Source: an uncultured Luminiphilus sp.
GTDB lineage: Bacteria; Pseudomonadota; Gammaproteobacteria; Pseudomonadales; Halieaceae
Direction: 5' to 3'
Assembly (NCBI GenBank): GCA_938084055.1
Contig: CALKDK010000017.1
Span: 1-50,012 of the forward strand
Length of the DNA stretch: 50,012 bases
The notes beneath the pieces were generated by a model. That model had not been told where the DNA came from. It worked only from the letters and a program-made list of their open reading frames with translations, and did no database searches. Below are positions 1 to 50,012 of this stretch, one piece after another (the first letter of the stretch is position 1; every line of letters begins with the position of its first letter). The position numbers were made by a program, and so were the translations under genes.

Positions 1-2
1 GT

Positions 3-146
3 GATGAGCCTCTTGAAGTCACTGAGGCTGAGCTTGCAAAAGCGATCAGAGAGATGCACGCGAAGATCAAGGCGAGCAACGATCTGGCACTACGCAGACG
101 AAGCAAGTCCGGCAACAACTACGGCCTCGATAGGTACGCGGTATGA
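3..146 (+). CDS. Hypothetical small protein, 5' end cut by window edge
   Basis: This is the last 47 residues of a gene that begins before the window, read in the third frame. The peptide is charged and helical in character, with a VTEAELAKAIREM segment and a basic RRRSKS patch, and ends in YGLDRYAV. I chose this frame over the competing frame-one reading because its TGA stop overlaps the ATG of the next gene (ATGA at 143-146). The same coupling recurs at the next junction. No family is recognised. The context of tiny coupled genes suggests a phage or island gene. Confidence 0.5.
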   Translation, partial: DEPLEVTEAELAKAIREMHAKIKASNDLALRRRSKSGNNYGLDRYAV

Positions 147-331
147 CAGCCGGGCGAAAGAAACGCCAACAGCTAAAGCGTCAAATTGCTCGTGTCGATA
201 AGGTCCGTGCAGACATGGTGGCACGCGCTAAGGCCAAGGCAAAAGAAAACCTTAAACGCAAAGCCGATAACCGTGGGTCATCACTCGACGGTGCGGCACC
301 ATTCTATTCAGACCAAGGAGAAACAAAATGA
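143..331 (+). CDS. Hypothetical basic small protein, 62 aa
   Basis: This is a 62-residue protein extremely rich in Lys and Arg (GRKKRQQLKRQIARVDKVR near the N-terminus, then alternating Ala/Lys), with an acidic and polar C-terminal tail. Such composition suggests nucleic-acid binding, but no domain is recognised. Its ATG overlaps the previous stop and its TGA overlaps the next ATG, so it is probably translated by coupling within one small operon. Composition and context fit phage or island cargo. Function unknown. Confidence 0.55.
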   Translation: MTAGRKKRQQLKRQIARVDKVRADMVARAKAKAKENLKRKADNRGSSLDGAAPFYSDQGETK

Positions 332-495
332 ACAGTAATTTAGCTCAGGCCGCTTTGGCCTTCATGCAACGAGTCCAGTTAAGCGGAGAGGAGGTGCAAG
401 CCTACCAAGCGGTTGTGGCAGTACTGTCACGCTTGGCACAAGAGCAAGAGGAGCCAGCAGCGGTAATCGCTGAGGAGGCTGATGGTGCGGCCTAA
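328..495 (+). CDS. Hypothetical small protein, 55 aa
   Basis: This is a 55-residue acidic protein starting at an ATG that overlaps the previous TGA. It has a strong Shine-Dalgarno AAGGAG at 315-320, seven bases upstream. The first 40 residues look like one amphipathic helix pair (MNSNLAQAALAFMQRVQL, then GEEVQAYQAVVAVLSRLAQ), followed by a Glu/Ala-rich tail. The stop TAA overlaps the next ATG as TAATG. It is shorter than usual gene-calling cut-offs. The ribosome-binding site and coupling on both sides support it as real. No function can be assigned. Confidence 0.55.
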   Translation: MNSNLAQAALAFMQRVQLSGEEVQAYQAVVAVLSRLAQEQEEPAAVIAEEADGAA

Positions 496-794
496 TGGAC
501 GATCAGCCGGACCACAATCCTGAATGGGACGCGCACGGCGATGAGCTGAAAGAGGACTTGTTGCGAGGGTCCGCGATCTTGGGTCACCCCGGACACAGCG
601 AGGTGATGGAGGCTAGGCAGATGTTCTGGAACTTAGTCGGATACATCAGCGCAGAAATGCCACCCGAGGACTGGGACGACAAACAACTTGCGGAGTACGC
701 ACGGGGCACTGTCAGGGCTCTGCTGACGTTACGCAATGAGATAAGGATGACATTCGATGGCGTGCTTAACGAGCCGGACGAAACAGTACATTAG
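495..794 (+). CDS. Hypothetical acidic protein, 99 aa
   Basis: This is a 99-residue acidic protein starting at the ATG of a TAATG junction, with a purine-rich GAGGAGG about 15 bases upstream. It has a polar N-terminus (DDQPDHNPEWDAHGDELKED) and then a mostly helical region containing FWNLVGYI and YARGTVRALLTLRNEI. No signal peptide, membrane segment or catalytic motif is visible, and I do not recognise the family. It belongs to the same coupled cassette as its neighbours and ends nine bases before the next gene. Confidence 0.6.
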   Translation: MDDQPDHNPEWDAHGDELKEDLLRGSAILGHPGHSEVMEARQMFWNLVGYISAEMPPEDWDDKQLAEYARGTVRALLTLRNEIRMTFDGVLNEPDETVH

Positions 795-802
795 GAGGAG
801 AC

Positions 803-922
803 TTGAAAGACAAGAAACGTGATTGCTACTCAGCGGAGCAAGGTGTGTTTTATACCGTGCTCGCGTTGATGGCTCTCGTGGTTTTCACAACCACACTTGT
901 AGAGCTATCCAGCTACATCTGA
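803..922 (+). CDS. Small single-span membrane protein, 39 aa
   Basis: This 39-residue open frame begins with TTG directly after a strong Shine-Dalgarno (AGGAGGAG at 793-800). A basic N-terminus (KDKKRD) is followed by one hydrophobic stretch, roughly residues 16-33 (VFYTVLALMALVVFTTTL), and a short polar end. That is the shape of a small inner-membrane peptide. A terminator begins ten bases after the stop, so it is the last gene of the cassette. Small membrane peptides of this kind occur in phages (holin-like, superinfection exclusion) and in toxin families, but nothing specific supports any of these roles here. Confidence 0.45.
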   Translation: MKDKKRDCYSAEQGVFYTVLALMALVVFTTTLVELSSYI

Positions 923-931
923 ACGACCAAC

Positions 932-955
932 GGGCTCCTATGGGGCCCATTTTTT
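932..955 (+). terminator. Rho-independent terminator of the small-gene cassette
   Basis: A seven-pair stem (GGGCTCC at 932-938 with GGGGCCC at 942-948, one G-U pair) has a three-base TAT loop. It is followed by ATTTTTT. It lies just after the 39-residue gene and would end transcription before the tRNA-Arg gene, which runs the other way. Confidence 0.8.
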
Positions 956-966
956 GATCTCGTATC

Positions 967-985
967 TTGCGTAGAAAATTGCGTA
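967..985. repeat. Short direct repeat TTGCGTA x2
   Basis: TTGCGTA occurs at 967-973 and again at 979-985, twelve bases apart centre to centre. The pair lies between the cassette terminator and tRNA-Arg. Integrase arm-type or excisionase sites are a possible reading, given the position at a probable island end. Repeats this short may also be chance. Confidence 0.4.
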
Positions 986-1005
986 AAGTGGGGGTAGTGG
1001 GTGGC

Positions 1006-1023
1006 CTGAAACCGGCTGAAACC
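1006..1023. repeat. Short direct repeat CTGAAACC x2
   Basis: CTGAAACC at 1006-1013 is repeated exactly at 1016-1023 with two bases (GG) between. The ten-base period places both copies on the same face of the helix, 23 bases from the tRNA-Arg 3' end. A recombinase or directionality-factor site is possible but unproven. Confidence 0.4.
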
Positions 1024-1045
1024 CTTATATAATGCGGGTTAAGGG

Positions 1046-1119
1046 CCCGCCCGGCAGGATTCGAACCTGCAACCTACGGCTTAGAAGGCCGTTGCACTAT
1101 CCGGTTGTGCTACGGGCGG
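1046..1119 (-). tRNA. tRNA-Arg (anticodon TCT)
   Basis: A full cloverleaf can be folded on the minus strand. The acceptor is CCGCCCG with CGGGCGG, the D stem GCAC/GTGC, the anticodon stem ACGGC/GCCGT with loop CTTCTAA (anticodon TCT), and the T stem GCAGG/CCTGC with TTCGAAT. All stems are fully paired and the discriminator is G. The bases after the discriminator read CCC, not CCA, so the CCA end is not encoded here, unlike the other two tRNA genes in this window. The gene begins 13 bases beyond the sulfotransferase gene, and its 3' end faces the probable island. Confidence 0.95.
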
Positions 1120-1132
1120 ATGAAGCTTGAGC

Positions 1133-1927
1133 TCAGGTGTCGCAGTGCTCCTGGGTGGGCATTGCAAGCCGCGTCTCAAAGATAGCCAATGCGCTGTCGA
1201 AGAGCTCCTGATCGTAGCGCGTTCTGGCCTTTATTTCTTCCCGAATCGCGTTGGACAGGGCGTCGCCTGTCTTCCGGTTGGGCGCCATATTAGTGCTGCG
1301 CGCGCGCAGCGAGCGTTTCAGGTTAAGTGCTCGCCCGATCTGTAGCAGGCTGTCTTCGTAGCGACTGGTGATGCCAAAAGCACCCAGTTCGAGCAGGCAT
1401 TTCTTGGCAAGCGCCTTCAACTCCGGTCGCTCCGACACGTCAGGTTGGAAACGCATCCCCCTAACGAGGTACTTACTTTGAAAATTACTGAATAGATGGG
1501 ACTCGGGTTCTGCCATGAACTGCTGCAGGCTATGGGAGCGTGCGAGCTCGGTAATGCGGTGTGATAAATCTCGGTCGCCCAGTGTAATCCGGGTGGTGTA
1601 GGCAAAATTTGGATCCCGCTGCAGGTGATGGTAGAGGGACAGGTAATGGTCGGTGGGGTCGCGTAGGAAGGTGATGGTAAAGGTCGGCGGATTTGGCAGC
1701 CGCCGCCGACACACTGCCCTGGAAAAATGACCGTAGATGAATTTTGCCTTGGCCAGCCGTTCTCGGGGCTGTGCTTTGGCGGTATTGAGCTGCTCCGGGG
1801 TCAGAATCAAGTCTTTCCTCCAGTTGCGCGTCAGTTCCTGAGTCAGCGAGGTGCCGGCTGTCTTCGGAATGTGCAGGAAAAAAAGCACATCCTCTGGCTG
1901 GAGTTGTTCAGGATAAGATTTTTGCAT
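1133..1927 (-). CDS. Sulfotransferase family protein
   Basis: This protein of about 264 residues probably transfers a sulfuryl group from PAPS to an unknown acceptor. Near the N-terminus, FLHIPKTAGTSL matches the 5'-phosphosulfate-binding loop of the Sulfotransfer_2 type (HxPKTAGTS). FLRDPTDHYLSLYHH about 80 residues further on matches the 3'-phosphate-binding motif. There is no signal peptide, so it is probably cytoplasmic. Reading can start at TTG 1942 or ATG 1927. I prefer ATG because a -10-like CATACT lies at about 1957-1962, which would leave almost no leader before the TTG. The gene stands alone between a tRNA and the efflux operon, so the context says nothing about its acceptor; polysaccharide is the common target for such enzymes. 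Confidence 0.75.
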   Translation of the reverse strand: MQKSYPEQLQPEDVLFFLHIPKTAGTSLTQELTRNWRKDLILTPEQLNTAKAQPRERLAKAKFIYGHFSRAVCRRRLPNPPTFTITFLRDPTDHYLSLYHHLQRDPNFAYTTRITLGDRDLSHRITELARSHSLQQFMAEPESHLFSNFQSKYLVRGMRFQPDVSERPELKALAKKCLLELGAFGITSRYEDSLLQIGRALNLKRSLRARSTNMAPNRKTGDALSNAIREEIKARTRYDQELFDSALAIFETRLAMPTQEHCDT

Positions 1928-2024
1928 CACAGGGTCGGGCAATTACGGCGGCGAGAGTATGCCATTCCGGGTAGATGAGCCCAAGGTGCAAAAGTGCTGT
2001 TTGTAGAGCAACGGTGAGTCATTG

Positions 2025-2678
2025 TTATTTATGGTCGCTCATGTCTTTGGGAGCCGTTCCGGCGAGAAGGGCCCGGCTGCTTTCGATCAGTATTTGCTCG
2101 GCCTGCGCCGCCTTGTCGAAGAGGTCAAGCAACTGATTTTGCTCCAATGTGGCGACGCCATGGGCTAGCGCCCATAGTTGCGTAGCGATCCGAACAGCAC
2201 GAGGGTTGAGTCCTGACAGTTCGCGCTGCTCACCCAACGCCACCAGATGGTTTTCAATGGCATTGAGCAGGATTTCAAACCCCGTGCTTTTATGGCGCAG
2301 GTTTTGTCTCTCTGGGTGCATTTGACCGCGATCTTCCCACATGAGGGAAAAGAAAGCCTTTTTGTCGCGGGCATACTGCAGATAAGTCAGTCCCAAGGCG
2401 ATCACGGTCTCGGCGGTACCCGCCCGGTCAAGGTTTACGCCACGGGTTTCTTCAAGTCGTTCGTGCAGTCCCATAAAAGCGAGGTCACGGACATTGTCCA
2501 GCAAATCCTCTTTGTCGCGGAAGTGGCGGTATGGCGCGGCATTACTGACGCCGGCACGGCGTGCCGCATCGGTAATGCTGAATGCAAAAGAGCCACTGTC
2601 CTCAAGCAGCTCAGCTGCTGCGAGGATGAGCGCATCGCGAAGATTGCCGTGGTGATAACAGCGCGCTTTCTCTTTCAT
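2025..2678 (-). CDS. TetR/AcrR family transcriptional regulator of the efflux operon
   Basis: This is a 217-residue DNA-binding repressor type. The N-terminal helix-turn-helix is at residues about 10-60, with ITDAARRAGVSNAAPYRHF and then KEDLL, the classic TetR recognition helix pattern. The C-terminal ligand domain is all-helical and looks like the TetR_C_13/WHG class. Its ATG overlaps the stop of the RND pump gene (ATGA), so it is the last gene of the efflux operon and probably controls it. The natural target would be the palindromic region at 6919-6962 ahead of the operon. The ligand cannot be inferred. Confidence 0.9.
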   Translation of the reverse strand: MKEKARCYHHGNLRDALILAAAELLEDSGSFAFSITDAARRAGVSNAAPYRHFRDKEDLLDNVRDLAFMGLHERLEETRGVNLDRAGTAETVIALGLTYLQYARDKKAFFSLMWEDRGQMHPERQNLRHKSTGFEILLNAIENHLVALGEQRELSGLNPRAVRIATQLWALAHGVATLEQNQLLDLFDKAAQAEQILIESSRALLAGTAPKDMSDHK

Positions 2679-5600
2679 ATCGGTGCCGCCTTGGCAACCC
2701 TTGTGACCGCATGTGGGGTGGCGCGCCGTACCGCGAGTATGAAGAGTGGAGGTACCAGAAAGAAAGAAATCACGGTGGAAAGCAAAACTCCACCAGCGAT
2801 GGACATGGCAAAGGGAGGCCAGAATTGGCTGCCTTCAAGAATCAGTGGGAGGAAGCCGCCAAAGGTCGTGATGGTGGTGGACACGATGTGTCGGCTGGAA
2901 TCCATTACCACGTTCCTGGCCGCCACGACATCTCCGGTGGCGGCGGCACTGTCCTGCTGTAGAGCGGTAAGAATAATAATGGCTGCATTAATGGATACGC
3001 CGATGGAGCCAATTACCCCAATCAGGGCCGTAATCCCCAGAGGGTACTGAAATATTGCCAGTGTCAGCAGGCTCAGTCCAAAAGAACACACACAGACCAG
3101 TATGGCCACGCCTGAAAGCCGCCAGGAGTTAAAGGTCAGAACGATGGTCGCCAGCAGTGCTGCAATGACCATGCCAAGGGGAGCCATTAAATCATTCACC
3201 ACTCCAGCACGCTCCTCTGAGTCACCGCCAAAGCTGTAGCTGTAGCCCGTGGGCAGGTTGATCGGATTATCTTTCAGGTCCTTTGCCAGTAGTGACAGCG
3301 CTTCTTCTGGCAGGAGTCCACGCCTCAAGTGACCCTGCACTTTGTTGATTCGTACACCATCGAGTCGGGTAATGGGGCTGTCATTGGGAACGAGTCTGGC
3401 CTGGCCCAGGGCGTCCAGTGGTACGGCAAGACCCTCCGATGCAGCGCCCCGCACCGGTATACGCAAATTCTTCAAGGCATTGCTGTCTGACCAGTTCTCG
3501 CGCACCAGACGTGCCCGCACCGGTAATCGCTCGGTGTCTTCCAGAATCTCGCCCCCCAGACGACCGCCCAGGGCGGCATCAATAGTGGCTGCGACCTCCA
3601 GACGGGTCAAACCGGCGCGCCGCAATTTTTCCTCATCCAGGTCAAATATCAGCTTGGGTGGCCCGGGCTCCATTGACACCATGGTGTGGGTAACATCGGG
3701 CAGCGCATCCAGCCGCTGGCGAAACTTTTCACCTAGTTGCTGTAATTTTTGGGCGTCCGGTCCGCTGACAGTGACTTCGATAGGTGCCGCCACGGGAGGG
3801 CCCTGGTCGATACCGCGCACGATAATTTGAGCGAAAGGGTAGTTGCGATCCAAGTCCCCTTGCAGCCGTCTGATTAAAGCGTCAGTGGCATTTTCATCAG
3901 TAGTGAGGACGAGGGCTTCGGCCCACGCCGGGCGCCGTTTTTTTCCCGATCTGAGGTTGTAATAAAAGGCTGGGGCACTTTCTCCCACGGTCCAATCCAC
4001 CCGTCGAACCAGGGGTTCCCTCGACAGATCCCCGTCAATCGCTCTAGCCAGGGCGAGCGTGTCTTCGATGGCGGCACTCTCCGACAATGTCACCTGAAGG
4101 TAAAGCTGGTCGCGATCGGTTCCGGGAAAGAATTGATTGGTCAGCGAGCCGGCGCACAGGAAGCCTGTGACCGGCAGATAGAGAGCCAGTACGATGGCCC
4201 CCAGCGGATAGCGGAAGGACCAGTCGAGCGCTCGCTGGAAGAGGGTATGTAGACGGGGAGTTTCGAGCCCTGACCGCCACCATCCGCTGATCCCGGCGTA
4301 CTCCTGGGGCAACAAGCGCGCAGCAAGAATGGGTGTCACTGTGAGGGCGAGTAGCATTGAACTCACCAGCATCACGATGACTGAAAGGGCGATCGAACCG
4401 AGAAAATCGCCCGCCGGGCCCTCCAGAATCGCCATGGGTAAAAAGGCGAGCACTGTGGTGGCGGTTGATGAGAGCAATGGAACACGCAGGCGGGTAACGG
4501 CGCCCATCAGGGATTCCACCGGCCCCAGCCCTTGCCTGAGTCGCTTGCGTACTTCGTCCGTCATGACAATGGAACCGTCCACCAACAAACCGAGAGCGAC
4601 CACGAGTCCGGTCATGGACATTTGGTGTATGGGTACCTGCAGGTAGAGCAGGCCCACTGCGGAGAGCAGGGTGCACAATGGCAGGACAACCGCCACGACC
4701 AACGCGGCCCGCCACCCTAACGTGACCAGCAATACCAGCAAAACGATGGTGATCCCAGCAAGTAAGTTACCGGCGACATCCTGGAGTCGGTCCTTCGTGT
4801 AGCCGCTCTGGTCGTAGGCGATAGTGATGTTCAGGCCATCGGGCGCGAGGCGTTTATAGCTGTCAAGAAATTGATCAAAGCGCGCACTGTAACGATCTAC
4901 CTGATAGCCCGCGTCCATTTCCACACCCATCAGAATCGAGCGTTCGCCATTGGATAACGCGTAGCTCGCAGGGGGCGATTGTTCTGTCTTGCTGATCGTG
5001 GCAATGTCCTGTAATCGCAGTACCCTACCGTCCGGCAGCGCCCTGACCTGCAGTTCCCGAATCGATTCCAGTGTGGTGAATTCCCCGGACAGTTCGATGG
5101 CGATGGCCGAGCCTCGCCCCGTCAATCTGCCCGCGGGGGTGCGTGCATCAGCGCCGGCTATCACGTTACTGATTTCTGAAACGCCGATGCCAAGTAGGGC
5201 CAGTCGGGATTCATCGAGCTCAACCAGAACCTCCTCGCTGGGTAAGCCGTAAAGGTTGACCCGTTTTGTGCGCGGTACCGTGCGGGCCGCATCGGCAAAA
5301 ATTTCCGCCTCGCGTCTCAGCACCGAAGGCGGGATGTCGCGTCCCGGTGCGTTGGAAATCGAGACAATTTTCACGTAGGCGGTCATGAAATTGTCGTCAA
5401 ATATTGGGGTTTGTACCTGCTCGGGAAAGCCTGCGGCTTCTGCTCGAACCACGTCTCGCAGCTCTGACCAAACACGTTCAATGCCAGCCAGTGATAGCCG
5501 ATACTCGGTTTCGACCGTGATTACAGAGACACCGGCCGTTGAGGTGGAGCGAATTTCTTTTACCTCGGGAACTTCGCGCAATGCCTCCTCGAGGGGCTTG

Positions 5601-5788
5601 GTGACCAGGGATTCGACGCGCGTGGGGCTGGCGCCCGGGAAAAATGTTTCAATTTTGGCGATGAAGGGCGTGATGGTTGGATCTTCCTGTCGTCCCAGGC
5701 TGGAAATGGAACTCGCACCCACTGCGGCAATAACCAGCAGCAGAAGTGCCAAATAGCGGGGGTTGTCGTAGAGAATCCTGGCGATCAT
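2675..5788 (-). CDS. Efflux RND transporter permease subunit
   Basis: This 1037-residue inner-membrane pump of the AcrB/AcrD/AcrF superfamily exports substrates using the proton gradient, together with the membrane fusion protein encoded just upstream. It has the expected plan: an N-terminal membrane span (about 12-30), a large periplasmic porter region with FFPGASPTRVES, a first membrane bundle (about 340-490), a second periplasmic domain, and a second bundle (about 870-1025). In the fourth span the motif reads GLLVDGSIV, with Asp404 followed by Gly405, where AcrB has two aspartates. In the tenth span GVSINAAI has Asn934 where AcrB has Lys940. The proton relay therefore differs from AcrB. 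Its start lies three bases after the fusion protein stop. No outer-membrane channel gene is adjacent. Confidence 0.93.
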   Translation of the reverse strand: MIARILYDNPRYLALLLLVIAAVGASSISSLGRQEDPTITPFIAKIETFFPGASPTRVESLVTKPLEEALREVPEVKEIRSTSTAGVSVITVETEYRLSLAGIERVWSELRDVVRAEAAGFPEQVQTPIFDDNFMTAYVKIVSISNAPGRDIPPSVLRREAEIFADAARTVPRTKRVNLYGLPSEEVLVELDESRLALLGIGVSEISNVIAGADARTPAGRLTGRGSAIAIELSGEFTTLESIRELQVRALPDGRVLRLQDIATISKTEQSPPASYALSNGERSILMGVEMDAGYQVDRYSARFDQFLDSYKRLAPDGLNITIAYDQSGYTKDRLQDVAGNLLAGITIVLLVLLVTLGWRAALVVAVVLPLCTLLSAVGLLYLQVPIHQMSMTGLVVALGLLVDGSIVMTDEVRKRLRQGLGPVESLMGAVTRLRVPLLSSTATTVLAFLPMAILEGPAGDFLGSIALSVIVMLVSSMLLALTVTPILAARLLPQEYAGISGWWRSGLETPRLHTLFQRALDWSFRYPLGAIVLALYLPVTGFLCAGSLTNQFFPGTDRDQLYLQVTLSESAAIEDTLALARAIDGDLSREPLVRRVDWTVGESAPAFYYNLRSGKKRRPAWAEALVLTTDENATDALIRRLQGDLDRNYPFAQIIVRGIDQGPPVAAPIEVTVSGPDAQKLQQLGEKFRQRLDALPDVTHTMVSMEPGPPKLIFDLDEEKLRRAGLTRLEVAATIDAALGGRLGGEILEDTERLPVRARLVRENWSDSNALKNLRIPVRGAASEGLAVPLDALGQARLVPNDSPITRLDGVRINKVQGHLRRGLLPEEALSLLAKDLKDNPINLPTGYSYSFGGDSEERAGVVNDLMAPLGMVIAALLATIVLTFNSWRLSGVAILVCVCSFGLSLLTLAIFQYPLGITALIGVIGSIGVSINAAIIILTALQQDSAAATGDVVAARNVVMDSSRHIVSTTITTFGGFLPLILEGSQFWPPFAMSIAGGVLLSTVISFFLVPPLFILAVRRATPHAVTRVAKAAPI

Positions 5789-5791
5789 GAT

Positions 5792-6880
5792 TCAGGGAGC
5801 CCTTGGCTCTATGGGGGCTCCCGGCGTAAGGCGCTGCAGTCCGCTGGCAATGACCAGTGCCTGATCGGCCAGGGTACCCCGAACATACACCCGATCCTCA
5901 CGGGCAAAGAGTATTTCCACGGCTTCGCGCACAGCAGTGGATTCGTCACCCTCCGTCTTCACCACCAACACGTCCCACAAACCGCGATTACCCGCCGTCA
6001 GTGCCGAGAGTGGCAGCCAGCCTCCGCGCTGCGCCACTGATTCCTCTAATTCAAGCAGTACGGTCTCGCCGGTCATGGGCGCGGCGACAGCTGGTAGTAG
6101 GAAGACGGCGCCAAGGGTCAGCGTCGTGGGGTCTACATCACTCCGAACGCCGCGCAATTCGGCCTCGTAACTGCGGTCACCCAGGCGGATTGAATACACC
6201 CTTCCCGGAGCCAGGCGTCTTCCTACTGCGGTAGGGACCCCAATATGGGCCTCAAACCCTGTTTGCCCCACCAGTCTAAGCACGGGGGTACCCGGGGTTA
6301 CCACCGTACCTTCCTGCACGTAACGCTGGGCAACAATGCCCGGGAAGGGCGCCCGGAGCGTGCTCTTCTCCACATCCAGCGCGGCACTGTCCCGACGTGC
6401 CCGACTGGCCATCCTGGCCTGTGCAAGGGCCTGCTCTCCCAACAACACTTCATCAAACTGTTGCTGCGACGTCAGGCCCTGGGCCACCAGGTCCTCAAAG
6501 CGTTCTCGCTTCAGCGTCGCGAGTTTTAGGTCGGTGTTGACGCGTTCCAGCTCTGCTTCCGCGGCACGTAGCTGAGCCAGCCGCCGGTCGGTATCAAGGG
6601 TTGCGATGATGTCACCAGGCGCCACAGCCATACCCTCACGGGCCGGTACGGCGGCAAGGGTGCCCCCGACCTCAAAGCCAAGTGTACTGTCACGACCGGC
6701 TTTCACCGTTCCCACATAGCTGGACTGTCGCATGTACTGAGCCTGCACTTCGAATGGGACTGCGGCGACCGGCAACGGCGTCCTTTTGTCCGAAGCTGAA
6801 GGGGCAACGTTGGCATAGATCAACAGCGTGGTGGTCAGGGTCAGGGTAACAGCGGCCAGCAGTGCCATGAAGGTTTTCAT
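5792..6880 (-). CDS. Efflux RND transporter periplasmic adaptor (membrane fusion protein)
   Basis: This protein of about 362 residues bridges the RND pump to an outer-membrane channel. It has an N-terminal hydrophobic anchor or signal (MKTFMALLAAVTLTLTTTLL), a barrel-sandwich half (TLGFEVGGTLAAVPAREGMAV), a coiled-coil hairpin rich in Glu, Leu, Arg and Ala (about 110-165), the second lipoyl half (LRAPFPGIVAQRYVQEGTVV), then beta-barrel and membrane-proximal domains. A longer reading from TTG 6913 exists. I prefer ATG 6880 because the predicted transcription start falls near 6914 and AAAAGGA lies upstream of the ATG. It is first in the operon and followed by pump and regulator. Confidence 0.9.
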   Translation of the reverse strand: MKTFMALLAAVTLTLTTTLLIYANVAPSASDKRTPLPVAAVPFEVQAQYMRQSSYVGTVKAGRDSTLGFEVGGTLAAVPAREGMAVAPGDIIATLDTDRRLAQLRAAEAELERVNTDLKLATLKRERFEDLVAQGLTSQQQFDEVLLGEQALAQARMASRARRDSAALDVEKSTLRAPFPGIVAQRYVQEGTVVTPGTPVLRLVGQTGFEAHIGVPTAVGRRLAPGRVYSIRLGDRSYEAELRGVRSDVDPTTLTLGAVFLLPAVAAPMTGETVLLELEESVAQRGGWLPLSALTAGNRGLWDVLVVKTEGDESTAVREAVEILFAREDRVYVRGTLADQALVIASGLQRLTPGAPIEPRAP

Positions 6881-6918
6881 GGGGATGTAAATGTCCTTTT
6901 GGCACGGAGACAACGCTC

Positions 6919-6962
6919 AATGTTAACACAATAAACTTTGCAATGTAAACCGAATTAACATT
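6919..6962 (-). promoter_or_regulatory. Promoter and candidate TetR operator of the efflux operon
   Basis: On the minus strand TTTACA (6944-6949) and TTAACA (6921-6926) are 17 bases apart, a reasonable sigma70 promoter. The same stretch holds AATGTTAAC at 6919-6927, AATGTAAAC at 6942-6950 and the inverted copy TTAACATT at 6955-6962. Related half-sites thus straddle both promoter boxes. Binding by the TetR protein of this operon is the obvious hypothesis. The sequence pattern is seen; the binding is inferred. Confidence 0.5.
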
Positions 6963-6993
6963 TAGGAGTGGCGCATTTAAACCACCACCCAAG

Positions 6994-7022
6994 TTGCGGT
7001 TGGGCGCAGTTTTCGCGACACT
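6994..7022 (+). promoter_or_regulatory. Likely promoter of the 4.5S RNA gene
   Basis: TTGCGG (6994-6999) and GACACT (7017-7022) are separated by 17 bases. A GC-rich stretch follows, as is usual for stable-RNA promoters. A start near 7028 would give a short 5' leader of about 23 bases ahead of the mature RNA, to be removed by processing. The -10 box is weak. Confidence 0.4.
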
Positions 7023-7050
7023 ACGCGGCCGCGCAGTGCGCGGGAGCTAT

Positions 7051-7160
7051 GGTGACTCGGGTGGTCCCCTCGCAGCGATAGGTAACGAACCCCGCCAGGC
7101 CCGGAAGGGAGCAACGGTAGTTATTGATTCGGGTGCCGGGGTGTGGCTGCTCGAGTCACC
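7051..7160 (+). ncRNA. ffs: Signal recognition particle 4.5S RNA
   Basis: This bacterial SRP RNA of about 110 bases folds as one long hairpin whose ends pair (GGTGACTCG at the 5' end with CGAGTCACC at the 3' end). The apical region carries the conserved Ffh-binding core CCAGGCCCGGAAGGGAGCA and the matching GGTGCCGGGGTG strand. A T-rich run (CCATTTTTC, to 7170) follows the terminal stem and probably acts as terminator. With Ffh it targets nascent membrane proteins to the translocon. It lies directly ahead of dnaX. Confidence 0.95.
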
Positions 7161-7194
7161 TCCATTTTTCGAGGCGGCGTTCCGATATGTTGCA

Positions 7195-8847
7195 ATGAGC
7201 TACCAGGTCCTTGCGAGAAAATGGCGACCCCGGAATTTTCAGGAGATGGTGGGGCAACAGCACGTTCTCCGGGCGCTAATTAATGCCCTGGACCACGACC
7301 GCCTGCACCATGCGTATCTTTTTACGGGAACACGCGGCGTGGGTAAAACCACCGTGGCACGAATTCTTGCGAAGTGCCTGAACTGCGAGCTCGGTGTGCG
7401 CTCAAAGCCCTGCGGAGAATGCGGCTCCTGTCGGGAGATTGCTGAGGGGCGCTCGGTTGATCTTATCGAGGTGGATGCGGCTTCTCGAACCAAAGTAGAA
7501 GACACGCGAGACTTACTCGACAACGTGCAGTACGCCCCGACCCGGGCGCGCTTCAAGATTTATCTGATCGACGAAGTGCACATGCTGTCCAACCACAGTT
7601 TCAATGCGCTGTTGAAAACCCTTGAGGAACCGCCGCCCCACGCCAAATTCCTGCTCGCGACCACCGACCCGCAAAAATTACCCGCAACCATCCTGTCACG
7701 CTGCTTGCAGTTCAATTTAAAGAACATGATTCCCGAGCAGGTGGTTGAACACCTCAAGGTGGTCCTTGCAGAAGAGGAAATAGGCTATGAGCTGCCTGCC
7801 CTGACGTTGTTGGGACGCGCTGCGGCGGGCTCTATGCGTGACGCGTTGAGCTTGACCGATCAAGCGATCGCATACGGTTCAGGGCAACTTGCCGAAGCCG
7901 ATGTCAGGGATATGCTGGGAACTGTCGATAGAACCCGGGTGCTTGGGTTACTCGCCGCTGTTTGCGCAGGTGATGCCGCCCAGGCTATTGCGGGTGTTGA
8001 TGAAATCGCCCAGCATGCGCCTGACTACGGTGCTACGCTGGAAGAAATGATTGCCTTGCTGCACCAGTTGACGTTGCTCCAGATGGTTCCCACAGAATCG
8101 GCGGGGCAAACAGCAGAAGAACAGCGTTTGTCTGAATTGGCAAGGCAAATGTCTCTCGATGAGTCGCAGCTATACTACCAATTCGCCATCAATGGCAGGC
8201 GGGATCTACCCGTTGCACCTGATCCGCGTATTGCGCTGGAAATGACGCTGCTGCGCATGATTGCATTCAAACCGATTGAGGACACAACGGGGGCTGATGT
8301 GCCACCGAATACCCAGGCAGAGGGACCCCCGTCGACAAAAAAGCCTGAGCCACCGGAGCCCCCGGTGGTCAAGCAGCCACTGGAACAGATGGTTGAATCA
8401 CGGGCGGGCACTGTGAAGGAAGGTGAATCTGCTGCCAATGAGGTAGTGCCGCCGGATCCAGACCTGCCAACACCTGCAGCATGGCCGGAATTCTTCGAGA
8501 CGCTTGGGCTGGTGGGCATCACCCAGAGTGTGGCTCTGCACTGTGAACTGACGGTGGTTTCCGGGCGCCGTTTGGAGTTTGTGCTGGACAGCAACAATGC
8601 CACGCTTTTTCAGGAGCGGCAGGTGGGAACATTGAGCATGGCATTCAGCCAGGTGCTCGGCGAACCGGTGGATGTTGTGATAAACGTGGGTGATGTCGGG
8701 GAGTCTACCCCCCAGCATCGTCGCAGGATGCTGGCGGCTGAGCGACAGCGGCAGGCCGAATTGGCACTGAGTGAAGATCCGCAGCTGACGGCATTGCTTG
8801 CGGAATTTGATGGTCAGGTGGTTGAGGGGAGTATTCGACCTCGGTAA
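7195..8847 (+). CDS. dnaX: DNA polymerase III subunits tau and gamma
   Basis: This 550-residue clamp-loader ATPase loads the beta clamp; the full-length tau form also binds polymerase and DnaB helicase. The true start is ATG 7195 (MSYQVLARKWRP, the family hallmark); the open frame running further upstream only crosses the SRP RNA. Walker A is GTRGVGKTT at 45-53, the zinc site uses Cys64, 73, 76 and 79, and the Walker B region reads YLIDEVHMLS. Domains I-III reach about residue 370, then a Pro-rich linker leads to the tau-specific part. An A AAA AAG heptamer with a downstream hairpin lies at codons 381-383 and would yield a gamma form of 384 residues. ybaB and recR follow, as in many gammaproteobacteria. 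Confidence 0.97.
   Translation: MSYQVLARKWRPRNFQEMVGQQHVLRALINALDHDRLHHAYLFTGTRGVGKTTVARILAKCLNCELGVRSKPCGECGSCREIAEGRSVDLIEVDAASRTKVEDTRDLLDNVQYAPTRARFKIYLIDEVHMLSNHSFNALLKTLEEPPPHAKFLLATTDPQKLPATILSRCLQFNLKNMIPEQVVEHLKVVLAEEEIGYELPALTLLGRAAAGSMRDALSLTDQAIAYGSGQLAEADVRDMLGTVDRTRVLGLLAAVCAGDAAQAIAGVDEIAQHAPDYGATLEEMIALLHQLTLLQMVPTESAGQTAEEQRLSELARQMSLDESQLYYQFAINGRRDLPVAPDPRIALEMTLLRMIAFKPIEDTTGADVPPNTQAEGPPSTKKPEPPEPPVVKQPLEQMVESRAGTVKEGESAANEVVPPDPDLPTPAAWPEFFETLGLVGITQSVALHCELTVVSGRRLEFVLDSNNATLFQERQVGTLSMAFSQVLGEPVDVVINVGDVGESTPQHRRRMLAAERQRQAELALSEDPQLTALLAEFDGQVVEGSIRPR
8321..8368 (+). promoter_or_regulatory. Programmed -1 frameshift signal in dnaX
   Basis: Three parts known from E. 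coli dnaX are present in order. An SD-like AGGGA lies at 8321-8325. The slippery heptamer A AAA AAG lies at 8337-8343, in frame as ACA AAA AAG. After a six-base spacer comes a hairpin, CCACCGG (8350-8356) pairing with CCGGTGG (8362-8368) around a five-base loop. After a -1 slip the next codons are GCC TGA, so translation stops at once. The product would be gamma, with Ala384 as last residue. Confidence 0.88.
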
Positions 8848-8863
8848 ATGAGTGGGAGGCATA

Positions 8864-9181
8864 ATGAAACTTGGTAACCTGATGAAACAGGCCCAGCAGA
8901 TGCAGGAGGGGCTCGCTAAGGCACAGGAAGCCGTAAAGGCGATCGAGGTGACGGGTGAGTCTGGAGCCGGGCTGGTAAAAGTCGCCATGACCGGGTCCAT
9001 GGAGGTGAGTTCGGTGCACGTTGATCCACAGGTGTTGGAGGAATCCGTAGAGATGCTGGAAGACCTGCTGGCGGCAGCCGTCAACGACGCCGTGCGGCGA
9101 GCGCAGGCCGCGGCACAGGAGCACATGGCCTCGGTAACCGGCGGCCTAAACCTACCAGAAGGCTTTAAAATGCCTTTTTAA
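8864..9181 (+). CDS. ybaB: YbaB/EbfC family nucleoid-associated protein
   Basis: This 105-residue small DNA-binding protein forms dimers and coats the nucleoid without strong sequence preference. It begins [21 protein letters not shown] with a long N-terminal helix, then a central beta region ([20 protein letters not shown]) and a C-terminal helix ending in the conserved Gly-rich [16 protein letters not shown] 8864 is chosen over the in-frame GTG at 8852 because GGGAGG at 8854-8859 is correctly spaced for it. It sits between dnaX and recR, the usual order. Confidence 0.96.
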
Positions 9182-9192
9182 ATTATTGAATT

Positions 9193-9804
9193 ATGAAGCT
9201 TTCTAAATCAATTGAAGAGTTAATAGAGGCGCTGCGCTGTTTGCCGGGAGTCGGTCCAAAATCTGCGCAGCGCATGACACTTCATCTCTTGGAGCGGGAT
9301 CGCGGCGGTGCTGCCAACCTTGCTGAGGCGTTGCAATCCGCATTGGATAGGGTGGGGCGCTGCGCGGCCTGTCGCAATTTTACGGAGCTTGAGTTCTGTG
9401 AACTGTGCGCAGACCCCCGCCGGGACCAAGGGCTTTTATGCGTTGTCGAAGCACCTGCAGACGTTATGGCCCTGGAGCAGAGCGCCAGTTTTCAGGGCGT
9501 CTACTACGTGTTGATGGGCCATCTTTCCCCTATCGACGGGGTTGGCCCCGAGGAAATTGGCCTGGACAAGCTCGAAGCTCGCTTTCGGACAGAAGATATT
9601 CATGAAGTCATTCTCGCCACCAATCCTACTGTTGAGGGCGAGGCCACAGCCTTCTACGTTGCCCAGCGCGCTGAATCGGCCGGGATAAAGGTCACACGCA
9701 TAGCCCATGGTGTACCGCTGGGCGGTGAACTGGAGTACCTTGATGCGTCCACGCTGGCTCACGCTTTGACGGGACGAACTGCGGTGTCTGGGGGCGAGTC
9801 GTGA
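9193..9804 (+). CDS. recR: Recombination protein RecR
   Basis: This 203-residue protein acts with RecO and RecF to load RecA at gapped DNA. The order is as expected: a helix-hairpin-helix ([17 protein letters not shown]), a four-cysteine zinc finger ([17 protein letters not shown]), then a Toprim domain ([17 protein letters not shown], followed by [19 protein letters not shown]) and the C-terminal Walker-like region. Its length is normal for the family. The stop overlaps the GTG start of rnd (GTGA), which suggests cotranscription and coupling from dnaX onwards. Confidence 0.97.
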
Positions 9805-10943
9805 CCCCACCTGACTTACCGAACTCCTGCCAATGGGTCCGCGACAGCGCAGCGGCGGTGGCGATGGTGGAAGCCCTCGCAGATGCCCGGTTTATCGCGG
9901 TGGATACCGAATTCCGCCGGCGAGATACGTTTTTTCCCGAAGTGGCGCTGCTGCAGGTGGCTGTTCAGGGCCGGTGCTGGTTGGTCGATCCTCTCACACT
10001 GACTGACACAGCGGGGCTTGCTGAGCTACTGACCCGGCCCAATGTCCTCAAGGTCCTGCACAGTGGCAGCGAGGATCTGGAAGTATTTGAGCGTTGGCTG
10101 GGCGTTTTACCGAAGCCGTTGGTGGATACCCAAAAAGCCGCAGCCATGCTGGGGCTGGGTTTCGGGATGGGCTATCGGGATCTCGTGCGTGAACTACTGG
10201 AGATTGATCTGGCCAAGGACGAAACGCAATCTGACTGGTTACAGCGCCCGTTGAGCACTGCCCAGTGTAGGTATGCCGTTCAGGACGTGACCTATTTGTC
10301 GAACTGCTGGCCGATTCTTGAAAAGATGGCACAGGATCGCGGTATTCTCCCCTGGATTTGTGAGGAGGGTGCGGCAATGAGCACCGGGGGCCGTGGGCCC
10401 CTAGCCAAATTCAAGTCAGCTTGGAAATTAACCGCGCCACAGCTCGCTGTGCTGCTGGCACTTATCGACTGGCGTGAGTCCGAGGCGCGGCGTCGAGACC
10501 GGCCCAGGAACTGGGTGCTGCACGACAAGGTCATTCAGGAGCTGGCGAGGGCCATGCCCTCGTCGATGCCGAGGCTGGCCAGCGTGGAGGGCATTCCCAG
10601 CGGTGTTCTTCGGCGTGATGGGCAGCAGTTACTTGCCTGCATTGATGAGGCCCGAGAGGCGGGGTCGGCGCAGCCCCCCCAGGGTGTATCGGGTCCCCCC
10701 AGTGCATCCGTAAAACGCCTGGCAAAATCCCTCGCGCCGACCCTGTCGGATATCGCGACCGAATTGGGCATGAACCCGGAGATTCTCATGCCAGCGAGGG
10801 AGCTCGAGGCGATAGCCCGTTCAGCGTGTGGCGAGCTGGGGGAATTGCCCAGGCATTGGCAGGGTTGGCGGGCTGAGACGGTCATCAACCCGCTCATGGA
10901 GCGGGCTGCTATATTGTTTGTGGAGCAACAGCGTGCTGGTTGA
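9801..10943 (+). CDS. rnd: Ribonuclease D
   Basis: This 380-residue 3'-to-5' exoribonuclease takes part in tRNA 3'-end maturation and stable RNA turnover. The DEDDy residues are visible: Asp35 and Glu37 in AVDTEF, Asp92 in SGSEDLEVF, and Tyr158 with Asp162 in YAVQDVTYL. An HRDC domain follows at about residues 212-285 ([20 protein letters not shown]). The start is GTG inside the recR stop, and its own end overlaps the start of ycgL by eleven bases. It belongs to the dnaX-ybaB-recR cluster here. Confidence 0.95.
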
Positions 10944-11196
10944 TGTGTTCAGGAGTGGTCGCAAAAGCGATACCTACCTCTTTCTCCCTCGGGGTGCTGA
11001 CTTCCAGGCGCTTCCCGAGCTGTTACGGAAAAGCTTCGGTAGCCCGGAGCTGGCCCTGTCGCTGCAGTTAACGCCGGAGCGCCAGCTCGCACATCACGAT
11101 ACACAGGAGGTTATCAGGGCGTTGGAGACGGAGGGCTTTTTCCTGCAACTGCCCCCGCGCTCCAGCGGCTGGCAGGCTGAGGCAGTTGAATGCTAA
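10933..11196 (+). CDS. ycgL: YcgL domain-containing protein
   Basis: This is an 87-residue protein of the YcgL family (DUF709), small alpha/beta proteins without firm function. The family pattern is clear: YxSxKxDxTYLF near the start (here FRSGRKSDTYLFLPRG), a central LxxxFGxPxLAL segment, and GFFLQLPP near the end. I choose GTG 10933, inside the end of rnd, because TGGAG at 10920-10924 lies eight bases upstream and the reading starts exactly where family members begin. Its TAA overlaps the next gene's start. The rnd-ycgL pairing is common in gammaproteobacteria and suggests a link to RNA metabolism. Confidence 0.88.
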   Translation: MLVDVFRSGRKSDTYLFLPRGADFQALPELLRKSFGSPELALSLQLTPERQLAHHDTQEVIRALETEGFFLQLPPRSSGWQAEAVEC

Positions 11197-11561
11197 CCGG
11201 CGATTCCTACGTGGTGGCACTAACGTGTTATGTGCTCGCGGCGATACTGGCTTTGGTATTGCTTTACCGACATGGGCTGATGTGGGCGCCACTGGGCTGG
11301 CGTCGCGCTTTGATTGGTTTTCTGTCGGCCCTGCTATTGACGCCCGTGCCCCCCGGACCTGAGGCTACAACTCTGGCGCCGGCGCTGATTGTAGCCTTGT
11401 TTAATGCAGCGTTCATTGACGGTTGGGCCTCGGCGCGGCCGGCGATACTGGTCCTTACAACGACTGGAATCCTCGGTCTCCTGGCTGGCTTTGCGACACT
11501 GCTCGTCCCAACGAGGAGGTCGACCCGGGGGGCGCCCCTTGATGCATCCGATAAGCCGTAA
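11190..11561 (+). CDS. Hypothetical inner-membrane protein, 123 aa
   Basis: This is a 123-residue hydrophobic protein with three to four likely membrane spans (about residues 7-26, 38-52, 62-76 and 86-106), a PVPPGPEAT loop and a basic, polar C-terminus. It is translationally coupled to ycgL: the ATG lies within the last seven bases of that gene. I recognise no family and no catalytic motif. The MoxR gene begins 48 bases downstream. It may belong to the rnd-ycgL transcript. Its real-gene status rests on coupling and on a coherent membrane-protein pattern. Confidence 0.65.
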   Translation: MLTGDSYVVALTCYVLAAILALVLLYRHGLMWAPLGWRRALIGFLSALLLTPVPPGPEATTLAPALIVALFNAAFIDGWASARPAILVLTTTGILGLLAGFATLLVPTRRSTRGAPLDASDKP

Positions 11562-11609
11562 TATCCCGTAAAACCTGACAATAGCTATGTATTGGAGTAG
11601 AGAAAGCAC

Positions 11610-12455
11610 ATGAAATTTACCGGCACAGAACGTTATGTTGCGACCGATGATCTTCGTATGGCTGTGAATGCAGCGGTTAATCTGCAGCGCCCCCTGTTGA
11701 TCAAGGGAGAACCGGGTACCGGTAAGACAATGCTGGCTGAGGAAGTAGCCGCCGGGCTCGGTATGCCCCTGATTCAGTGGCACATAAAATCAACGACCAA
11801 GGCGCAGCAAGGACTCTATGAATACGATGCGGTTTCACGTTTGCGTGACTCCCAGTTGGGAGACGGGAAAGTTCAGGACATCGGCAACTACATTAAGAAG
11901 GGCAAACTGTGGGAGGCGTTCGACGCAGATGAGCAGGTCGTGCTGCTGATCGATGAGGTGGATAAAGCTGATATTGAGTTTCCCAATGACCTGCTCGTCG
12001 AACTGGACCGTATGGAGTTTTTTGTTTACGAGACCGGACAGACCATCAAGGCCAAGCAACGGCCAATCATCATTATTACCTCCAATAATGAAAAGGAACT
12101 GCCGGATGCGTTCCTGAGGCGCTGTTTTTTCCACTTTATAAACTTCCCGGACCGGGAGACCATGCGCGAGATTATTGATGTCCACCACCCCAGCATTACC
12201 CAGGAATTGGTGGCCGAAGCGCTTGAGGTTTTCTTCGAATTACGTTCGATTCCGGGTTTAAAGAAAAAGCCGTCTACCTCTGAGTTGATCGACTGGTTGA
12301 AATTGCTGATGGCGGATGAAATACCTGATGAAGTTCTGAAGAACAGGGATCCGACCAAAGCGATTCCGCCGTTGTATGGTGCGCTCCTGAAAAACGAGCA
12401 GGATGTGCAACTGTTGGAGCGACTGGCCTTTATGCATCGACGGGAAACACGCTAG
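11610..12455 (+). CDS. MoxR family AAA+ ATPase
   Basis: This 281-residue AAA+ chaperone-like ATPase is thought to assemble or activate protein complexes with a VWA-domain partner. Walker A is GEPGTGKTML (Lys39), Walker B is VVLLIDEVDKAD, sensor 1 lies in IIIITSNNEKELPDAFLRRC with the arginine finger following, and the C-terminal lid extends to the end. The start MKFTGTERYVATDDLRMAV is typical of the class paired with CoxE-like VWA proteins. The VWA gene follows after twelve bases behind an AGGAGG site, so the two form an operon. The substrate is unknown. Confidence 0.93.
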   Translation: MKFTGTERYVATDDLRMAVNAAVNLQRPLLIKGEPGTGKTMLAEEVAAGLGMPLIQWHIKSTTKAQQGLYEYDAVSRLRDSQLGDGKVQDIGNYIKKGKLWEAFDADEQVVLLIDEVDKADIEFPNDLLVELDRMEFFVYETGQTIKAKQRPIIIITSNNEKELPDAFLRRCFFHFINFPDRETMREIIDVHHPSITQELVAEALEVFFELRSIPGLKKKPSTSELIDWLKLLMADEIPDEVLKNRDPTKAIPPLYGALLKNEQDVQLLERLAFMHRRETR

Positions 12456-12467
12456 GAGGCCTGCTCG

Positions 12468-13643
12468 ATGCTGGTAAATTTCTTCCATGGGTTGAAAGAC
12501 GCGGGCGTTCCGGTGACAACCCGGGAATTGCTGGATTTACTGCAGGCCATGAAGCACAACCTGGCGTTCGCGGATATCGATGCTTTTTATAATTTGTCCC
12601 GGGCCATTTTGGTCAAGGATGAGAAGTATTACGATCGATTTGACCGCGCTTTTGGCTCTCATTTTCGTGAACTCGAGGACCTTGATGATGTTATTGAGGC
12701 ACTCATTCCGGACGACTGGTTACGGTCGGAGTTCATGAAGCAACTCAGCGATGAAGAGAAGGAGAAAATTGAATCCCTGGGTGGACTGGAAAAGCTAATC
12801 GAGACGTTCAAAGAACGCCTTGAGGAGCAGAAGAAGAAGCACAAGGGTGGCAGCAAGTGGATAGGCACTGAGGGAACCTCACCCTTTGGTAACGATGGGT
12901 ATAACCCAGAAGGGATCAGGATTGGTGGCGAGAGTAAAAACAAGCGTGCGGTCAAGGTATGGGACCGTCGTGACTTCAAAAATTATGACGATGGCGTTGA
13001 GCTGGGTACCCGAAATGTCAAAATAGCGCTGCGTAGGTTGAGGAAGTTCGCTCGCACAGGATCAGCAGACGAACTTGATCTCGACGACACAATCAGTTCA
13101 ACCGCGCGCAACGCAGGATTTCTGGATATCAAGATGGTTCCGGAGCGCCACAATGCGGTTAAGGTCCTGCTGTTTCTCGACGTTGGAGGGTCGATGGACC
13201 CCCACGTGAAAGTGTGTGAAGAGCTGTTCTCCGCGGCTCGGACCGAGTTCAAGCACCTCGAATATTTCTATTTCCACAACTTCCTCTACGAAAGCGTTTG
13301 GAAAAATAATATTCGCCGCCACAACCAGCGCACCGCAACGCTGGATTTGATGCACAAATATGGCCACGACTACAAGGTCGTCATAGTCGGTGACGCGTCG
13401 ATGTCACCTTACGAGATCGTGCAGCCAGGTGGTTCTGTTGAGCACTGGAATGAGGAAGCCGGGGAGCTGTGGCTGCGCAGGCTGAGGGGAACTTACGGTA
13501 AATGTGTATGGCTCAACCCGGTGCCCAAGGATGAATGGCAGTACACGCAGTCGATCGGTATCACAAACCAGTTGATGGAGGGGCAGATGTTCCCACTCAC
13601 TCTGGCAGGTCTGGAAGATGCCATGGGATCACTGGTGAAATAG
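12468..13643 (+). CDS. VWA domain-containing CoxE-like protein
   Basis: This 391-residue cytoplasmic protein is partner of the MoxR ATPase upstream. Residues about 1-190 form a helical, charged region with a long Lys/Glu stretch (EEKEKIESLGGLEKLIETFK). The von Willebrand A domain starts near 230. Its metal-ion site reads DVGGSMD (Asp238-Asp244), so the usual DxSxS has Gly in place of the first Ser; as I recall this is common in this subfamily. The protein ends in TLAGLEDAMGSLVK. MoxR-VWA pairs are linked to metal insertion or complex assembly. No client gene is adjacent, since the next gene is convergent. Confidence 0.9.
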   Translation: MLVNFFHGLKDAGVPVTTRELLDLLQAMKHNLAFADIDAFYNLSRAILVKDEKYYDRFDRAFGSHFRELEDLDDVIEALIPDDWLRSEFMKQLSDEEKEKIESLGGLEKLIETFKERLEEQKKKHKGGSKWIGTEGTSPFGNDGYNPEGIRIGGESKNKRAVKVWDRRDFKNYDDGVELGTRNVKIALRRLRKFARTGSADELDLDDTISSTARNAGFLDIKMVPERHNAVKVLLFLDVGGSMDPHVKVCEELFSAARTEFKHLEYFYFHNFLYESVWKNNIRRHNQRTATLDLMHKYGHDYKVVIVGDASMSPYEIVQPGGSVEHWNEEAGELWLRRLRGTYGKCVWLNPVPKDEWQYTQSIGITNQLMEGQMFPLTLAGLEDAMGSLVK

Positions 13644-13654
13644 CTGCGCGCTGC

Positions 13655-14431
13655 TCAGCGTCCCGGGTGCGACAGGTAGTCGCGGTAAGCCACTAATGCT
13701 GCTGCCACAGCGACATTGAGCGACTCGACGTTGCCTGCCATAGGGATAGTCAACCGGACATCGGCGAGACCGGAAATGTCGGCTGATACACCACCGGTCT
13801 CCCCGCCGAGGACATAAACCACGCCCCCTCCGGGCTGATAGTCAAACAGGGAGGTACTGGCTCCACCCTCCAGTGATGCGATTGACAAGCCGGCCCGCTG
13901 CAGGAGGTCGAGGGCGGGAAAAAGTCTGTCACACAGGATGATGGGGGCCTGGAATACCATCCCTGCAGAGGCCTTGATCACAAGGGGCCCAAGCGCTGCC
14001 ACCCCTCGGCGGGGGTAGAGGATGCCGTCCACGCCACCCGCCACGGCGGCACGGATGATCATGCCGACATTCTGGGGATTGGTAATCCCGTCCAGTGCCA
14101 GTATCCGGGCAGGTTTCACTGTAGCTTGTCGGCCGAGCTCTTCCACGGTGGCAAACTGCGGGCAGCAGATATCAAGGGCCACGCCCTGGTCCTGCTTGCC
14201 ATGTCGTGAAATGCGCGCCAGTGTAGCTCGGGTATGCTCGCGAATGGGAATGTCCCGTGACGCTGCGGCAGTAAGTATCCGCTCGGTGGCCGGGGAGGGT
14301 TTGTTACTCGTTGCCCAGTGCAGCCTTTGACAGATGATCGCCGTATCGGACAGGGCTTCAAAAACTGCGTTGCGACCGAATACGGTCAGGATCTGGTGGC
14401 GATTTTCCGGTGTTTTGGTCGTAGGCATCAT
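13655..14431 (-). CDS. rlmB: TrmH/SpoU family RNA 2'-O-methyltransferase, RlmB-like
   Basis: This 258-residue SPOUT enzyme uses S-adenosylmethionine to methylate a ribose 2'-OH. The N-terminal substrate-binding domain begins FGRNAVFEALSD and contains the basic RHGKQDQGVALD segment. The trefoil-knot domain carries the three SpoU motifs: GITNPQNVGMIIRAA, VLGGETGG, and IPMAGNVESLNVAVAAALVAY. The domain plan fits RlmB (23S rRNA Gm2251), though a tRNA or other rRNA target cannot be excluded. It is transcribed divergently from the glutaredoxin gene 25 bases away and convergently to the VWA gene. Confidence 0.85.
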   Translation of the reverse strand: MMPTTKTPENRHQILTVFGRNAVFEALSDTAIICQRLHWATSNKPSPATERILTAAASRDIPIREHTRATLARISRHGKQDQGVALDICCPQFATVEELGRQATVKPARILALDGITNPQNVGMIIRAAVAGGVDGILYPRRGVAALGPLVIKASAGMVFQAPIILCDRLFPALDLLQRAGLSIASLEGGASTSLFDYQPGGGVVYVLGGETGGVSADISGLADVRLTIPMAGNVESLNVAVAAALVAYRDYLSHPGR

Positions 14432-14456
14432 AAAGGCGAATAATTGAGGACAATCA

Positions 14457-14690
14457 GTGACGGCTATTCTTACACTCTACACGACCGCGGGTTGCCATCT
14501 GTGCGAGCATGCCGAGGAGATTCTCCATAATGCAGGGGTGCGCTTTGTTCCGGTCGATATTGAAGATGATCTTGCCCTGCTTGAGCGCTACGGGGTGCGA
14601 ATCCCGGTGTTACTTGACGCCAGGGGCCGAGAGTTGGCCTGGCCTTTCGACGGGCAGGCGCTCCAGAATTGGTTGGCCGATTCAGGCTGA
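14457..14690 (+). CDS. Glutaredoxin family protein
   Basis: This 77-residue thioredoxin-fold protein has the redox motif CHLC in LYTTAGCHLCEHAEEIL and the conserved cis-proline in VRIPVLLDARGREL. That is the compact form of DUF836-type glutaredoxin-like proteins. It presumably acts in cytoplasmic thiol-disulfide exchange. The start is GTG 14457 with TGAGGA at 14445-14450 upstream. The last nine bases overlap the convergent universal stress protein gene. Confidence 0.88.
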   Translation: MTAILTLYTTAGCHLCEHAEEILHNAGVRFVPVDIEDDLALLERYGVRIPVLLDARGRELAWPFDGQALQNWLADSG

Positions 14691-15128
14691 CGCAACTTTT
14701 TCGTCCACATAGATTGCGAGTACGTCGCAGCCCGCGTGATGCAGGACGCCATCTGTGGTGGAGCCGAGCAGCAGTGCCAACCCATACCGGGCATGACTCC
14801 CTATGGCGATAAGCTCCGCGGCCAGACCCGCGGCGACGCTGGGTATTTCGACTTCAGGACGGCCGATCACCAGATGACACCTCGACTCAGGGATGCCAAA
14901 ACTATCGCAGTACTGAGCTAGTTGCTCTGAGGCCTGTTCGTAGATCTCGTCCTGGATTGCTGACAGGTCCATGGGAATATCGGCGCCGTAGGTGACGTTA
15001 AGAGGCTCCACGGCGTGCAGGACGTGCAACTCAGCATCGGGGCTTGCCAATAGCTGTTGCGCTGTGTTGAGCAGGTGGTTGGAAGAAGCGCCCAGATCGA
15101 TTGCAACCAGTATCTTTTCGTATGCCAT
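14682..15128 (-). CDS. Universal stress protein, UspA family
   Basis: This 148-residue single-domain Usp protein begins MAYEKILVAIDLGASSNHLL and ends with the nucleotide-binding pattern GSHARYGLALLLGSTTDGVL followed by HAGCDVLAI. That pattern is the G-2x-G-9x-G(S/T) signature of the ATP-binding subgroup, slightly modified. The family is induced by growth arrest and stress. The gene is monocistronic, divergent from the next gene, and overlaps the glutaredoxin gene tail to tail by nine bases. Confidence 0.93.
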   Translation of the reverse strand: MAYEKILVAIDLGASSNHLLNTAQQLLASPDAELHVLHAVEPLNVTYGADIPMDLSAIQDEIYEQASEQLAQYCDSFGIPESRCHLVIGRPEVEIPSVAAGLAAELIAIGSHARYGLALLLGSTTDGVLHHAGCDVLAIYVDEKVASA

Positions 15129-15205
15129 AGGACAACTCTCGCCAGTATCGCACCCGTGGTGCCTCTTGGTTTACCCTGCAGACCTAGTATACGGACAACA
15201 TCAAC

Positions 15206-15652
15206 GTGGTCTACTTTATCATTTTCGTCTGCATAGCTGCGGTTCTGGGGCCTCTGTTGAGCGCCTTGCCCAGTAAGCAGCAGCGTGCCGTCGCAGATTT
15301 TCGCGACCGGGCCCGGCGCGCTGGAATCCGGGTACAGATAAGGGAACCCAGCCAGATTCCGCCGCGACTGCAGCGAGCTGGGGAGCGACCCCTGGTGTGC
15401 TACAGCCGTTTCAAAAGTGGCGCTAAGCTGCGCCCTCAGTCCGAGCTTTTTGTGCGCACGCAAGCTGGCTGGGAATCAAAAAGTGGCGACAGCGTACCGG
15501 CACATATTTCGGAGGTCTCAGACCATATCGATGTCGTTTCGCTGAGTCCTGAGGAGATTCAGGTTTTTTGGGATGAGCGGGGGGGAGAGGCGATTTACAG
15601 GCAGGTGGTCGCCCTTCTGGATAAGCTAAACGATGTCGGTTTTCAGGCTTGA
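15206..15652 (+). CDS. Hypothetical membrane-anchored protein, 148 aa
   Basis: This 148-residue protein has one N-terminal hydrophobic span (VYFIIFVCIAAVLGPLLSAL), then a basic region (QQRAVADFRDRARRAGIRVQIRE) and a mixed soluble domain with WESKSGDSVPAHISEVSDHIDVVSLSPEEI. The start is GTG 15206. The shape is that of a protein anchored in the inner membrane with a cytoplasmic domain. It superficially recalls YajC-like annotation in related genomes, but I see no real homology evidence. It lies between the stress protein gene and topA. Function unknown. Confidence 0.7.
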   Translation: MVYFIIFVCIAAVLGPLLSALPSKQQRAVADFRDRARRAGIRVQIREPSQIPPRLQRAGERPLVCYSRFKSGAKLRPQSELFVRTQAGWESKSGDSVPAHISEVSDHIDVVSLSPEEIQVFWDERGGEAIYRQVVALLDKLNDVGFQA

Positions 15653-15710
15653 TGATGGAGATTCAGGTCAGTTTTTTCGCCGCTAAATCGCAGTTACTCA
15701 CGATTCTCCC

Positions 15711-15740
15711 TTGACCTGCGGGCAAAACCCACCGTATATA
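15711..15740 (+). promoter_or_regulatory. Likely topA promoter
   Basis: TTGACC (15711-15716) and TATATA (15735-15740) are separated by 18 bases. Transcription would start near 15747, about 60 bases before the topA ATG. It is the best sigma70 match in the 154-base gap. Confidence 0.6.
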
Positions 15741-15806
15741 TGCGCCCCTTCTGTTGCTGCATTTTCAGTTGCTCATGCGCGCTTTAAGGACGTAACACTT
15801 TAGCTT

Positions 15807-18545
15807 ATGGGAAAATCTCTGGTCATTGTCGAGTCGCCTGCCAAGGCGAAGACGATCAATAAATATCTGGGCAACGACTTTATTGTTAAGTCCAGCGTCG
15901 GGCATATCCGAGACCTGCCCACGTCCGGTAATGGCGCCAGTTCGGATCCGAAGGAGCGTGCTGCGCAGGCGGCGCTTACTCGGAAAATGGCACCGGAGGA
16001 GAAGAAGCGATACCAGGAGCGCAAAAAGCGCGAGCAGCTGGTGCGTCGCATGGGAGTAGACCCAGAAGATAATTGGGCGGCCTGCTACGAGATTTTGCCC
16101 GGCAAGGAAAAGGTCGTATCCGAATTACGCAAGCTCGCCGAAAAGTCTGACGCGATTTATCTAGCTACTGACCTTGACCGGGAGGGGGAGGCCATAGCCT
16201 GGCATCTTCGGGAAGCCATTGGGGGAAAAGAAGAGCGCTACCAGCGGGTTGTTTTTAACGAGATCACCAAGAAAGCCATACAGGAGGCGTTCCAGCACCC
16301 GACTGAGTTGGATACCAATCGTGTTAATGCCCAGCAGGCCCGTCGTTTTCTTGATCGGGTTGTCGGATTTGAGGTTTCGCCTTTGCTGTGGGCTAAAGTG
16401 GCGCGCGGGCTGTCAGCAGGGCGCGTTCAGTCAGTGGCGGTGCGACTGATTGTTGAGCGCGAGCGGGAAATCCGTGCTTTTGTCCCAGAGGAGTACTGGG
16501 AGGTACATGCCAATCTGGTGCCCGAAGGACACGGTCCGGTGCGGTTTGAAGTCAAGTACCTGGCGGGCGAGAAATTTGCTCCAAAAAACGAAGTCGAAGC
16601 CATGGCCGCAGTGGCCACGCTGGAGTCGTCGGCCTATGAAGTAGCAAATCTAGAGTCCAGAAAAACCAGCAGCAAACCCGGTGCCCCGTTCATTACGTCC
16701 ACCCTGCAACAGGCCGCCAGCACGCGGCTCGGTTTCAGCGTCAAGAAGACAATGACCCTGGCTCAGCGTTTATACGAAGCAGGTTACATCACGTACATGC
16801 GGACGGACTCCACCAATTTGAGCAATGATGCGGTGACAGCCTGTCGGGACCACATTGCGGCTGCTTTCCCGGCAGCCTATCTCCCCGAGGCGCCACTGCG
16901 ATACTCGTCCAAGGACGGTGCCCAGGAGGCACACGAGGCCATTCGACCCTCGGACGTATCGGTGACCCAGCAGCAGTTGCAGGGCATGGAGCGGGACGCT
17001 GAGCGTCTCTATGAATTGATTTGGCGTCAGTTTGTGGCCTGCCAGATGACACCAGCGAGGTACCTTTCAACAACGGTATCGGTGACCGCCGGAGGCTATG
17101 GTCTGACCGCCCGGGGACGAATTGTCGAATTTGATGGATTCACGCGGGTGCAGCCTCCGCAATCACGTAAGCCCGATGAAGCTGAATTGCCGGCCGTCGC
17201 CGTCGGTCAGCTGTTGAAGCTCGAGCAGCTCGACCCGAAACAGCACTTCACGAAGCCCCCTGCCCGTTACGGTGAGGCCAGCCTGGTCAGAGAGTTGGAA
17301 AAGCGAGGCATTGGCCGCCCCTCTACCTATGCGGCGATTATTTCCACCATTCAGGATCGTGGCTATGTGCGCCTGGAGAATCGCAGGTTCTACGCAGAGA
17401 AAATGGGTGACATAGTGACGCAGCGGCTGCAGGGCGCTTTTGCTGACCTGCTCGACTACGGTTTCACGGCCTCCATGGAGGAGCATCTGGACGAGGTTGC
17501 CGATGGGCATCTCGACTGGAAGGCTCTACTGGATGATTTTTATGATGACTTTCGGGCCAAACTCGACCAGGCAGGATTATCCGGGCCCGGTGGTATGCAG
17601 GCCAACGATCCCACGCCCACGGGAATACCCTGCGGGACCTGTGATCGACCCATGCAGATTCGAACCGCAAGTACGGGGGTTTTCCTCGGCTGCTCGGGTT
17701 ACAGCCTCCCGCCCAAGGAGCGTTGCAAAAGTACGCTGAACCTGATTCCTGGGGACGAGGCCATTAGCGCTGACGCTGACGATGAGGCTGAATCCCGGTT
17801 ACTGCTCCAGAAGCACCGCTGCCCAAAGTGTAATACGGCAATGGACAGCTACCTGATTGATGAGCAGCGTAAGTTGCATGTGTGTGGCAACAACCCCGAC
17901 TGCGATGGCTATCAGGTCGAGGAGGGCAAGTATCGGATTAAGGGGTACGACGGTCCGGTCATCGAGTGTGACAAATGTGGTTTGGACATGCAGCTCAAGA
18001 CCGGGCGATTCGGGAAATATTTCGGCTGTACGGGCGGCGAGTGTAAAAACACCCGGAAGCTGCTGCGCAGCGGTGAGCCAGCACCACCCAAGATGGACCC
18101 GGTACCAATGCCTGAGCTCGCCTGTTTAAAGGTCGAGGATCACTACATTCTGAGGGATGGGGCATCCGGGCTTTTTCTCGCTGCCAGCAAATTCCCGAAA
18201 AATCGCGAAACCCGGCCACCCTTCGTCGATGAGTTATTGCCCCATCAGGCGGAAATAGATCCCAAGTATCACTTCCTGTTGGATGCCCCATTGACTGATG
18301 ATGCGGGGAATCGCAGTCAGATACGCTATAGCAGAAAGACCAAAGAACAATACGTCATGACCGATGTGGACGGTAAGGCCACCGGTTGGAAAGCCTTTTT
18401 CGATGGTGGCGCCTGGCAGGCCTCCGGGACTGCCAAAGCCCCCAAGAAGAAATCGACAGCCGGGAAGAAAACCGCTGCCAGCAGAAAAAAATCGGCGCCG
18501 AAGAAACGCCCTGCCAAGGCACCCGCGCCGAAACCGGGTGGATGA
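15807..18545 (+). CDS. topA: DNA topoisomerase I
   Basis: This 912-residue type IA enzyme relaxes negative supercoils through a transient tyrosine-DNA bond. The N-terminal Toprim domain starts [19 protein letters not shown] and includes the acidic [17 protein letters not shown]. The catalytic tyrosine is Tyr330 in [13 protein letters not shown]. Three four-cysteine zinc ribbons follow: around CGTCDRP, HRCPKCN and IECDKCG. The C-terminal tail of about 35 residues is Lys/Ala-rich and would bind DNA non-specifically. Length and order match the family. The stop overlaps the next start as ATGA. Confidence 0.97.
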
Positions 18546-19018
18546 TTGGGATGAGCAGTGCACGGGGTCTTGCAAACCACTCCCTGTACATGGCTCGAGT
18601 ATTGTTAGAGGCCTGGAACGGGGCGCAGGCTGATAAGAGTAGTACGGGAGACAATATTCTCGAAGCTGCGTTTGGCCCTGCTGTCAGGGGTCATCTGCTC
18701 GATGCCTATGGGTGGTTTCTGATTGCCATGGCCCGAATCGCTTCACTACCGGAGGTGCCTCCGCACCACACTGGAGAGCTGCCTTTTTTGGGCGAGGGGA
18801 TAGCGGAACCCGGCGAGATTCGAGAGTATCGCAAGCTGGAAGAAGAGGGCTGGCTGTCGCGTCTCCAGGCCGTGCCCCAGCGGGGTGTGGGCCGGCCTCT
18901 GCCGCCCGGGCGTCTTGCGTCCAGCTCCACCCGCCCCGGCATGGAAGACTACAGGGAGTGGTGTGAGCAATTCGACCAGTTGTTTCACCGCATGGCAGAT
19001 TGCATGGACGAATACTGA
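18542..19018 (+). CDS. DUF6586 family protein
   Basis: This 158-residue protein begins at the ATG overlapping the topA stop (a second ATG lies nine bases in). The N-terminal helical part, [20 protein letters not shown] followed by [17 protein letters not shown], resembles the DUF6586 proteins encoded beside topA in Pseudomonas. The central part is Pro-rich and the end is acidic and helical. Function is unknown for the family. The fixed position after topA and coupling to it suggest a role related to DNA topology or shared expression only. The family assignment is from memory of pattern and position. Confidence 0.7.
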
Positions 19019-19106
19019 GCACGCCTGCCAAATACGGCGTCTCAAGGTGGTGTGGCGTCCCGTGGGCTGCTAACATTCTACTCACATCCAAGGTAAAGGA
19101 CTTCGC

Positions 19107-19367
19107 ATGACCACTGCTTTGCTGGAAATTATCGATCTGGGTGACGGTGAGATCGTTCTGCAGCGTGCTGATGAGGAGGGGTCCGAGCCTCTGGTAAGTA
19201 TCCAGTTTTCCGACGAGACCTCGGCCTACCTGATGGAAAACAACCTCGAGGTCGCCAAAGCCATGATTCAGGCAGGCATACAGACAGCGGCCCGATTGGC
19301 TGAATTAAACAATTTGGAGATTGATGCCGAGGCTACGGGGGCCACTGGCGGTAGGACGGTGCACTGA
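19107..19367 (+). CDS. Conserved hypothetical protein, 86 aa
   Basis: This is an 86-residue acidic soluble protein. It starts MTTALLEIIDLGDGEIVLQR, continues with VSIQFSDETSAYL, and has a helical second half (EVAKAMIQAGIQTAARLAEL). It lies between the DUF6586 gene and lexA, where Pseudomonas genomes also carry small hypothetical genes as I recall. An upstream AAGGTAAAGGA region ending at 19100 serves as ribosome-binding site. No domain is recognised. Confidence 0.75.
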   Translation: MTTALLEIIDLGDGEIVLQRADEEGSEPLVSIQFSDETSAYLMENNLEVAKAMIQAGIQTAARLAELNNLEIDAEATGATGGRTVH

Positions 19368-19411
19368 TCGCCCCGCAGTTGCTCTGCTGGTCGTCACCGG
19401 GTAGGGCGATC
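19366..19411. repeat. Inverted repeat between convergent genes
   Basis: GATCGCCC (19366-19373) pairs perfectly with GGGCGATC (19404-19411), and a small GCAG/CTGC hairpin can form inside. It fills the gap between the stop codons of the 86-residue gene and lexA. Both transcripts could form the stem, so a bidirectional terminator is possible, but there is no clear T-tract. Confidence 0.4.
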
Positions 19412-19412
19412 C

Positions 19413-20015
19413 TTAATCCCGCCGCAGGACGCCCACGCTGACGCCCTCGACACAAAAGTTTTGTGTCGCCAAATCGACTTCAATGGGCTCATACGCCTCA
19501 TTCTCAGCGATCAACAGAACCCGCCGGTCGTCGGGTCGCTGCAGACGCTTAACCGTAACTTCATCTTCAATTCGCGCCACGACGATCTGGTTCTCCGACG
19601 CGATCGGTGTGCTGTGCACCGCGATCAGGTCGCCATCAAAAATTCCGGCGTTCACCATGCTGTTGCCTGATACCCGCAGCAGGTAATCTGCCCTGGGATG
19701 AAATAATTCCCCTGGGATCTGAACACGTTCCTCTATGTTTTCCTGGGCAAGTACCGGTGCGCCTGCCGCAACCCGTCCGACCACCGCCAGCCCCGTGGGT
19801 TCGTTGCCAGCCAGTCTAATACCTCTGGAGGCGCCGGGAATCATTTCAATAGCGCCCTTGCGGGCGAGGGCTTTGAGGTGCTCCTCCGCAGCATTGGCAC
19901 TTTTAAATTTTAATTCCCTGGCGATTTCCGCCCGTGTCGGTGGATAGCCGGTTTCTTCGATACTGGATCGAACCACATCGAGGACTTGTTGTTGACGTGC
20001 CGTCAATTTGATCAT
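19413..20015 (-). CDS. lexA: SOS response repressor LexA
   Basis: This 200-residue repressor of SOS genes cleaves itself when RecA filaments form. The start is ATG 20015 ([15 protein letters not shown]), not the longer upstream reading, which runs through the promoter and operator. The winged helix occupies residues 1-65 with [19 protein letters not shown] as recognition segment. The cleavage site is Ala84-Gly85, and the Ser-Lys dyad is Ser119 (GNSMVNAGI) and Lys156 (VTVKRL), at the same numbers as in E. coli. An SOS box lies 32 bases upstream. No sulA-like gene is linked here, unlike in Pseudomonas. Confidence 0.97.
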
Positions 20016-20047
20016 TTTGCACCCGGGCCACTGGTTTTCTGTACAAG

Positions 20048-20063
20048 CTGGTATTTTATACAG
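20048..20063 (-). promoter_or_regulatory. SOS box (LexA operator) of lexA
   Basis: On the plus strand the site reads CTGG-TATTTTAT-ACAG; on the coding strand it is CTGT-ATAAAATA-CCAG. It matches the gammaproteobacterial consensus CTGT-N8-ACAG with one mismatch and an AT-rich core. The predicted -10 box (TAAAAT, plus-strand positions 20053-20058) lies inside it, with GTGACA as -35 at 20076-20081 and a 17-base spacer. Bound LexA would therefore block its own promoter. Confidence 0.8.
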
Positions 20064-20165
20064 TATTCGTCGGGCTGTCACTGCCCCGGGTAAATCGCGG
20101 CGAACGTGGCACGGATGGCCATCCCTGGGGTAGCATCAGGCGCATCGGAATTCTCAGTGCGTGCT

Positions 20166-21299
20166 ATGGATGCTTCAACACAGGCAATGACCAACTGGCT
20201 GACGCCCCTGGCGGACAAGCTCAACCTGCCCGTCATGTTACTCATTCTGGGGTTTTTGCTGGTGGTGGGCTTAATGGGTCATCTGTTGATCACCCGGTTG
20301 GTCAAGCAGTTGCACCGAGCGGCGGCGCATTCCAAGACCCGTTGGGATAATGTTCTGGCCGATGCAATCGTGCGGCCCAGTGAATGGGCCATGTGGCTGG
20401 TTATAGCCTACCTGTCCCTCGGACTTTTCGGCGGCGCAGAGCAGTTCAGGAACCTACTGAGACAGGCCGCCGATACCGGATTGATTCTGATGCTCGGGTG
20501 GGTCGCGCAGCGCGCTCTTGCGGGTATTGAAGTTGAGTTGCTGGCAGAGCATCGGGGGCAGCGACAATCGGACCAGCGGGCCACTATCCGCGCCACGGTG
20601 CGACTGGCCCGCATCAGTCTCTGGATAGTCGTATCCCTGATGATCCTGCAGTCGGTTGGTTTGTCCGTATCGGGTTTGCTGGCCTTTGGTGGCATTGGTG
20701 GTATCGCGGTGGGCTTTGCTGCCCGGGACCTCCTGGCGAATTTTTTGGGTGGTTTGAGTATTTACCTCGACCGTCCTTTTACCGTGGGTGACTGGATTCG
20801 CTCTCCTGATCGCGAAATCGAAGGTACCGTAGAGGAAATAGGCTGGCGGATGACCCGCATACGGACTTTTGATCAAAGGCCGCTGTACGTGCCCAACGCC
20901 ATCTTTGCGAGTGTGGCCCTGGAGAACCCCTCGCGAATGAATAATCGCCGTATCTATGAAACTCTGGGCATTAGGTACGAGGATGCCAACTGCATGGCGC
21001 CCATCGTCACGGATGTGCGGGCTATGTTGGAGGCCCATGAGGCTATTGACCTCAACCGCACCCTGATTGTCAATTTTGTCAGTTGCGGGCCCTCGTCACT
21101 GGACTTTTTTATCTATACGTTCACCAAAACAACGGATTGGGTGACCTTCCATGGGATCAAGCAGGATGTGTTATTACGAGTCCTCGCCATTATTGAGTCC
21201 CACGGTGCGGAGGTTGCTTTTCCCACCCGTACGGTATTGTTGGGCGGGGAATCGGCATTGCCGCAGGATAGTGCCCGCCCTGGATTGGCGGGAGATTAA
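20166..21299 (+). CDS. MscS family mechanosensitive ion channel
   Basis: This protein of about 377 residues forms an inner-membrane channel that opens under membrane tension and releases solutes during osmotic downshock. Four to five membrane spans occupy residues about 20-180. The pore helix is GLLAFGGIGGIAVGFAARDL, rich in Gly and Ala like TM3 of MscS, and is followed by the beta domain (YLDRPFTVGDWIRSPD, then EGTVEEIGWRMTRI, then VPNAIFA) and a C-terminal alpha/beta domain. The start is uncertain: ATG 20166 is preferred, but GTG 20106 would add 20 residues. The stop shares a TTAA with the convergent csiV stop. Confidence 0.88.
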   Translation: MDASTQAMTNWLTPLADKLNLPVMLLILGFLLVVGLMGHLLITRLVKQLHRAAAHSKTRWDNVLADAIVRPSEWAMWLVIAYLSLGLFGGAEQFRNLLRQAADTGLILMLGWVAQRALAGIEVELLAEHRGQRQSDQRATIRATVRLARISLWIVVSLMILQSVGLSVSGLLAFGGIGGIAVGFAARDLLANFLGGLSIYLDRPFTVGDWIRSPDREIEGTVEEIGWRMTRIRTFDQRPLYVPNAIFASVALENPSRMNNRRIYETLGIRYEDANCMAPIVTDVRAMLEAHEAIDLNRTLIVNFVSCGPSSLDFFIYTFTKTTDWVTFHGIKQDVLLRVLAIIESHGAEVAFPTRTVLLGGESALPQDSARPGLAGD

Positions 21300-22723
21300 C
21301 GACGCTGTTCGATCTCAGCTGATGGTGACAGTTCCCCGGGTCCGCTTGCCTGCTGCCCTGCGGCTTCGAGGGCTGCATCAACGTCGGCCTGTTCCTGGTC
21401 GGCGGCGCCGATCTGATAAACCTCACCCCAGGTCAGTTCCCGCCAGGTGGTAATGATTTTCAGAACCGGATGGTCAAAGTAACGAATGTATCCTTCGGGG
21501 ACCGTGCGTGTATCCGTGACGTGGAGAAAGTGCTGCCAGGGCCAGGGGTCCTCAGGCGGCAGACCCGTTTCCTCGCGCTGTGGGGGTGCTGACTCCTGAA
21601 AAAAACCGGTGCTGGGGTCTACAAACTCGACGATTGGAAGGCCGGCCTGCTGATGATCAACGATGGCTTTGAGGGTGGCCTGCCGATAGGTCACCTCCTC
21701 GGTAGCCAGTGGCGTACTCAAGTCTTTATCTCGCCAAAGGAGCTGAGGTGGCGCTGGAGGGGGGCCGTCCATGTGGAACCCGGGTGGCAGGTAGGCGGCA
21801 TCGGTATTCCACCAGAAATTGACTCCGATCTTTAGAGTTTCGCCAGTGCGCAGTTCGATAAAGCCCTGCAGGGGCGGCCAGTCGTCAATGTCACCCGAAT
21901 TATCGAAAATGATGGGCAAGTTGGCCGCATCGGGTGGTTGCAGCCATGCAGCGCTTAACTGAAGTTTATCGGGGCTCTCCGCGGTCAGTCGACTGAGTCC
22001 CTCGTCCAGTAGGTCGGTAGGTCGAACCGAGAAGGCCCGGGGCAATGCGGGCTCCGGGTCGGGCAACTCGGACTCAGTCGGCACATCGTCTGTGCTGCCA
22101 GGCGGCCGCTCCGGGCTTTCAACCAGCGCTTCACCGGGCTGCAAGGGCTCTGTAAAGTCTGCCAGCCAATCGGCCCCTACGGCGACTTTGTCGCTGGGCG
22201 CATCGATCATTTCGAGTGCTGGAGGTGCCTGGATGGGCGCATTATCTACCTCGTCACGGGGCCTGGAGACGTCCAGATTGTCATCGGCGCCGTCTAAATC
22301 CTCCTCGCTTTCCTCCGGACGCATGGTTTCCGGTTCGGGTGCCAGCGCTGCCTCAGCGGCCTCGGCCAGCACCTTGCCCGGGTCGGGCACGAGTAACGTA
22401 ATCAGACCCTCTTCGCTGGCAATAATCTGTGTTTCGGGAAAGCGCAGCATCAGGGCATCGACCTGGCGATCATCCGTCAACCGTCGATGCCTGAGGGGGT
22501 AGCGCGTCTCGGGATAGGCTGGCCACGCTTCTGATGCCAGGACCTCGGGCCGGTCGTCCACCAGGACAGCCAGCTCCACGTGAATCCATCCAGAGCCTGC
22601 GTTCGGATCAATGTCGTCGGGGACGGCGACCTCGACAATAGGCTCCTCCTGTGCCAGCGAGGCCGACGCCATGGCGATGGTGATGGCCAAGAGGAACCCG
22701 CTTCCTGTCTGTTTTACCGTCAT
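21296..22723 (-). CDS. csiV: CsiV family protein
   Basis: This 475-residue periplasmic protein of the CsiV family (PF10972) is described as peptidoglycan-binding and as an activator of penicillin-insensitive envelope enzymes. It has a cleavable signal peptide (about residues 1-24, ending ASASLAQ). The N-terminal domain contains WIHVELAVLVDD, the middle is long, acidic and Pro-rich (about 120-250), and the C-terminal domain has ELRTGETLKIGVNFWW and VRYFDHPVL-like YIRYFDHPVLKIITTW. It starts four bases inside the end of mfd, so the two are cotranscribed. The family name is from memory of position beside mfd and of these motifs. Confidence 0.8.
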   Translation of the reverse strand: MTVKQTGSGFLLAITIAMASASLAQEEPIVEVAVPDDIDPNAGSGWIHVELAVLVDDRPEVLASEAWPAYPETRYPLRHRRLTDDRQVDALMLRFPETQIIASEEGLITLLVPDPGKVLAEAAEAALAPEPETMRPEESEEDLDGADDNLDVSRPRDEVDNAPIQAPPALEMIDAPSDKVAVGADWLADFTEPLQPGEALVESPERPPGSTDDVPTESELPDPEPALPRAFSVRPTDLLDEGLSRLTAESPDKLQLSAAWLQPPDAANLPIIFDNSGDIDDWPPLQGFIELRTGETLKIGVNFWWNTDAAYLPPGFHMDGPPPAPPQLLWRDKDLSTPLATEEVTYRQATLKAIVDHQQAGLPIVEFVDPSTGFFQESAPPQREETGLPPEDPWPWQHFLHVTDTRTVPEGYIRYFDHPVLKIITTWRELTWGEVYQIGAADQEQADVDAALEAAGQQASGPGELSPSAEIEQRR

Positions 22724-25700
22724 AGTCGGTCCCGTCCGAGCGTCACCAGCAACTGCCCTACAAATTCCCGTCGTTGATCCAGACCCGGCAAGTCGGTGCT
22801 GAAACGTAGTTTGTTGGAGCCTGCCAAGCTGAAGGTTGTGGGGTCACCCTGAACAAGCGTTACCAGCGTGAGCGGCTCGACCTGCGTTTGGTCAGTAAAT
22901 ACGATGCTACCACCGTCATGGCTGGCTTCAATCTCTGCAATACCCAGGCGCTGGGCCCGAACGCGCAGCACTGCCTGCGTAAATAGATTTTTGATGGGTT
23001 CAGAAAGCAACCCGAATCGGTCGATCATTTCCACCTGAATTTCCCGCAGTGCTTCCTGGCTGTCCGCCGCCGCGATGCGCTTATAAAGCACCAATCGTGA
23101 TGTGATGTCGGGTAAGTAGTCTTCGGGTATCAGTGCAGGTACGTGAAGTTTGACCTCGGTACCCGTCTCCAGTGGGCTGTCGATATCTGGAATTTCACCG
23201 CGCTTCAATGCGCGTACAGCACTATTGAGCATATCGAGATAGAGGCCGAAGCCGACGCTGTGAATCTGCCCCGACTGTTCATCACCCAGCAATTCACCCG
23301 CACCCCTGATCTCGAGGTCATGGGTAGCCAGGAGGTAGCCTGCCCCCAGTTCACCCGCTGCCTCAATGGCTTCGAGACGCTTTTCAGCATCGGAGGTCAT
23401 GCTCGTACGCGGCGGACATAGCAAATAGGCATAGGCCTGGTGGTGGGAGCGACCTACCCGGCCCCGCAGCTGATGGAGTTGGGCCAGTCCAAATTTATCG
23501 GCCCTGTTGATGATGATCGTGTTGGCATTTGGGATGTCAATGCCGGTCTCGATGATCGTGCTGCAGACCAGAATATGGTGACGCATATGGTAGAAGTCTG
23601 ACATGACCCTCTCAAGCTCGACCTCCCTGAGCTGACCGTGGCCCACGCCGACCGAGAGGTTGGGCAGCAATTCCCGCAGGCGGGCAGCGGTTTCTTCGAT
23701 AGTTTTAACCTCATTGTGCAGGTAATAAACCTGACCCCCGCGCAGCGTCTCCCTGAGGATGGCTTCCTTGACCAATGCGATGGAATGCTCCCTGATAAAC
23801 GTTTTTATCGAAAGGCGCTTTGCCGGCGGGGTGGCGATGATGGAGAGATCGCGGAGTCCACCCAGTGCCATGTTGAGTGTTCTTGGGATGGGTGTGGCTG
23901 TCATGGTGAGGATATCAACCTGGGCGCGCAGGGCCTTGATGGCTTCTTTTTGCTTGACGCCGAAGCGATGCTCCTCATCAATGACCAGAAGGCCCAGATC
24001 CTCAAATTTGAAGGTGCTCTGTAGCAGCTTGTGAGTCCCAATCAGCAGGTCGACGGCGCCCGATGCAACCTCAGCCTGTATTTTTTCTATATCGCTGTTC
24101 TTCTGGAATCTTGAAACGACTTTGATGTTTACTGGCCAGTCGGCAAATCGATCTCTGAAACTGTTGAAATGTTGCTGGGCGAGAAGCGTGGTTGGAACCA
24201 GTATGGCGACCTGCTTCGCATTCTGGATGGCGATAAATGTGGCCCGCATGGCCACTTCTGTTTTACCAAATCCAACATCGCCGCAAACCAGCCGGTCCAT
24301 TACTTTTGGGGCGCACATGTCGTCGCGGACTGCCTCGATTGCCACCCGCTGGTCCGGGGTTTCCTCAAACGGGAATTGTTCGCTGAACCGCTGCCAGAGG
24401 CTGTCATTGAGTTCGCATTTGAAACCCTCGCGGGCTTCCCGGCGGGCGTAGACCTCCAGCAGTTGGGCGGCGACGTCGTTGGCCTTTTCACGGGCTCTTC
24501 GCCTCGCTTTTTCCCATTGTTCACTACCTAGGCGATGGAGTGGGGCGGTATCGGGGTCTGCGCCGGTGTACCGAGCGATCAGGTGTAGCGACCCCACTGG
24601 GACGTACAATTTGTCGTCGTCGGCGTAGACCAACAGCAAAAATTCAGCGTCGGCACCATCGATTTTCAGGGACTGGAGGCCCATATACCGACCCACGCCG
24701 TGCTGGAGGTGCACAACTGGCACCCCCGGACGCAGTTCGGTCAGGTCCCTGACAATGGCATCAGCACTGGTTTCCTCGACCGTTTGGCGACGCCTGCGCT
24801 GCGCGACCCGCTCGCCAAAAATCTGGTTTTCCACCAGTAGGGTGGCTTTCGCAGGCCCCCGATACAGGCCGCGGTCAACCGGAGCAACGGTAATGCCAAG
24901 GGTCGAGCCGCGGCTCAGGAAGTCGGGCCAGCTGGTTGCCGGCTCGGGTTTCAGGCCGGCTTCATCCAGACCTTCGAGCAGCACCTCCCTCCGCCCGGGT
25001 GACTCAGCGCACAGCAGCACTGGACCCCGGTGACCCCTTACAAATTCGCCAAGCCTATCAATAGCCGTACTGGCCGGATTCGTATCCTGCAGTCGGGGAG
25101 GCGGCAAAAAGTCAGTGTGCACATGGACCGGGGCATCCGCCTCGCTGCGCAGTTCCAGAACCGCGTAACGACCAAACTCGGCGTAAAGTTCCTCCACGGG
25201 AATAAAGACGGTTGCCGGTGGTAGGAGGGGGCGCCGGGGGTCAATACCGTACTCTGTGTAGCGGGAGGTAATCTCGCCCCAAAACTGGCGTGCGGCCGAA
25301 TAATGATCACCAATCGTCACTAGCCTCGCGTGATCAGGCAGGTAGTCGAAGACGTTGCCGCACTCGTCGAAAAACAGTGGCAGGAAGTATTCGGCACCTC
25401 CCGGCACGCGTCCTGCACAAATTTCCCTGAACAGCGGGCAGGCCTCGGGGTCACCATCAAACTGGCGATACCAGTTGAGTTTGAAGCGCCGCAGGGCATC
25501 TTCAGAGAGCGGGAATTCCCGCGCAGGCAATAATCTTACTGCGTCGACTTTTTCGATTGTCCGCTGGGTCTCAGGGTCGAAGGTTCTCAGGCTTTCGATT
25601 TCCGCATCAAAAAGATCGATGCGGTAGGGCAAGTGGCTGCCCATGGGAAAGATGTCAAGGAGGGAGCCCCGCACGGCATATTCACCATGCTCATAGACCG

Positions 25701-26172
25701 TGTCCACGGCGCGATAACCATTGAGGGTGAGGTTCTTGATCAGGGTATTGCTGTCGAGTGCCTGGCCAATGTCGAGGGCGAGACTGTTCCCGGCAACGTA
25801 GTGCACCGGTGGACTGCGCTGCATCAACGTGGTGATGGGTACGAGGAGTACCCCCGAGGCCATGGTTGGGAGCCGATGAAACGCGTTCAATCGCTCCGAA
25901 ATGATGTCCTGGTGGGGAGAAAAATTGTCGTATGGCAACGTTTCCCAGTCGGGCAGCGTCAGTACCTCCAATGGGCCGTTGCAAAACAGGGGCAGCTCCC
26001 GTTCCAGTGTGGCGGCGACGGCCGAACTGGGGACAACCACCACCAGTAGCGCGTCATCCCTGACGAGTTCGGCGACCGCCAGTGCGCTCGCGGCACCCGG
26101 ACAGGGTCCGACGGCTGTTCTTGACCCACGTTTGGTTGGCCAGGGTGTGTCAGCGATAAGTTGGGCAAACAT
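22720..26172 (-). CDS. mfd: Transcription-repair coupling factor Mfd
   Basis: This 1150-residue DNA translocase removes RNA polymerase stalled at lesions and recruits UvrA. In order it has a UvrB-like N-terminal region (about 1-350), the RNA-polymerase-interacting CarD-like domain (about 480-560, with GVPVVHLQHGVGRYMGLQSL), a RecG-like helicase core with Walker A GDVGFGKTEVA near residue 630 and the DEEH box near 730 (VIDEEHRFGV), the TRG region, and the C-terminal D7 domain (about 990-1150). Length matches E. coli Mfd. It is divergent from the GAPDH gene, and csiV follows it. Confidence 0.98.
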   Translation of the reverse strand: MFAQLIADTPWPTKRGSRTAVGPCPGAASALAVAELVRDDALLVVVVPSSAVAATLERELPLFCNGPLEVLTLPDWETLPYDNFSPHQDIISERLNAFHRLPTMASGVLLVPITTLMQRSPPVHYVAGNSLALDIGQALDSNTLIKNLTLNGYRAVDTVYEHGEYAVRGSLLDIFPMGSHLPYRIDLFDAEIESLRTFDPETQRTIEKVDAVRLLPAREFPLSEDALRRFKLNWYRQFDGDPEACPLFREICAGRVPGGAEYFLPLFFDECGNVFDYLPDHARLVTIGDHYSAARQFWGEITSRYTEYGIDPRRPLLPPATVFIPVEELYAEFGRYAVLELRSEADAPVHVHTDFLPPPRLQDTNPASTAIDRLGEFVRGHRGPVLLCAESPGRREVLLEGLDEAGLKPEPATSWPDFLSRGSTLGITVAPVDRGLYRGPAKATLLVENQIFGERVAQRRRRQTVEETSADAIVRDLTELRPGVPVVHLQHGVGRYMGLQSLKIDGADAEFLLLVYADDDKLYVPVGSLHLIARYTGADPDTAPLHRLGSEQWEKARRRAREKANDVAAQLLEVYARREAREGFKCELNDSLWQRFSEQFPFEETPDQRVAIEAVRDDMCAPKVMDRLVCGDVGFGKTEVAMRATFIAIQNAKQVAILVPTTLLAQQHFNSFRDRFADWPVNIKVVSRFQKNSDIEKIQAEVASGAVDLLIGTHKLLQSTFKFEDLGLLVIDEEHRFGVKQKEAIKALRAQVDILTMTATPIPRTLNMALGGLRDLSIIATPPAKRLSIKTFIREHSIALVKEAILRETLRGGQVYYLHNEVKTIEETAARLRELLPNLSVGVGHGQLREVELERVMSDFYHMRHHILVCSTIIETGIDIPNANTIIINRADKFGLAQLHQLRGRVGRSHHQAYAYLLCPPRTSMTSDAEKRLEAIEAAGELGAGYLLATHDLEIRGAGELLGDEQSGQIHSVGFGLYLDMLNSAVRALKRGEIPDIDSPLETGTEVKLHVPALIPEDYLPDITSRLVLYKRIAAADSQEALREIQVEMIDRFGLLSEPIKNLFTQAVLRVRAQRLGIAEIEASHDGGSIVFTDQTQVEPLTLVTLVQGDPTTFSLAGSNKLRFSTDLPGLDQRREFVGQLLVTLGRDRL

Positions 26173-26254
26173 CGATGATCCGCAGAAGTAGGGGCTTTTA
26201 GTGAACGTTTTAAACCATCGGCCCGAATGGCGGGGCCTGAATACTGTCTATGGC

Positions 26255-26284
26255 TTGCGACCCGAGGGGGGTTAATCGGATAAT
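26255..26284 (+). promoter_or_regulatory. Likely promoter of the GAPDH gene
   Basis: TTGCGA (26255-26260) and GATAAT (26279-26284) have an 18-base spacer. The start would fall near 26291, leaving a leader of about 37 bases with CAGGAGC as ribosome-binding site before GTG 26328. Confidence 0.55.
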
Positions 26285-26327
26285 AACCCATTACTCACCA
26301 GCTTTTTCCCATATTCAGGAGCACACT

Positions 26328-27812
26328 GTGACCGATCAGCGCAAACGCGAGCGCCCAGCCGACTATTTTTCTGACTGGAAGGAGCGAGAAGCACTCGCTG
26401 AGGCCATGATTCCCCAGGTGGGGGCAATGGCCAGGGAGCGCAATGTCAAATGTTACATCTACGGACATTCGCTGGTGAACCAGTCGGTACTGGATATCAT
26501 GAAAACCCACCGCTACGTCCGCCAGATGGAACACAACGAGCTGTCGGAGTTTGAAACTGCACCGGTTTTAAATGCCATGCGTGAGATGCCGCTGGGCCCC
26601 AGTCACATCGACGTCGGTCGTCTTGCGGTTGAATTTTACGACAAGGGGCAGGGCGAAGGCCTGTCGCTCGAGGACTACGTGGCGCGACAGCTTGGCTTTC
26701 TCGTCAACTCCACTGAGCGCCCGGTAGATAAACCCGTCGACGTGGTGCTTTACGGCTTTGGCCGGATAGGCCGACTCATGGCACGGATTCTCATCAACAA
26801 GACGGACGGCGGGGAGAACCTGAGATTGCGGGCCATCGTGGTTCGCCAGGGCGGCGCCCCCAATGACCTGGTCAAACGCGCCAGCCTGCTGCGTCGGGAT
26901 TCGGTGCACGGTGCTTTCCGGGGCACTATAAGAGTTGACGAAGATCGCCAGTCGTTCGTCGCCAACGGTAATGAGGTCAAGGTCATTTACGCCGATAAAC
27001 CCGAGGACGTGGATTACACCGCTTACGGGATCAATGATTGCATTGTTGTTGACAACACGGGGGTTTGGCGTGACGAGGAGAGCTTGTCCAGGCATTTGCA
27101 GGGCAAAGGCGTCGCCAAGGTCATCCTCACGGCTCCGGGAAAGGGCAATCTCAAAAATATTGTCGCGGGCATCAACGACCGTGAACTGGTACCGGAGGAT
27201 CGTCTTGTTTCAGCCGCGTCCTGCACCACCAATGCCATTGTGCCGCCGCTCAAGGCCATTGACGATGAATACGGCATTGTCAGCGGGCATGTTGAGACGG
27301 TGCACGCCTACACCAATGACCAAAATCTGATCGACAATTATCACAAAGCGGACCGGCGGGGTCGCTCTGCACCGCTCAACATGGTGATTACCGAAACAGG
27401 CGCTGCAAAGGCCGTAGCCAAGGTTTTACCGCAGATGGCCGGCAAGCTGACCGGCAATGCCATTCGCGTGCCCACGCCCAATGTTTCCATGGCAATACTC
27501 AACCTTACCCTCGCCAAGGAAACCACGGTAGAGGCGCTCAATGAATTCATGCGTTCGACTGCACTGCACTCGAATATGCGCAAACAGATCGACTTCTCTG
27601 CATCACCCGAGGTAGTTTCTTCTGATTTCGTAGGGTCGCGATCGGCCTGTGTTTTTGACGCCCAGGCCACCATCGTCAATGGCACCCAGGCGGTCTGCTA
27701 TCTCTGGTACGACAATGAATACGGCTACAGCTGCCAGGTTTACCGGATTCTGGAAAAAATGGCAGGTATTCGATACCTGACCTACCCCGAGGGCAACACA
27801 GGAACACTCTGA
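26328..27812 (+). CDS. gap: Glyceraldehyde-3-phosphate dehydrogenase, long form
   Basis: This 494-residue enzyme oxidises glyceraldehyde 3-phosphate with NAD(P) and phosphate to 1,3-bisphosphoglycerate. The catalytic domain starts near residue 125 with VVLYGFGRIGRLMARIL (Rossmann motif). Cys299 in SAASCTTNAIVPP is the nucleophile, and the C-terminal part has WYDNEYGYSCQVYRI. An extra N-terminal domain of about 120 residues (MTDQRKRERPADYFSDWKE) sets it apart from the standard 330-residue GapA. This long form is known beside mfd in pseudomonads and relatives. GTG 26328 is chosen for its CAGGAGC site. The direction of use (glycolysis or gluconeogenesis) is not evident. Confidence 0.92.
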   Translation: MTDQRKRERPADYFSDWKEREALAEAMIPQVGAMARERNVKCYIYGHSLVNQSVLDIMKTHRYVRQMEHNELSEFETAPVLNAMREMPLGPSHIDVGRLAVEFYDKGQGEGLSLEDYVARQLGFLVNSTERPVDKPVDVVLYGFGRIGRLMARILINKTDGGENLRLRAIVVRQGGAPNDLVKRASLLRRDSVHGAFRGTIRVDEDRQSFVANGNEVKVIYADKPEDVDYTAYGINDCIVVDNTGVWRDEESLSRHLQGKGVAKVILTAPGKGNLKNIVAGINDRELVPEDRLVSAASCTTNAIVPPLKAIDDEYGIVSGHVETVHAYTNDQNLIDNYHKADRRGRSAPLNMVITETGAAKAVAKVLPQMAGKLTGNAIRVPTPNVSMAILNLTLAKETTVEALNEFMRSTALHSNMRKQIDFSASPEVVSSDFVGSRSACVFDAQATIVNGTQAVCYLWYDNEYGYSCQVYRILEKMAGIRYLTYPEGNTGTL

Positions 27813-28052
27813 GGTGTCTTGGAGTTTGGGGGTTACCTCCGGTACACTTGCGTCCGCCGACGGACCCGCAATCCGCTGGGGTCGGTCACCACTGATAGGT
27901 TTATCGGGTCGCGCAAGGCGGCTTTAACGTGAGGTTGGGCTTGGGGGAGGCCAGCCAGCACGTGACACTCCGTGGTGTTCAGAGTCAACTTTCTCCCTGA
28001 AGCATTTGCCCGGTGGGCAGCTGCACACGAGTAGGTAAAATCGGAAGCGCAC
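27813..28052 (+). other. 240-base gap upstream of nqrA with possible stem-loops
   Basis: No gene is seen here. A stem-loop can form at 27848-27871 (TTGCG-TCCG with CGGA-CGCAA, two bulged bases, CCGA loop). A smaller GATA/TATC hairpin lies in CTGATAGGTTTATCGG just after 27890. A TAAAAT box lies at about 28035-28040, 12 bases before nqrA, without a clear -35 at normal spacing. I recognise no riboswitch class. Confidence 0.35.
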
Positions 28053-29402
28053 ATGATCAAAATTCGACGCGGTATTGATATCCCTCTGGCGGGTGCGCCG
28101 GAACCGCAGCATATTGATGTTTCACCGGCGAGCCGAAACGTAGCTCTTATTGGGCCAGATTACGTGGGGATGAAGCCCACGATGACGGTCGCTGAGGGCG
28201 ATATCGTACGTAAAGGACAGAGCGTCTTTGCCGACAAAAAGACGGACGGCGTGCAATACACGGCGCCTGCGTCGGGTCGGGTTGTCGCGGTTAATCGAGG
28301 CGCGCGACGCGTATTCCAGTCTTTGGTGGTGGAAGTCGATGACGCGGCAGCCGCGGTTGATTTTGGTGCCCACAGCGCCTCAGCGGCCCGGGCCCTTGAG
28401 GCAGCTGAGATACGTGACACACTCATAAACAGCGGTCAGTGGACGGCATTGCGTGCACGTCCCTATGGCAAGGTCGCCGACCCCCAGACCCGGCCCTCGG
28501 GGTTATTCATAACGGCCATCGACACACACCCGCTGGCGCCTGACCCCGCGCGGGTAATATCGGAACAGGCAGAGGCCTTTACGCTGGGGCAGGACCTGCT
28601 GGCCTCCCTGGTTGATTGCCCCGTTTATCTCTGCACGGCCCCGGACAGTGGTATAGCCCGCGGCGAGCATGCCGGGATCAAACATGTAGAATTTTCCGGG
28701 CCACATCCGGCCGGTCTTGCGGGCACACACATTCATTTCCTCATGGGCGCGTCGCTCAATAGAGTCGCATGGACTATCGGTTACCAGGACGTCATTGCGG
28801 TTGGGCAGCTGTTCCTTACCGGTGAGCTTTATACCGACCGGGTGGTCGCCCTCGCGGGTCCCCAGGTGGAGCGCCCGCGTCTGCTGCGCACCCGCTTGGG
28901 GGCTGATCTTCAAGCGCTGACGGCAGGTGAGTTGGCATCGGGCGAAACCCGAATTCTCTCCGGTTCCGTCCTCGGTGGGCGTGCGGTGCAGTCGGATACA
29001 GCCTATCTGGGCAGGTTCCATAATCAGGTCACGGCCCTCGCCGAGGGGCGCGAGCGCGCATTTCTGGGCTGGTTGTCCCCCGGGATGGCCAAGCATTCAG
29101 TGATGGGCATTTACTTGTCCAACTGGCTGGGGATGAAGCCCAGCGCCATGACGACCAACACCAACGGATCGGAGCGGGCCATGGTGCCAGTGGGCAATTA
29201 TGAGCGGGTGATGCCACTGGATATCCTGCCCACCCAGCTGCTGCGCGCCCTGCTGGTGGGAGACACCGAGACGGCACAGGCATTGGGTTGCCTGGAGCTG
29301 GATGAAGAAGACCTGGCGCTCTGTACCTATGTCTGCCCGGGAAAATACGAGTACGGACCTATTTTGCGCGAAAACCTGACGCGCATAGAGAAGGAGGGAT
29401 AA
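28053..29402 (+). CDS. nqrA: Na+-translocating NADH:quinone reductase subunit A
   Basis: This 449-residue peripheral subunit of the six-subunit sodium pump oxidises NADH, reduces ubiquinone and exports Na+. It begins [18 protein letters not shown] with the family's biotinyl-like fold ([35 protein letters not shown] is the matching stretch, positions about 42-75) and ends in the Cys-containing [17 protein letters not shown]. It is soluble and sits on the cytoplasmic face. It is the first gene of nqrABCDEF; nqrB follows after three bases behind an AGGAGG site. Length is normal. Confidence 0.97.
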
Positions 29403-29405
29403 CAC

Positions 29406-30608
29406 ATGGGGTTGCGCAGTACTCTCGATAATATCGAGCCCCACTTCAAGCCAGGGGGACGCTACGAGAAGTGGTACGCCCTCTACGAGGCCGTTGACAC
29501 CATTTTTTATTCACCCAACCACGTCACCCGCTCCTCCGCCCACGTGCGCGATGGCGTTGACCTGAAGCGGATCATGATTACCGTTTGGCTGGCTACCTTT
29601 CCTGCCATGTTCTACGGCATGTGGAATTTGGGCTACCAGGCTACCGGTGCGATGTCCGGCCTGGGTATAGAGGCGATAGAGGGATGGCGTGGGACGATCA
29701 TGGCAGCAGTTGGGGGCTACGACGCCGCCAGCTTGTGGCACTGCTTCCTGTTTGGCGCTCTGCACTTTCTACCGCTTTATCTCGTCACTTTCATCGTCGG
29801 CGGCTTCTGGGAAGTGCTGTTTGCCATGAAGCGAGGTCATGAGGTCAACGAGGGCTTTTTTGTCACCTCCGTACTCTTCGCGCTAACCCTGCCGCCGGAC
29901 TTGCCCCTGTGGCAGGCCGCTATGGGCATTAGCTTTGGGGTTGTCATTGGCAAAGAGGTGTTTGGCGGTACAGGTAAAAATTTCCTCAATCCTGCGCTGA
30001 CGGGGCGTGCCTTTATCTACTTTGCTTACCCTGCGCAACTGTCCGGGGATGCCGTCTGGACGGCGGTGGATGGCTACAGCGGTGCTACGCCGCTCGGTAT
30101 TGTCGCCGCTGAAGGTATGCCGGGTTTAACTGGCGCAGTGTCATGGATGGATGCCTTCATAGGGAATATCCCGGGCTCAATAGGTGAGACTTCCACCCTG
30201 ATGGTCATGATCGGCGGGGCGATCCTCCTCATCACCCGTATTGCGTCATGGCGTGTTGTCGCAGGCTGCTTTGCCGGCATGGTCGCGTTCTCTACCCTGC
30301 TCAATGCCATAGGATCAGACAGCAATCCGGCCTTTGCCATGCCGTGGTATTGGCACATGGTCGTGGGCAGCTTTGCTTTTGGGGCTTTTTTCATGGCGAC
30401 GGACCCCGTGTCTGCAGCGATGACCGACAGGGGTCGTTGGGCATATGGCATCTTGATTGGTGTCATGTGTGTGCTGATCAGGGTAGTGAACCCAGCGTTT
30501 CCGGAGGGCATGATGCTCGCCATCCTGTTCGCCAATTTATTCGCCCCACTTTTTGATCACTTTGCGATTCAGGCCAATATCAAGAGGAGACTCGCCCGTG
30601 TCCAGTAA
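29406..30608 (+). CDS. nqrB: Na+-translocating NADH:quinone reductase subunit B
   Basis: This 400-residue integral membrane subunit with about ten spans carries covalently bound FMN and riboflavin and contributes to the Na+ path and the quinone site. The flavin attachment motif SGAT is at Thr228 in [10 protein letters not shown]. The N-terminus [18 protein letters not shown] is characteristic. FMN is attached by the ApbE flavin transferase, whose gene lies in this same cluster. The end overlaps the start of nqrC by eleven bases. Confidence 0.97.
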
Positions 30609-31374
30609 CAAGGAAAGTCTCGGTCGCGTTGTCTCGGTTGCGCTTGCCCTCTGCGTAGTGTGTTCCGTGGTGGTGTCTGGCGCCGCGGTTGTGCTCAAGC
30701 CCACTCAGGAGATCAACAAAACGAGGGACCTCAAACGCAATATTCTCATGGCGGCCGGGTTGTACAACGCGGAGCTCACCATAGAAGAGCAGTTTGAGCG
30801 GGTTGACGCCCGCGTAGTGGATATAACCACCGGCGAGTATGCCACTGATATCGACCCGGCAGGCTTTGACCAACGGGCCGCGGCCAAGAATCCCGCAACA
30901 TCACTATCGCTGGATGGCGACGCGGATATTGCCAACATCATAAGGCAGTCACGGTACGCCATGGTCTATCTGGTCAACGATGATCGGGGTGCTCTGGATA
31001 AGGTGATCCTGCCTGTGCATGGGTATGGCTTGTGGTCGACCTTATACGGGTTTATTGCCCTCGAGTCTGATGCCAACACCATCGCCGGTCTGGGCTTTTA
31101 TGAGCACGGTGAAACGCCGGGATTGGGGGGCGAGGTCGATAATCCCCGGTGGAAAAATTTATGGCAGGGTAAGAAGGTTTACCGAGACGGCGCGGTGGCC
31201 ATCACCGTGAAGAAGGGCAGCGTTGATCCCCGAGCGGACGACGCGGCCTGGGAGGTCGACGGTTTATCGGGCGCAACCCTGACCAGCAGGGGGGTCAGCA
31301 ACCTGGTTCAGTATTGGTTGGGCGACGGTGGCTTTGAGCCGTATCTGCGCAATCTGCGCGAGGGAGACGCATAA
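30598..31374 (+). CDS. nqrC: Na+-translocating NADH:quinone reductase subunit C
   Basis: This 258-residue subunit has one N-terminal membrane anchor ([20 protein letters not shown]) and a periplasmic FMN domain. FMN is bound covalently at Thr227 in [15 protein letters not shown] 30598 is chosen as start because AAGAGGAG at 30582-30589 lies just upstream and the protein then begins [10 protein letters not shown], as expected for the family; the longer reading from 30553 only crosses the end of nqrB. The stop overlaps the nqrD start (TAATG). Confidence 0.96.
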
Positions 31375-32033
31375 TGGCTATCAAAGACACCCTATTTCGT
31401 CCTGTATTCCGGGACAACCCCATTGCCTTGCAAATTCTTGGGATTTGCTCGGCACTGGCCGTAACCTCGTCAATGAAGGTGAGTCTCGTCATGGCGATAG
31501 CCCTGACTCTCGTGACAGCCTTTTCAAGCTTTTTCATTTCTGCAATACGACATTACATACCCTCGAGCATCCGGATTATCGTACAGATGACCATTATTGC
31601 CTCGCTGGTGATCGTCGTTGATCAGGTGCTCAAGGCGGTGGCCTATGACATCTCCAAGCAGCTGTCGGTTTTCGTTGGACTGATCATCACCAACTGTATT
31701 GTGATGGGGCGGGCGGAGGCCTACGCGATGAAGAATCCACCCGTGCCCAGCTTCCTCGACGGGTTCGGTAATGGCCTGGGTTACTCCTTTGTGCTGCTGG
31801 CGGTCGCCTTTGTTCGTGAACTGTTTGGGTCAGGGAAGTTGTTTGGCGTCGAAATCCTGCCCCTGGTCACCGAGGGAGGATGGTACGCCCCGAACGGGTT
31901 GCTGCTGTTACCCCCAAGCGCTTTCTTCCTCATTGGCCTTTTGATCTGGGTAATCCGTAGCTGGCAGAAAGATCAGGTGGAGGAGCCGGAGTTTCGTATT
32001 GCCAAGCATACGGCTATGGAGGAGAGCGCGTAA
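31374..32033 (+). CDS. nqrD: Na+-translocating NADH:quinone reductase subunit D
   Basis: This 219-residue membrane subunit has about six spans. NqrD and NqrE are inverted-topology homologues that together hold an iron centre between them inside the membrane. The motif [20 protein letters not shown] carries the conserved cysteine of that site. The start ATG overlaps the nqrC stop and the stop overlaps the nqrE start, so translation is coupled. Confidence 0.96.
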
Positions 32034-32641
32034 TGGAGCACTATCTGAGCTTGTTTGTACGGGCTGTTTTCATAGAGAACATGGCCCTGTCTTTTTTCCT
32101 TGGGATGTGCACCTTCCTCGCCGTGTCAAAAAAAATCCAGGCAGCGTTCGGCCTTGGCGTTGCGGTGGTGGTGGTACTGACAATAACGGTGCCGGTGAAC
32201 AACCTCATCTACCAGTATTTGCTGGCCGATGGTGCCCTGGCATGGGCGGGCTTGCCCGATGTTGATCTCAGTTTTCTGGGCCTGTTGAGTTATATCGGCG
32301 TGATTGCCGCTTTGGTACAGATTCTTGAAATGTTCCTGGACCGTTACGTTCCCGCACTGTATTCAGCCCTGGGGGTTTTTCTGCCCTTGATTACAGTCAA
32401 TTGCGCAATTCTCGGGGCGTCTCTGCTGATGGTGGAGCGGGATTACACCTTCGGAGAGAGTGCTGTCTTTGGTGCTGGCGCAGGCGTGGGCTGGGCCCTG
32501 GCTATCGTAGCCCTAGCAGGTATTCGGGAAAAGCTTAAGTACAGCGATGTGCCCGATGGGTTGCAGGGGTTGGGCATAACCTTTATCACCGTAGGACTGA
32601 TGTCGCTGGGCTTCATGTCCTTCGGTGGCATTGATATCTGA
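32033..32641 (+). CDS. nqrE: Na+-translocating NADH:quinone reductase subunit E
   Basis: This 202-residue membrane subunit has six spans and is related to Nqr[21 protein letters not shown] holds the conserved cysteine of the intramembrane iron site, and [19 protein letters not shown] carries the second. The start is coupled to nqrD (TAATG). A 32-base gap precedes nqrF. Confidence 0.96.
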
Positions 32642-32673
32642 GCATGCTGGTTAGTGAGAGGAATTAGACCGGA

Positions 32674-33897
32674 ATGGATATGACTATCGTATATGGCGTG
32701 GGTATGTTTACCGCCATTGTATTGGCGCTGGTGATGGTGATTTTGGCAGCGCGGACGCGGTTGGTGAGCTCGGGCAATGTCAGCATAGAGATAAATGGTG
32801 AGAAAACCATAGAGGTGCCGGCGGGGGGCAAGTTGCTCCAGACGCTCGCCGATGCCAACCTTTTTCTTGCCAGTGCCTGCGGTGGTGGGGGAACCTGCGC
32901 TCAGTGTAAATGCCAGGTGAGCGATGGCGGCGGCTCTATGCTGCCCACCGAGGAATCGCACTTTACGCGCCGGGAAGCCCACGATGGCTGGCGGCTATCC
33001 TGTCAAACCCCCGTCAAGCAGGACATGAAAATCCAGATTCCGGAAGAGGTTTTTGGGGTTAAGCAGTGGGAGTGCACCGTAGCATCAAACGACAACGTGG
33101 CGACCTTTATCAAGGAGTTGGTGCTGAAGCTGCCAGAGGGAGAGAGTGTGGATTTCCGGGCTGGCGGTTATGTCCAGCTGGAATGCCCACCCCACTCCTT
33201 GCAATACAGCGACTTTGACGTGGGTGAAGAATACCGTGGTGACTGGGAGCGCTTTGGCTTTTTCAAACTGGCCTCATCCTGTAACGAAACCACAATTCGC
33301 GCCTATTCCATGGCCAACTACCCAGAGGAGAAGGGGGTAGTCAAATTCAATATCCGCATTGCCACGCCGCCGCCGGGTAGTGAGGGTATTCCACCGGGTG
33401 TCATGTCCAGTTGGGCGTTCAACTTGAAGCCGGGTGACAAGGTTACTGTCTACGGCCCCTTCGGCGAGTTTTTTGCCAAGGATACCGAAGCGGAAATGGT
33501 GTTCATTGGCGGTGGTGCGGGAATGGCACCCATGCGCTCCCATCTCTTCGACCAGTTGAAGCGACTCGACTCCAAGCGCAAGATTACGTTCTGGTACGGC
33601 GCGCGCTCGCTGCGAGAGATGTTCTACGTTGAAGACTACGAGGGCCTGCAGGCAGACAATGACAACTTCACATGGCATGTTGCGCTGTCTGATCCCCAGC
33701 CCGAGGACGGTTGGGAAGGGCTGACTGGGTTCATCCACAACGTGCTTTTTGAGCAGTATCTGAAAGCGCACCCGGCACCGGAGGATTGTGAGTACTATAT
33801 GTGCGGTCCGCCCATGATGAATGCCGCGGTGATCAAGATGCTGCTCGACCTGGGTGTCGAACGCGAGAGTATCTTCCTTGATGACTTCGGTGGCTGA
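32674..33897 (+). CDS. nqrF: Na+-translocating NADH:quinone reductase subunit F
   Basis: This 407-residue electron entry subunit oxidises NADH and passes electrons to the membrane subunits. It has one N-terminal span ([20 protein letters not shown]), a ferredoxin domain whose 2Fe-2S ligands are Cys69, Cys75, Cys78 and Cys110 ([12 protein letters not shown] and SCQTP), an FAD domain with RAYSMANYP, and an NADH domain with [15 protein letters not shown] and YYMCGPPMM. The end DDFGG is the family's typical terminus. The last 17 bases overlap the start of apbE. Confidence 0.97.
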
Positions 33898-34939
33898 CGA
33901 TCACGATGGGTTACCCCTGCGACCAGCCCTAGCGCTGGTCGTTTTGCTTTTAGGGTTGGCGGCGTGTTCCAGCGACCCCCAGAGCGTGCGGCTGCAGGGA
34001 CAGGTCTTTGGTACCGGCTGGTCGCTGGTCTATCAGGTTGATGAGGGCATACCGACGCCTGAGGTCGTGGAGGCCGAGGTGTTGGCTGCCTTTGCTGTTG
34101 TTAACGAGAGTATGAATACCTATGACCCCCAGTCGGCTATCAGCCGGTTCAACGCATTACCGGCGGGGGAAGCCATGGAGATGGACTGGGACTTCACCTA
34201 CGTTTTCAACGAGGCCCGGCGACTTACGGAAATAACTGGCGGCGCCTACGATGTAACGGTTTCGCCCCTGATTGATCTGTGGGGCTTCGGGCCTGCAGGC
34301 GCCACGGAGATGCCTTCTGATGCACGTATTGCCGCGGTCCGTGAGCACGTGGGTATGGATCAGTTGGTATGGCAGCCGGGCATCCGTACTCTTGAGAAAC
34401 GCCATGCCCAGGTTGCCGTAGAGCTCTCCTCAATCGCCAAGGGCTATGGGGTGGATCTGGCTGCGGATGCCCTCGATGCGTTGGGGGTACTCAATTTCAT
34501 GCTGGAGGTGGGTGGCGAGTTGCAGCTTCGGGGCAACAGCCCAAGGGGTGACGCCTGGCGCATCGCCGTTGAGCGCCCGGATTTCGGGCAGGGCAATATT
34601 CAGGCGGCCATTGGGGTATCCAATACGGGGGTCGCCACTTCAGGCGACTACAGGAACTTCTTTGAAGAAAACGGCCAGCGCTACTCGCACCTGATTGACC
34701 CCCGCACCGGTTATCCGATCGCCCATGACGTGGTTTCAGTCACGGTTATTCATCCGTCGACAGCGCTGGCAGATGCCTGGGCCACCGCCCTGTGCGTGCT
34801 GGGATCCGCTGCGGCACTGGAAATCGCGGAGCAGCAGGCCCTCGCGGTATATCTGGTGCGCAGGGAGGCAGGTGTCCTTGAGGCGGCCTGGTCCAACGGT
34901 TTCCAATCCTATCTGGTCTCGAGCGACGCATCGGGATAA
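33881..34939 (+). CDS. apbE: FAD:protein FMN transferase (ApbE), lipoprotein
   Basis: This protein of about 352 residues transfers FMN from FAD to the Thr of SGAT motifs, here those of NqrB and NqrC. The N-terminus carries a lipoprotein signal ending [10 protein letters not shown], so it is anchored on the periplasmic side. The core shows [11 protein letters not shown], then [32 protein letters not shown] and the metal-binding [16 protein letters not shown] 33881 is chosen so that the signal peptide has normal length; GTG 33854 would add nine residues. Position directly after nqrF fits its role. Confidence 0.94.
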
Positions 34940-34969
34940 AGTGAGCGCCTGCCACAGGGGAGTAGTTAC

Positions 34970-35197
34970 GTGATTTTCTTAGCCACATTTATAGGCTTCG
35001 CCACGATTGTTGCCGCCATGGCGGTGGGTGTGATGGCTGGCCGAGCGCCAATCAGTGGCTCCTGCGGCGGTGTGGGTCGATTGGGTATCGACCAGAAGTG
35101 CGATCTCTGTGGCGGTGATCCCCAGGTTTGTGAGAGCGAGACCCGCACCGTTATGGGTGGCAATACCGAGGTCGGCACCCACGACCCTCGAAACTGA
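34970..35197 (+). CDS. nqrM: Na+-NQR maturation protein NqrM
   Basis: This 75-residue protein has one N-terminal span (IFLATFIGFATIVAAMAVGV) and a cysteine-rich tail: a CGG motif, then CDLCGGDP and a final VC. NqrM (DUF539) is needed to insert the iron centre held by NqrD and NqrE. The start is GTG 34970 with AGGGGAG upstream at 34956-34962. It comes 30 bases after apbE and 19 bases before lolC, so it probably ends the nqr transcript, or the transcript continues into lolCDE. Confidence 0.93.
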   Translation: MIFLATFIGFATIVAAMAVGVMAGRAPISGSCGGVGRLGIDQKCDLCGGDPQVCESETRTVMGGNTEVGTHDPRN

Positions 35198-35216
35198 TTT
35201 CATCGGGTGGGTGGGG

Positions 35217-36452
35217 ATGTCTTTCTCCCGTGAAATGATCATCCGCTACACCTTCCGTGGCAGGCGCCGGGGTTTTTCAAGGATTGTGGCACGGGCATCC
35301 ATGCTGGGAATGGTGTTGGGTGTTGCTAGCCTCATCACCGTGCTCTCTGTAATGAACGGTTTTGCCGGAGAGCTGCGAACCCGCATCCTTTCGCTGGTAC
35401 CCCATGTCAAGGTGGTAGCCCGTGAGGGTACCCTTGAAAATTGGTCTGTTCTGGCTGCTGAAGTGGCGCAGCTACCGGGGGTTTTAGCGGCCGCGCCTTT
35501 CCTTGAAGACACGGTTTTGCTGCAGTCCTGGTCCCGACGGCAGGGGAGCCTGATGACGGGGATAATCCCTGCAATGCAGCGAGGCGTGAGTGATCTGCAT
35601 GGGCGGGTGGTGTTTGGTGATCTGGATCATATTGTGAGCAGGCCATTCAGCATTGCCCTCGGCAGCGCCCTCGCCAGACAGTTGGGCGTAGGTGTGGGAG
35701 ATACGGTCGACGTCGTGTTGCCCACGCTTTCGGTGACACCATTGGGGGTGTTTCCTAGAACACGAAAATTGACAATCGTGGCAGAGTTTGAAGTCGGGTC
35801 CAGCCTGGACGCGCTTCAGTCCTACGTTGGCTTCGATACAGCCCGGCGCCTTTTTGCCCGTCCCGGTGCCGATGGTTTGCAGTTGGATGTTGGCGAGCCC
35901 GATAGGGTGGTTAGCGTGGTTCCCAGGCTACGCCAAGCGCTGGGAGCGGACGTGGTGGTTAAAGACTGGAGAGCCTCCCAGGGAAGCCTGTTTGCCGCGG
36001 TGCGAATGGAAAAAATCATGGTCGGCGTATTGCTGCTTGCGGTCATTGCCGTGGCAGCTTTCAACATTGTTTCGACCCTGACAATGTCGGTTACTGAAAA
36101 ATCCCGCGATATTGCGGTGCTGCGTGTTATGGGTGTTACCGGATCGGAAATAATGGTTCTGTTTATGGGTCATGGCCTGCTCATTGGCTTGGTAGGCATC
36201 GTGATTGGTGCGGCACTTGGCGTACTGTTATCCATCAGTATTGCGGATCTGGCCGCGGCCATTGAGCAGGTGACCGGGGCCACGTTATTTGATCCCTCCG
36301 TGTATTACATTGGGCGTCTCCCCTCAGAGCTTCAGTGGGGCGATGTCATCGTGACGACCGGGCTGGCAGTGCTGTTAAGCATGTTGGCAACGGTCTACCC
36401 TGCCTGGCGCGCTTCACGAATCTCACCGGTGGAGGTATTAAACAATGGCTGA
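35217..36452 (+). CDS. lolC: Lipoprotein-releasing ABC transporter permease LolC
   Basis: This 411-residue subunit of the LolCDE complex extracts mature lipoproteins from the inner membrane and hands them to LolA. It has the FtsX/MacB fold: one N-terminal span with VLSVMNGFAGELRTRIL, a large periplasmic domain (about 50-260), and three C-terminal spans, ending in VYPAWRASRISPVEVL. ATG 35217 (MSFSREMIIRYTFRG) with GGTGGGTGGGG upstream is chosen; the longer open frame overlaps nqrM. The LolC/LolE distinction follows gene order. Confidence 0.93.
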   Translation: MSFSREMIIRYTFRGRRRGFSRIVARASMLGMVLGVASLITVLSVMNGFAGELRTRILSLVPHVKVVAREGTLENWSVLAAEVAQLPGVLAAAPFLEDTVLLQSWSRRQGSLMTGIIPAMQRGVSDLHGRVVFGDLDHIVSRPFSIALGSALARQLGVGVGDTVDVVLPTLSVTPLGVFPRTRKLTIVAEFEVGSSLDALQSYVGFDTARRLFARPGADGLQLDVGEPDRVVSVVPRLRQALGADVVVKDWRASQGSLFAAVRMEKIMVGVLLLAVIAVAAFNIVSTLTMSVTEKSRDIAVLRVMGVTGSEIMVLFMGHGLLIGLVGIVIGAALGVLLSISIADLAAAIEQVTGATLFDPSVYYIGRLPSELQWGDVIVTTGLAVLLSMLATVYPAWRASRISPVEVLNNG

Positions 36453-37137
36453 CGCGGTCCTCAGTTGTTCAGGATTGGTGAAGACCTATGAGGACGGTTC
36501 CCGCTCGGTAGAGGTTCTGCGGGGTGTCGATCTTGATTTGTCAGTGGGTGAGCGCATCGCGATTGTCGGGCGTTCGGGGTCGGGCAAGTCAACGCTTCTC
36601 AATTTGCTGGGCGGACTCGATGTGCCCAGCCGTGGCGAGATTTTCGTATCCAATGTCTCCATGAGCACCATGGATGAGCGATCGCGTAGTCGATGGCGCA
36701 ATCGGCATCTCGGCTTTGTTTTTCAGTTCCATCACCTGCTGCCGGAATTTACGGCACAGGAAGCGGTGGCCATGCCCCTGCGCATTGCAGGAAAGAGCCG
36801 GGCGATTGCCAAAGCGCGCGCGGAGGAGTTGCTCAGTGCGGTCGGTTTAAGTGATCGGGCCGAGCACAAACCCTCGGCGCTGAGCGGTGGTGAACGGCAA
36901 CGCGTGGCCATAGCGAGGGCCCTTGCCAATCGTCCCAGCTGTGTGCTGATGGACGAGCCCACCGGCAATCTCGATCCTGAGTCTGCAGAACGTGTACTGG
37001 CGCTGATCACCGCCATCGACAATGGCGATACGGCGTTTGTGGTGGTTACCCATGACCCTGCCATTGCGTCAAAAATGGACCGACAACTGCAGCTCGAGGC
37101 GGGGCGTCTTACGGCGTTACAGCATGGTTTGGCGTGA
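36445..37137 (+). CDS. lolD: Lipoprotein-releasing system ATPase LolD
   Basis: This 230-residue ABC ATPase powers LolCE. Walker A is GRSGSGKSTLLN (about residues 39-50), the Q-loop region is FVFQFHHLLPEFTA with LolD-typical residues, the signature is LSGGERQRVAIARAL, Walker B is VLMDEPTGNLD, and the H-loop is VVVTHD. It starts eight bases inside lolC and ends fourteen bases inside lolE, so all three are coupled and made in proportion. Confidence 0.96.
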   Translation: MADAVLSCSGLVKTYEDGSRSVEVLRGVDLDLSVGERIAIVGRSGSGKSTLLNLLGGLDVPSRGEIFVSNVSMSTMDERSRSRWRNRHLGFVFQFHHLLPEFTAQEAVAMPLRIAGKSRAIAKARAEELLSAVGLSDRAEHKPSALSGGERQRVAIARALANRPSCVLMDEPTGNLDPESAERVLALITAIDNGDTAFVVVTHDPAIASKMDRQLQLEAGRLTALQHGLA

Positions 37138-38347
37138 CCGTCTGGACCTGGCACGCAGACAGGTTCTCGATCGAGGACGGGGTCTGTCGGGATTCCTGTC
37201 TCGCCTGTCCGTGGTGGGGCTCGCTCTGGCGGTGGCTGTACTACTCGCGGTCCTAGCGGTGATGAACGGTTTTGAGCGAGAGATGCGCGAGCGCATATTG
37301 GGTGTTGTACCCCATGTCAGTATTCAGGGATTTGCAGATTTGGCGGCCTGGCGCGAGATACAGGCAGATGTGCTGACGGTTCCGGGCGTACGGGAGACCG
37401 CCCTGTTCCATAAACGTGATTTGCTGGCCATCCGTGGTGCCAGAGTCGACGCGGCATCGTTGCTGGGTATCGAGCCTGTAACCTGGTCGCGATGGAAACC
37501 CTGGTCCACCGTTGCGGTGGAGCGGCTCGGGCCCGGGGAGGTCGTGCTGGGTGCGGGGCTGGCCGATAGGCTGGCGGTGGACGTAGGCGACTCCCTGAGG
37601 GTTGTTGTGCCGGAAAACACCTTTGAGAATAGTTCCATCCCAACCACGAAAGTACTGAGCGTGGTCGCACTTATAGCCTCGGGAACTGAACTCGATGAGA
37701 CCTTGATGCTGGCAGATTTTTCATACAGTGCGGGCATGCTGGGCGATGATGTCACGGCAACCGGAGTGGCTGTTCAGTTAGTACAGCTGTTCGATGCGCC
37801 ACGCCGCCGCTGGGAGTTCAGGCAGCAATTGCCCCCATCTTTTTATGTGACGGATTGGACCGTCCGGCATGGGAATCTCTACGCAGCGATACGGCTGTCC
37901 CGGGATTTGGTGATGCTGCTGCTTTTTTCCATTATCGCGGTGGCCGCTTTCAATGTTGTCTCATCCCTCGTGTTGGTCGTGACTGATCGCAGGGGATTCA
38001 TCGCCATGCTTCAGACCCTGGGCGCTACACAGTCCGATATCCTGTGGATCTTTTTGCTTCAGGGCGGTCTGATCGGCGTACTGGGCGCCACAATGGGCGT
38101 GGTGTTGGGTTGGACCCTGTCCGCCTTGCTGCCGATCCTGGCCACAGGGATTGAGGGGTTGCTTGGGACCCAGCTGTTGAACACCGATGTCTATCCCCTG
38201 AGCTTTTTACCCGTCGACGCAAGGGCGGTCGATGCACTGTGGTTGTGGTCCGTATCGGTGGGTCTTTGCCTGCTCGCAGCGGTGCTACCTGCCCGGCGTG
38301 CAATGCGTGTTCCTGTGGCTACTGCCCTTGCCAGCAATCAGGGGTGA
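37124..38347 (+). CDS. lolE: Lipoprotein-releasing ABC transporter permease LolE
   Basis: This 407-residue second membrane subunit of LolCDE is homologous to LolC with the same plan: an N-terminal span leading into LAVMNGFEREMRERIL, a periplasmic domain, and three C-terminal spans (about 268-290, 318-345 and 372-395). It ends with VLPARRAMRVPVATAL. ATG 37124 lies inside the end of lolD and gives the expected start MVWRDRLDLARRQV. The last ten bases overlap the convergent DUF2062 gene. Two different permeases point to the LolCDE rather than the LolFD type of transporter. Confidence 0.92.
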   Translation: MVWRDRLDLARRQVLDRGRGLSGFLSRLSVVGLALAVAVLLAVLAVMNGFEREMRERILGVVPHVSIQGFADLAAWREIQADVLTVPGVRETALFHKRDLLAIRGARVDAASLLGIEPVTWSRWKPWSTVAVERLGPGEVVLGAGLADRLAVDVGDSLRVVVPENTFENSSIPTTKVLSVVALIASGTELDETLMLADFSYSAGMLGDDVTATGVAVQLVQLFDAPRRRWEFRQQLPPSFYVTDWTVRHGNLYAAIRLSRDLVMLLLFSIIAVAAFNVVSSLVLVVTDRRGFIAMLQTLGATQSDILWIFLLQGGLIGVLGATMGVVLGWTLSALLPILATGIEGLLGTQLLNTDVYPLSFLPVDARAVDALWLWSVSVGLCLLAAVLPARRAMRVPVATALASNQG

Positions 38348-38874
38348 TTATTCTCCCCGCGTGCTCTTCTCGTAGCGCGATTTTGCCAGGCGCTGCTAAC
38401 CCGCCAGCGCCACAGTACGTCAATGGTGATGTAACCGAGTACCCCGGCGATAACCCCGATAACAAAGCACCCCAGTAGAAAGGGCTGCCAGATATCCCCG
38501 AGGCGCTGGGTCAGCCAGCTCCAGCTAATTTCAAATTCAATAGCCTGTAGTGGCGTAGCCAAAATGAAGGCGCCCAGTTCATAGGCCGCGTAATAAATGA
38601 CGGGCATGGTCAACGGGTTGGTAACAAAGATCAGGCTGATGCTGAGGGGTAGGTTGGCCCGTAGCCGGACTGCAGCGAAGGCAGCGACGAAGACCTGCCC
38701 TGGCGCCGGTACCATCGCGCAGAACAGGCCGATTGCAAAGGCCATGGCCGTTGAGTGGCGATTGATGTGCCAGAGATTGGGCTCGTAAACCCAGTCACCG
38801 AGAATGCGCAAAGAGCGCACTTCCCTGAGCTTTTGCTGGGAGGGTGCAAACCGCTGGAAGATCTTACGTGCCAT
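38338..38874 (-). CDS. DUF2062 domain-containing protein
   Basis: This 178-residue inner-membrane protein begins with a basic cytoplasmic part (MARKIFQRFAPSQQKLREVR). DUF2062 features follow: NRHSTAMAFAIGLFCAMVPAPGQ, a hydrophobic stretch NLPLSISLIFVTNPLTMPVIYYAAYELG, and a final span (QPFLLGCFVIGVIAGVLGYI). Function is unknown. The same gene lies between lolE and comEC in Pseudomonas, as I recall. It is divergent from comEC and overlaps lolE tail to tail. Confidence 0.88.
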   Translation of the reverse strand: MARKIFQRFAPSQQKLREVRSLRILGDWVYEPNLWHINRHSTAMAFAIGLFCAMVPAPGQVFVAAFAAVRLRANLPLSISLIFVTNPLTMPVIYYAAYELGAFILATPLQAIEFEISWSWLTQRLGDIWQPFLLGCFVIGVIAGVLGYITIDVLWRWRVSSAWQNRATRRARGENNHP

Positions 38875-39001
38875 CGATACAGAGATTCATCAGGGATTGG
38901 GAATCTACTAACCCGATCAATTACTGCCATCTGGTGCCAGCGTTGTCGGCGCGGGCAACCCAGAATGATTCACTGCTCGGCTATGTTTATGTGCACCGAG
39001 T

Positions 39002-41197
39002 ATGCCGATTTTTACCTGGATGAACCACAGGAATGCGGTGGACAAATGCCACTTCCCCCCATTCTTTTATTTGCCGGCCCTGCTCCTGCCGCTGCTGATG
39101 CCCTGGTCCTGGGGTGCCTTGCTAATCCTCCCCGTCGCGGCGGTACTTGGCTGCTCCGGCAGGCGACGGCTGGCCTGGTACGTCGGCCTTGGAGGGTGTC
39201 TGGCACTCCATTGGGGTATCGAGTGGGCGAGCTGGAGCATACCACCTGCATGCCACCGCAGTGAGGTCAGCCTGACCGGTGAGGTGGTGTCGCTACCCCG
39301 GGTCGTTATTACCCATCGGGGTGGTGAGGGGCAGTATTTTCTTATCAAATTGACGGGCAGTGGTATCGAGGGATGTGGCAAGCCCGCTCGGCTCGCTGTC
39401 TACCTTGATGAAGACATTAATGTTGTAGAGATAGGCCATGCCCTTCGGTTACGCGGTCGGCTGTATCCGCCTCCGGGGCAATGGAGCCCCGGGGCGATTC
39501 CCGATCAGGCGCGTTGGCTGGCGTGGCGACTGCATGGACGACTTGTGGTCACCCAGCTAACTATTCTTGACCGCCCCGCAGGGGCACTGCCTGAACTGCG
39601 CAAGCGATTGGCGGACCGACTTGCCGGGCTTGGGGGGCCAGAGCGGTCCATTGGGCTCCTGGAAGCGCTGGTGCTGGGGCAGGGGCGCGCTATTCCTCCG
39701 GACGACTGGGAGCGGTTCAGACGGCTTGGGATTACCCACGCTTTTGTTGTCAGCGGTCTACACCTGGGGATGGTGTTTGTTGGGGCGTGGTGGTTGGCCC
39801 GCCGCTGTCTCGTGGCCTGCTGGCCCCAGGGGGTCGGCCGTCGGGATTGGGCGGTACTTCCAGCATCAATGGTAGCGCTGGGTTACGCAGGGCTGGCGGG
39901 ATTTTCCCTACCCACGCAGCGGGCTCTGATCATGATCTTACTGACTTCTGTCCTGCGCGTTGGGGGCTGGAGGACACCGTCCTGGCGCCTACTGGCGGTC
40001 GCTGGGTCACTCATACTCAGCAACGATTACTTTGCAATTCTTGGTAGCAGCTTCTGGCTCAGTATCGTGGCGACAGGGGTGCTGCTTTTTACAGCAACGG
40101 TGCTCAACCCAAAAATCGGGTTATCCTCCTCGAGTTGGCTCGGGAGAGCCCTGGTGACACAGGTCGTCATCCTGTTTTTCATGATGCCCGTAACGCTGTT
40201 CTGGTTTGGTGAGGTGTCGCTGGCAGCTGTCATCACCAATCTGCTTATCGTGCCCTTGGTCAGCGTTATACTCATTCCGCTGGCGCTCATGGGCACGCTT
40301 TGGGGGGTCATAGGCGGCGCAACCGGTAATCCACCCTGGGCAATGGCGCAGTTTGTTGCCACCGGCGCATTGCGGACCATTGAGATCTTCGATCAACGTT
40401 TGCCCGACTGGGCCCTTATTCGATCGCCATTGCCACATCTGACGGGCTCCCGCCAGCCGGTACTGGCGGTCCTGGATGTTGGACAGGGGTTGGCCGTGGT
40501 ATCCCATATTGGGGATCAGGTGTGGGTCTATGACACGGGGGATGCGCCACCCCAGGGCCGAAGCCAGGCTGACAAGATCCTGACGCCCTTCCTCAGAGAC
40601 CGTGGCGTCGATCACGTCGCCATCCAGATCGTCAGTCACCCCGACCGGGATCATGCCGGGGGTATGGAAGACCTGGCGCGTGCCGTAGCCATTGAGCGGC
40701 GGGTGGGTTTCGGGGGCGAGCCCTGTCGGGCGGGACAGGTGCTTTACGATCACGACGACGTGACCCTGACACTTCTCAATGGGCCCGGCGAGAATAACAA
40801 CAGCTCCTGTGTGATACGTTGGCGGTATCGGGACAGGACGGTGCTGGTCACCGGTGATATTGATGCCGACAGGGAACGGGCGCTGGTTCGCTATTGGCGC
40901 GAAAAGCTTCGGGCCGATGTTTTGGTGACCGCCCACCACGGCAGCAATACATCGACGACCCTGGCCTTTCTTAAATGGGTTGATCCGAAGGTGGCTTTGA
41001 TCAGTTCAGCACGTGCGAATCGCTTTGGTCACCCCCATCCCGCGGTACTCGAGCGGCTGGGAAAAAGAGGCGTCGATATACTCAATACAGCGTCACATGG
41101 CGCGCTCATGTTCTTCCCGGAGGACAATAGGGCCGAAATTCGAGCGCTGCGTAGTGGCAATATTCCCTATTGGCTACAACTACACGAGCTGCGGTGA
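39002..41197 (+). CDS. comEC: DNA internalization-related competence protein ComEC/Rec2
   Basis: This 731-residue protein forms the inner-membrane channel for single-stranded DNA during natural transformation. N-terminal spans and the OB-like periplasmic domain (SLTGEVVSLPRVVITHRGGEG) lead into the competence channel domain, with EALVLGQGRAIPPDDWERFRRLG-type motif at about 220-245 and THAFVVSGLHLGMVF. The C-terminal metallo-beta-lactamase-like domain starts near 486 (LDVGQGLAVV) and has SHPDRDHAGG near 545 and TAHHGSNTS near 645, the probable nuclease metal sites. It suggests, but does not prove, competence. ATG 39002 is the only good start, without a strong ribosome site. Confidence 0.93.
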   Translation: MPIFTWMNHRNAVDKCHFPPFFYLPALLLPLLMPWSWGALLILPVAAVLGCSGRRRLAWYVGLGGCLALHWGIEWASWSIPPACHRSEVSLTGEVVSLPRVVITHRGGEGQYFLIKLTGSGIEGCGKPARLAVYLDEDINVVEIGHALRLRGRLYPPPGQWSPGAIPDQARWLAWRLHGRLVVTQLTILDRPAGALPELRKRLADRLAGLGGPERSIGLLEALVLGQGRAIPPDDWERFRRLGITHAFVVSGLHLGMVFVGAWWLARRCLVACWPQGVGRRDWAVLPASMVALGYAGLAGFSLPTQRALIMILLTSVLRVGGWRTPSWRLLAVAGSLILSNDYFAILGSSFWLSIVATGVLLFTATVLNPKIGLSSSSWLGRALVTQVVILFFMMPVTLFWFGEVSLAAVITNLLIVPLVSVILIPLALMGTLWGVIGGATGNPPWAMAQFVATGALRTIEIFDQRLPDWALIRSPLPHLTGSRQPVLAVLDVGQGLAVVSHIGDQVWVYDTGDAPPQGRSQADKILTPFLRDRGVDHVAIQIVSHPDRDHAGGMEDLARAVAIERRVGFGGEPCRAGQVLYDHDDVTLTLLNGPGENNNSSCVIRWRYRDRTVLVTGDIDADRERALVRYWREKLRADVLVTAHHGSNTSTTLAFLKWVDPKVALISSARANRFGHPHPAVLERLGKRGVDILNTASHGALMFFPEDNRAEIRALRSGNIPYWLQLHELR

Positions 41198-41242
41198 CGT
41201 GAGTGCCGCAGGTATACTGTGCGTCTGTTGGAGGACGTTAAT

Positions 41243-41866
41243 TTGCTGAATCTTCTTGCCGCTGGCGGCTGGGTGATGCCCGTGATCGTACTGTGCTCGG
41301 TCATTGCCCTTGCTATTTCGATTGAGCGGTCTGTGGCGCTCAATCCCACGCGCATTGCTCCGCCCCATCTGCTCGCCAATGTCTGGAAGCAACTGAAGGC
41401 GGGTGAGCTCGATGCTCAGCGCCTGAAAGCCCTGAGGCAGGGATCACCGCTGGGTGTGATTCTTGCCGCAGGTCTTGCCAATCGCAGCCAGGGTCGCGAT
41501 GTCATGAAGGAGAGCATACAGGAGGCGGCAGGTCACGTAGTTCATAATTTGGAGCGCTACCTGAACACCCTGGGTACGGTGGCGGCTATCGCACCCCTGC
41601 TGGGCCTTCTCGGCACCGTGGTGGGTATGATTCGCGTTTTTACCGAAATTACTATTCAGGGAACGGGTAACGCCAACGCTCTTGCAGGAGGCATTTCCGA
41701 AGCCCTGATTACCACCGCCGCGGGCCTCGTCGTGGCTATTCCATCACTGGTGATGCATCGATATTTCACGGGCAAGATAGACACCATCGTCGTGGGGCTC
41801 GAACAGGAGACCATCAAGCTTGTTGATGCCCTCCATACCGGTAAGAAAACGGAATACGATCTTTGA
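41243..41866 (+). CDS. exbB: ExbB/TolQ family proton channel subunit
   Basis: This 207-residue inner-membrane protein uses the proton gradient with ExbD to energise an envelope process. It has three spans: near the N-terminus (VMPVIVLCSVIALAISIE), then a pair at about 115-137 (LGTVAAIAPLLGLLGTVVGMI) and 155-180 (EALITTAAGLVVAIPSLVMH). TTG 41243 is chosen over GTG 41219 because GGAGG at 41230-41234 is well placed and the protein then starts MLNLLAAGGWVMP, as relatives do. TonB is not encoded nearby. Lying before msbA and lpxK, as in pseudomonads, it may serve lipid or envelope transport rather than iron uptake; that is inference. Confidence 0.88.
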   Translation: MLNLLAAGGWVMPVIVLCSVIALAISIERSVALNPTRIAPPHLLANVWKQLKAGELDAQRLKALRQGSPLGVILAAGLANRSQGRDVMKESIQEAAGHVVHNLERYLNTLGTVAAIAPLLGLLGTVVGMIRVFTEITIQGTGNANALAGGISEALITTAAGLVVAIPSLVMHRYFTGKIDTIVVGLEQETIKLVDALHTGKKTEYDL

Positions 41867-42285
41867 AATTCCGCCGACAGCGCCGTGATGACCTGTCGGT
41901 TAACCTGACACCGTTGATCGATGTTGTCTTCCTGCTCCTGATTTTTTTCATGGTGTCCACGAGCTTTACCAAAGCGACCCAGTTGGCGATCAATCTACCG
42001 GAGGCGGAAGGGCAGCCCGCCCCTGAGAGCACGACCAGACTGGAGTTGCTTATTGCTGCGGACGGGGTGTTTACACTCAACGGTAAACAGATTTCCAGTC
42101 AGCCCATCGATCTTCGCCGAGCCCTCCGTGATGAGGCCAACGGTAATCGGGATATCCCCATCACAATTGCCGCAGACGGCGCTGCGGCGCATCGCCATAT
42201 TGTGGCAGCGCTTGATGCCGCCAGTACCCTGGGTTTTCATCAGCTGACGATTGCCGCGCAGGCACCCGTGGGCACCAATGACTGA
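41863..42285 (+). CDS. exbD: ExbD/TolR family biopolymer transport protein
   Basis: This 140-residue partner of ExbB has a basic cytoplasmic start (MKFRRQRRDDLSVNLTPLID), one span containing the functional aspartate (LIDVVFLLLIFFMVSTSF), and a periplasmic domain ending LGFHQLTIAAQAP. The start is TTG 41863, overlapping the exbB stop. The end overlaps the msbA start by eight bases. Confidence 0.92.
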   Translation: MKFRRQRRDDLSVNLTPLIDVVFLLLIFFMVSTSFTKATQLAINLPEAEGQPAPESTTRLELLIAADGVFTLNGKQISSQPIDLRRALRDEANGNRDIPITIAADGAAAHRHIVAALDAASTLGFHQLTIAAQAPVGTND

Positions 42286-44104
42286 TCTGAACAAGCCGTC
42301 ATCCCGGGGCGATTGGGCGCTCTATCGCCGGCTGCTTGTTTATGTGCTCCCTTACAGCTGGGCCTTTGTGCTGAGCGTGGGCGGGTTTTTTATCTATTCG
42401 CTGGGCAGCGTACTGCTGGCAGATCTAACCCAGTTTCTCCTGGACTCCCTGGGTCAGGCCTCAGAGTTTGAGCTGGGGCTTGTGTCCACAGCGGCGAACT
42501 GGATCTGGCCCCCGGGAGACAAGTCGCCGCTGGACTACGCGCGTATTGCCGTCCCTGTTGCCGCAGTGGTGATTTCCCTGGTTCGTGCACTGGGATTTTT
42601 TGTCGGTAACTATTACATGAATGTGGTGGCACGCAGTGTTGTGCACAACCTCAGGGTGCAGCTGTTTGAAGTGATGATGAACGCGCCCCGCCGATACTAC
42701 GATGACAATGCGGGAGGGCAGTTACTCAGCAAAATCACCTTCAATGTTGAGCAGGTATCGGGCGCCGCCAGCGATGCACTGAAGGCGTTGTTGCGTGAGG
42801 GGTTAACGGTTATTGCCCTCCTTACCTATATGTTTTACCTGAACTGGCGCCTGACGCTTGTGTTTTTTGCCGTCGCCCCCGCTATCGGGCTCGTTGTTGT
42901 CATTGTTGGGCGCCACTTCAGGCGCTATAGCCGTCGAATTCAGGATTCCATGGGATCCGTGACCCAGGTCAGTGGTGAATCACTCGGAGCATTCGAGGTA
43001 CTTCGAATTTTTGCCGCATCGGGCCAGCAGATTGCGCGCTTCAAGGAAGCGAGTCGCTTCAACCGCAACCAGAGTCTTAAATTGGCCTTCGTGCAAGCCG
43101 TATCAACGCCCGTTATACAGACGCTGCTGGCCCTGGCACTGGGTGCCTTGTTTTGGTTTGCCCTGGACCCGGATCTCATGGCTGGTTTTACTGCGGGATC
43201 TCTGGTGGCCTTTATCACGGCCGCAGCACAGATGGGAAAACCGATCCGCACCCTCAGTGGTGTTCAGAGCATCGTCCAGCGCGGACTGGCAGCCGCCGAG
43301 GATATCTTTGCTCAAATCGACACGCCACCCGAGCCCGATCGGGGCACTACCCCCCTGCAACGCGCCCGGGGTGAACTGGAGATTGAACGCCTGAGTTTTC
43401 GCTACCCGGGCAGTGCCGATTTTGCCCTGGAGAACGTGTCACTGCACCTTGCCCCGGGGGAGACCGTTGCCCTGGTAGGGCGATCGGGCAGCGGGAAGTC
43501 TACATTGGTCCAATTGCTGCTGCGTTTCTACAATCCAGATCACGGAGAAATTCGCCTTGATGATCTGATCGTAGATGAATACCAGCTGACTGATTATCGA
43601 CGGCAATTTGCCGTCGTCTCCCAGTCAATCAGTCTCTTCAGCGATACCATTCGCAATAATATTGCGCTGGGCGAGACCCATGACGCCACCTATGAACAGG
43701 TACTGGCGGCTGCCAGGCAGGCGCATGCCATCGAGTTTATTGAACAGTTACCAAACGGATTGGACACGGTGCTGGGAGATGGTGGTGCCGGCCTGTCAGG
43801 GGGGCAGAAACAGCGCCTGGCGATTGCCAGGGCGCTGCTGAAAGATGCGCCCGTTCTGATCCTTGACGAGGCGACGTCCGCATTGGATACGGAGTCTGAG
43901 GCCTACATTCAGGAAGCGCTGACGGGGTTTTGTGCCAATCGCACCACGCTGGTCATTGCTCACCGGCTGTCCACCATCGAAAACGCCGATCGGGTTATCG
44001 TATTGGATGGCGGGCGGATTGTGGCCTCGGGTCCGCATCAGCAGTTGTTGGCTGAAAGCACCCTTTATGCACGACTGCACAAACAGGACTTCGAAGGGTC
44101 ATGA
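42278..44104 (+). CDS. msbA: Lipid A export ATP-binding/permease protein MsbA
   Basis: This 608-residue half-transporter flips core-lipid A across the inner membrane as a homodimer. Six spans lie in residues about 25-320. The ATPase domain begins near 365 and has Walker A GRSGSGKSTLVQLL, Q-loop FAVVSQSISLFSDTIRNNIA, signature LSGGQKQRLAIARALL, Walker B VLILDEATSALD and H-loop LVIAHRLSTIENAD. ATG 42278 (MTDLNKPSSRGDW) lies within the end of exbD. lpxK follows with ATGA overlap, the usual order for lipid A genes. Confidence 0.95.
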   Translation: MTDLNKPSSRGDWALYRRLLVYVLPYSWAFVLSVGGFFIYSLGSVLLADLTQFLLDSLGQASEFELGLVSTAANWIWPPGDKSPLDYARIAVPVAAVVISLVRALGFFVGNYYMNVVARSVVHNLRVQLFEVMMNAPRRYYDDNAGGQLLSKITFNVEQVSGAASDALKALLREGLTVIALLTYMFYLNWRLTLVFFAVAPAIGLVVVIVGRHFRRYSRRIQDSMGSVTQVSGESLGAFEVLRIFAASGQQIARFKEASRFNRNQSLKLAFVQAVSTPVIQTLLALALGALFWFALDPDLMAGFTAGSLVAFITAAAQMGKPIRTLSGVQSIVQRGLAAAEDIFAQIDTPPEPDRGTTPLQRARGELEIERLSFRYPGSADFALENVSLHLAPGETVALVGRSGSGKSTLVQLLLRFYNPDHGEIRLDDLIVDEYQLTDYRRQFAVVSQSISLFSDTIRNNIALGETHDATYEQVLAAARQAHAIEFIEQLPNGLDTVLGDGGAGLSGGQKQRLAIARALLKDAPVLILDEATSALDTESEAYIQEALTGFCANRTTLVIAHRLSTIENADRVIVLDGGRIVASGPHQQLLAESTLYARLHKQDFEGS

Positions 44105-45117
44105 GTGCTTGGCGCCACCGTTTCGAGACGCGGGTGGTTGAGGCGTGGTATCGGGGCGCCTGGTGGCTCTATCTGCTCTGGCCCCTGAGCGTGGTTTTTG
44201 GTCTTGCGGTGGGCCGGCGGCAGCACAAGATCCAGCGGCAGGGGGCAGATTCGGCTCCAGTTATCGTGGTGGGGGGCATTACTGTGGGTGGCACGGGTAA
44301 GACCCCGGTAGTCATTGCGCTGGCGGAATTTCTGCAGGCCCGGGGTTTTAGGGTGGGGGTCGTCAGCCGGGGATATGGTGGCTCCCACAAAGGTGGATTG
44401 CAGCAGGTCGACGCGACCGCTTCGGCGGCGGTGGTAGGTGATGAGCCGCTCCTGATTGCCCGTCGTACCGGCCTCCCGCTCATAATCGGTCACGATCGAA
44501 ATGCAGCGGTGCAACGGCTCGTCAATACCGAGGCTATCGATGTGGTCCTCTCAGATGATGGATTACAGCACTACAGGCTGCCCAGGCGTTATGAAATTGC
44601 CGTCATCGATGCACAGCGTGGCTTGGGCAATGGCCGGCTGTTACCCATGGGCCCGCTGCGCGAACCCGCATCCCGGCTCAAGACCGTTGACTGGGTGCTT
44701 GAGCGTAACGGCGAGCAGGCGGATACGGCTTTTCATTATCGACCCTCCCACTTTGAGTGCTGGCAGTCCCACGAGCTACTGGAGCCTGAGTGCGTGGCGG
44801 ATCGATGGCAGGGCTTGGCTGTTGCAGCGGTTACCGCCCTTGGGCAGCCGCAGCAATTTTTCAGTACCCTTGAGGCGCTCGGGCTGAACGTTGATCACCA
44901 TGCCTATCCCGACCACTATCCGATAGCCCAGAAAGATCTGGACGGAATTAAATCTGATGTCATCGTGATGACAGAAAAAGATGCGGTAAAGTTGGAGAAA
45001 GTATCGGACCCGCGCATTTGGGTCCTGGCAATCAACGCCGATATGCCAGCGGGCCTGATGCAGAACCTGGTAGAGCAGTTGGCCGATGTAGGGGGTGATT
45101 CCTGTTCCATATCGTAA
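44101..45117 (+). CDS. lpxK: Tetraacyldisaccharide 4'-kinase LpxK
   Basis: This 338-residue inner-membrane-associated kinase adds the 4'-phosphate to the lipid A precursor. It has an N-terminal membrane-associated helix (WWLYLLWPLSVVFGLAVG), the P-loop GGITVGGTGKTPVVIALAEF (about 57-76), GVVSRGYGG, and the DDGLQHYRLPR motif typical of the family. Its start overlaps the msbA stop. The end overlaps the first codons of kdsB when that gene is read from its CTG start. Confidence 0.96.
   Translation: MSAWRHRFETRVVEAWYRGAWWLYLLWPLSVVFGLAVGRRQHKIQRQGADSAPVIVVGGITVGGTGKTPVVIALAEFLQARGFRVGVVSRGYGGSHKGGLQQVDATASAAVVGDEPLLIARRTGLPLIIGHDRNAAVQRLVNTEAIDVVLSDDGLQHYRLPRRYEIAVIDAQRGLGNGRLLPMGPLREPASRLKTVDWVLERNGEQADTAFHYRPSHFECWQSHELLEPECVADRWQGLAVAAVTALGQPQQFFSTLEALGLNVDHHAYPDHYPIAQKDLDGIKSDVIVMTEKDAVKLEKVSDPRIWVLAINADMPAGLMQNLVEQLADVGGDSCSIS
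45090..45104 (+). promoter_or_regulatory. Shine-Dalgarno and CTG start of kdsB
   Basis: AGGGGGTGAT at 45090-45099 closely resembles the anti-16S ideal AGGAGGTGAT. The CTG at 45102-45104 lies just downstream. In this frame there is a TGA at 45096-45098, and no ATG, GTG or TTG between it and ATG 45183. A start at CTG therefore gives the only product containing the complete N-terminal catalytic motif. Confidence 0.7.
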
Positions 45118-45851
45118 TACCAGCGCGTTACGGCTCCACACGACTGCCGGGAAAACCGCTTCTGGATATAGCCGGGCAGCCCATGGTCTGGTGGGCGTGG
45201 CGGCAGGCGACCACGGCAGGAGCAAAATCAGTTGTTGTCGCGACCGATGACCCGCGCATCGCCGATGTCATGCGGGAAGCGGGTGCTGATGTCGCCCTTA
45301 CCCGCGCCGACCATCCGTCGGGGACAGACAGGTTGGCCGAGGTAGCTTGCCAGAGGGACTGGCCTGACAGCAGTATCGTGGTCAATCTGCAGGGAGACGA
45401 GCCCCTAATGCCGGTGGTGAACATCCAGCAGGTGGCACTCGAATTGGCGGAGCATGATGAAGCCAGTGTCGCCACGCTCTCGGAACCCATAGAATCTATT
45501 GAGCAGCTCAACGATCCCGCGGTTGTCAAGGTGATGGCATCCTCCACAGGTCAGGCGCTCTACTTTTCCCGCGCCGCGATCCCGTTTCAGCGTGAGGCGG
45601 CTGGGGAGGCAAGTTCCCTGTTGCTGGCAACCGCGCGTCGCCATATTGGCCTTTATGCCTATCGATGCAGCTTCCTCAAAGCCTTTACCAGTTGGTCACC
45701 CGCTGCAATAGAGGAGCTTGAGGCTCTGGAGCAATTACGGGCACTGGACCGGGGTCACCTGATCAGGGTTGTTGAAGCCGCAGAGTCTGTGCCTATTGGC
45801 GTTGATACGCCAGCCGACCTCGAGCGTGTCCGCGATCTGTTGGGTCACTGA
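45102..45851 (+). CDS. kdsB: 3-deoxy-manno-octulosonate cytidylyltransferase
   Basis: This 249-residue enzyme activates Kdo as CMP-Kdo for the LPS inner core. From CTG 45102 the protein begins (M)FHIVIPARYGSTRLPGKPLL, the CTP-binding signature that every family member carries. From the first ATG (45183) it would lose 27 residues, including this site. Further motifs are VVVATDDPRIADV, HPSGTDRLAEVA, NLQGDEPLMP and HIGLYAYRCSFL. Length from CTG matches the usual 245-255. It overlaps the end of lpxK by sixteen bases, and murB follows after three. The CTG start is inferred from homology and the Shine-Dalgarno site. Confidence 0.9.
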   Translation: MFHIVIPARYGSTRLPGKPLLDIAGQPMVWWAWRQATTAGAKSVVVATDDPRIADVMREAGADVALTRADHPSGTDRLAEVACQRDWPDSSIVVNLQGDEPLMPVVNIQQVALELAEHDEASVATLSEPIESIEQLNDPAVVKVMASSTGQALYFSRAAIPFQREAAGEASSLLLATARRHIGLYAYRCSFLKAFTSWSPAAIEELEALEQLRALDRGHLIRVVEAAESVPIGVDTPADLERVRDLLGH

Positions 45852-45854
45852 TCG

Positions 45855-46886
45855 ATGGGTGTTTCGGCCTCGGTTTCCCTTGCAGCCCTGAATACACTGC
45901 GCCTGCCCGCGACGGCTGACTGGTTTGCACCTATAGGCAATGTTGAGGAGTTGCAGGCTGTCCTGAGCTTTGCCCGCAACCGGGGTCTTGGTGTCCTGCC
46001 CCTCGGCGAAGGCAGCAATGTGGTGCTCAGTGACCACATTCCCGGTCTTGTGCTGCACATGGTGAACAGGGGAATCCAACTGCGCAGGGATGACGGCGAG
46101 CGCGTGTGCCTGCGCGTCCCTGCTGGGGAAAATTGGCACGATCTGGTTGTCTGGTGCTGTGATCAGGGTTTGCATGGCCTGGAGAACCTGGCATTGATTC
46201 CTGGCTCAGTCGGAGCGGCACCCGTGCAAAATATTGGCGCATACGGGGTTGAGCTGTCTGAGCGGGTACAGGGAGTGGAAGTCGTCAATACTGGATCAGG
46301 AAAAGCGGATTATCTGTCCGCTGCAGACTGCTGTTTTGGCTACCGGACCAGTCTGTTCAAGCACGCTGAAGGCACTGATTTTCTGATTACTGCCGTGGAT
46401 CTGGTGTTGGACAGGCGGGCACCAGTGCATGCCGAATATCCTTCCTTGCAAGCGGCACTCGGCGATGTGATCCCAACACACCGGCAGGTTATGGAGGCCG
46501 TGATGGCGGTACGCAGGAGGCGGCTGCCCGACCCCGTGATCGCACCCAATGTGGGCAGCTTCTTCAAGAATCCGGTTGTTGGGTTCGATGTGGCTGCGGC
46601 GTTGCTTGCCCAGCACCCCAACCTACCGAACTATCCGGCTGAAGCGTGTAGGGTCAAGCTTTCGGCGGCCTGGATGATTGATCAGCTGGGCTGGCGCGGC
46701 AAAGAACAGGGTGGCGTGGCTGTATCAGATGCCCACAGTCTGGTCTTGGTCAATCGAACCGCAACGACCTCTAGGGCAGTGCTTGCGCTGGCTCAGGCGA
46801 TCTACGACTCGGTGCTGGAGCATTTTGGCGTGGCGTTGTCCATGGAGCCCACGATTCTGGGCCCTGATGGGAGCCATCCCCAGTGA
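45855..46886 (+). CDS. murB: UDP-N-acetylenolpyruvoylglucosamine reductase
   Basis: This 343-residue FAD enzyme reduces UDP-GlcNAc-enolpyruvate to UDP-MurNAc with NADPH in peptidoglycan synthesis. The FAD domain has LPLGEGSNVVLSD and LIPGSVGAAPVQNIGAYG. The active-site Arg is in CCFGYRTSLFK, the proton-donor Ser in NVGSFFKNP, and the Glu in the C-terminal MEPTILG. This is the type I layout, as in E. coli. The stop overlaps the GTG start of uvrC. Confidence 0.96.
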   Translation: MGVSASVSLAALNTLRLPATADWFAPIGNVEELQAVLSFARNRGLGVLPLGEGSNVVLSDHIPGLVLHMVNRGIQLRRDDGERVCLRVPAGENWHDLVVWCCDQGLHGLENLALIPGSVGAAPVQNIGAYGVELSERVQGVEVVNTGSGKADYLSAADCCFGYRTSLFKHAEGTDFLITAVDLVLDRRAPVHAEYPSLQAALGDVIPTHRQVMEAVMAVRRRRLPDPVIAPNVGSFFKNPVVGFDVAAALLAQHPNLPNYPAEACRVKLSAAWMIDQLGWRGKEQGGVAVSDAHSLVLVNRTATTSRAVLALAQAIYDSVLEHFGVALSMEPTILGPDGSHPQ

Positions 46887-48709
46887 CAGATTTCGATGCC
46901 AAGGCTTTTCTCGGTACGCTTACAACCCGGCCGGGCGTATACCAGATGTACGATGCCCAGGGTGATCTCCTGTACGTGGGGAAGGCCAAAAACCTGAAAA
47001 ATCGTGTGGCCAGCTATTTTCGCGCCAGTGGCCTTACCGCCAAAACCATGGCCCTTGTGAGTCGAATTGACGACATTCAGGTGACCGTGACCACCAACGA
47101 GGTTGACGCCCTGTTGCTTGAGCACAACCTCATCAAAGAGCACCGGCCGCCGTATAACATCAGCCTCAAGGATGACAAATCCTACCCCTATATTTATCTG
47201 AGTAGCCATGACAACTGGCCGCGGCTGGGTTTGCATCGTGGCCCCAAGCGTCGTAAGGGCGACTACTTCGGTCCATATCCCAGTGCGGGTGCGGTGCGCT
47301 CGACGCTGCACCTGTTACAAAAAGTACTCAAGGTCCGGCAATGTCAGGACAGTTACTTCAGAAATCGTTCACGTCCCTGCCTGCAGTACCAGATAGGGCG
47401 CTGCAGCGGTCCCTGCGTTGGGTTGGTCAGCGAGGTGGATTACGCTGAACAGGTCGACAAGACGGTGCTCTTTTTGAAAGGGAAATCCCAGGAATTGATG
47501 GGTCGCCTCGCTGATGAAATGGAAGCGGCGTCCTCGGAACTGCGCTTTGAAGATGCGGCGGAGCGACGCGATCAGCTGATGCAGCTGCAGAAGGTTCAGT
47601 CGGTGCAGGGTATTGAAGGCGTTCGGGGTAACCTCGATATCCTGGCCGCCGTGGTCTCGGGTGGTTCAGCCTGTGTGCAGGTCCTGTTTATTCGGGAGGC
47701 TCGGGTGCTGGGCAGTCGAACCTACTATCCGCCTACCCGTCTTGACGAAGAAGCGGCGGCGGTGCTGGAAGCTTTTTTGCCCCTATTTTATCTGTCAGGC
47801 AAGCAGGTGATTCCCCACGAAATTATTGTCAACGAGCCCCCCGAGGGCGCCACTGCGCTGTCGGAGGCTCTGACATTTCGAGCAGGCCGTCGCGTTGCTG
47901 TGCGGTCAAAGGTTAGGGATGCCCGAGCGCGCTGGCTTGAGTTGGCGCTGCAAACCGCAGAGACCAATCTGGGCGCCCACTTGAGTGGCAAACAGACCAT
48001 GGCGGGGCGCCTGGAGAGCCTGAGGCGTGAACTGGACCTTGAGGACCCGCCATCCCGAATGGAGTGTTTCGATATCAGCCATAGCTCGGGTGAGGCGACC
48101 GTTGCCTCCTGTGTGGTCTTTGACAGCACGGGCCCCCTGAAGGCGGATTATCGCAAGTTCAACATTGACGGCATCCAGGCCGGGGATGATTACGCGGCCA
48201 TGCAGCAGGCGCTGGAGCGTCGTTACAAACGATTGGCAGCGGGGGAGGGCAGGTTGCCGGATGTCTTGTTCATCGATGGTGGCAAAGGGCAGGTCTCCCA
48301 GGCTATGGCCGTGCTGGATGAGTACGGCATCGACTCGGTTCGGGTATTGGGTGTTGCCAAGGGTACGACCCGAAAGGCCGGTTTTGAAACCCTCGTTGAC
48401 GGGGACAGTGGGGTGGAGTCCGTGTTGCGGGGTGACAACCCCGCACTGCACCTGATCCAGCATATTCGTGATGAAGCACACCGCTTCGCTATTACGGGGC
48501 ACCGAGCCCGCCGAGGTAAAGCGCGTCGCTCGTCGACCCTGGAAGGTATACCTGGGGTCGGGGCCAAAAGACGCAGGGAGTTACTGCGCCACTTTGGCAG
48601 CGCATCTGAGGTGTCAGGTGCCCGGGTTGAGGAATTGCGCAAGGTCGAGGGTATCAGTGCCACCCTGGCCCAAACAATTTATGATCATCTGCACAGTGTA
48701 AATGACTAA
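46883..48709 (+). CDS. uvrC: Excinuclease ABC subunit C
   Basis: This 608-residue nuclease makes both incisions in nucleotide excision repair. The GIY-YIG domain is PGVYQMYDAQGDLLYVGKAK with KNRVASYF (residues about 15-50), the UVR motif that binds UvrB is around LRFEDAAERRDQLMQLQ (about 215-232), the RNase H-like nuclease is MECFDISHSSGE through LFIDGGKGQ, and tandem helix-hairpin-helix motifs lie at the end (GIPGVGAKRRRELLRHFG, then VEGISATLAQTIYDHL). The start is GTG inside the murB stop. The gacA-type regulator gene that often precedes uvrC is absent; murB is there instead. Confidence 0.97.
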   Translation: MTDFDAKAFLGTLTTRPGVYQMYDAQGDLLYVGKAKNLKNRVASYFRASGLTAKTMALVSRIDDIQVTVTTNEVDALLLEHNLIKEHRPPYNISLKDDKSYPYIYLSSHDNWPRLGLHRGPKRRKGDYFGPYPSAGAVRSTLHLLQKVLKVRQCQDSYFRNRSRPCLQYQIGRCSGPCVGLVSEVDYAEQVDKTVLFLKGKSQELMGRLADEMEAASSELRFEDAAERRDQLMQLQKVQSVQGIEGVRGNLDILAAVVSGGSACVQVLFIREARVLGSRTYYPPTRLDEEAAAVLEAFLPLFYLSGKQVIPHEIIVNEPPEGATALSEALTFRAGRRVAVRSKVRDARARWLELALQTAETNLGAHLSGKQTMAGRLESLRRELDLEDPPSRMECFDISHSSGEATVASCVVFDSTGPLKADYRKFNIDGIQAGDDYAAMQQALERRYKRLAAGEGRLPDVLFIDGGKGQVSQAMAVLDEYGIDSVRVLGVAKGTTRKAGFETLVDGDSGVESVLRGDNPALHLIQHIRDEAHRFAITGHRARRGKARRSSTLEGIPGVGAKRRRELLRHFGSASEVSGARVEELRKVEGISATLAQTIYDHLHSVND

Positions 48710-48746
48710 AGTCTGTCGGGGTCGGGCTGCCTGTGCCACACTTGAA

Positions 48747-48769
48747 CCCTGAAGATCAGGGGAATCTTC
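48747..48769 (+). promoter_or_regulatory. Two mutually exclusive hairpins in the pgsA leader
   Basis: CCCTGA (48747-48752) pairs with TCAGGG (48756-48761) around a three-base loop. GAAGAT (48751-48756) pairs with ATCTTC (48764-48769) around CAGGGGA. The stems share bases 48751-48752 and 48756, so only one can form at a time. They lie just ahead of the pgsA ribosome-binding site GGGAG (48776-48780). A switch is possible, but the stems are short. Confidence 0.35.
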
Positions 48770-48788
48770 ACTTGTCGGGAGATCATTT

Positions 48789-49373
48789 TTGCCGCTTAAC
48801 CTGCCCAATACACTGACTCTGCTGCGTGTTGCCGCGATTCCCCTGCTGGTATTGCTGGTCAACCTCGGATCACCGTGGGCCAACTGGGGCGCGACAGTAC
48901 TCTTCGGTGCGGCAGCCCTGACCGACCTGCTCGATGGTTGGCTTGCCCGTCGCTCAGGGCAAACCACGGCTTTTGGCGCTTTTCTGGATCCTGTGGCCGA
49001 TAAGCTCATCGTGGCCACTGCGTTGGTGCTGCTGACGGCCCGCTTTGACAACCTGCTGATCACCTTGTCAGCCTGCGTCATCATTGGGCGCGAGATAGTC
49101 GTCAGTGCGCTGCGCGAGTGGATGGCCCGGCTCGGTAAAGAAGCCTCGGTCGCCGTGAACACCGTTGCGAAGATAAAGACAACCATCCAGATGATTGCCA
49201 TATCGTTTTTGTTTTTAATATTGCCCGAACAGGTGCAAACGTCGGGCCTGTATCTGGCGGGTTTTTATCTCATACAGGCAGTGCTCCTCGTGGCGGTACT
49301 TTTAACGCTCTGGTCGATGATGGTGTACCTGCGAACTTTCTTTGTGGTTGTTCGCGAGACAGATGGGAGTTGA
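48789..49373 (+). CDS. pgsA: CDP-diacylglycerol--glycerol-3-phosphate 3-phosphatidyltransferase
   Basis: This 194-residue inner-membrane enzyme makes phosphatidylglycerol phosphate, the committed step to acidic phospholipids. The CDP-alcohol phosphotransferase signature is complete in DLLDGWLARRSGQTTAFGAF followed by LDPVADK (DG-x2-AR-x8-G-x3-D-x3-D). Several spans surround it. The start is TTG 48789 with GGGAG upstream, and the N-terminus MPLNLPNTLTLLRV is as expected. The tRNA-Gly promoter overlaps its stop codon. The uvrC-pgsA-tRNA order is widespread in gammaproteobacteria. Confidence 0.96.
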   Translation: MPLNLPNTLTLLRVAAIPLLVLLVNLGSPWANWGATVLFGAAALTDLLDGWLARRSGQTTAFGAFLDPVADKLIVATALVLLTARFDNLLITLSACVIIGREIVVSALREWMARLGKEASVAVNTVAKIKTTIQMIAISFLFLILPEQVQTSGLYLAGFYLIQAVLLVAVLLTLWSMMVYLRTFFVVVRETDGS

Positions 49374-49397
49374 CGCCGCCGTCAGGCTGCCTAAAAT
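49370..49397 (+). promoter_or_regulatory. Promoter of tRNA-Gly
   Basis: TTGACG (49370-49375) and TAAAAT (49392-49397) are 16 bases apart. Transcription would start near 49404, a few bases before the tRNA. The -35 box overlaps the pgsA stop codon. Confidence 0.65.
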
Positions 49398-49407
49398 TTG
49401 CGTATCA

Positions 49408-49483
49408 GCGGGAATAGCTCAGTTGGTAGAGCGCAACCTTGCCAAGGTTGAGGTCGCGAGTTCGAACCTCGTTTCCCGCTCCA
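49408..49483 (+). tRNA. tRNA-Gly (anticodon GCC)
   Basis: A complete cloverleaf has acceptor GCGGGAA with TTCCCGC, a D arm in AGCTCAGTTGGTAGAGC, anticodon loop TTGCCAA (GCC) on a CAACC-type stem, and T arm TTCGAAC. The CCA end is encoded at 49481-49483. It follows pgsA, the usual place. Confidence 0.97.
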
Positions 49484-49504
49484 TTTCCTGACGGCAATCC
49501 ATAG

Positions 49505-49835
49505 AGTGACTGACTTCTACCTTGCGGGAGCCAGGCTCACCCCCGGCAGCTACCGTCCCTTCGTAACGGTGACCTGACCCGTTGGTGCTGCTGTAGGGCG
49601 GGGCCCAGTACGCTGCCCTGTGAATGCGGCCATCAAGGGTCTCCCCCGGCGTTTCAGGGGCGATTTGAACAATGTTAGAGGTTGGGGTCGTACTCCAACA
49701 GTTTGATGTAAAAGTTTGCAGCAGCAGCGTCTGTATTCGGTATGACCGCCCCAAAATTCGCCTGTGCCCGATCCTCGGGACGATCATCTACAGGCAGCGC
49801 TGTTCATTCCGTGTCGGACCTGGCAGTCAGTCACT
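49505..49835. repeat. Inverted repeat AGTGACTGACT enclosing 309 bases
   Basis: AGTGACTGACT (49505-49515) and its exact reverse complement AGTCAGTCACT (49825-49835) flank most of the spacer between the two tRNA genes. The match does not extend on either side and no target-site duplication is obvious. It might be the termini of a small non-autonomous element, but an eleven-base match could arise by chance in a spacer of this size at low probability. Confidence 0.4.
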
Positions 49836-49865
49836 AAAATCGCGAGCTTAGCCAGGTGCTTGCCC

Positions 49866-49894
49866 TTCCGTAGTCGAGGCGGTTGAGATAGAAT
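49866..49894 (+). promoter_or_regulatory. Likely separate promoter of tRNA-Cys
   Basis: TTCCGT (49866-49871) and TAGAAT (49889-49894) are 17 bases apart and followed by a GC-rich stretch (CCGCGGCTCCGCGC). Such a discriminator is typical of stable-RNA promoters under stringent control. It would start transcription near 49901, about 34 bases before the tRNA. Confidence 0.5.
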
Positions 49895-49934
49895 CCGCGG
49901 CTCCGCGCAGGTGGTGTTCCCCAGACTGCGTGTT

Positions 49935-50008
49935 GGCTCGGTGGCAGAGTGGTCATGCAGCGGATTGCAAATCCGTCTACGCCGGTTCGATTCCGACCCG
50001 AGCCTCCA
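49935..50008 (+). tRNA. tRNA-Cys (anticodon GCA)
   Basis: The cloverleaf has acceptor GGCTCGG with CCGAGCC, anticodon loop TTGCAAA (GCA) on a CGGA/TCCG-type stem, a T arm with GTTCGATTC, and an encoded CCA at 50006-50008. It is followed by TTTT at the window edge. It usually stands right behind tRNA-Gly; here 451 bases intervene. Confidence 0.96.
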
Positions 50009-50012
50009 TTTT

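Follow-up and report, generated by a model that had tools for sequence, protein, structure and literature searches.

Does the dnaX gene of an uncultured Luminiphilus species of the family Halieaceae carry a programmed -1 ribosomal frameshift signal, so that tau and the shorter gamma clamp-loader subunit come from one gene, as in E. coli? The question was raised by a 50,012-nucleotide stretch of its DNA (contig CALKDK010000017.1), referred to below as the window, in which the initial annotation had described a complete frameshift cassette of the three-part E. coli type. We conclude that it very probably does and put the probability of a frameshift signal making gamma from dnaX at about 94%, the frameshift being predicted from E. 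coli. The elements themselves, their phase and the selective constraint acting on them are matters of observation.

The gene is a typical dnaX. On translation of the window, the tau frame was open through 550 codons from the ATG at 7195, with a calculated mass of 60.3 kDa. Pfam placed a delta'-type AAA domain at residues 20 to 178, its lid at 182 to 230, gamma/tau domain III at 233 to 358, and tau domain V at 429 to 547 of the protein, which was 57.5% identical to E. coli DnaX across residues 1 to 394. The gene order dnaX-ybaB-recR (Table 1) is identical to that of E. coli. The source genome comprises 2.92 Mb in 79 contigs and is 83% complete. A gene for the bacterial small SRP RNA (RF00169, 68.7 bits) was detected at 7059 to 7155 on the plus strand, ending 39 bases before the dnaX ATG; the automatic list of open reading frames stretches dnaX across this RNA gene back to a TTG at 6994, an unlikely start.

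Table 1. Coordinates of dnaX, its neighbors and the elements of the frameshift cassette in the window
Feature	Position	Strand	Basis
dnaX, tau (zero frame, 550 aa)	7195..8847	+	Translation; Pfam; NCBIfam PRK07994 above cut-off
Predicted gamma (zero frame to codon 383, -1 GCC, TGA)	7195..8348	+	Translation; frameshift predicted
Internal SD-like AGGGA, 11 nt upstream of heptamer	8321..8325	+	Sequence; position kept in genus
Slippery heptamer A_AAA_AAG, in phase	8337..8343	+	Sequence; genus conservation
-1-frame stop TGA, one codon past shift	8346..8348	+	Sequence; genus conservation
Putative stimulatory stem-loop CCACCGG-AGCCC-CCGGTGG, 6 nt past heptamer	8350..8368	+	Folding; genus conservation
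ybaB/ebfC, directly after dnaX	8864..9181	+	TIGR00103
recR	9193..9804	+	TIGR00615

Every element named in the initial annotation was confirmed at the position given for it. The heptamer is exactly in frame, with ACA AAA AAG forming codons 381 to 383 (8335 to 8343), and AGGGA is present 11 bases ahead of it. Six bases past the heptamer lies the perfect hairpin of seven pairs, with arms at 8350 to 8356 and 8362 to 8368 and the loop AGCCC, and the -1 frame, as claimed, ends after a single codon (GCC, TGA; 8343 to 8348). The translations reproduced the lengths of 384 residues for the predicted gamma and 550 for tau; gamma would end in ...STKKA, with a calculated mass of 42.2 kDa, and be shorter than its E. 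coli counterpart (384 versus 431 residues), the difference sitting in the linker. The locus has the hallmarks of an E. coli-type site, namely, A_AAA_AAG after domain III, a stem 5 to 8 nt downstream, and a -1 stop right after the shift. The claim that the design as a whole is that of E. coli dnaX held for the heptamer, the stem, and the -1 stop, all of which are under constraint in the genus, and less firmly for the SD part, which codon shuffles cannot separate from coding sequence.

We determined the conservation of these elements in close relatives, the check proposed together with the original claim, and found no loss of the heptamer or the stem among the 47 of 57 genus genomes that had a readable dnaX linker. 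The in-phase heptamer followed by a -1 stop after one codon was found in all 47, with TAG in place of TGA in two of the rows (L008 and L023). In 42 genomes the stem matched CCACCGG-N5-CCGGTGG without any change at the same six-base distance; the first arm read CCGCCGG, an A-U to G-U change, in four and was masked by N in one. A gapless alignment of 46 genus rows, excluding L009 (N in the stem) and L047, had invariant columns that were nearly all accounted for by the heptamer, the T of the stop, the stem, and one G of the SD-like block, and the loop varied. Stem pairs 1 to 7 form in each of the 46 readable rows; an eighth pair (C-G, U-G, or U-A), absent in the window, forms in 43 of them. As for the SD-like block, the G at -14 was present in all 47 rows, with purines at -13 to -11 in most, and a purine-rich SD-like 5-mer, scored by a motif list of our own choosing, was found in all 47, ending 10 nt before the heptamer in 37. 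This motif is weaker evidence than the other elements, and its support is positional.

A single genome (G055, L046) was considered as the sole exception within the genus and rejected as such, the exception being apparent only and arising from a dnaX frame broken in the assembly; the cassette is intact there, and its phase is right against the local frame (L195). A change of the dnaX frame upstream of the slip site in the assembly was also seen in L132 (G068) and L133 (G081).

To determine constraint at the nucleotide level, we aligned 42 of the 48 genus rows by codon, those left out being L046 (broken frame), L047 and L018 (both from G040), L009 and L026 (N), and one further row removed by the filter for N. 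Codons 382 and 383 were AAA and AAG in all 42 sequences. The third base of codon 381, which is the first base of the heptamer, was always A over six amino acids (Ala, Val, Pro, Arg, Gly, and Thr), and that of codon 384, the T of the -1 stop, was always T over four (Pro, Ser, Thr, and Leu). The same codon was used in 100% of the sequence pairs at positions 382, 383, 387, 390, and 391 and in 86% at position 386, against an average of 40% for 221 conserved columns, and the next best columns reached 58% for Pro, 54% for Val, and 70% for Lys. When eight-codon segments were compared, the 15 most constrained of 544 all overlapped the cassette. The strongest synonymous constraint in dnaX therefore falls on the slippery bases, the -1 stop, and the stem, as one would expect if they form a frameshift signal, and we can name no other function that needs phase, stop, and stem together. 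Covariation in the stem was almost nil, consisting of the one-sided A-U to G-U change in four rows and one double change at the eighth pair, and the observed score was reached by 125 of 500 shuffles; the test was unsuccessful because the stem is too invariant to covary.

The slippage at this site, its efficiency, and the presence and replisome role of gamma are modeled on E. coli. By the hairpin stalling described there (PMC6787027, PMC7282821, PMC5009743), the hairpin at the mRNA entry would hold the ribosome with tRNA-Lys(UUU) on AAA AAG in the P and A sites, and contact of the upstream SD-like motif with 16S rRNA would assist the hold-up. Measured from the first base of the P-site codon, the stem begins at 12 nt, near the pausing distance of 11 to 12 nt given for E. 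coli, assuming that both are counted alike. Both tRNAs would then move into the -1 frame and pair with AAA AAA, GCC would be read, and TGA would terminate translation after the Ala, the non-shifting ribosomes giving tau. An E. coli-type dnaX signal would be expected to cause about 50 to 80% frameshifting. The gamma product would retain domains I to III entire and lack most of the linker and the polymerase-binding tau domain V. Its 384 residues should be enough for the clamp-loader core, since the E. coli gamma constructs in solved clamp loaders (1xxi and 1jr3) have 368 and 373 residues and residue 369 of the window protein aligns with E. coli residue 370.

Efficient slipping in E. coli has been tied to the presence of a single tRNA-Lys, whose pairing with AAG is weak (PMC5009743), and E. 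coli is described as having tRNA-Lys(UUU) and no CUU one (PMC6787027). An exact-pattern search detected tRNA-Lys(UUU) in the window's own genome (G000) and in 106 of 140 family genomes; tRNA-Lys(CUU) was found in none of the 140 by this same search, which misses the UUU species in 34 of them. One tRNA-Lys (UUU) for both AAA and AAG is what the search indicates, the window's own genome being 83% complete. The result fits the frameshift mechanism and leaves the losses of the heptamer described below unexplained.

Among the other explanations, the one that fares best is that the signal is real and rarely slips, so that ribosome pausing and not gamma has been selected. It could draw on the stem, which has 7 perfect pairs and a 5-nt loop against the 10 bp given for E. 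coli (PMC7282821). Pausing, however, needs neither the phase of the heptamer nor a -1 stop, and both have been kept, the stop also in the form of TAG for TGA, so we consider this explanation improbable.

Still less probable is transcriptional slippage of the Thermus type, in which RNA polymerase stutters on a run of A and produces mixed-frame mRNAs. Like the window gene, Thermus thermophilus dnaX gives a pair of products from one gene with the help of an A-run (PMC5009743, PMC1088944); slippage would thus use a run in the same linker and lead to the same end product, and runs of A10 to A11 were present in 11 of 78 dnaX linkers sampled from the rest of the order. The run in the window, however, has only six A, against the nine at which Thermus dnaX slips transcriptionally (PMC1088944), and it is also at nine that a sizable fraction of genomes is reported to show selection against slippage (PMC1088944). 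Within the linker, the longest run of A was six in 46 of the 47 genus rows measured and eight in the remaining one. Moreover, slippage requires neither a stem nor a fixed G after the run, yet both are constrained in the window's genus, as is the -1 stop.

A chance origin, with a Lys-Lys pair and a Pro-rich linker in a GC-rich gene yielding a heptamer and a palindrome, ranks equally low. The heptamer by itself is not rare in the window, with nine copies of AAAAAAG found against 4.45 expected (at least nine in 1 of 100 shuffles). Given the peptide, the eight codon choices of the cassette have a probability of about 7e-5 under the genus-wide codon usage of dnaX, a figure calculated post hoc. The segment of 30 nt that follows the heptamer (8344 to 8373) folded at -15.8 kcal/mol (z, -4.06), and none of 200 dinucleotide shuffles was as good. 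Synonymous-codon shuffles in the window genome alone were not significant and to that extent favor chance: 19 of 200 were as good for the 48 nt downstream and 82 of 200 for the SD-like motif. These single-genome tests have low power, since E. coli dnaX itself likewise fails them, with 16 of 200 as good for the hairpin and 35 of 200 for the SD motif. Taking 10 or fewer of 200 shuffles as good as the threshold, the downstream fold beat the codon shuffles in 24 of 46 genus rows and in 15 of 63 other family rows, and the SD test was significant in none of the 46 or the 63. (The dnaX of G040 lies on two contigs and supplies two of these 46 rows, G040 being one genome in the genome counts.) What decides for the cassette is the comparison among relatives and not the single-genome tests: 42 to 47 of 47 relatives retain the heptamer, stop, and stem although neighboring amino acids change, and extreme synonymous constraint is limited to the cassette site. 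For these three elements chance is already refuted; the SD-like motif alone could be partly coding.

The specificity of the combination was determined by a search for the exact pattern (heptamer, 6 nt, stem) in a collection of 84,980 species. It occurred in 63 stretches, 39 of them in dnaX, all 39 on the coding strand and in the same phase; the other 24, from Collinsella, Clostridia, Billgrantia, Lentisphaeria, and others, had no dnaX match. A minus-strand terminator (the stem followed by CTTTTTT) in place of a frameshift signal, for which one can cite a scan match on that strand at 8361 to 8347 with a 5-pair stem and the 24 matches outside dnaX, some of them resembling bidirectional terminators with longer stems, is scarcely credible, as the full 7-bp stem sits 6 nt from the T-run, the dnaX copies keep to one phase of one strand and preserve the -1 stop, and terminator-like sites in the region barely exceed those in shuffles (4 against a mean of 2.8, standard deviation 1.8).

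Among the copies outside dnaX, those of Collinsella (L164, L178, L180, L185, L194, and others) and Billgrantia have a longer stem, and the Collinsella ones are probably a shared bidirectional terminator. Five copies from several phyla (L163, L191, L198, L211, and L222) have in common a second hairpin behind the AAAAAAG and stem and are perhaps the ends of a mobile element.

Taken as a frameshift signal, the cassette resembles that of E. coli dnaX. Both have A_AAA_AAG in phase, an SD-like AGGGA(G) 10 to 11 nt upstream, TGA one codon past the shift, and a GC-rich stem 5 to 6 nt downstream with an ACCGG/CCGGU core, the last of which could be shared by chance. The slip site differs in position, being at codons 382 and 383 of 550, about 13 residues past domain III, in the window and at codons 429 and 430 of 643, about 59 residues past it, in E. 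coli. The window element is outside the Rfam family of DnaX frameshifting elements (RF00382), which had no match at an E value of up to 1 in positions 6900 to 9300 of the window and none at up to 0.001 in 19 genomes (its own and relatives, 150 first-look candidates scored per genome), the E. coli control being detected. Chlorobium-type dnaX also combines an A-run with recoding (PMC3711429, PMC5009743), but there tau requires the frameshift, whereas in the window the zero frame encodes tau and the shift would give gamma. The proposed mechanism is an ordinary one, a known E. coli trick in another bacterial group. The groups for which a 2013 survey names a dnaX recoding signal include the enterics, Vibrio, and Neisseria (PMC3711429), and our search of a literature that lacks most subscription journals yielded no earlier report of dnaX frameshifting in Halieaceae or Luminiphilus. 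With the present case, a textbook recoding signal reaches a marine family, and the evidence of selection is unusually clean.

In the rest of the family, the in-phase heptamer was found in 64 of 75 readable genomes (8 of 83 were dropped because the linker was not readable), mostly without a stem of the window type, and the -1 frame closes after one or two codons in 60 of these 64. Beyond the genus, the stem differs or is lacking, and the SD-like motif is often the stronger GGAGG. The linker lacked the heptamer in 11 genomes belonging to two genera, g9 (L070, L071, L081, L082, L095, L103, L109, and L120, one of them with a cut linker) and g3 (L104, L119, and L123). In a tree built from 103 DnaX sequences, g9 lies well inside the family and g3 on a long branch. 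The absence in g9 is read from this tree as a loss, since the genus is nested within the family; the placement of g3 is unsure. Gain of a tRNA-Lys(CUU) was considered as the cause of the missing heptamer in g9 and g3 and rejected, as the CUU pattern was found in none of the 140 genomes and the UUU pattern in six of the eight g9 and one of the three g3 genomes. Any gamma formed in g9 might come by a different path, for instance the proteolysis described for Caulobacter (PMC5009743).

Farther away, samples were taken and not censuses, comprising 78 of the 230 matching genomes found elsewhere in the order and, for the remainder of the class, 66 of about 137 matching genomes, mostly the better-matching ones. 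The heptamer was present in 49 of the 78 sampled dnaX genes of the order (five of the 78 sequences are cut at the 3' end), in nine cases inside a run of A10. These nine are also among the 11 genes with A10 or A11 runs, as A10G contains the heptamer. All 11 have stops within 9 codons in the -1 frame and within 4 codons in the +1 frame and look like candidates for Thermus-type transcriptional slippage; they come from families f3, f15, f34, f35, and f39 (L149, L155, L242, L266, L268, L269, L279, L270, L144, L277, and L278). Among the sampled class genomes outside the order the heptamer was rare, occurring in 5 of 66, once in a run of A9, and runs of at least nine A were found in 6 of the 66. This class survey started from 68 loci, two of which had no anchor; two of the 66 with a cut linker were counted as lacking the heptamer, and L308, which repeats an order genome, was excluded.

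A separate origin of the window-type signal and that of E. coli is possible, since the site lies about 45 residues nearer to domain III than in E. coli. A broader reading, suggested by the different linker position and the patchy occurrence of the heptamer between the two groups, is that the family cassette arose apart from the enterobacterial one and that dnaX in the order moved several times among ribosomal frameshifting (A6G), probable transcriptional slippage (A10 to A11), and no visible signal; we hold it tentatively, at somewhat short of even odds. Were it true, dnaX in this order would be a natural experiment on the need for gamma. The heptamer-less genera g9 and g3, together with the families with long A-runs, make the purpose of gamma testable by comparison. 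The genus nearest to that of the window on the DnaX tree (g2, L127 to L131; support, 93/77) has a longer linker in which the heptamer and -1 stop lie at codons 458 to 514, some 75 to 130 codons further down, where the site may have moved or re-evolved.
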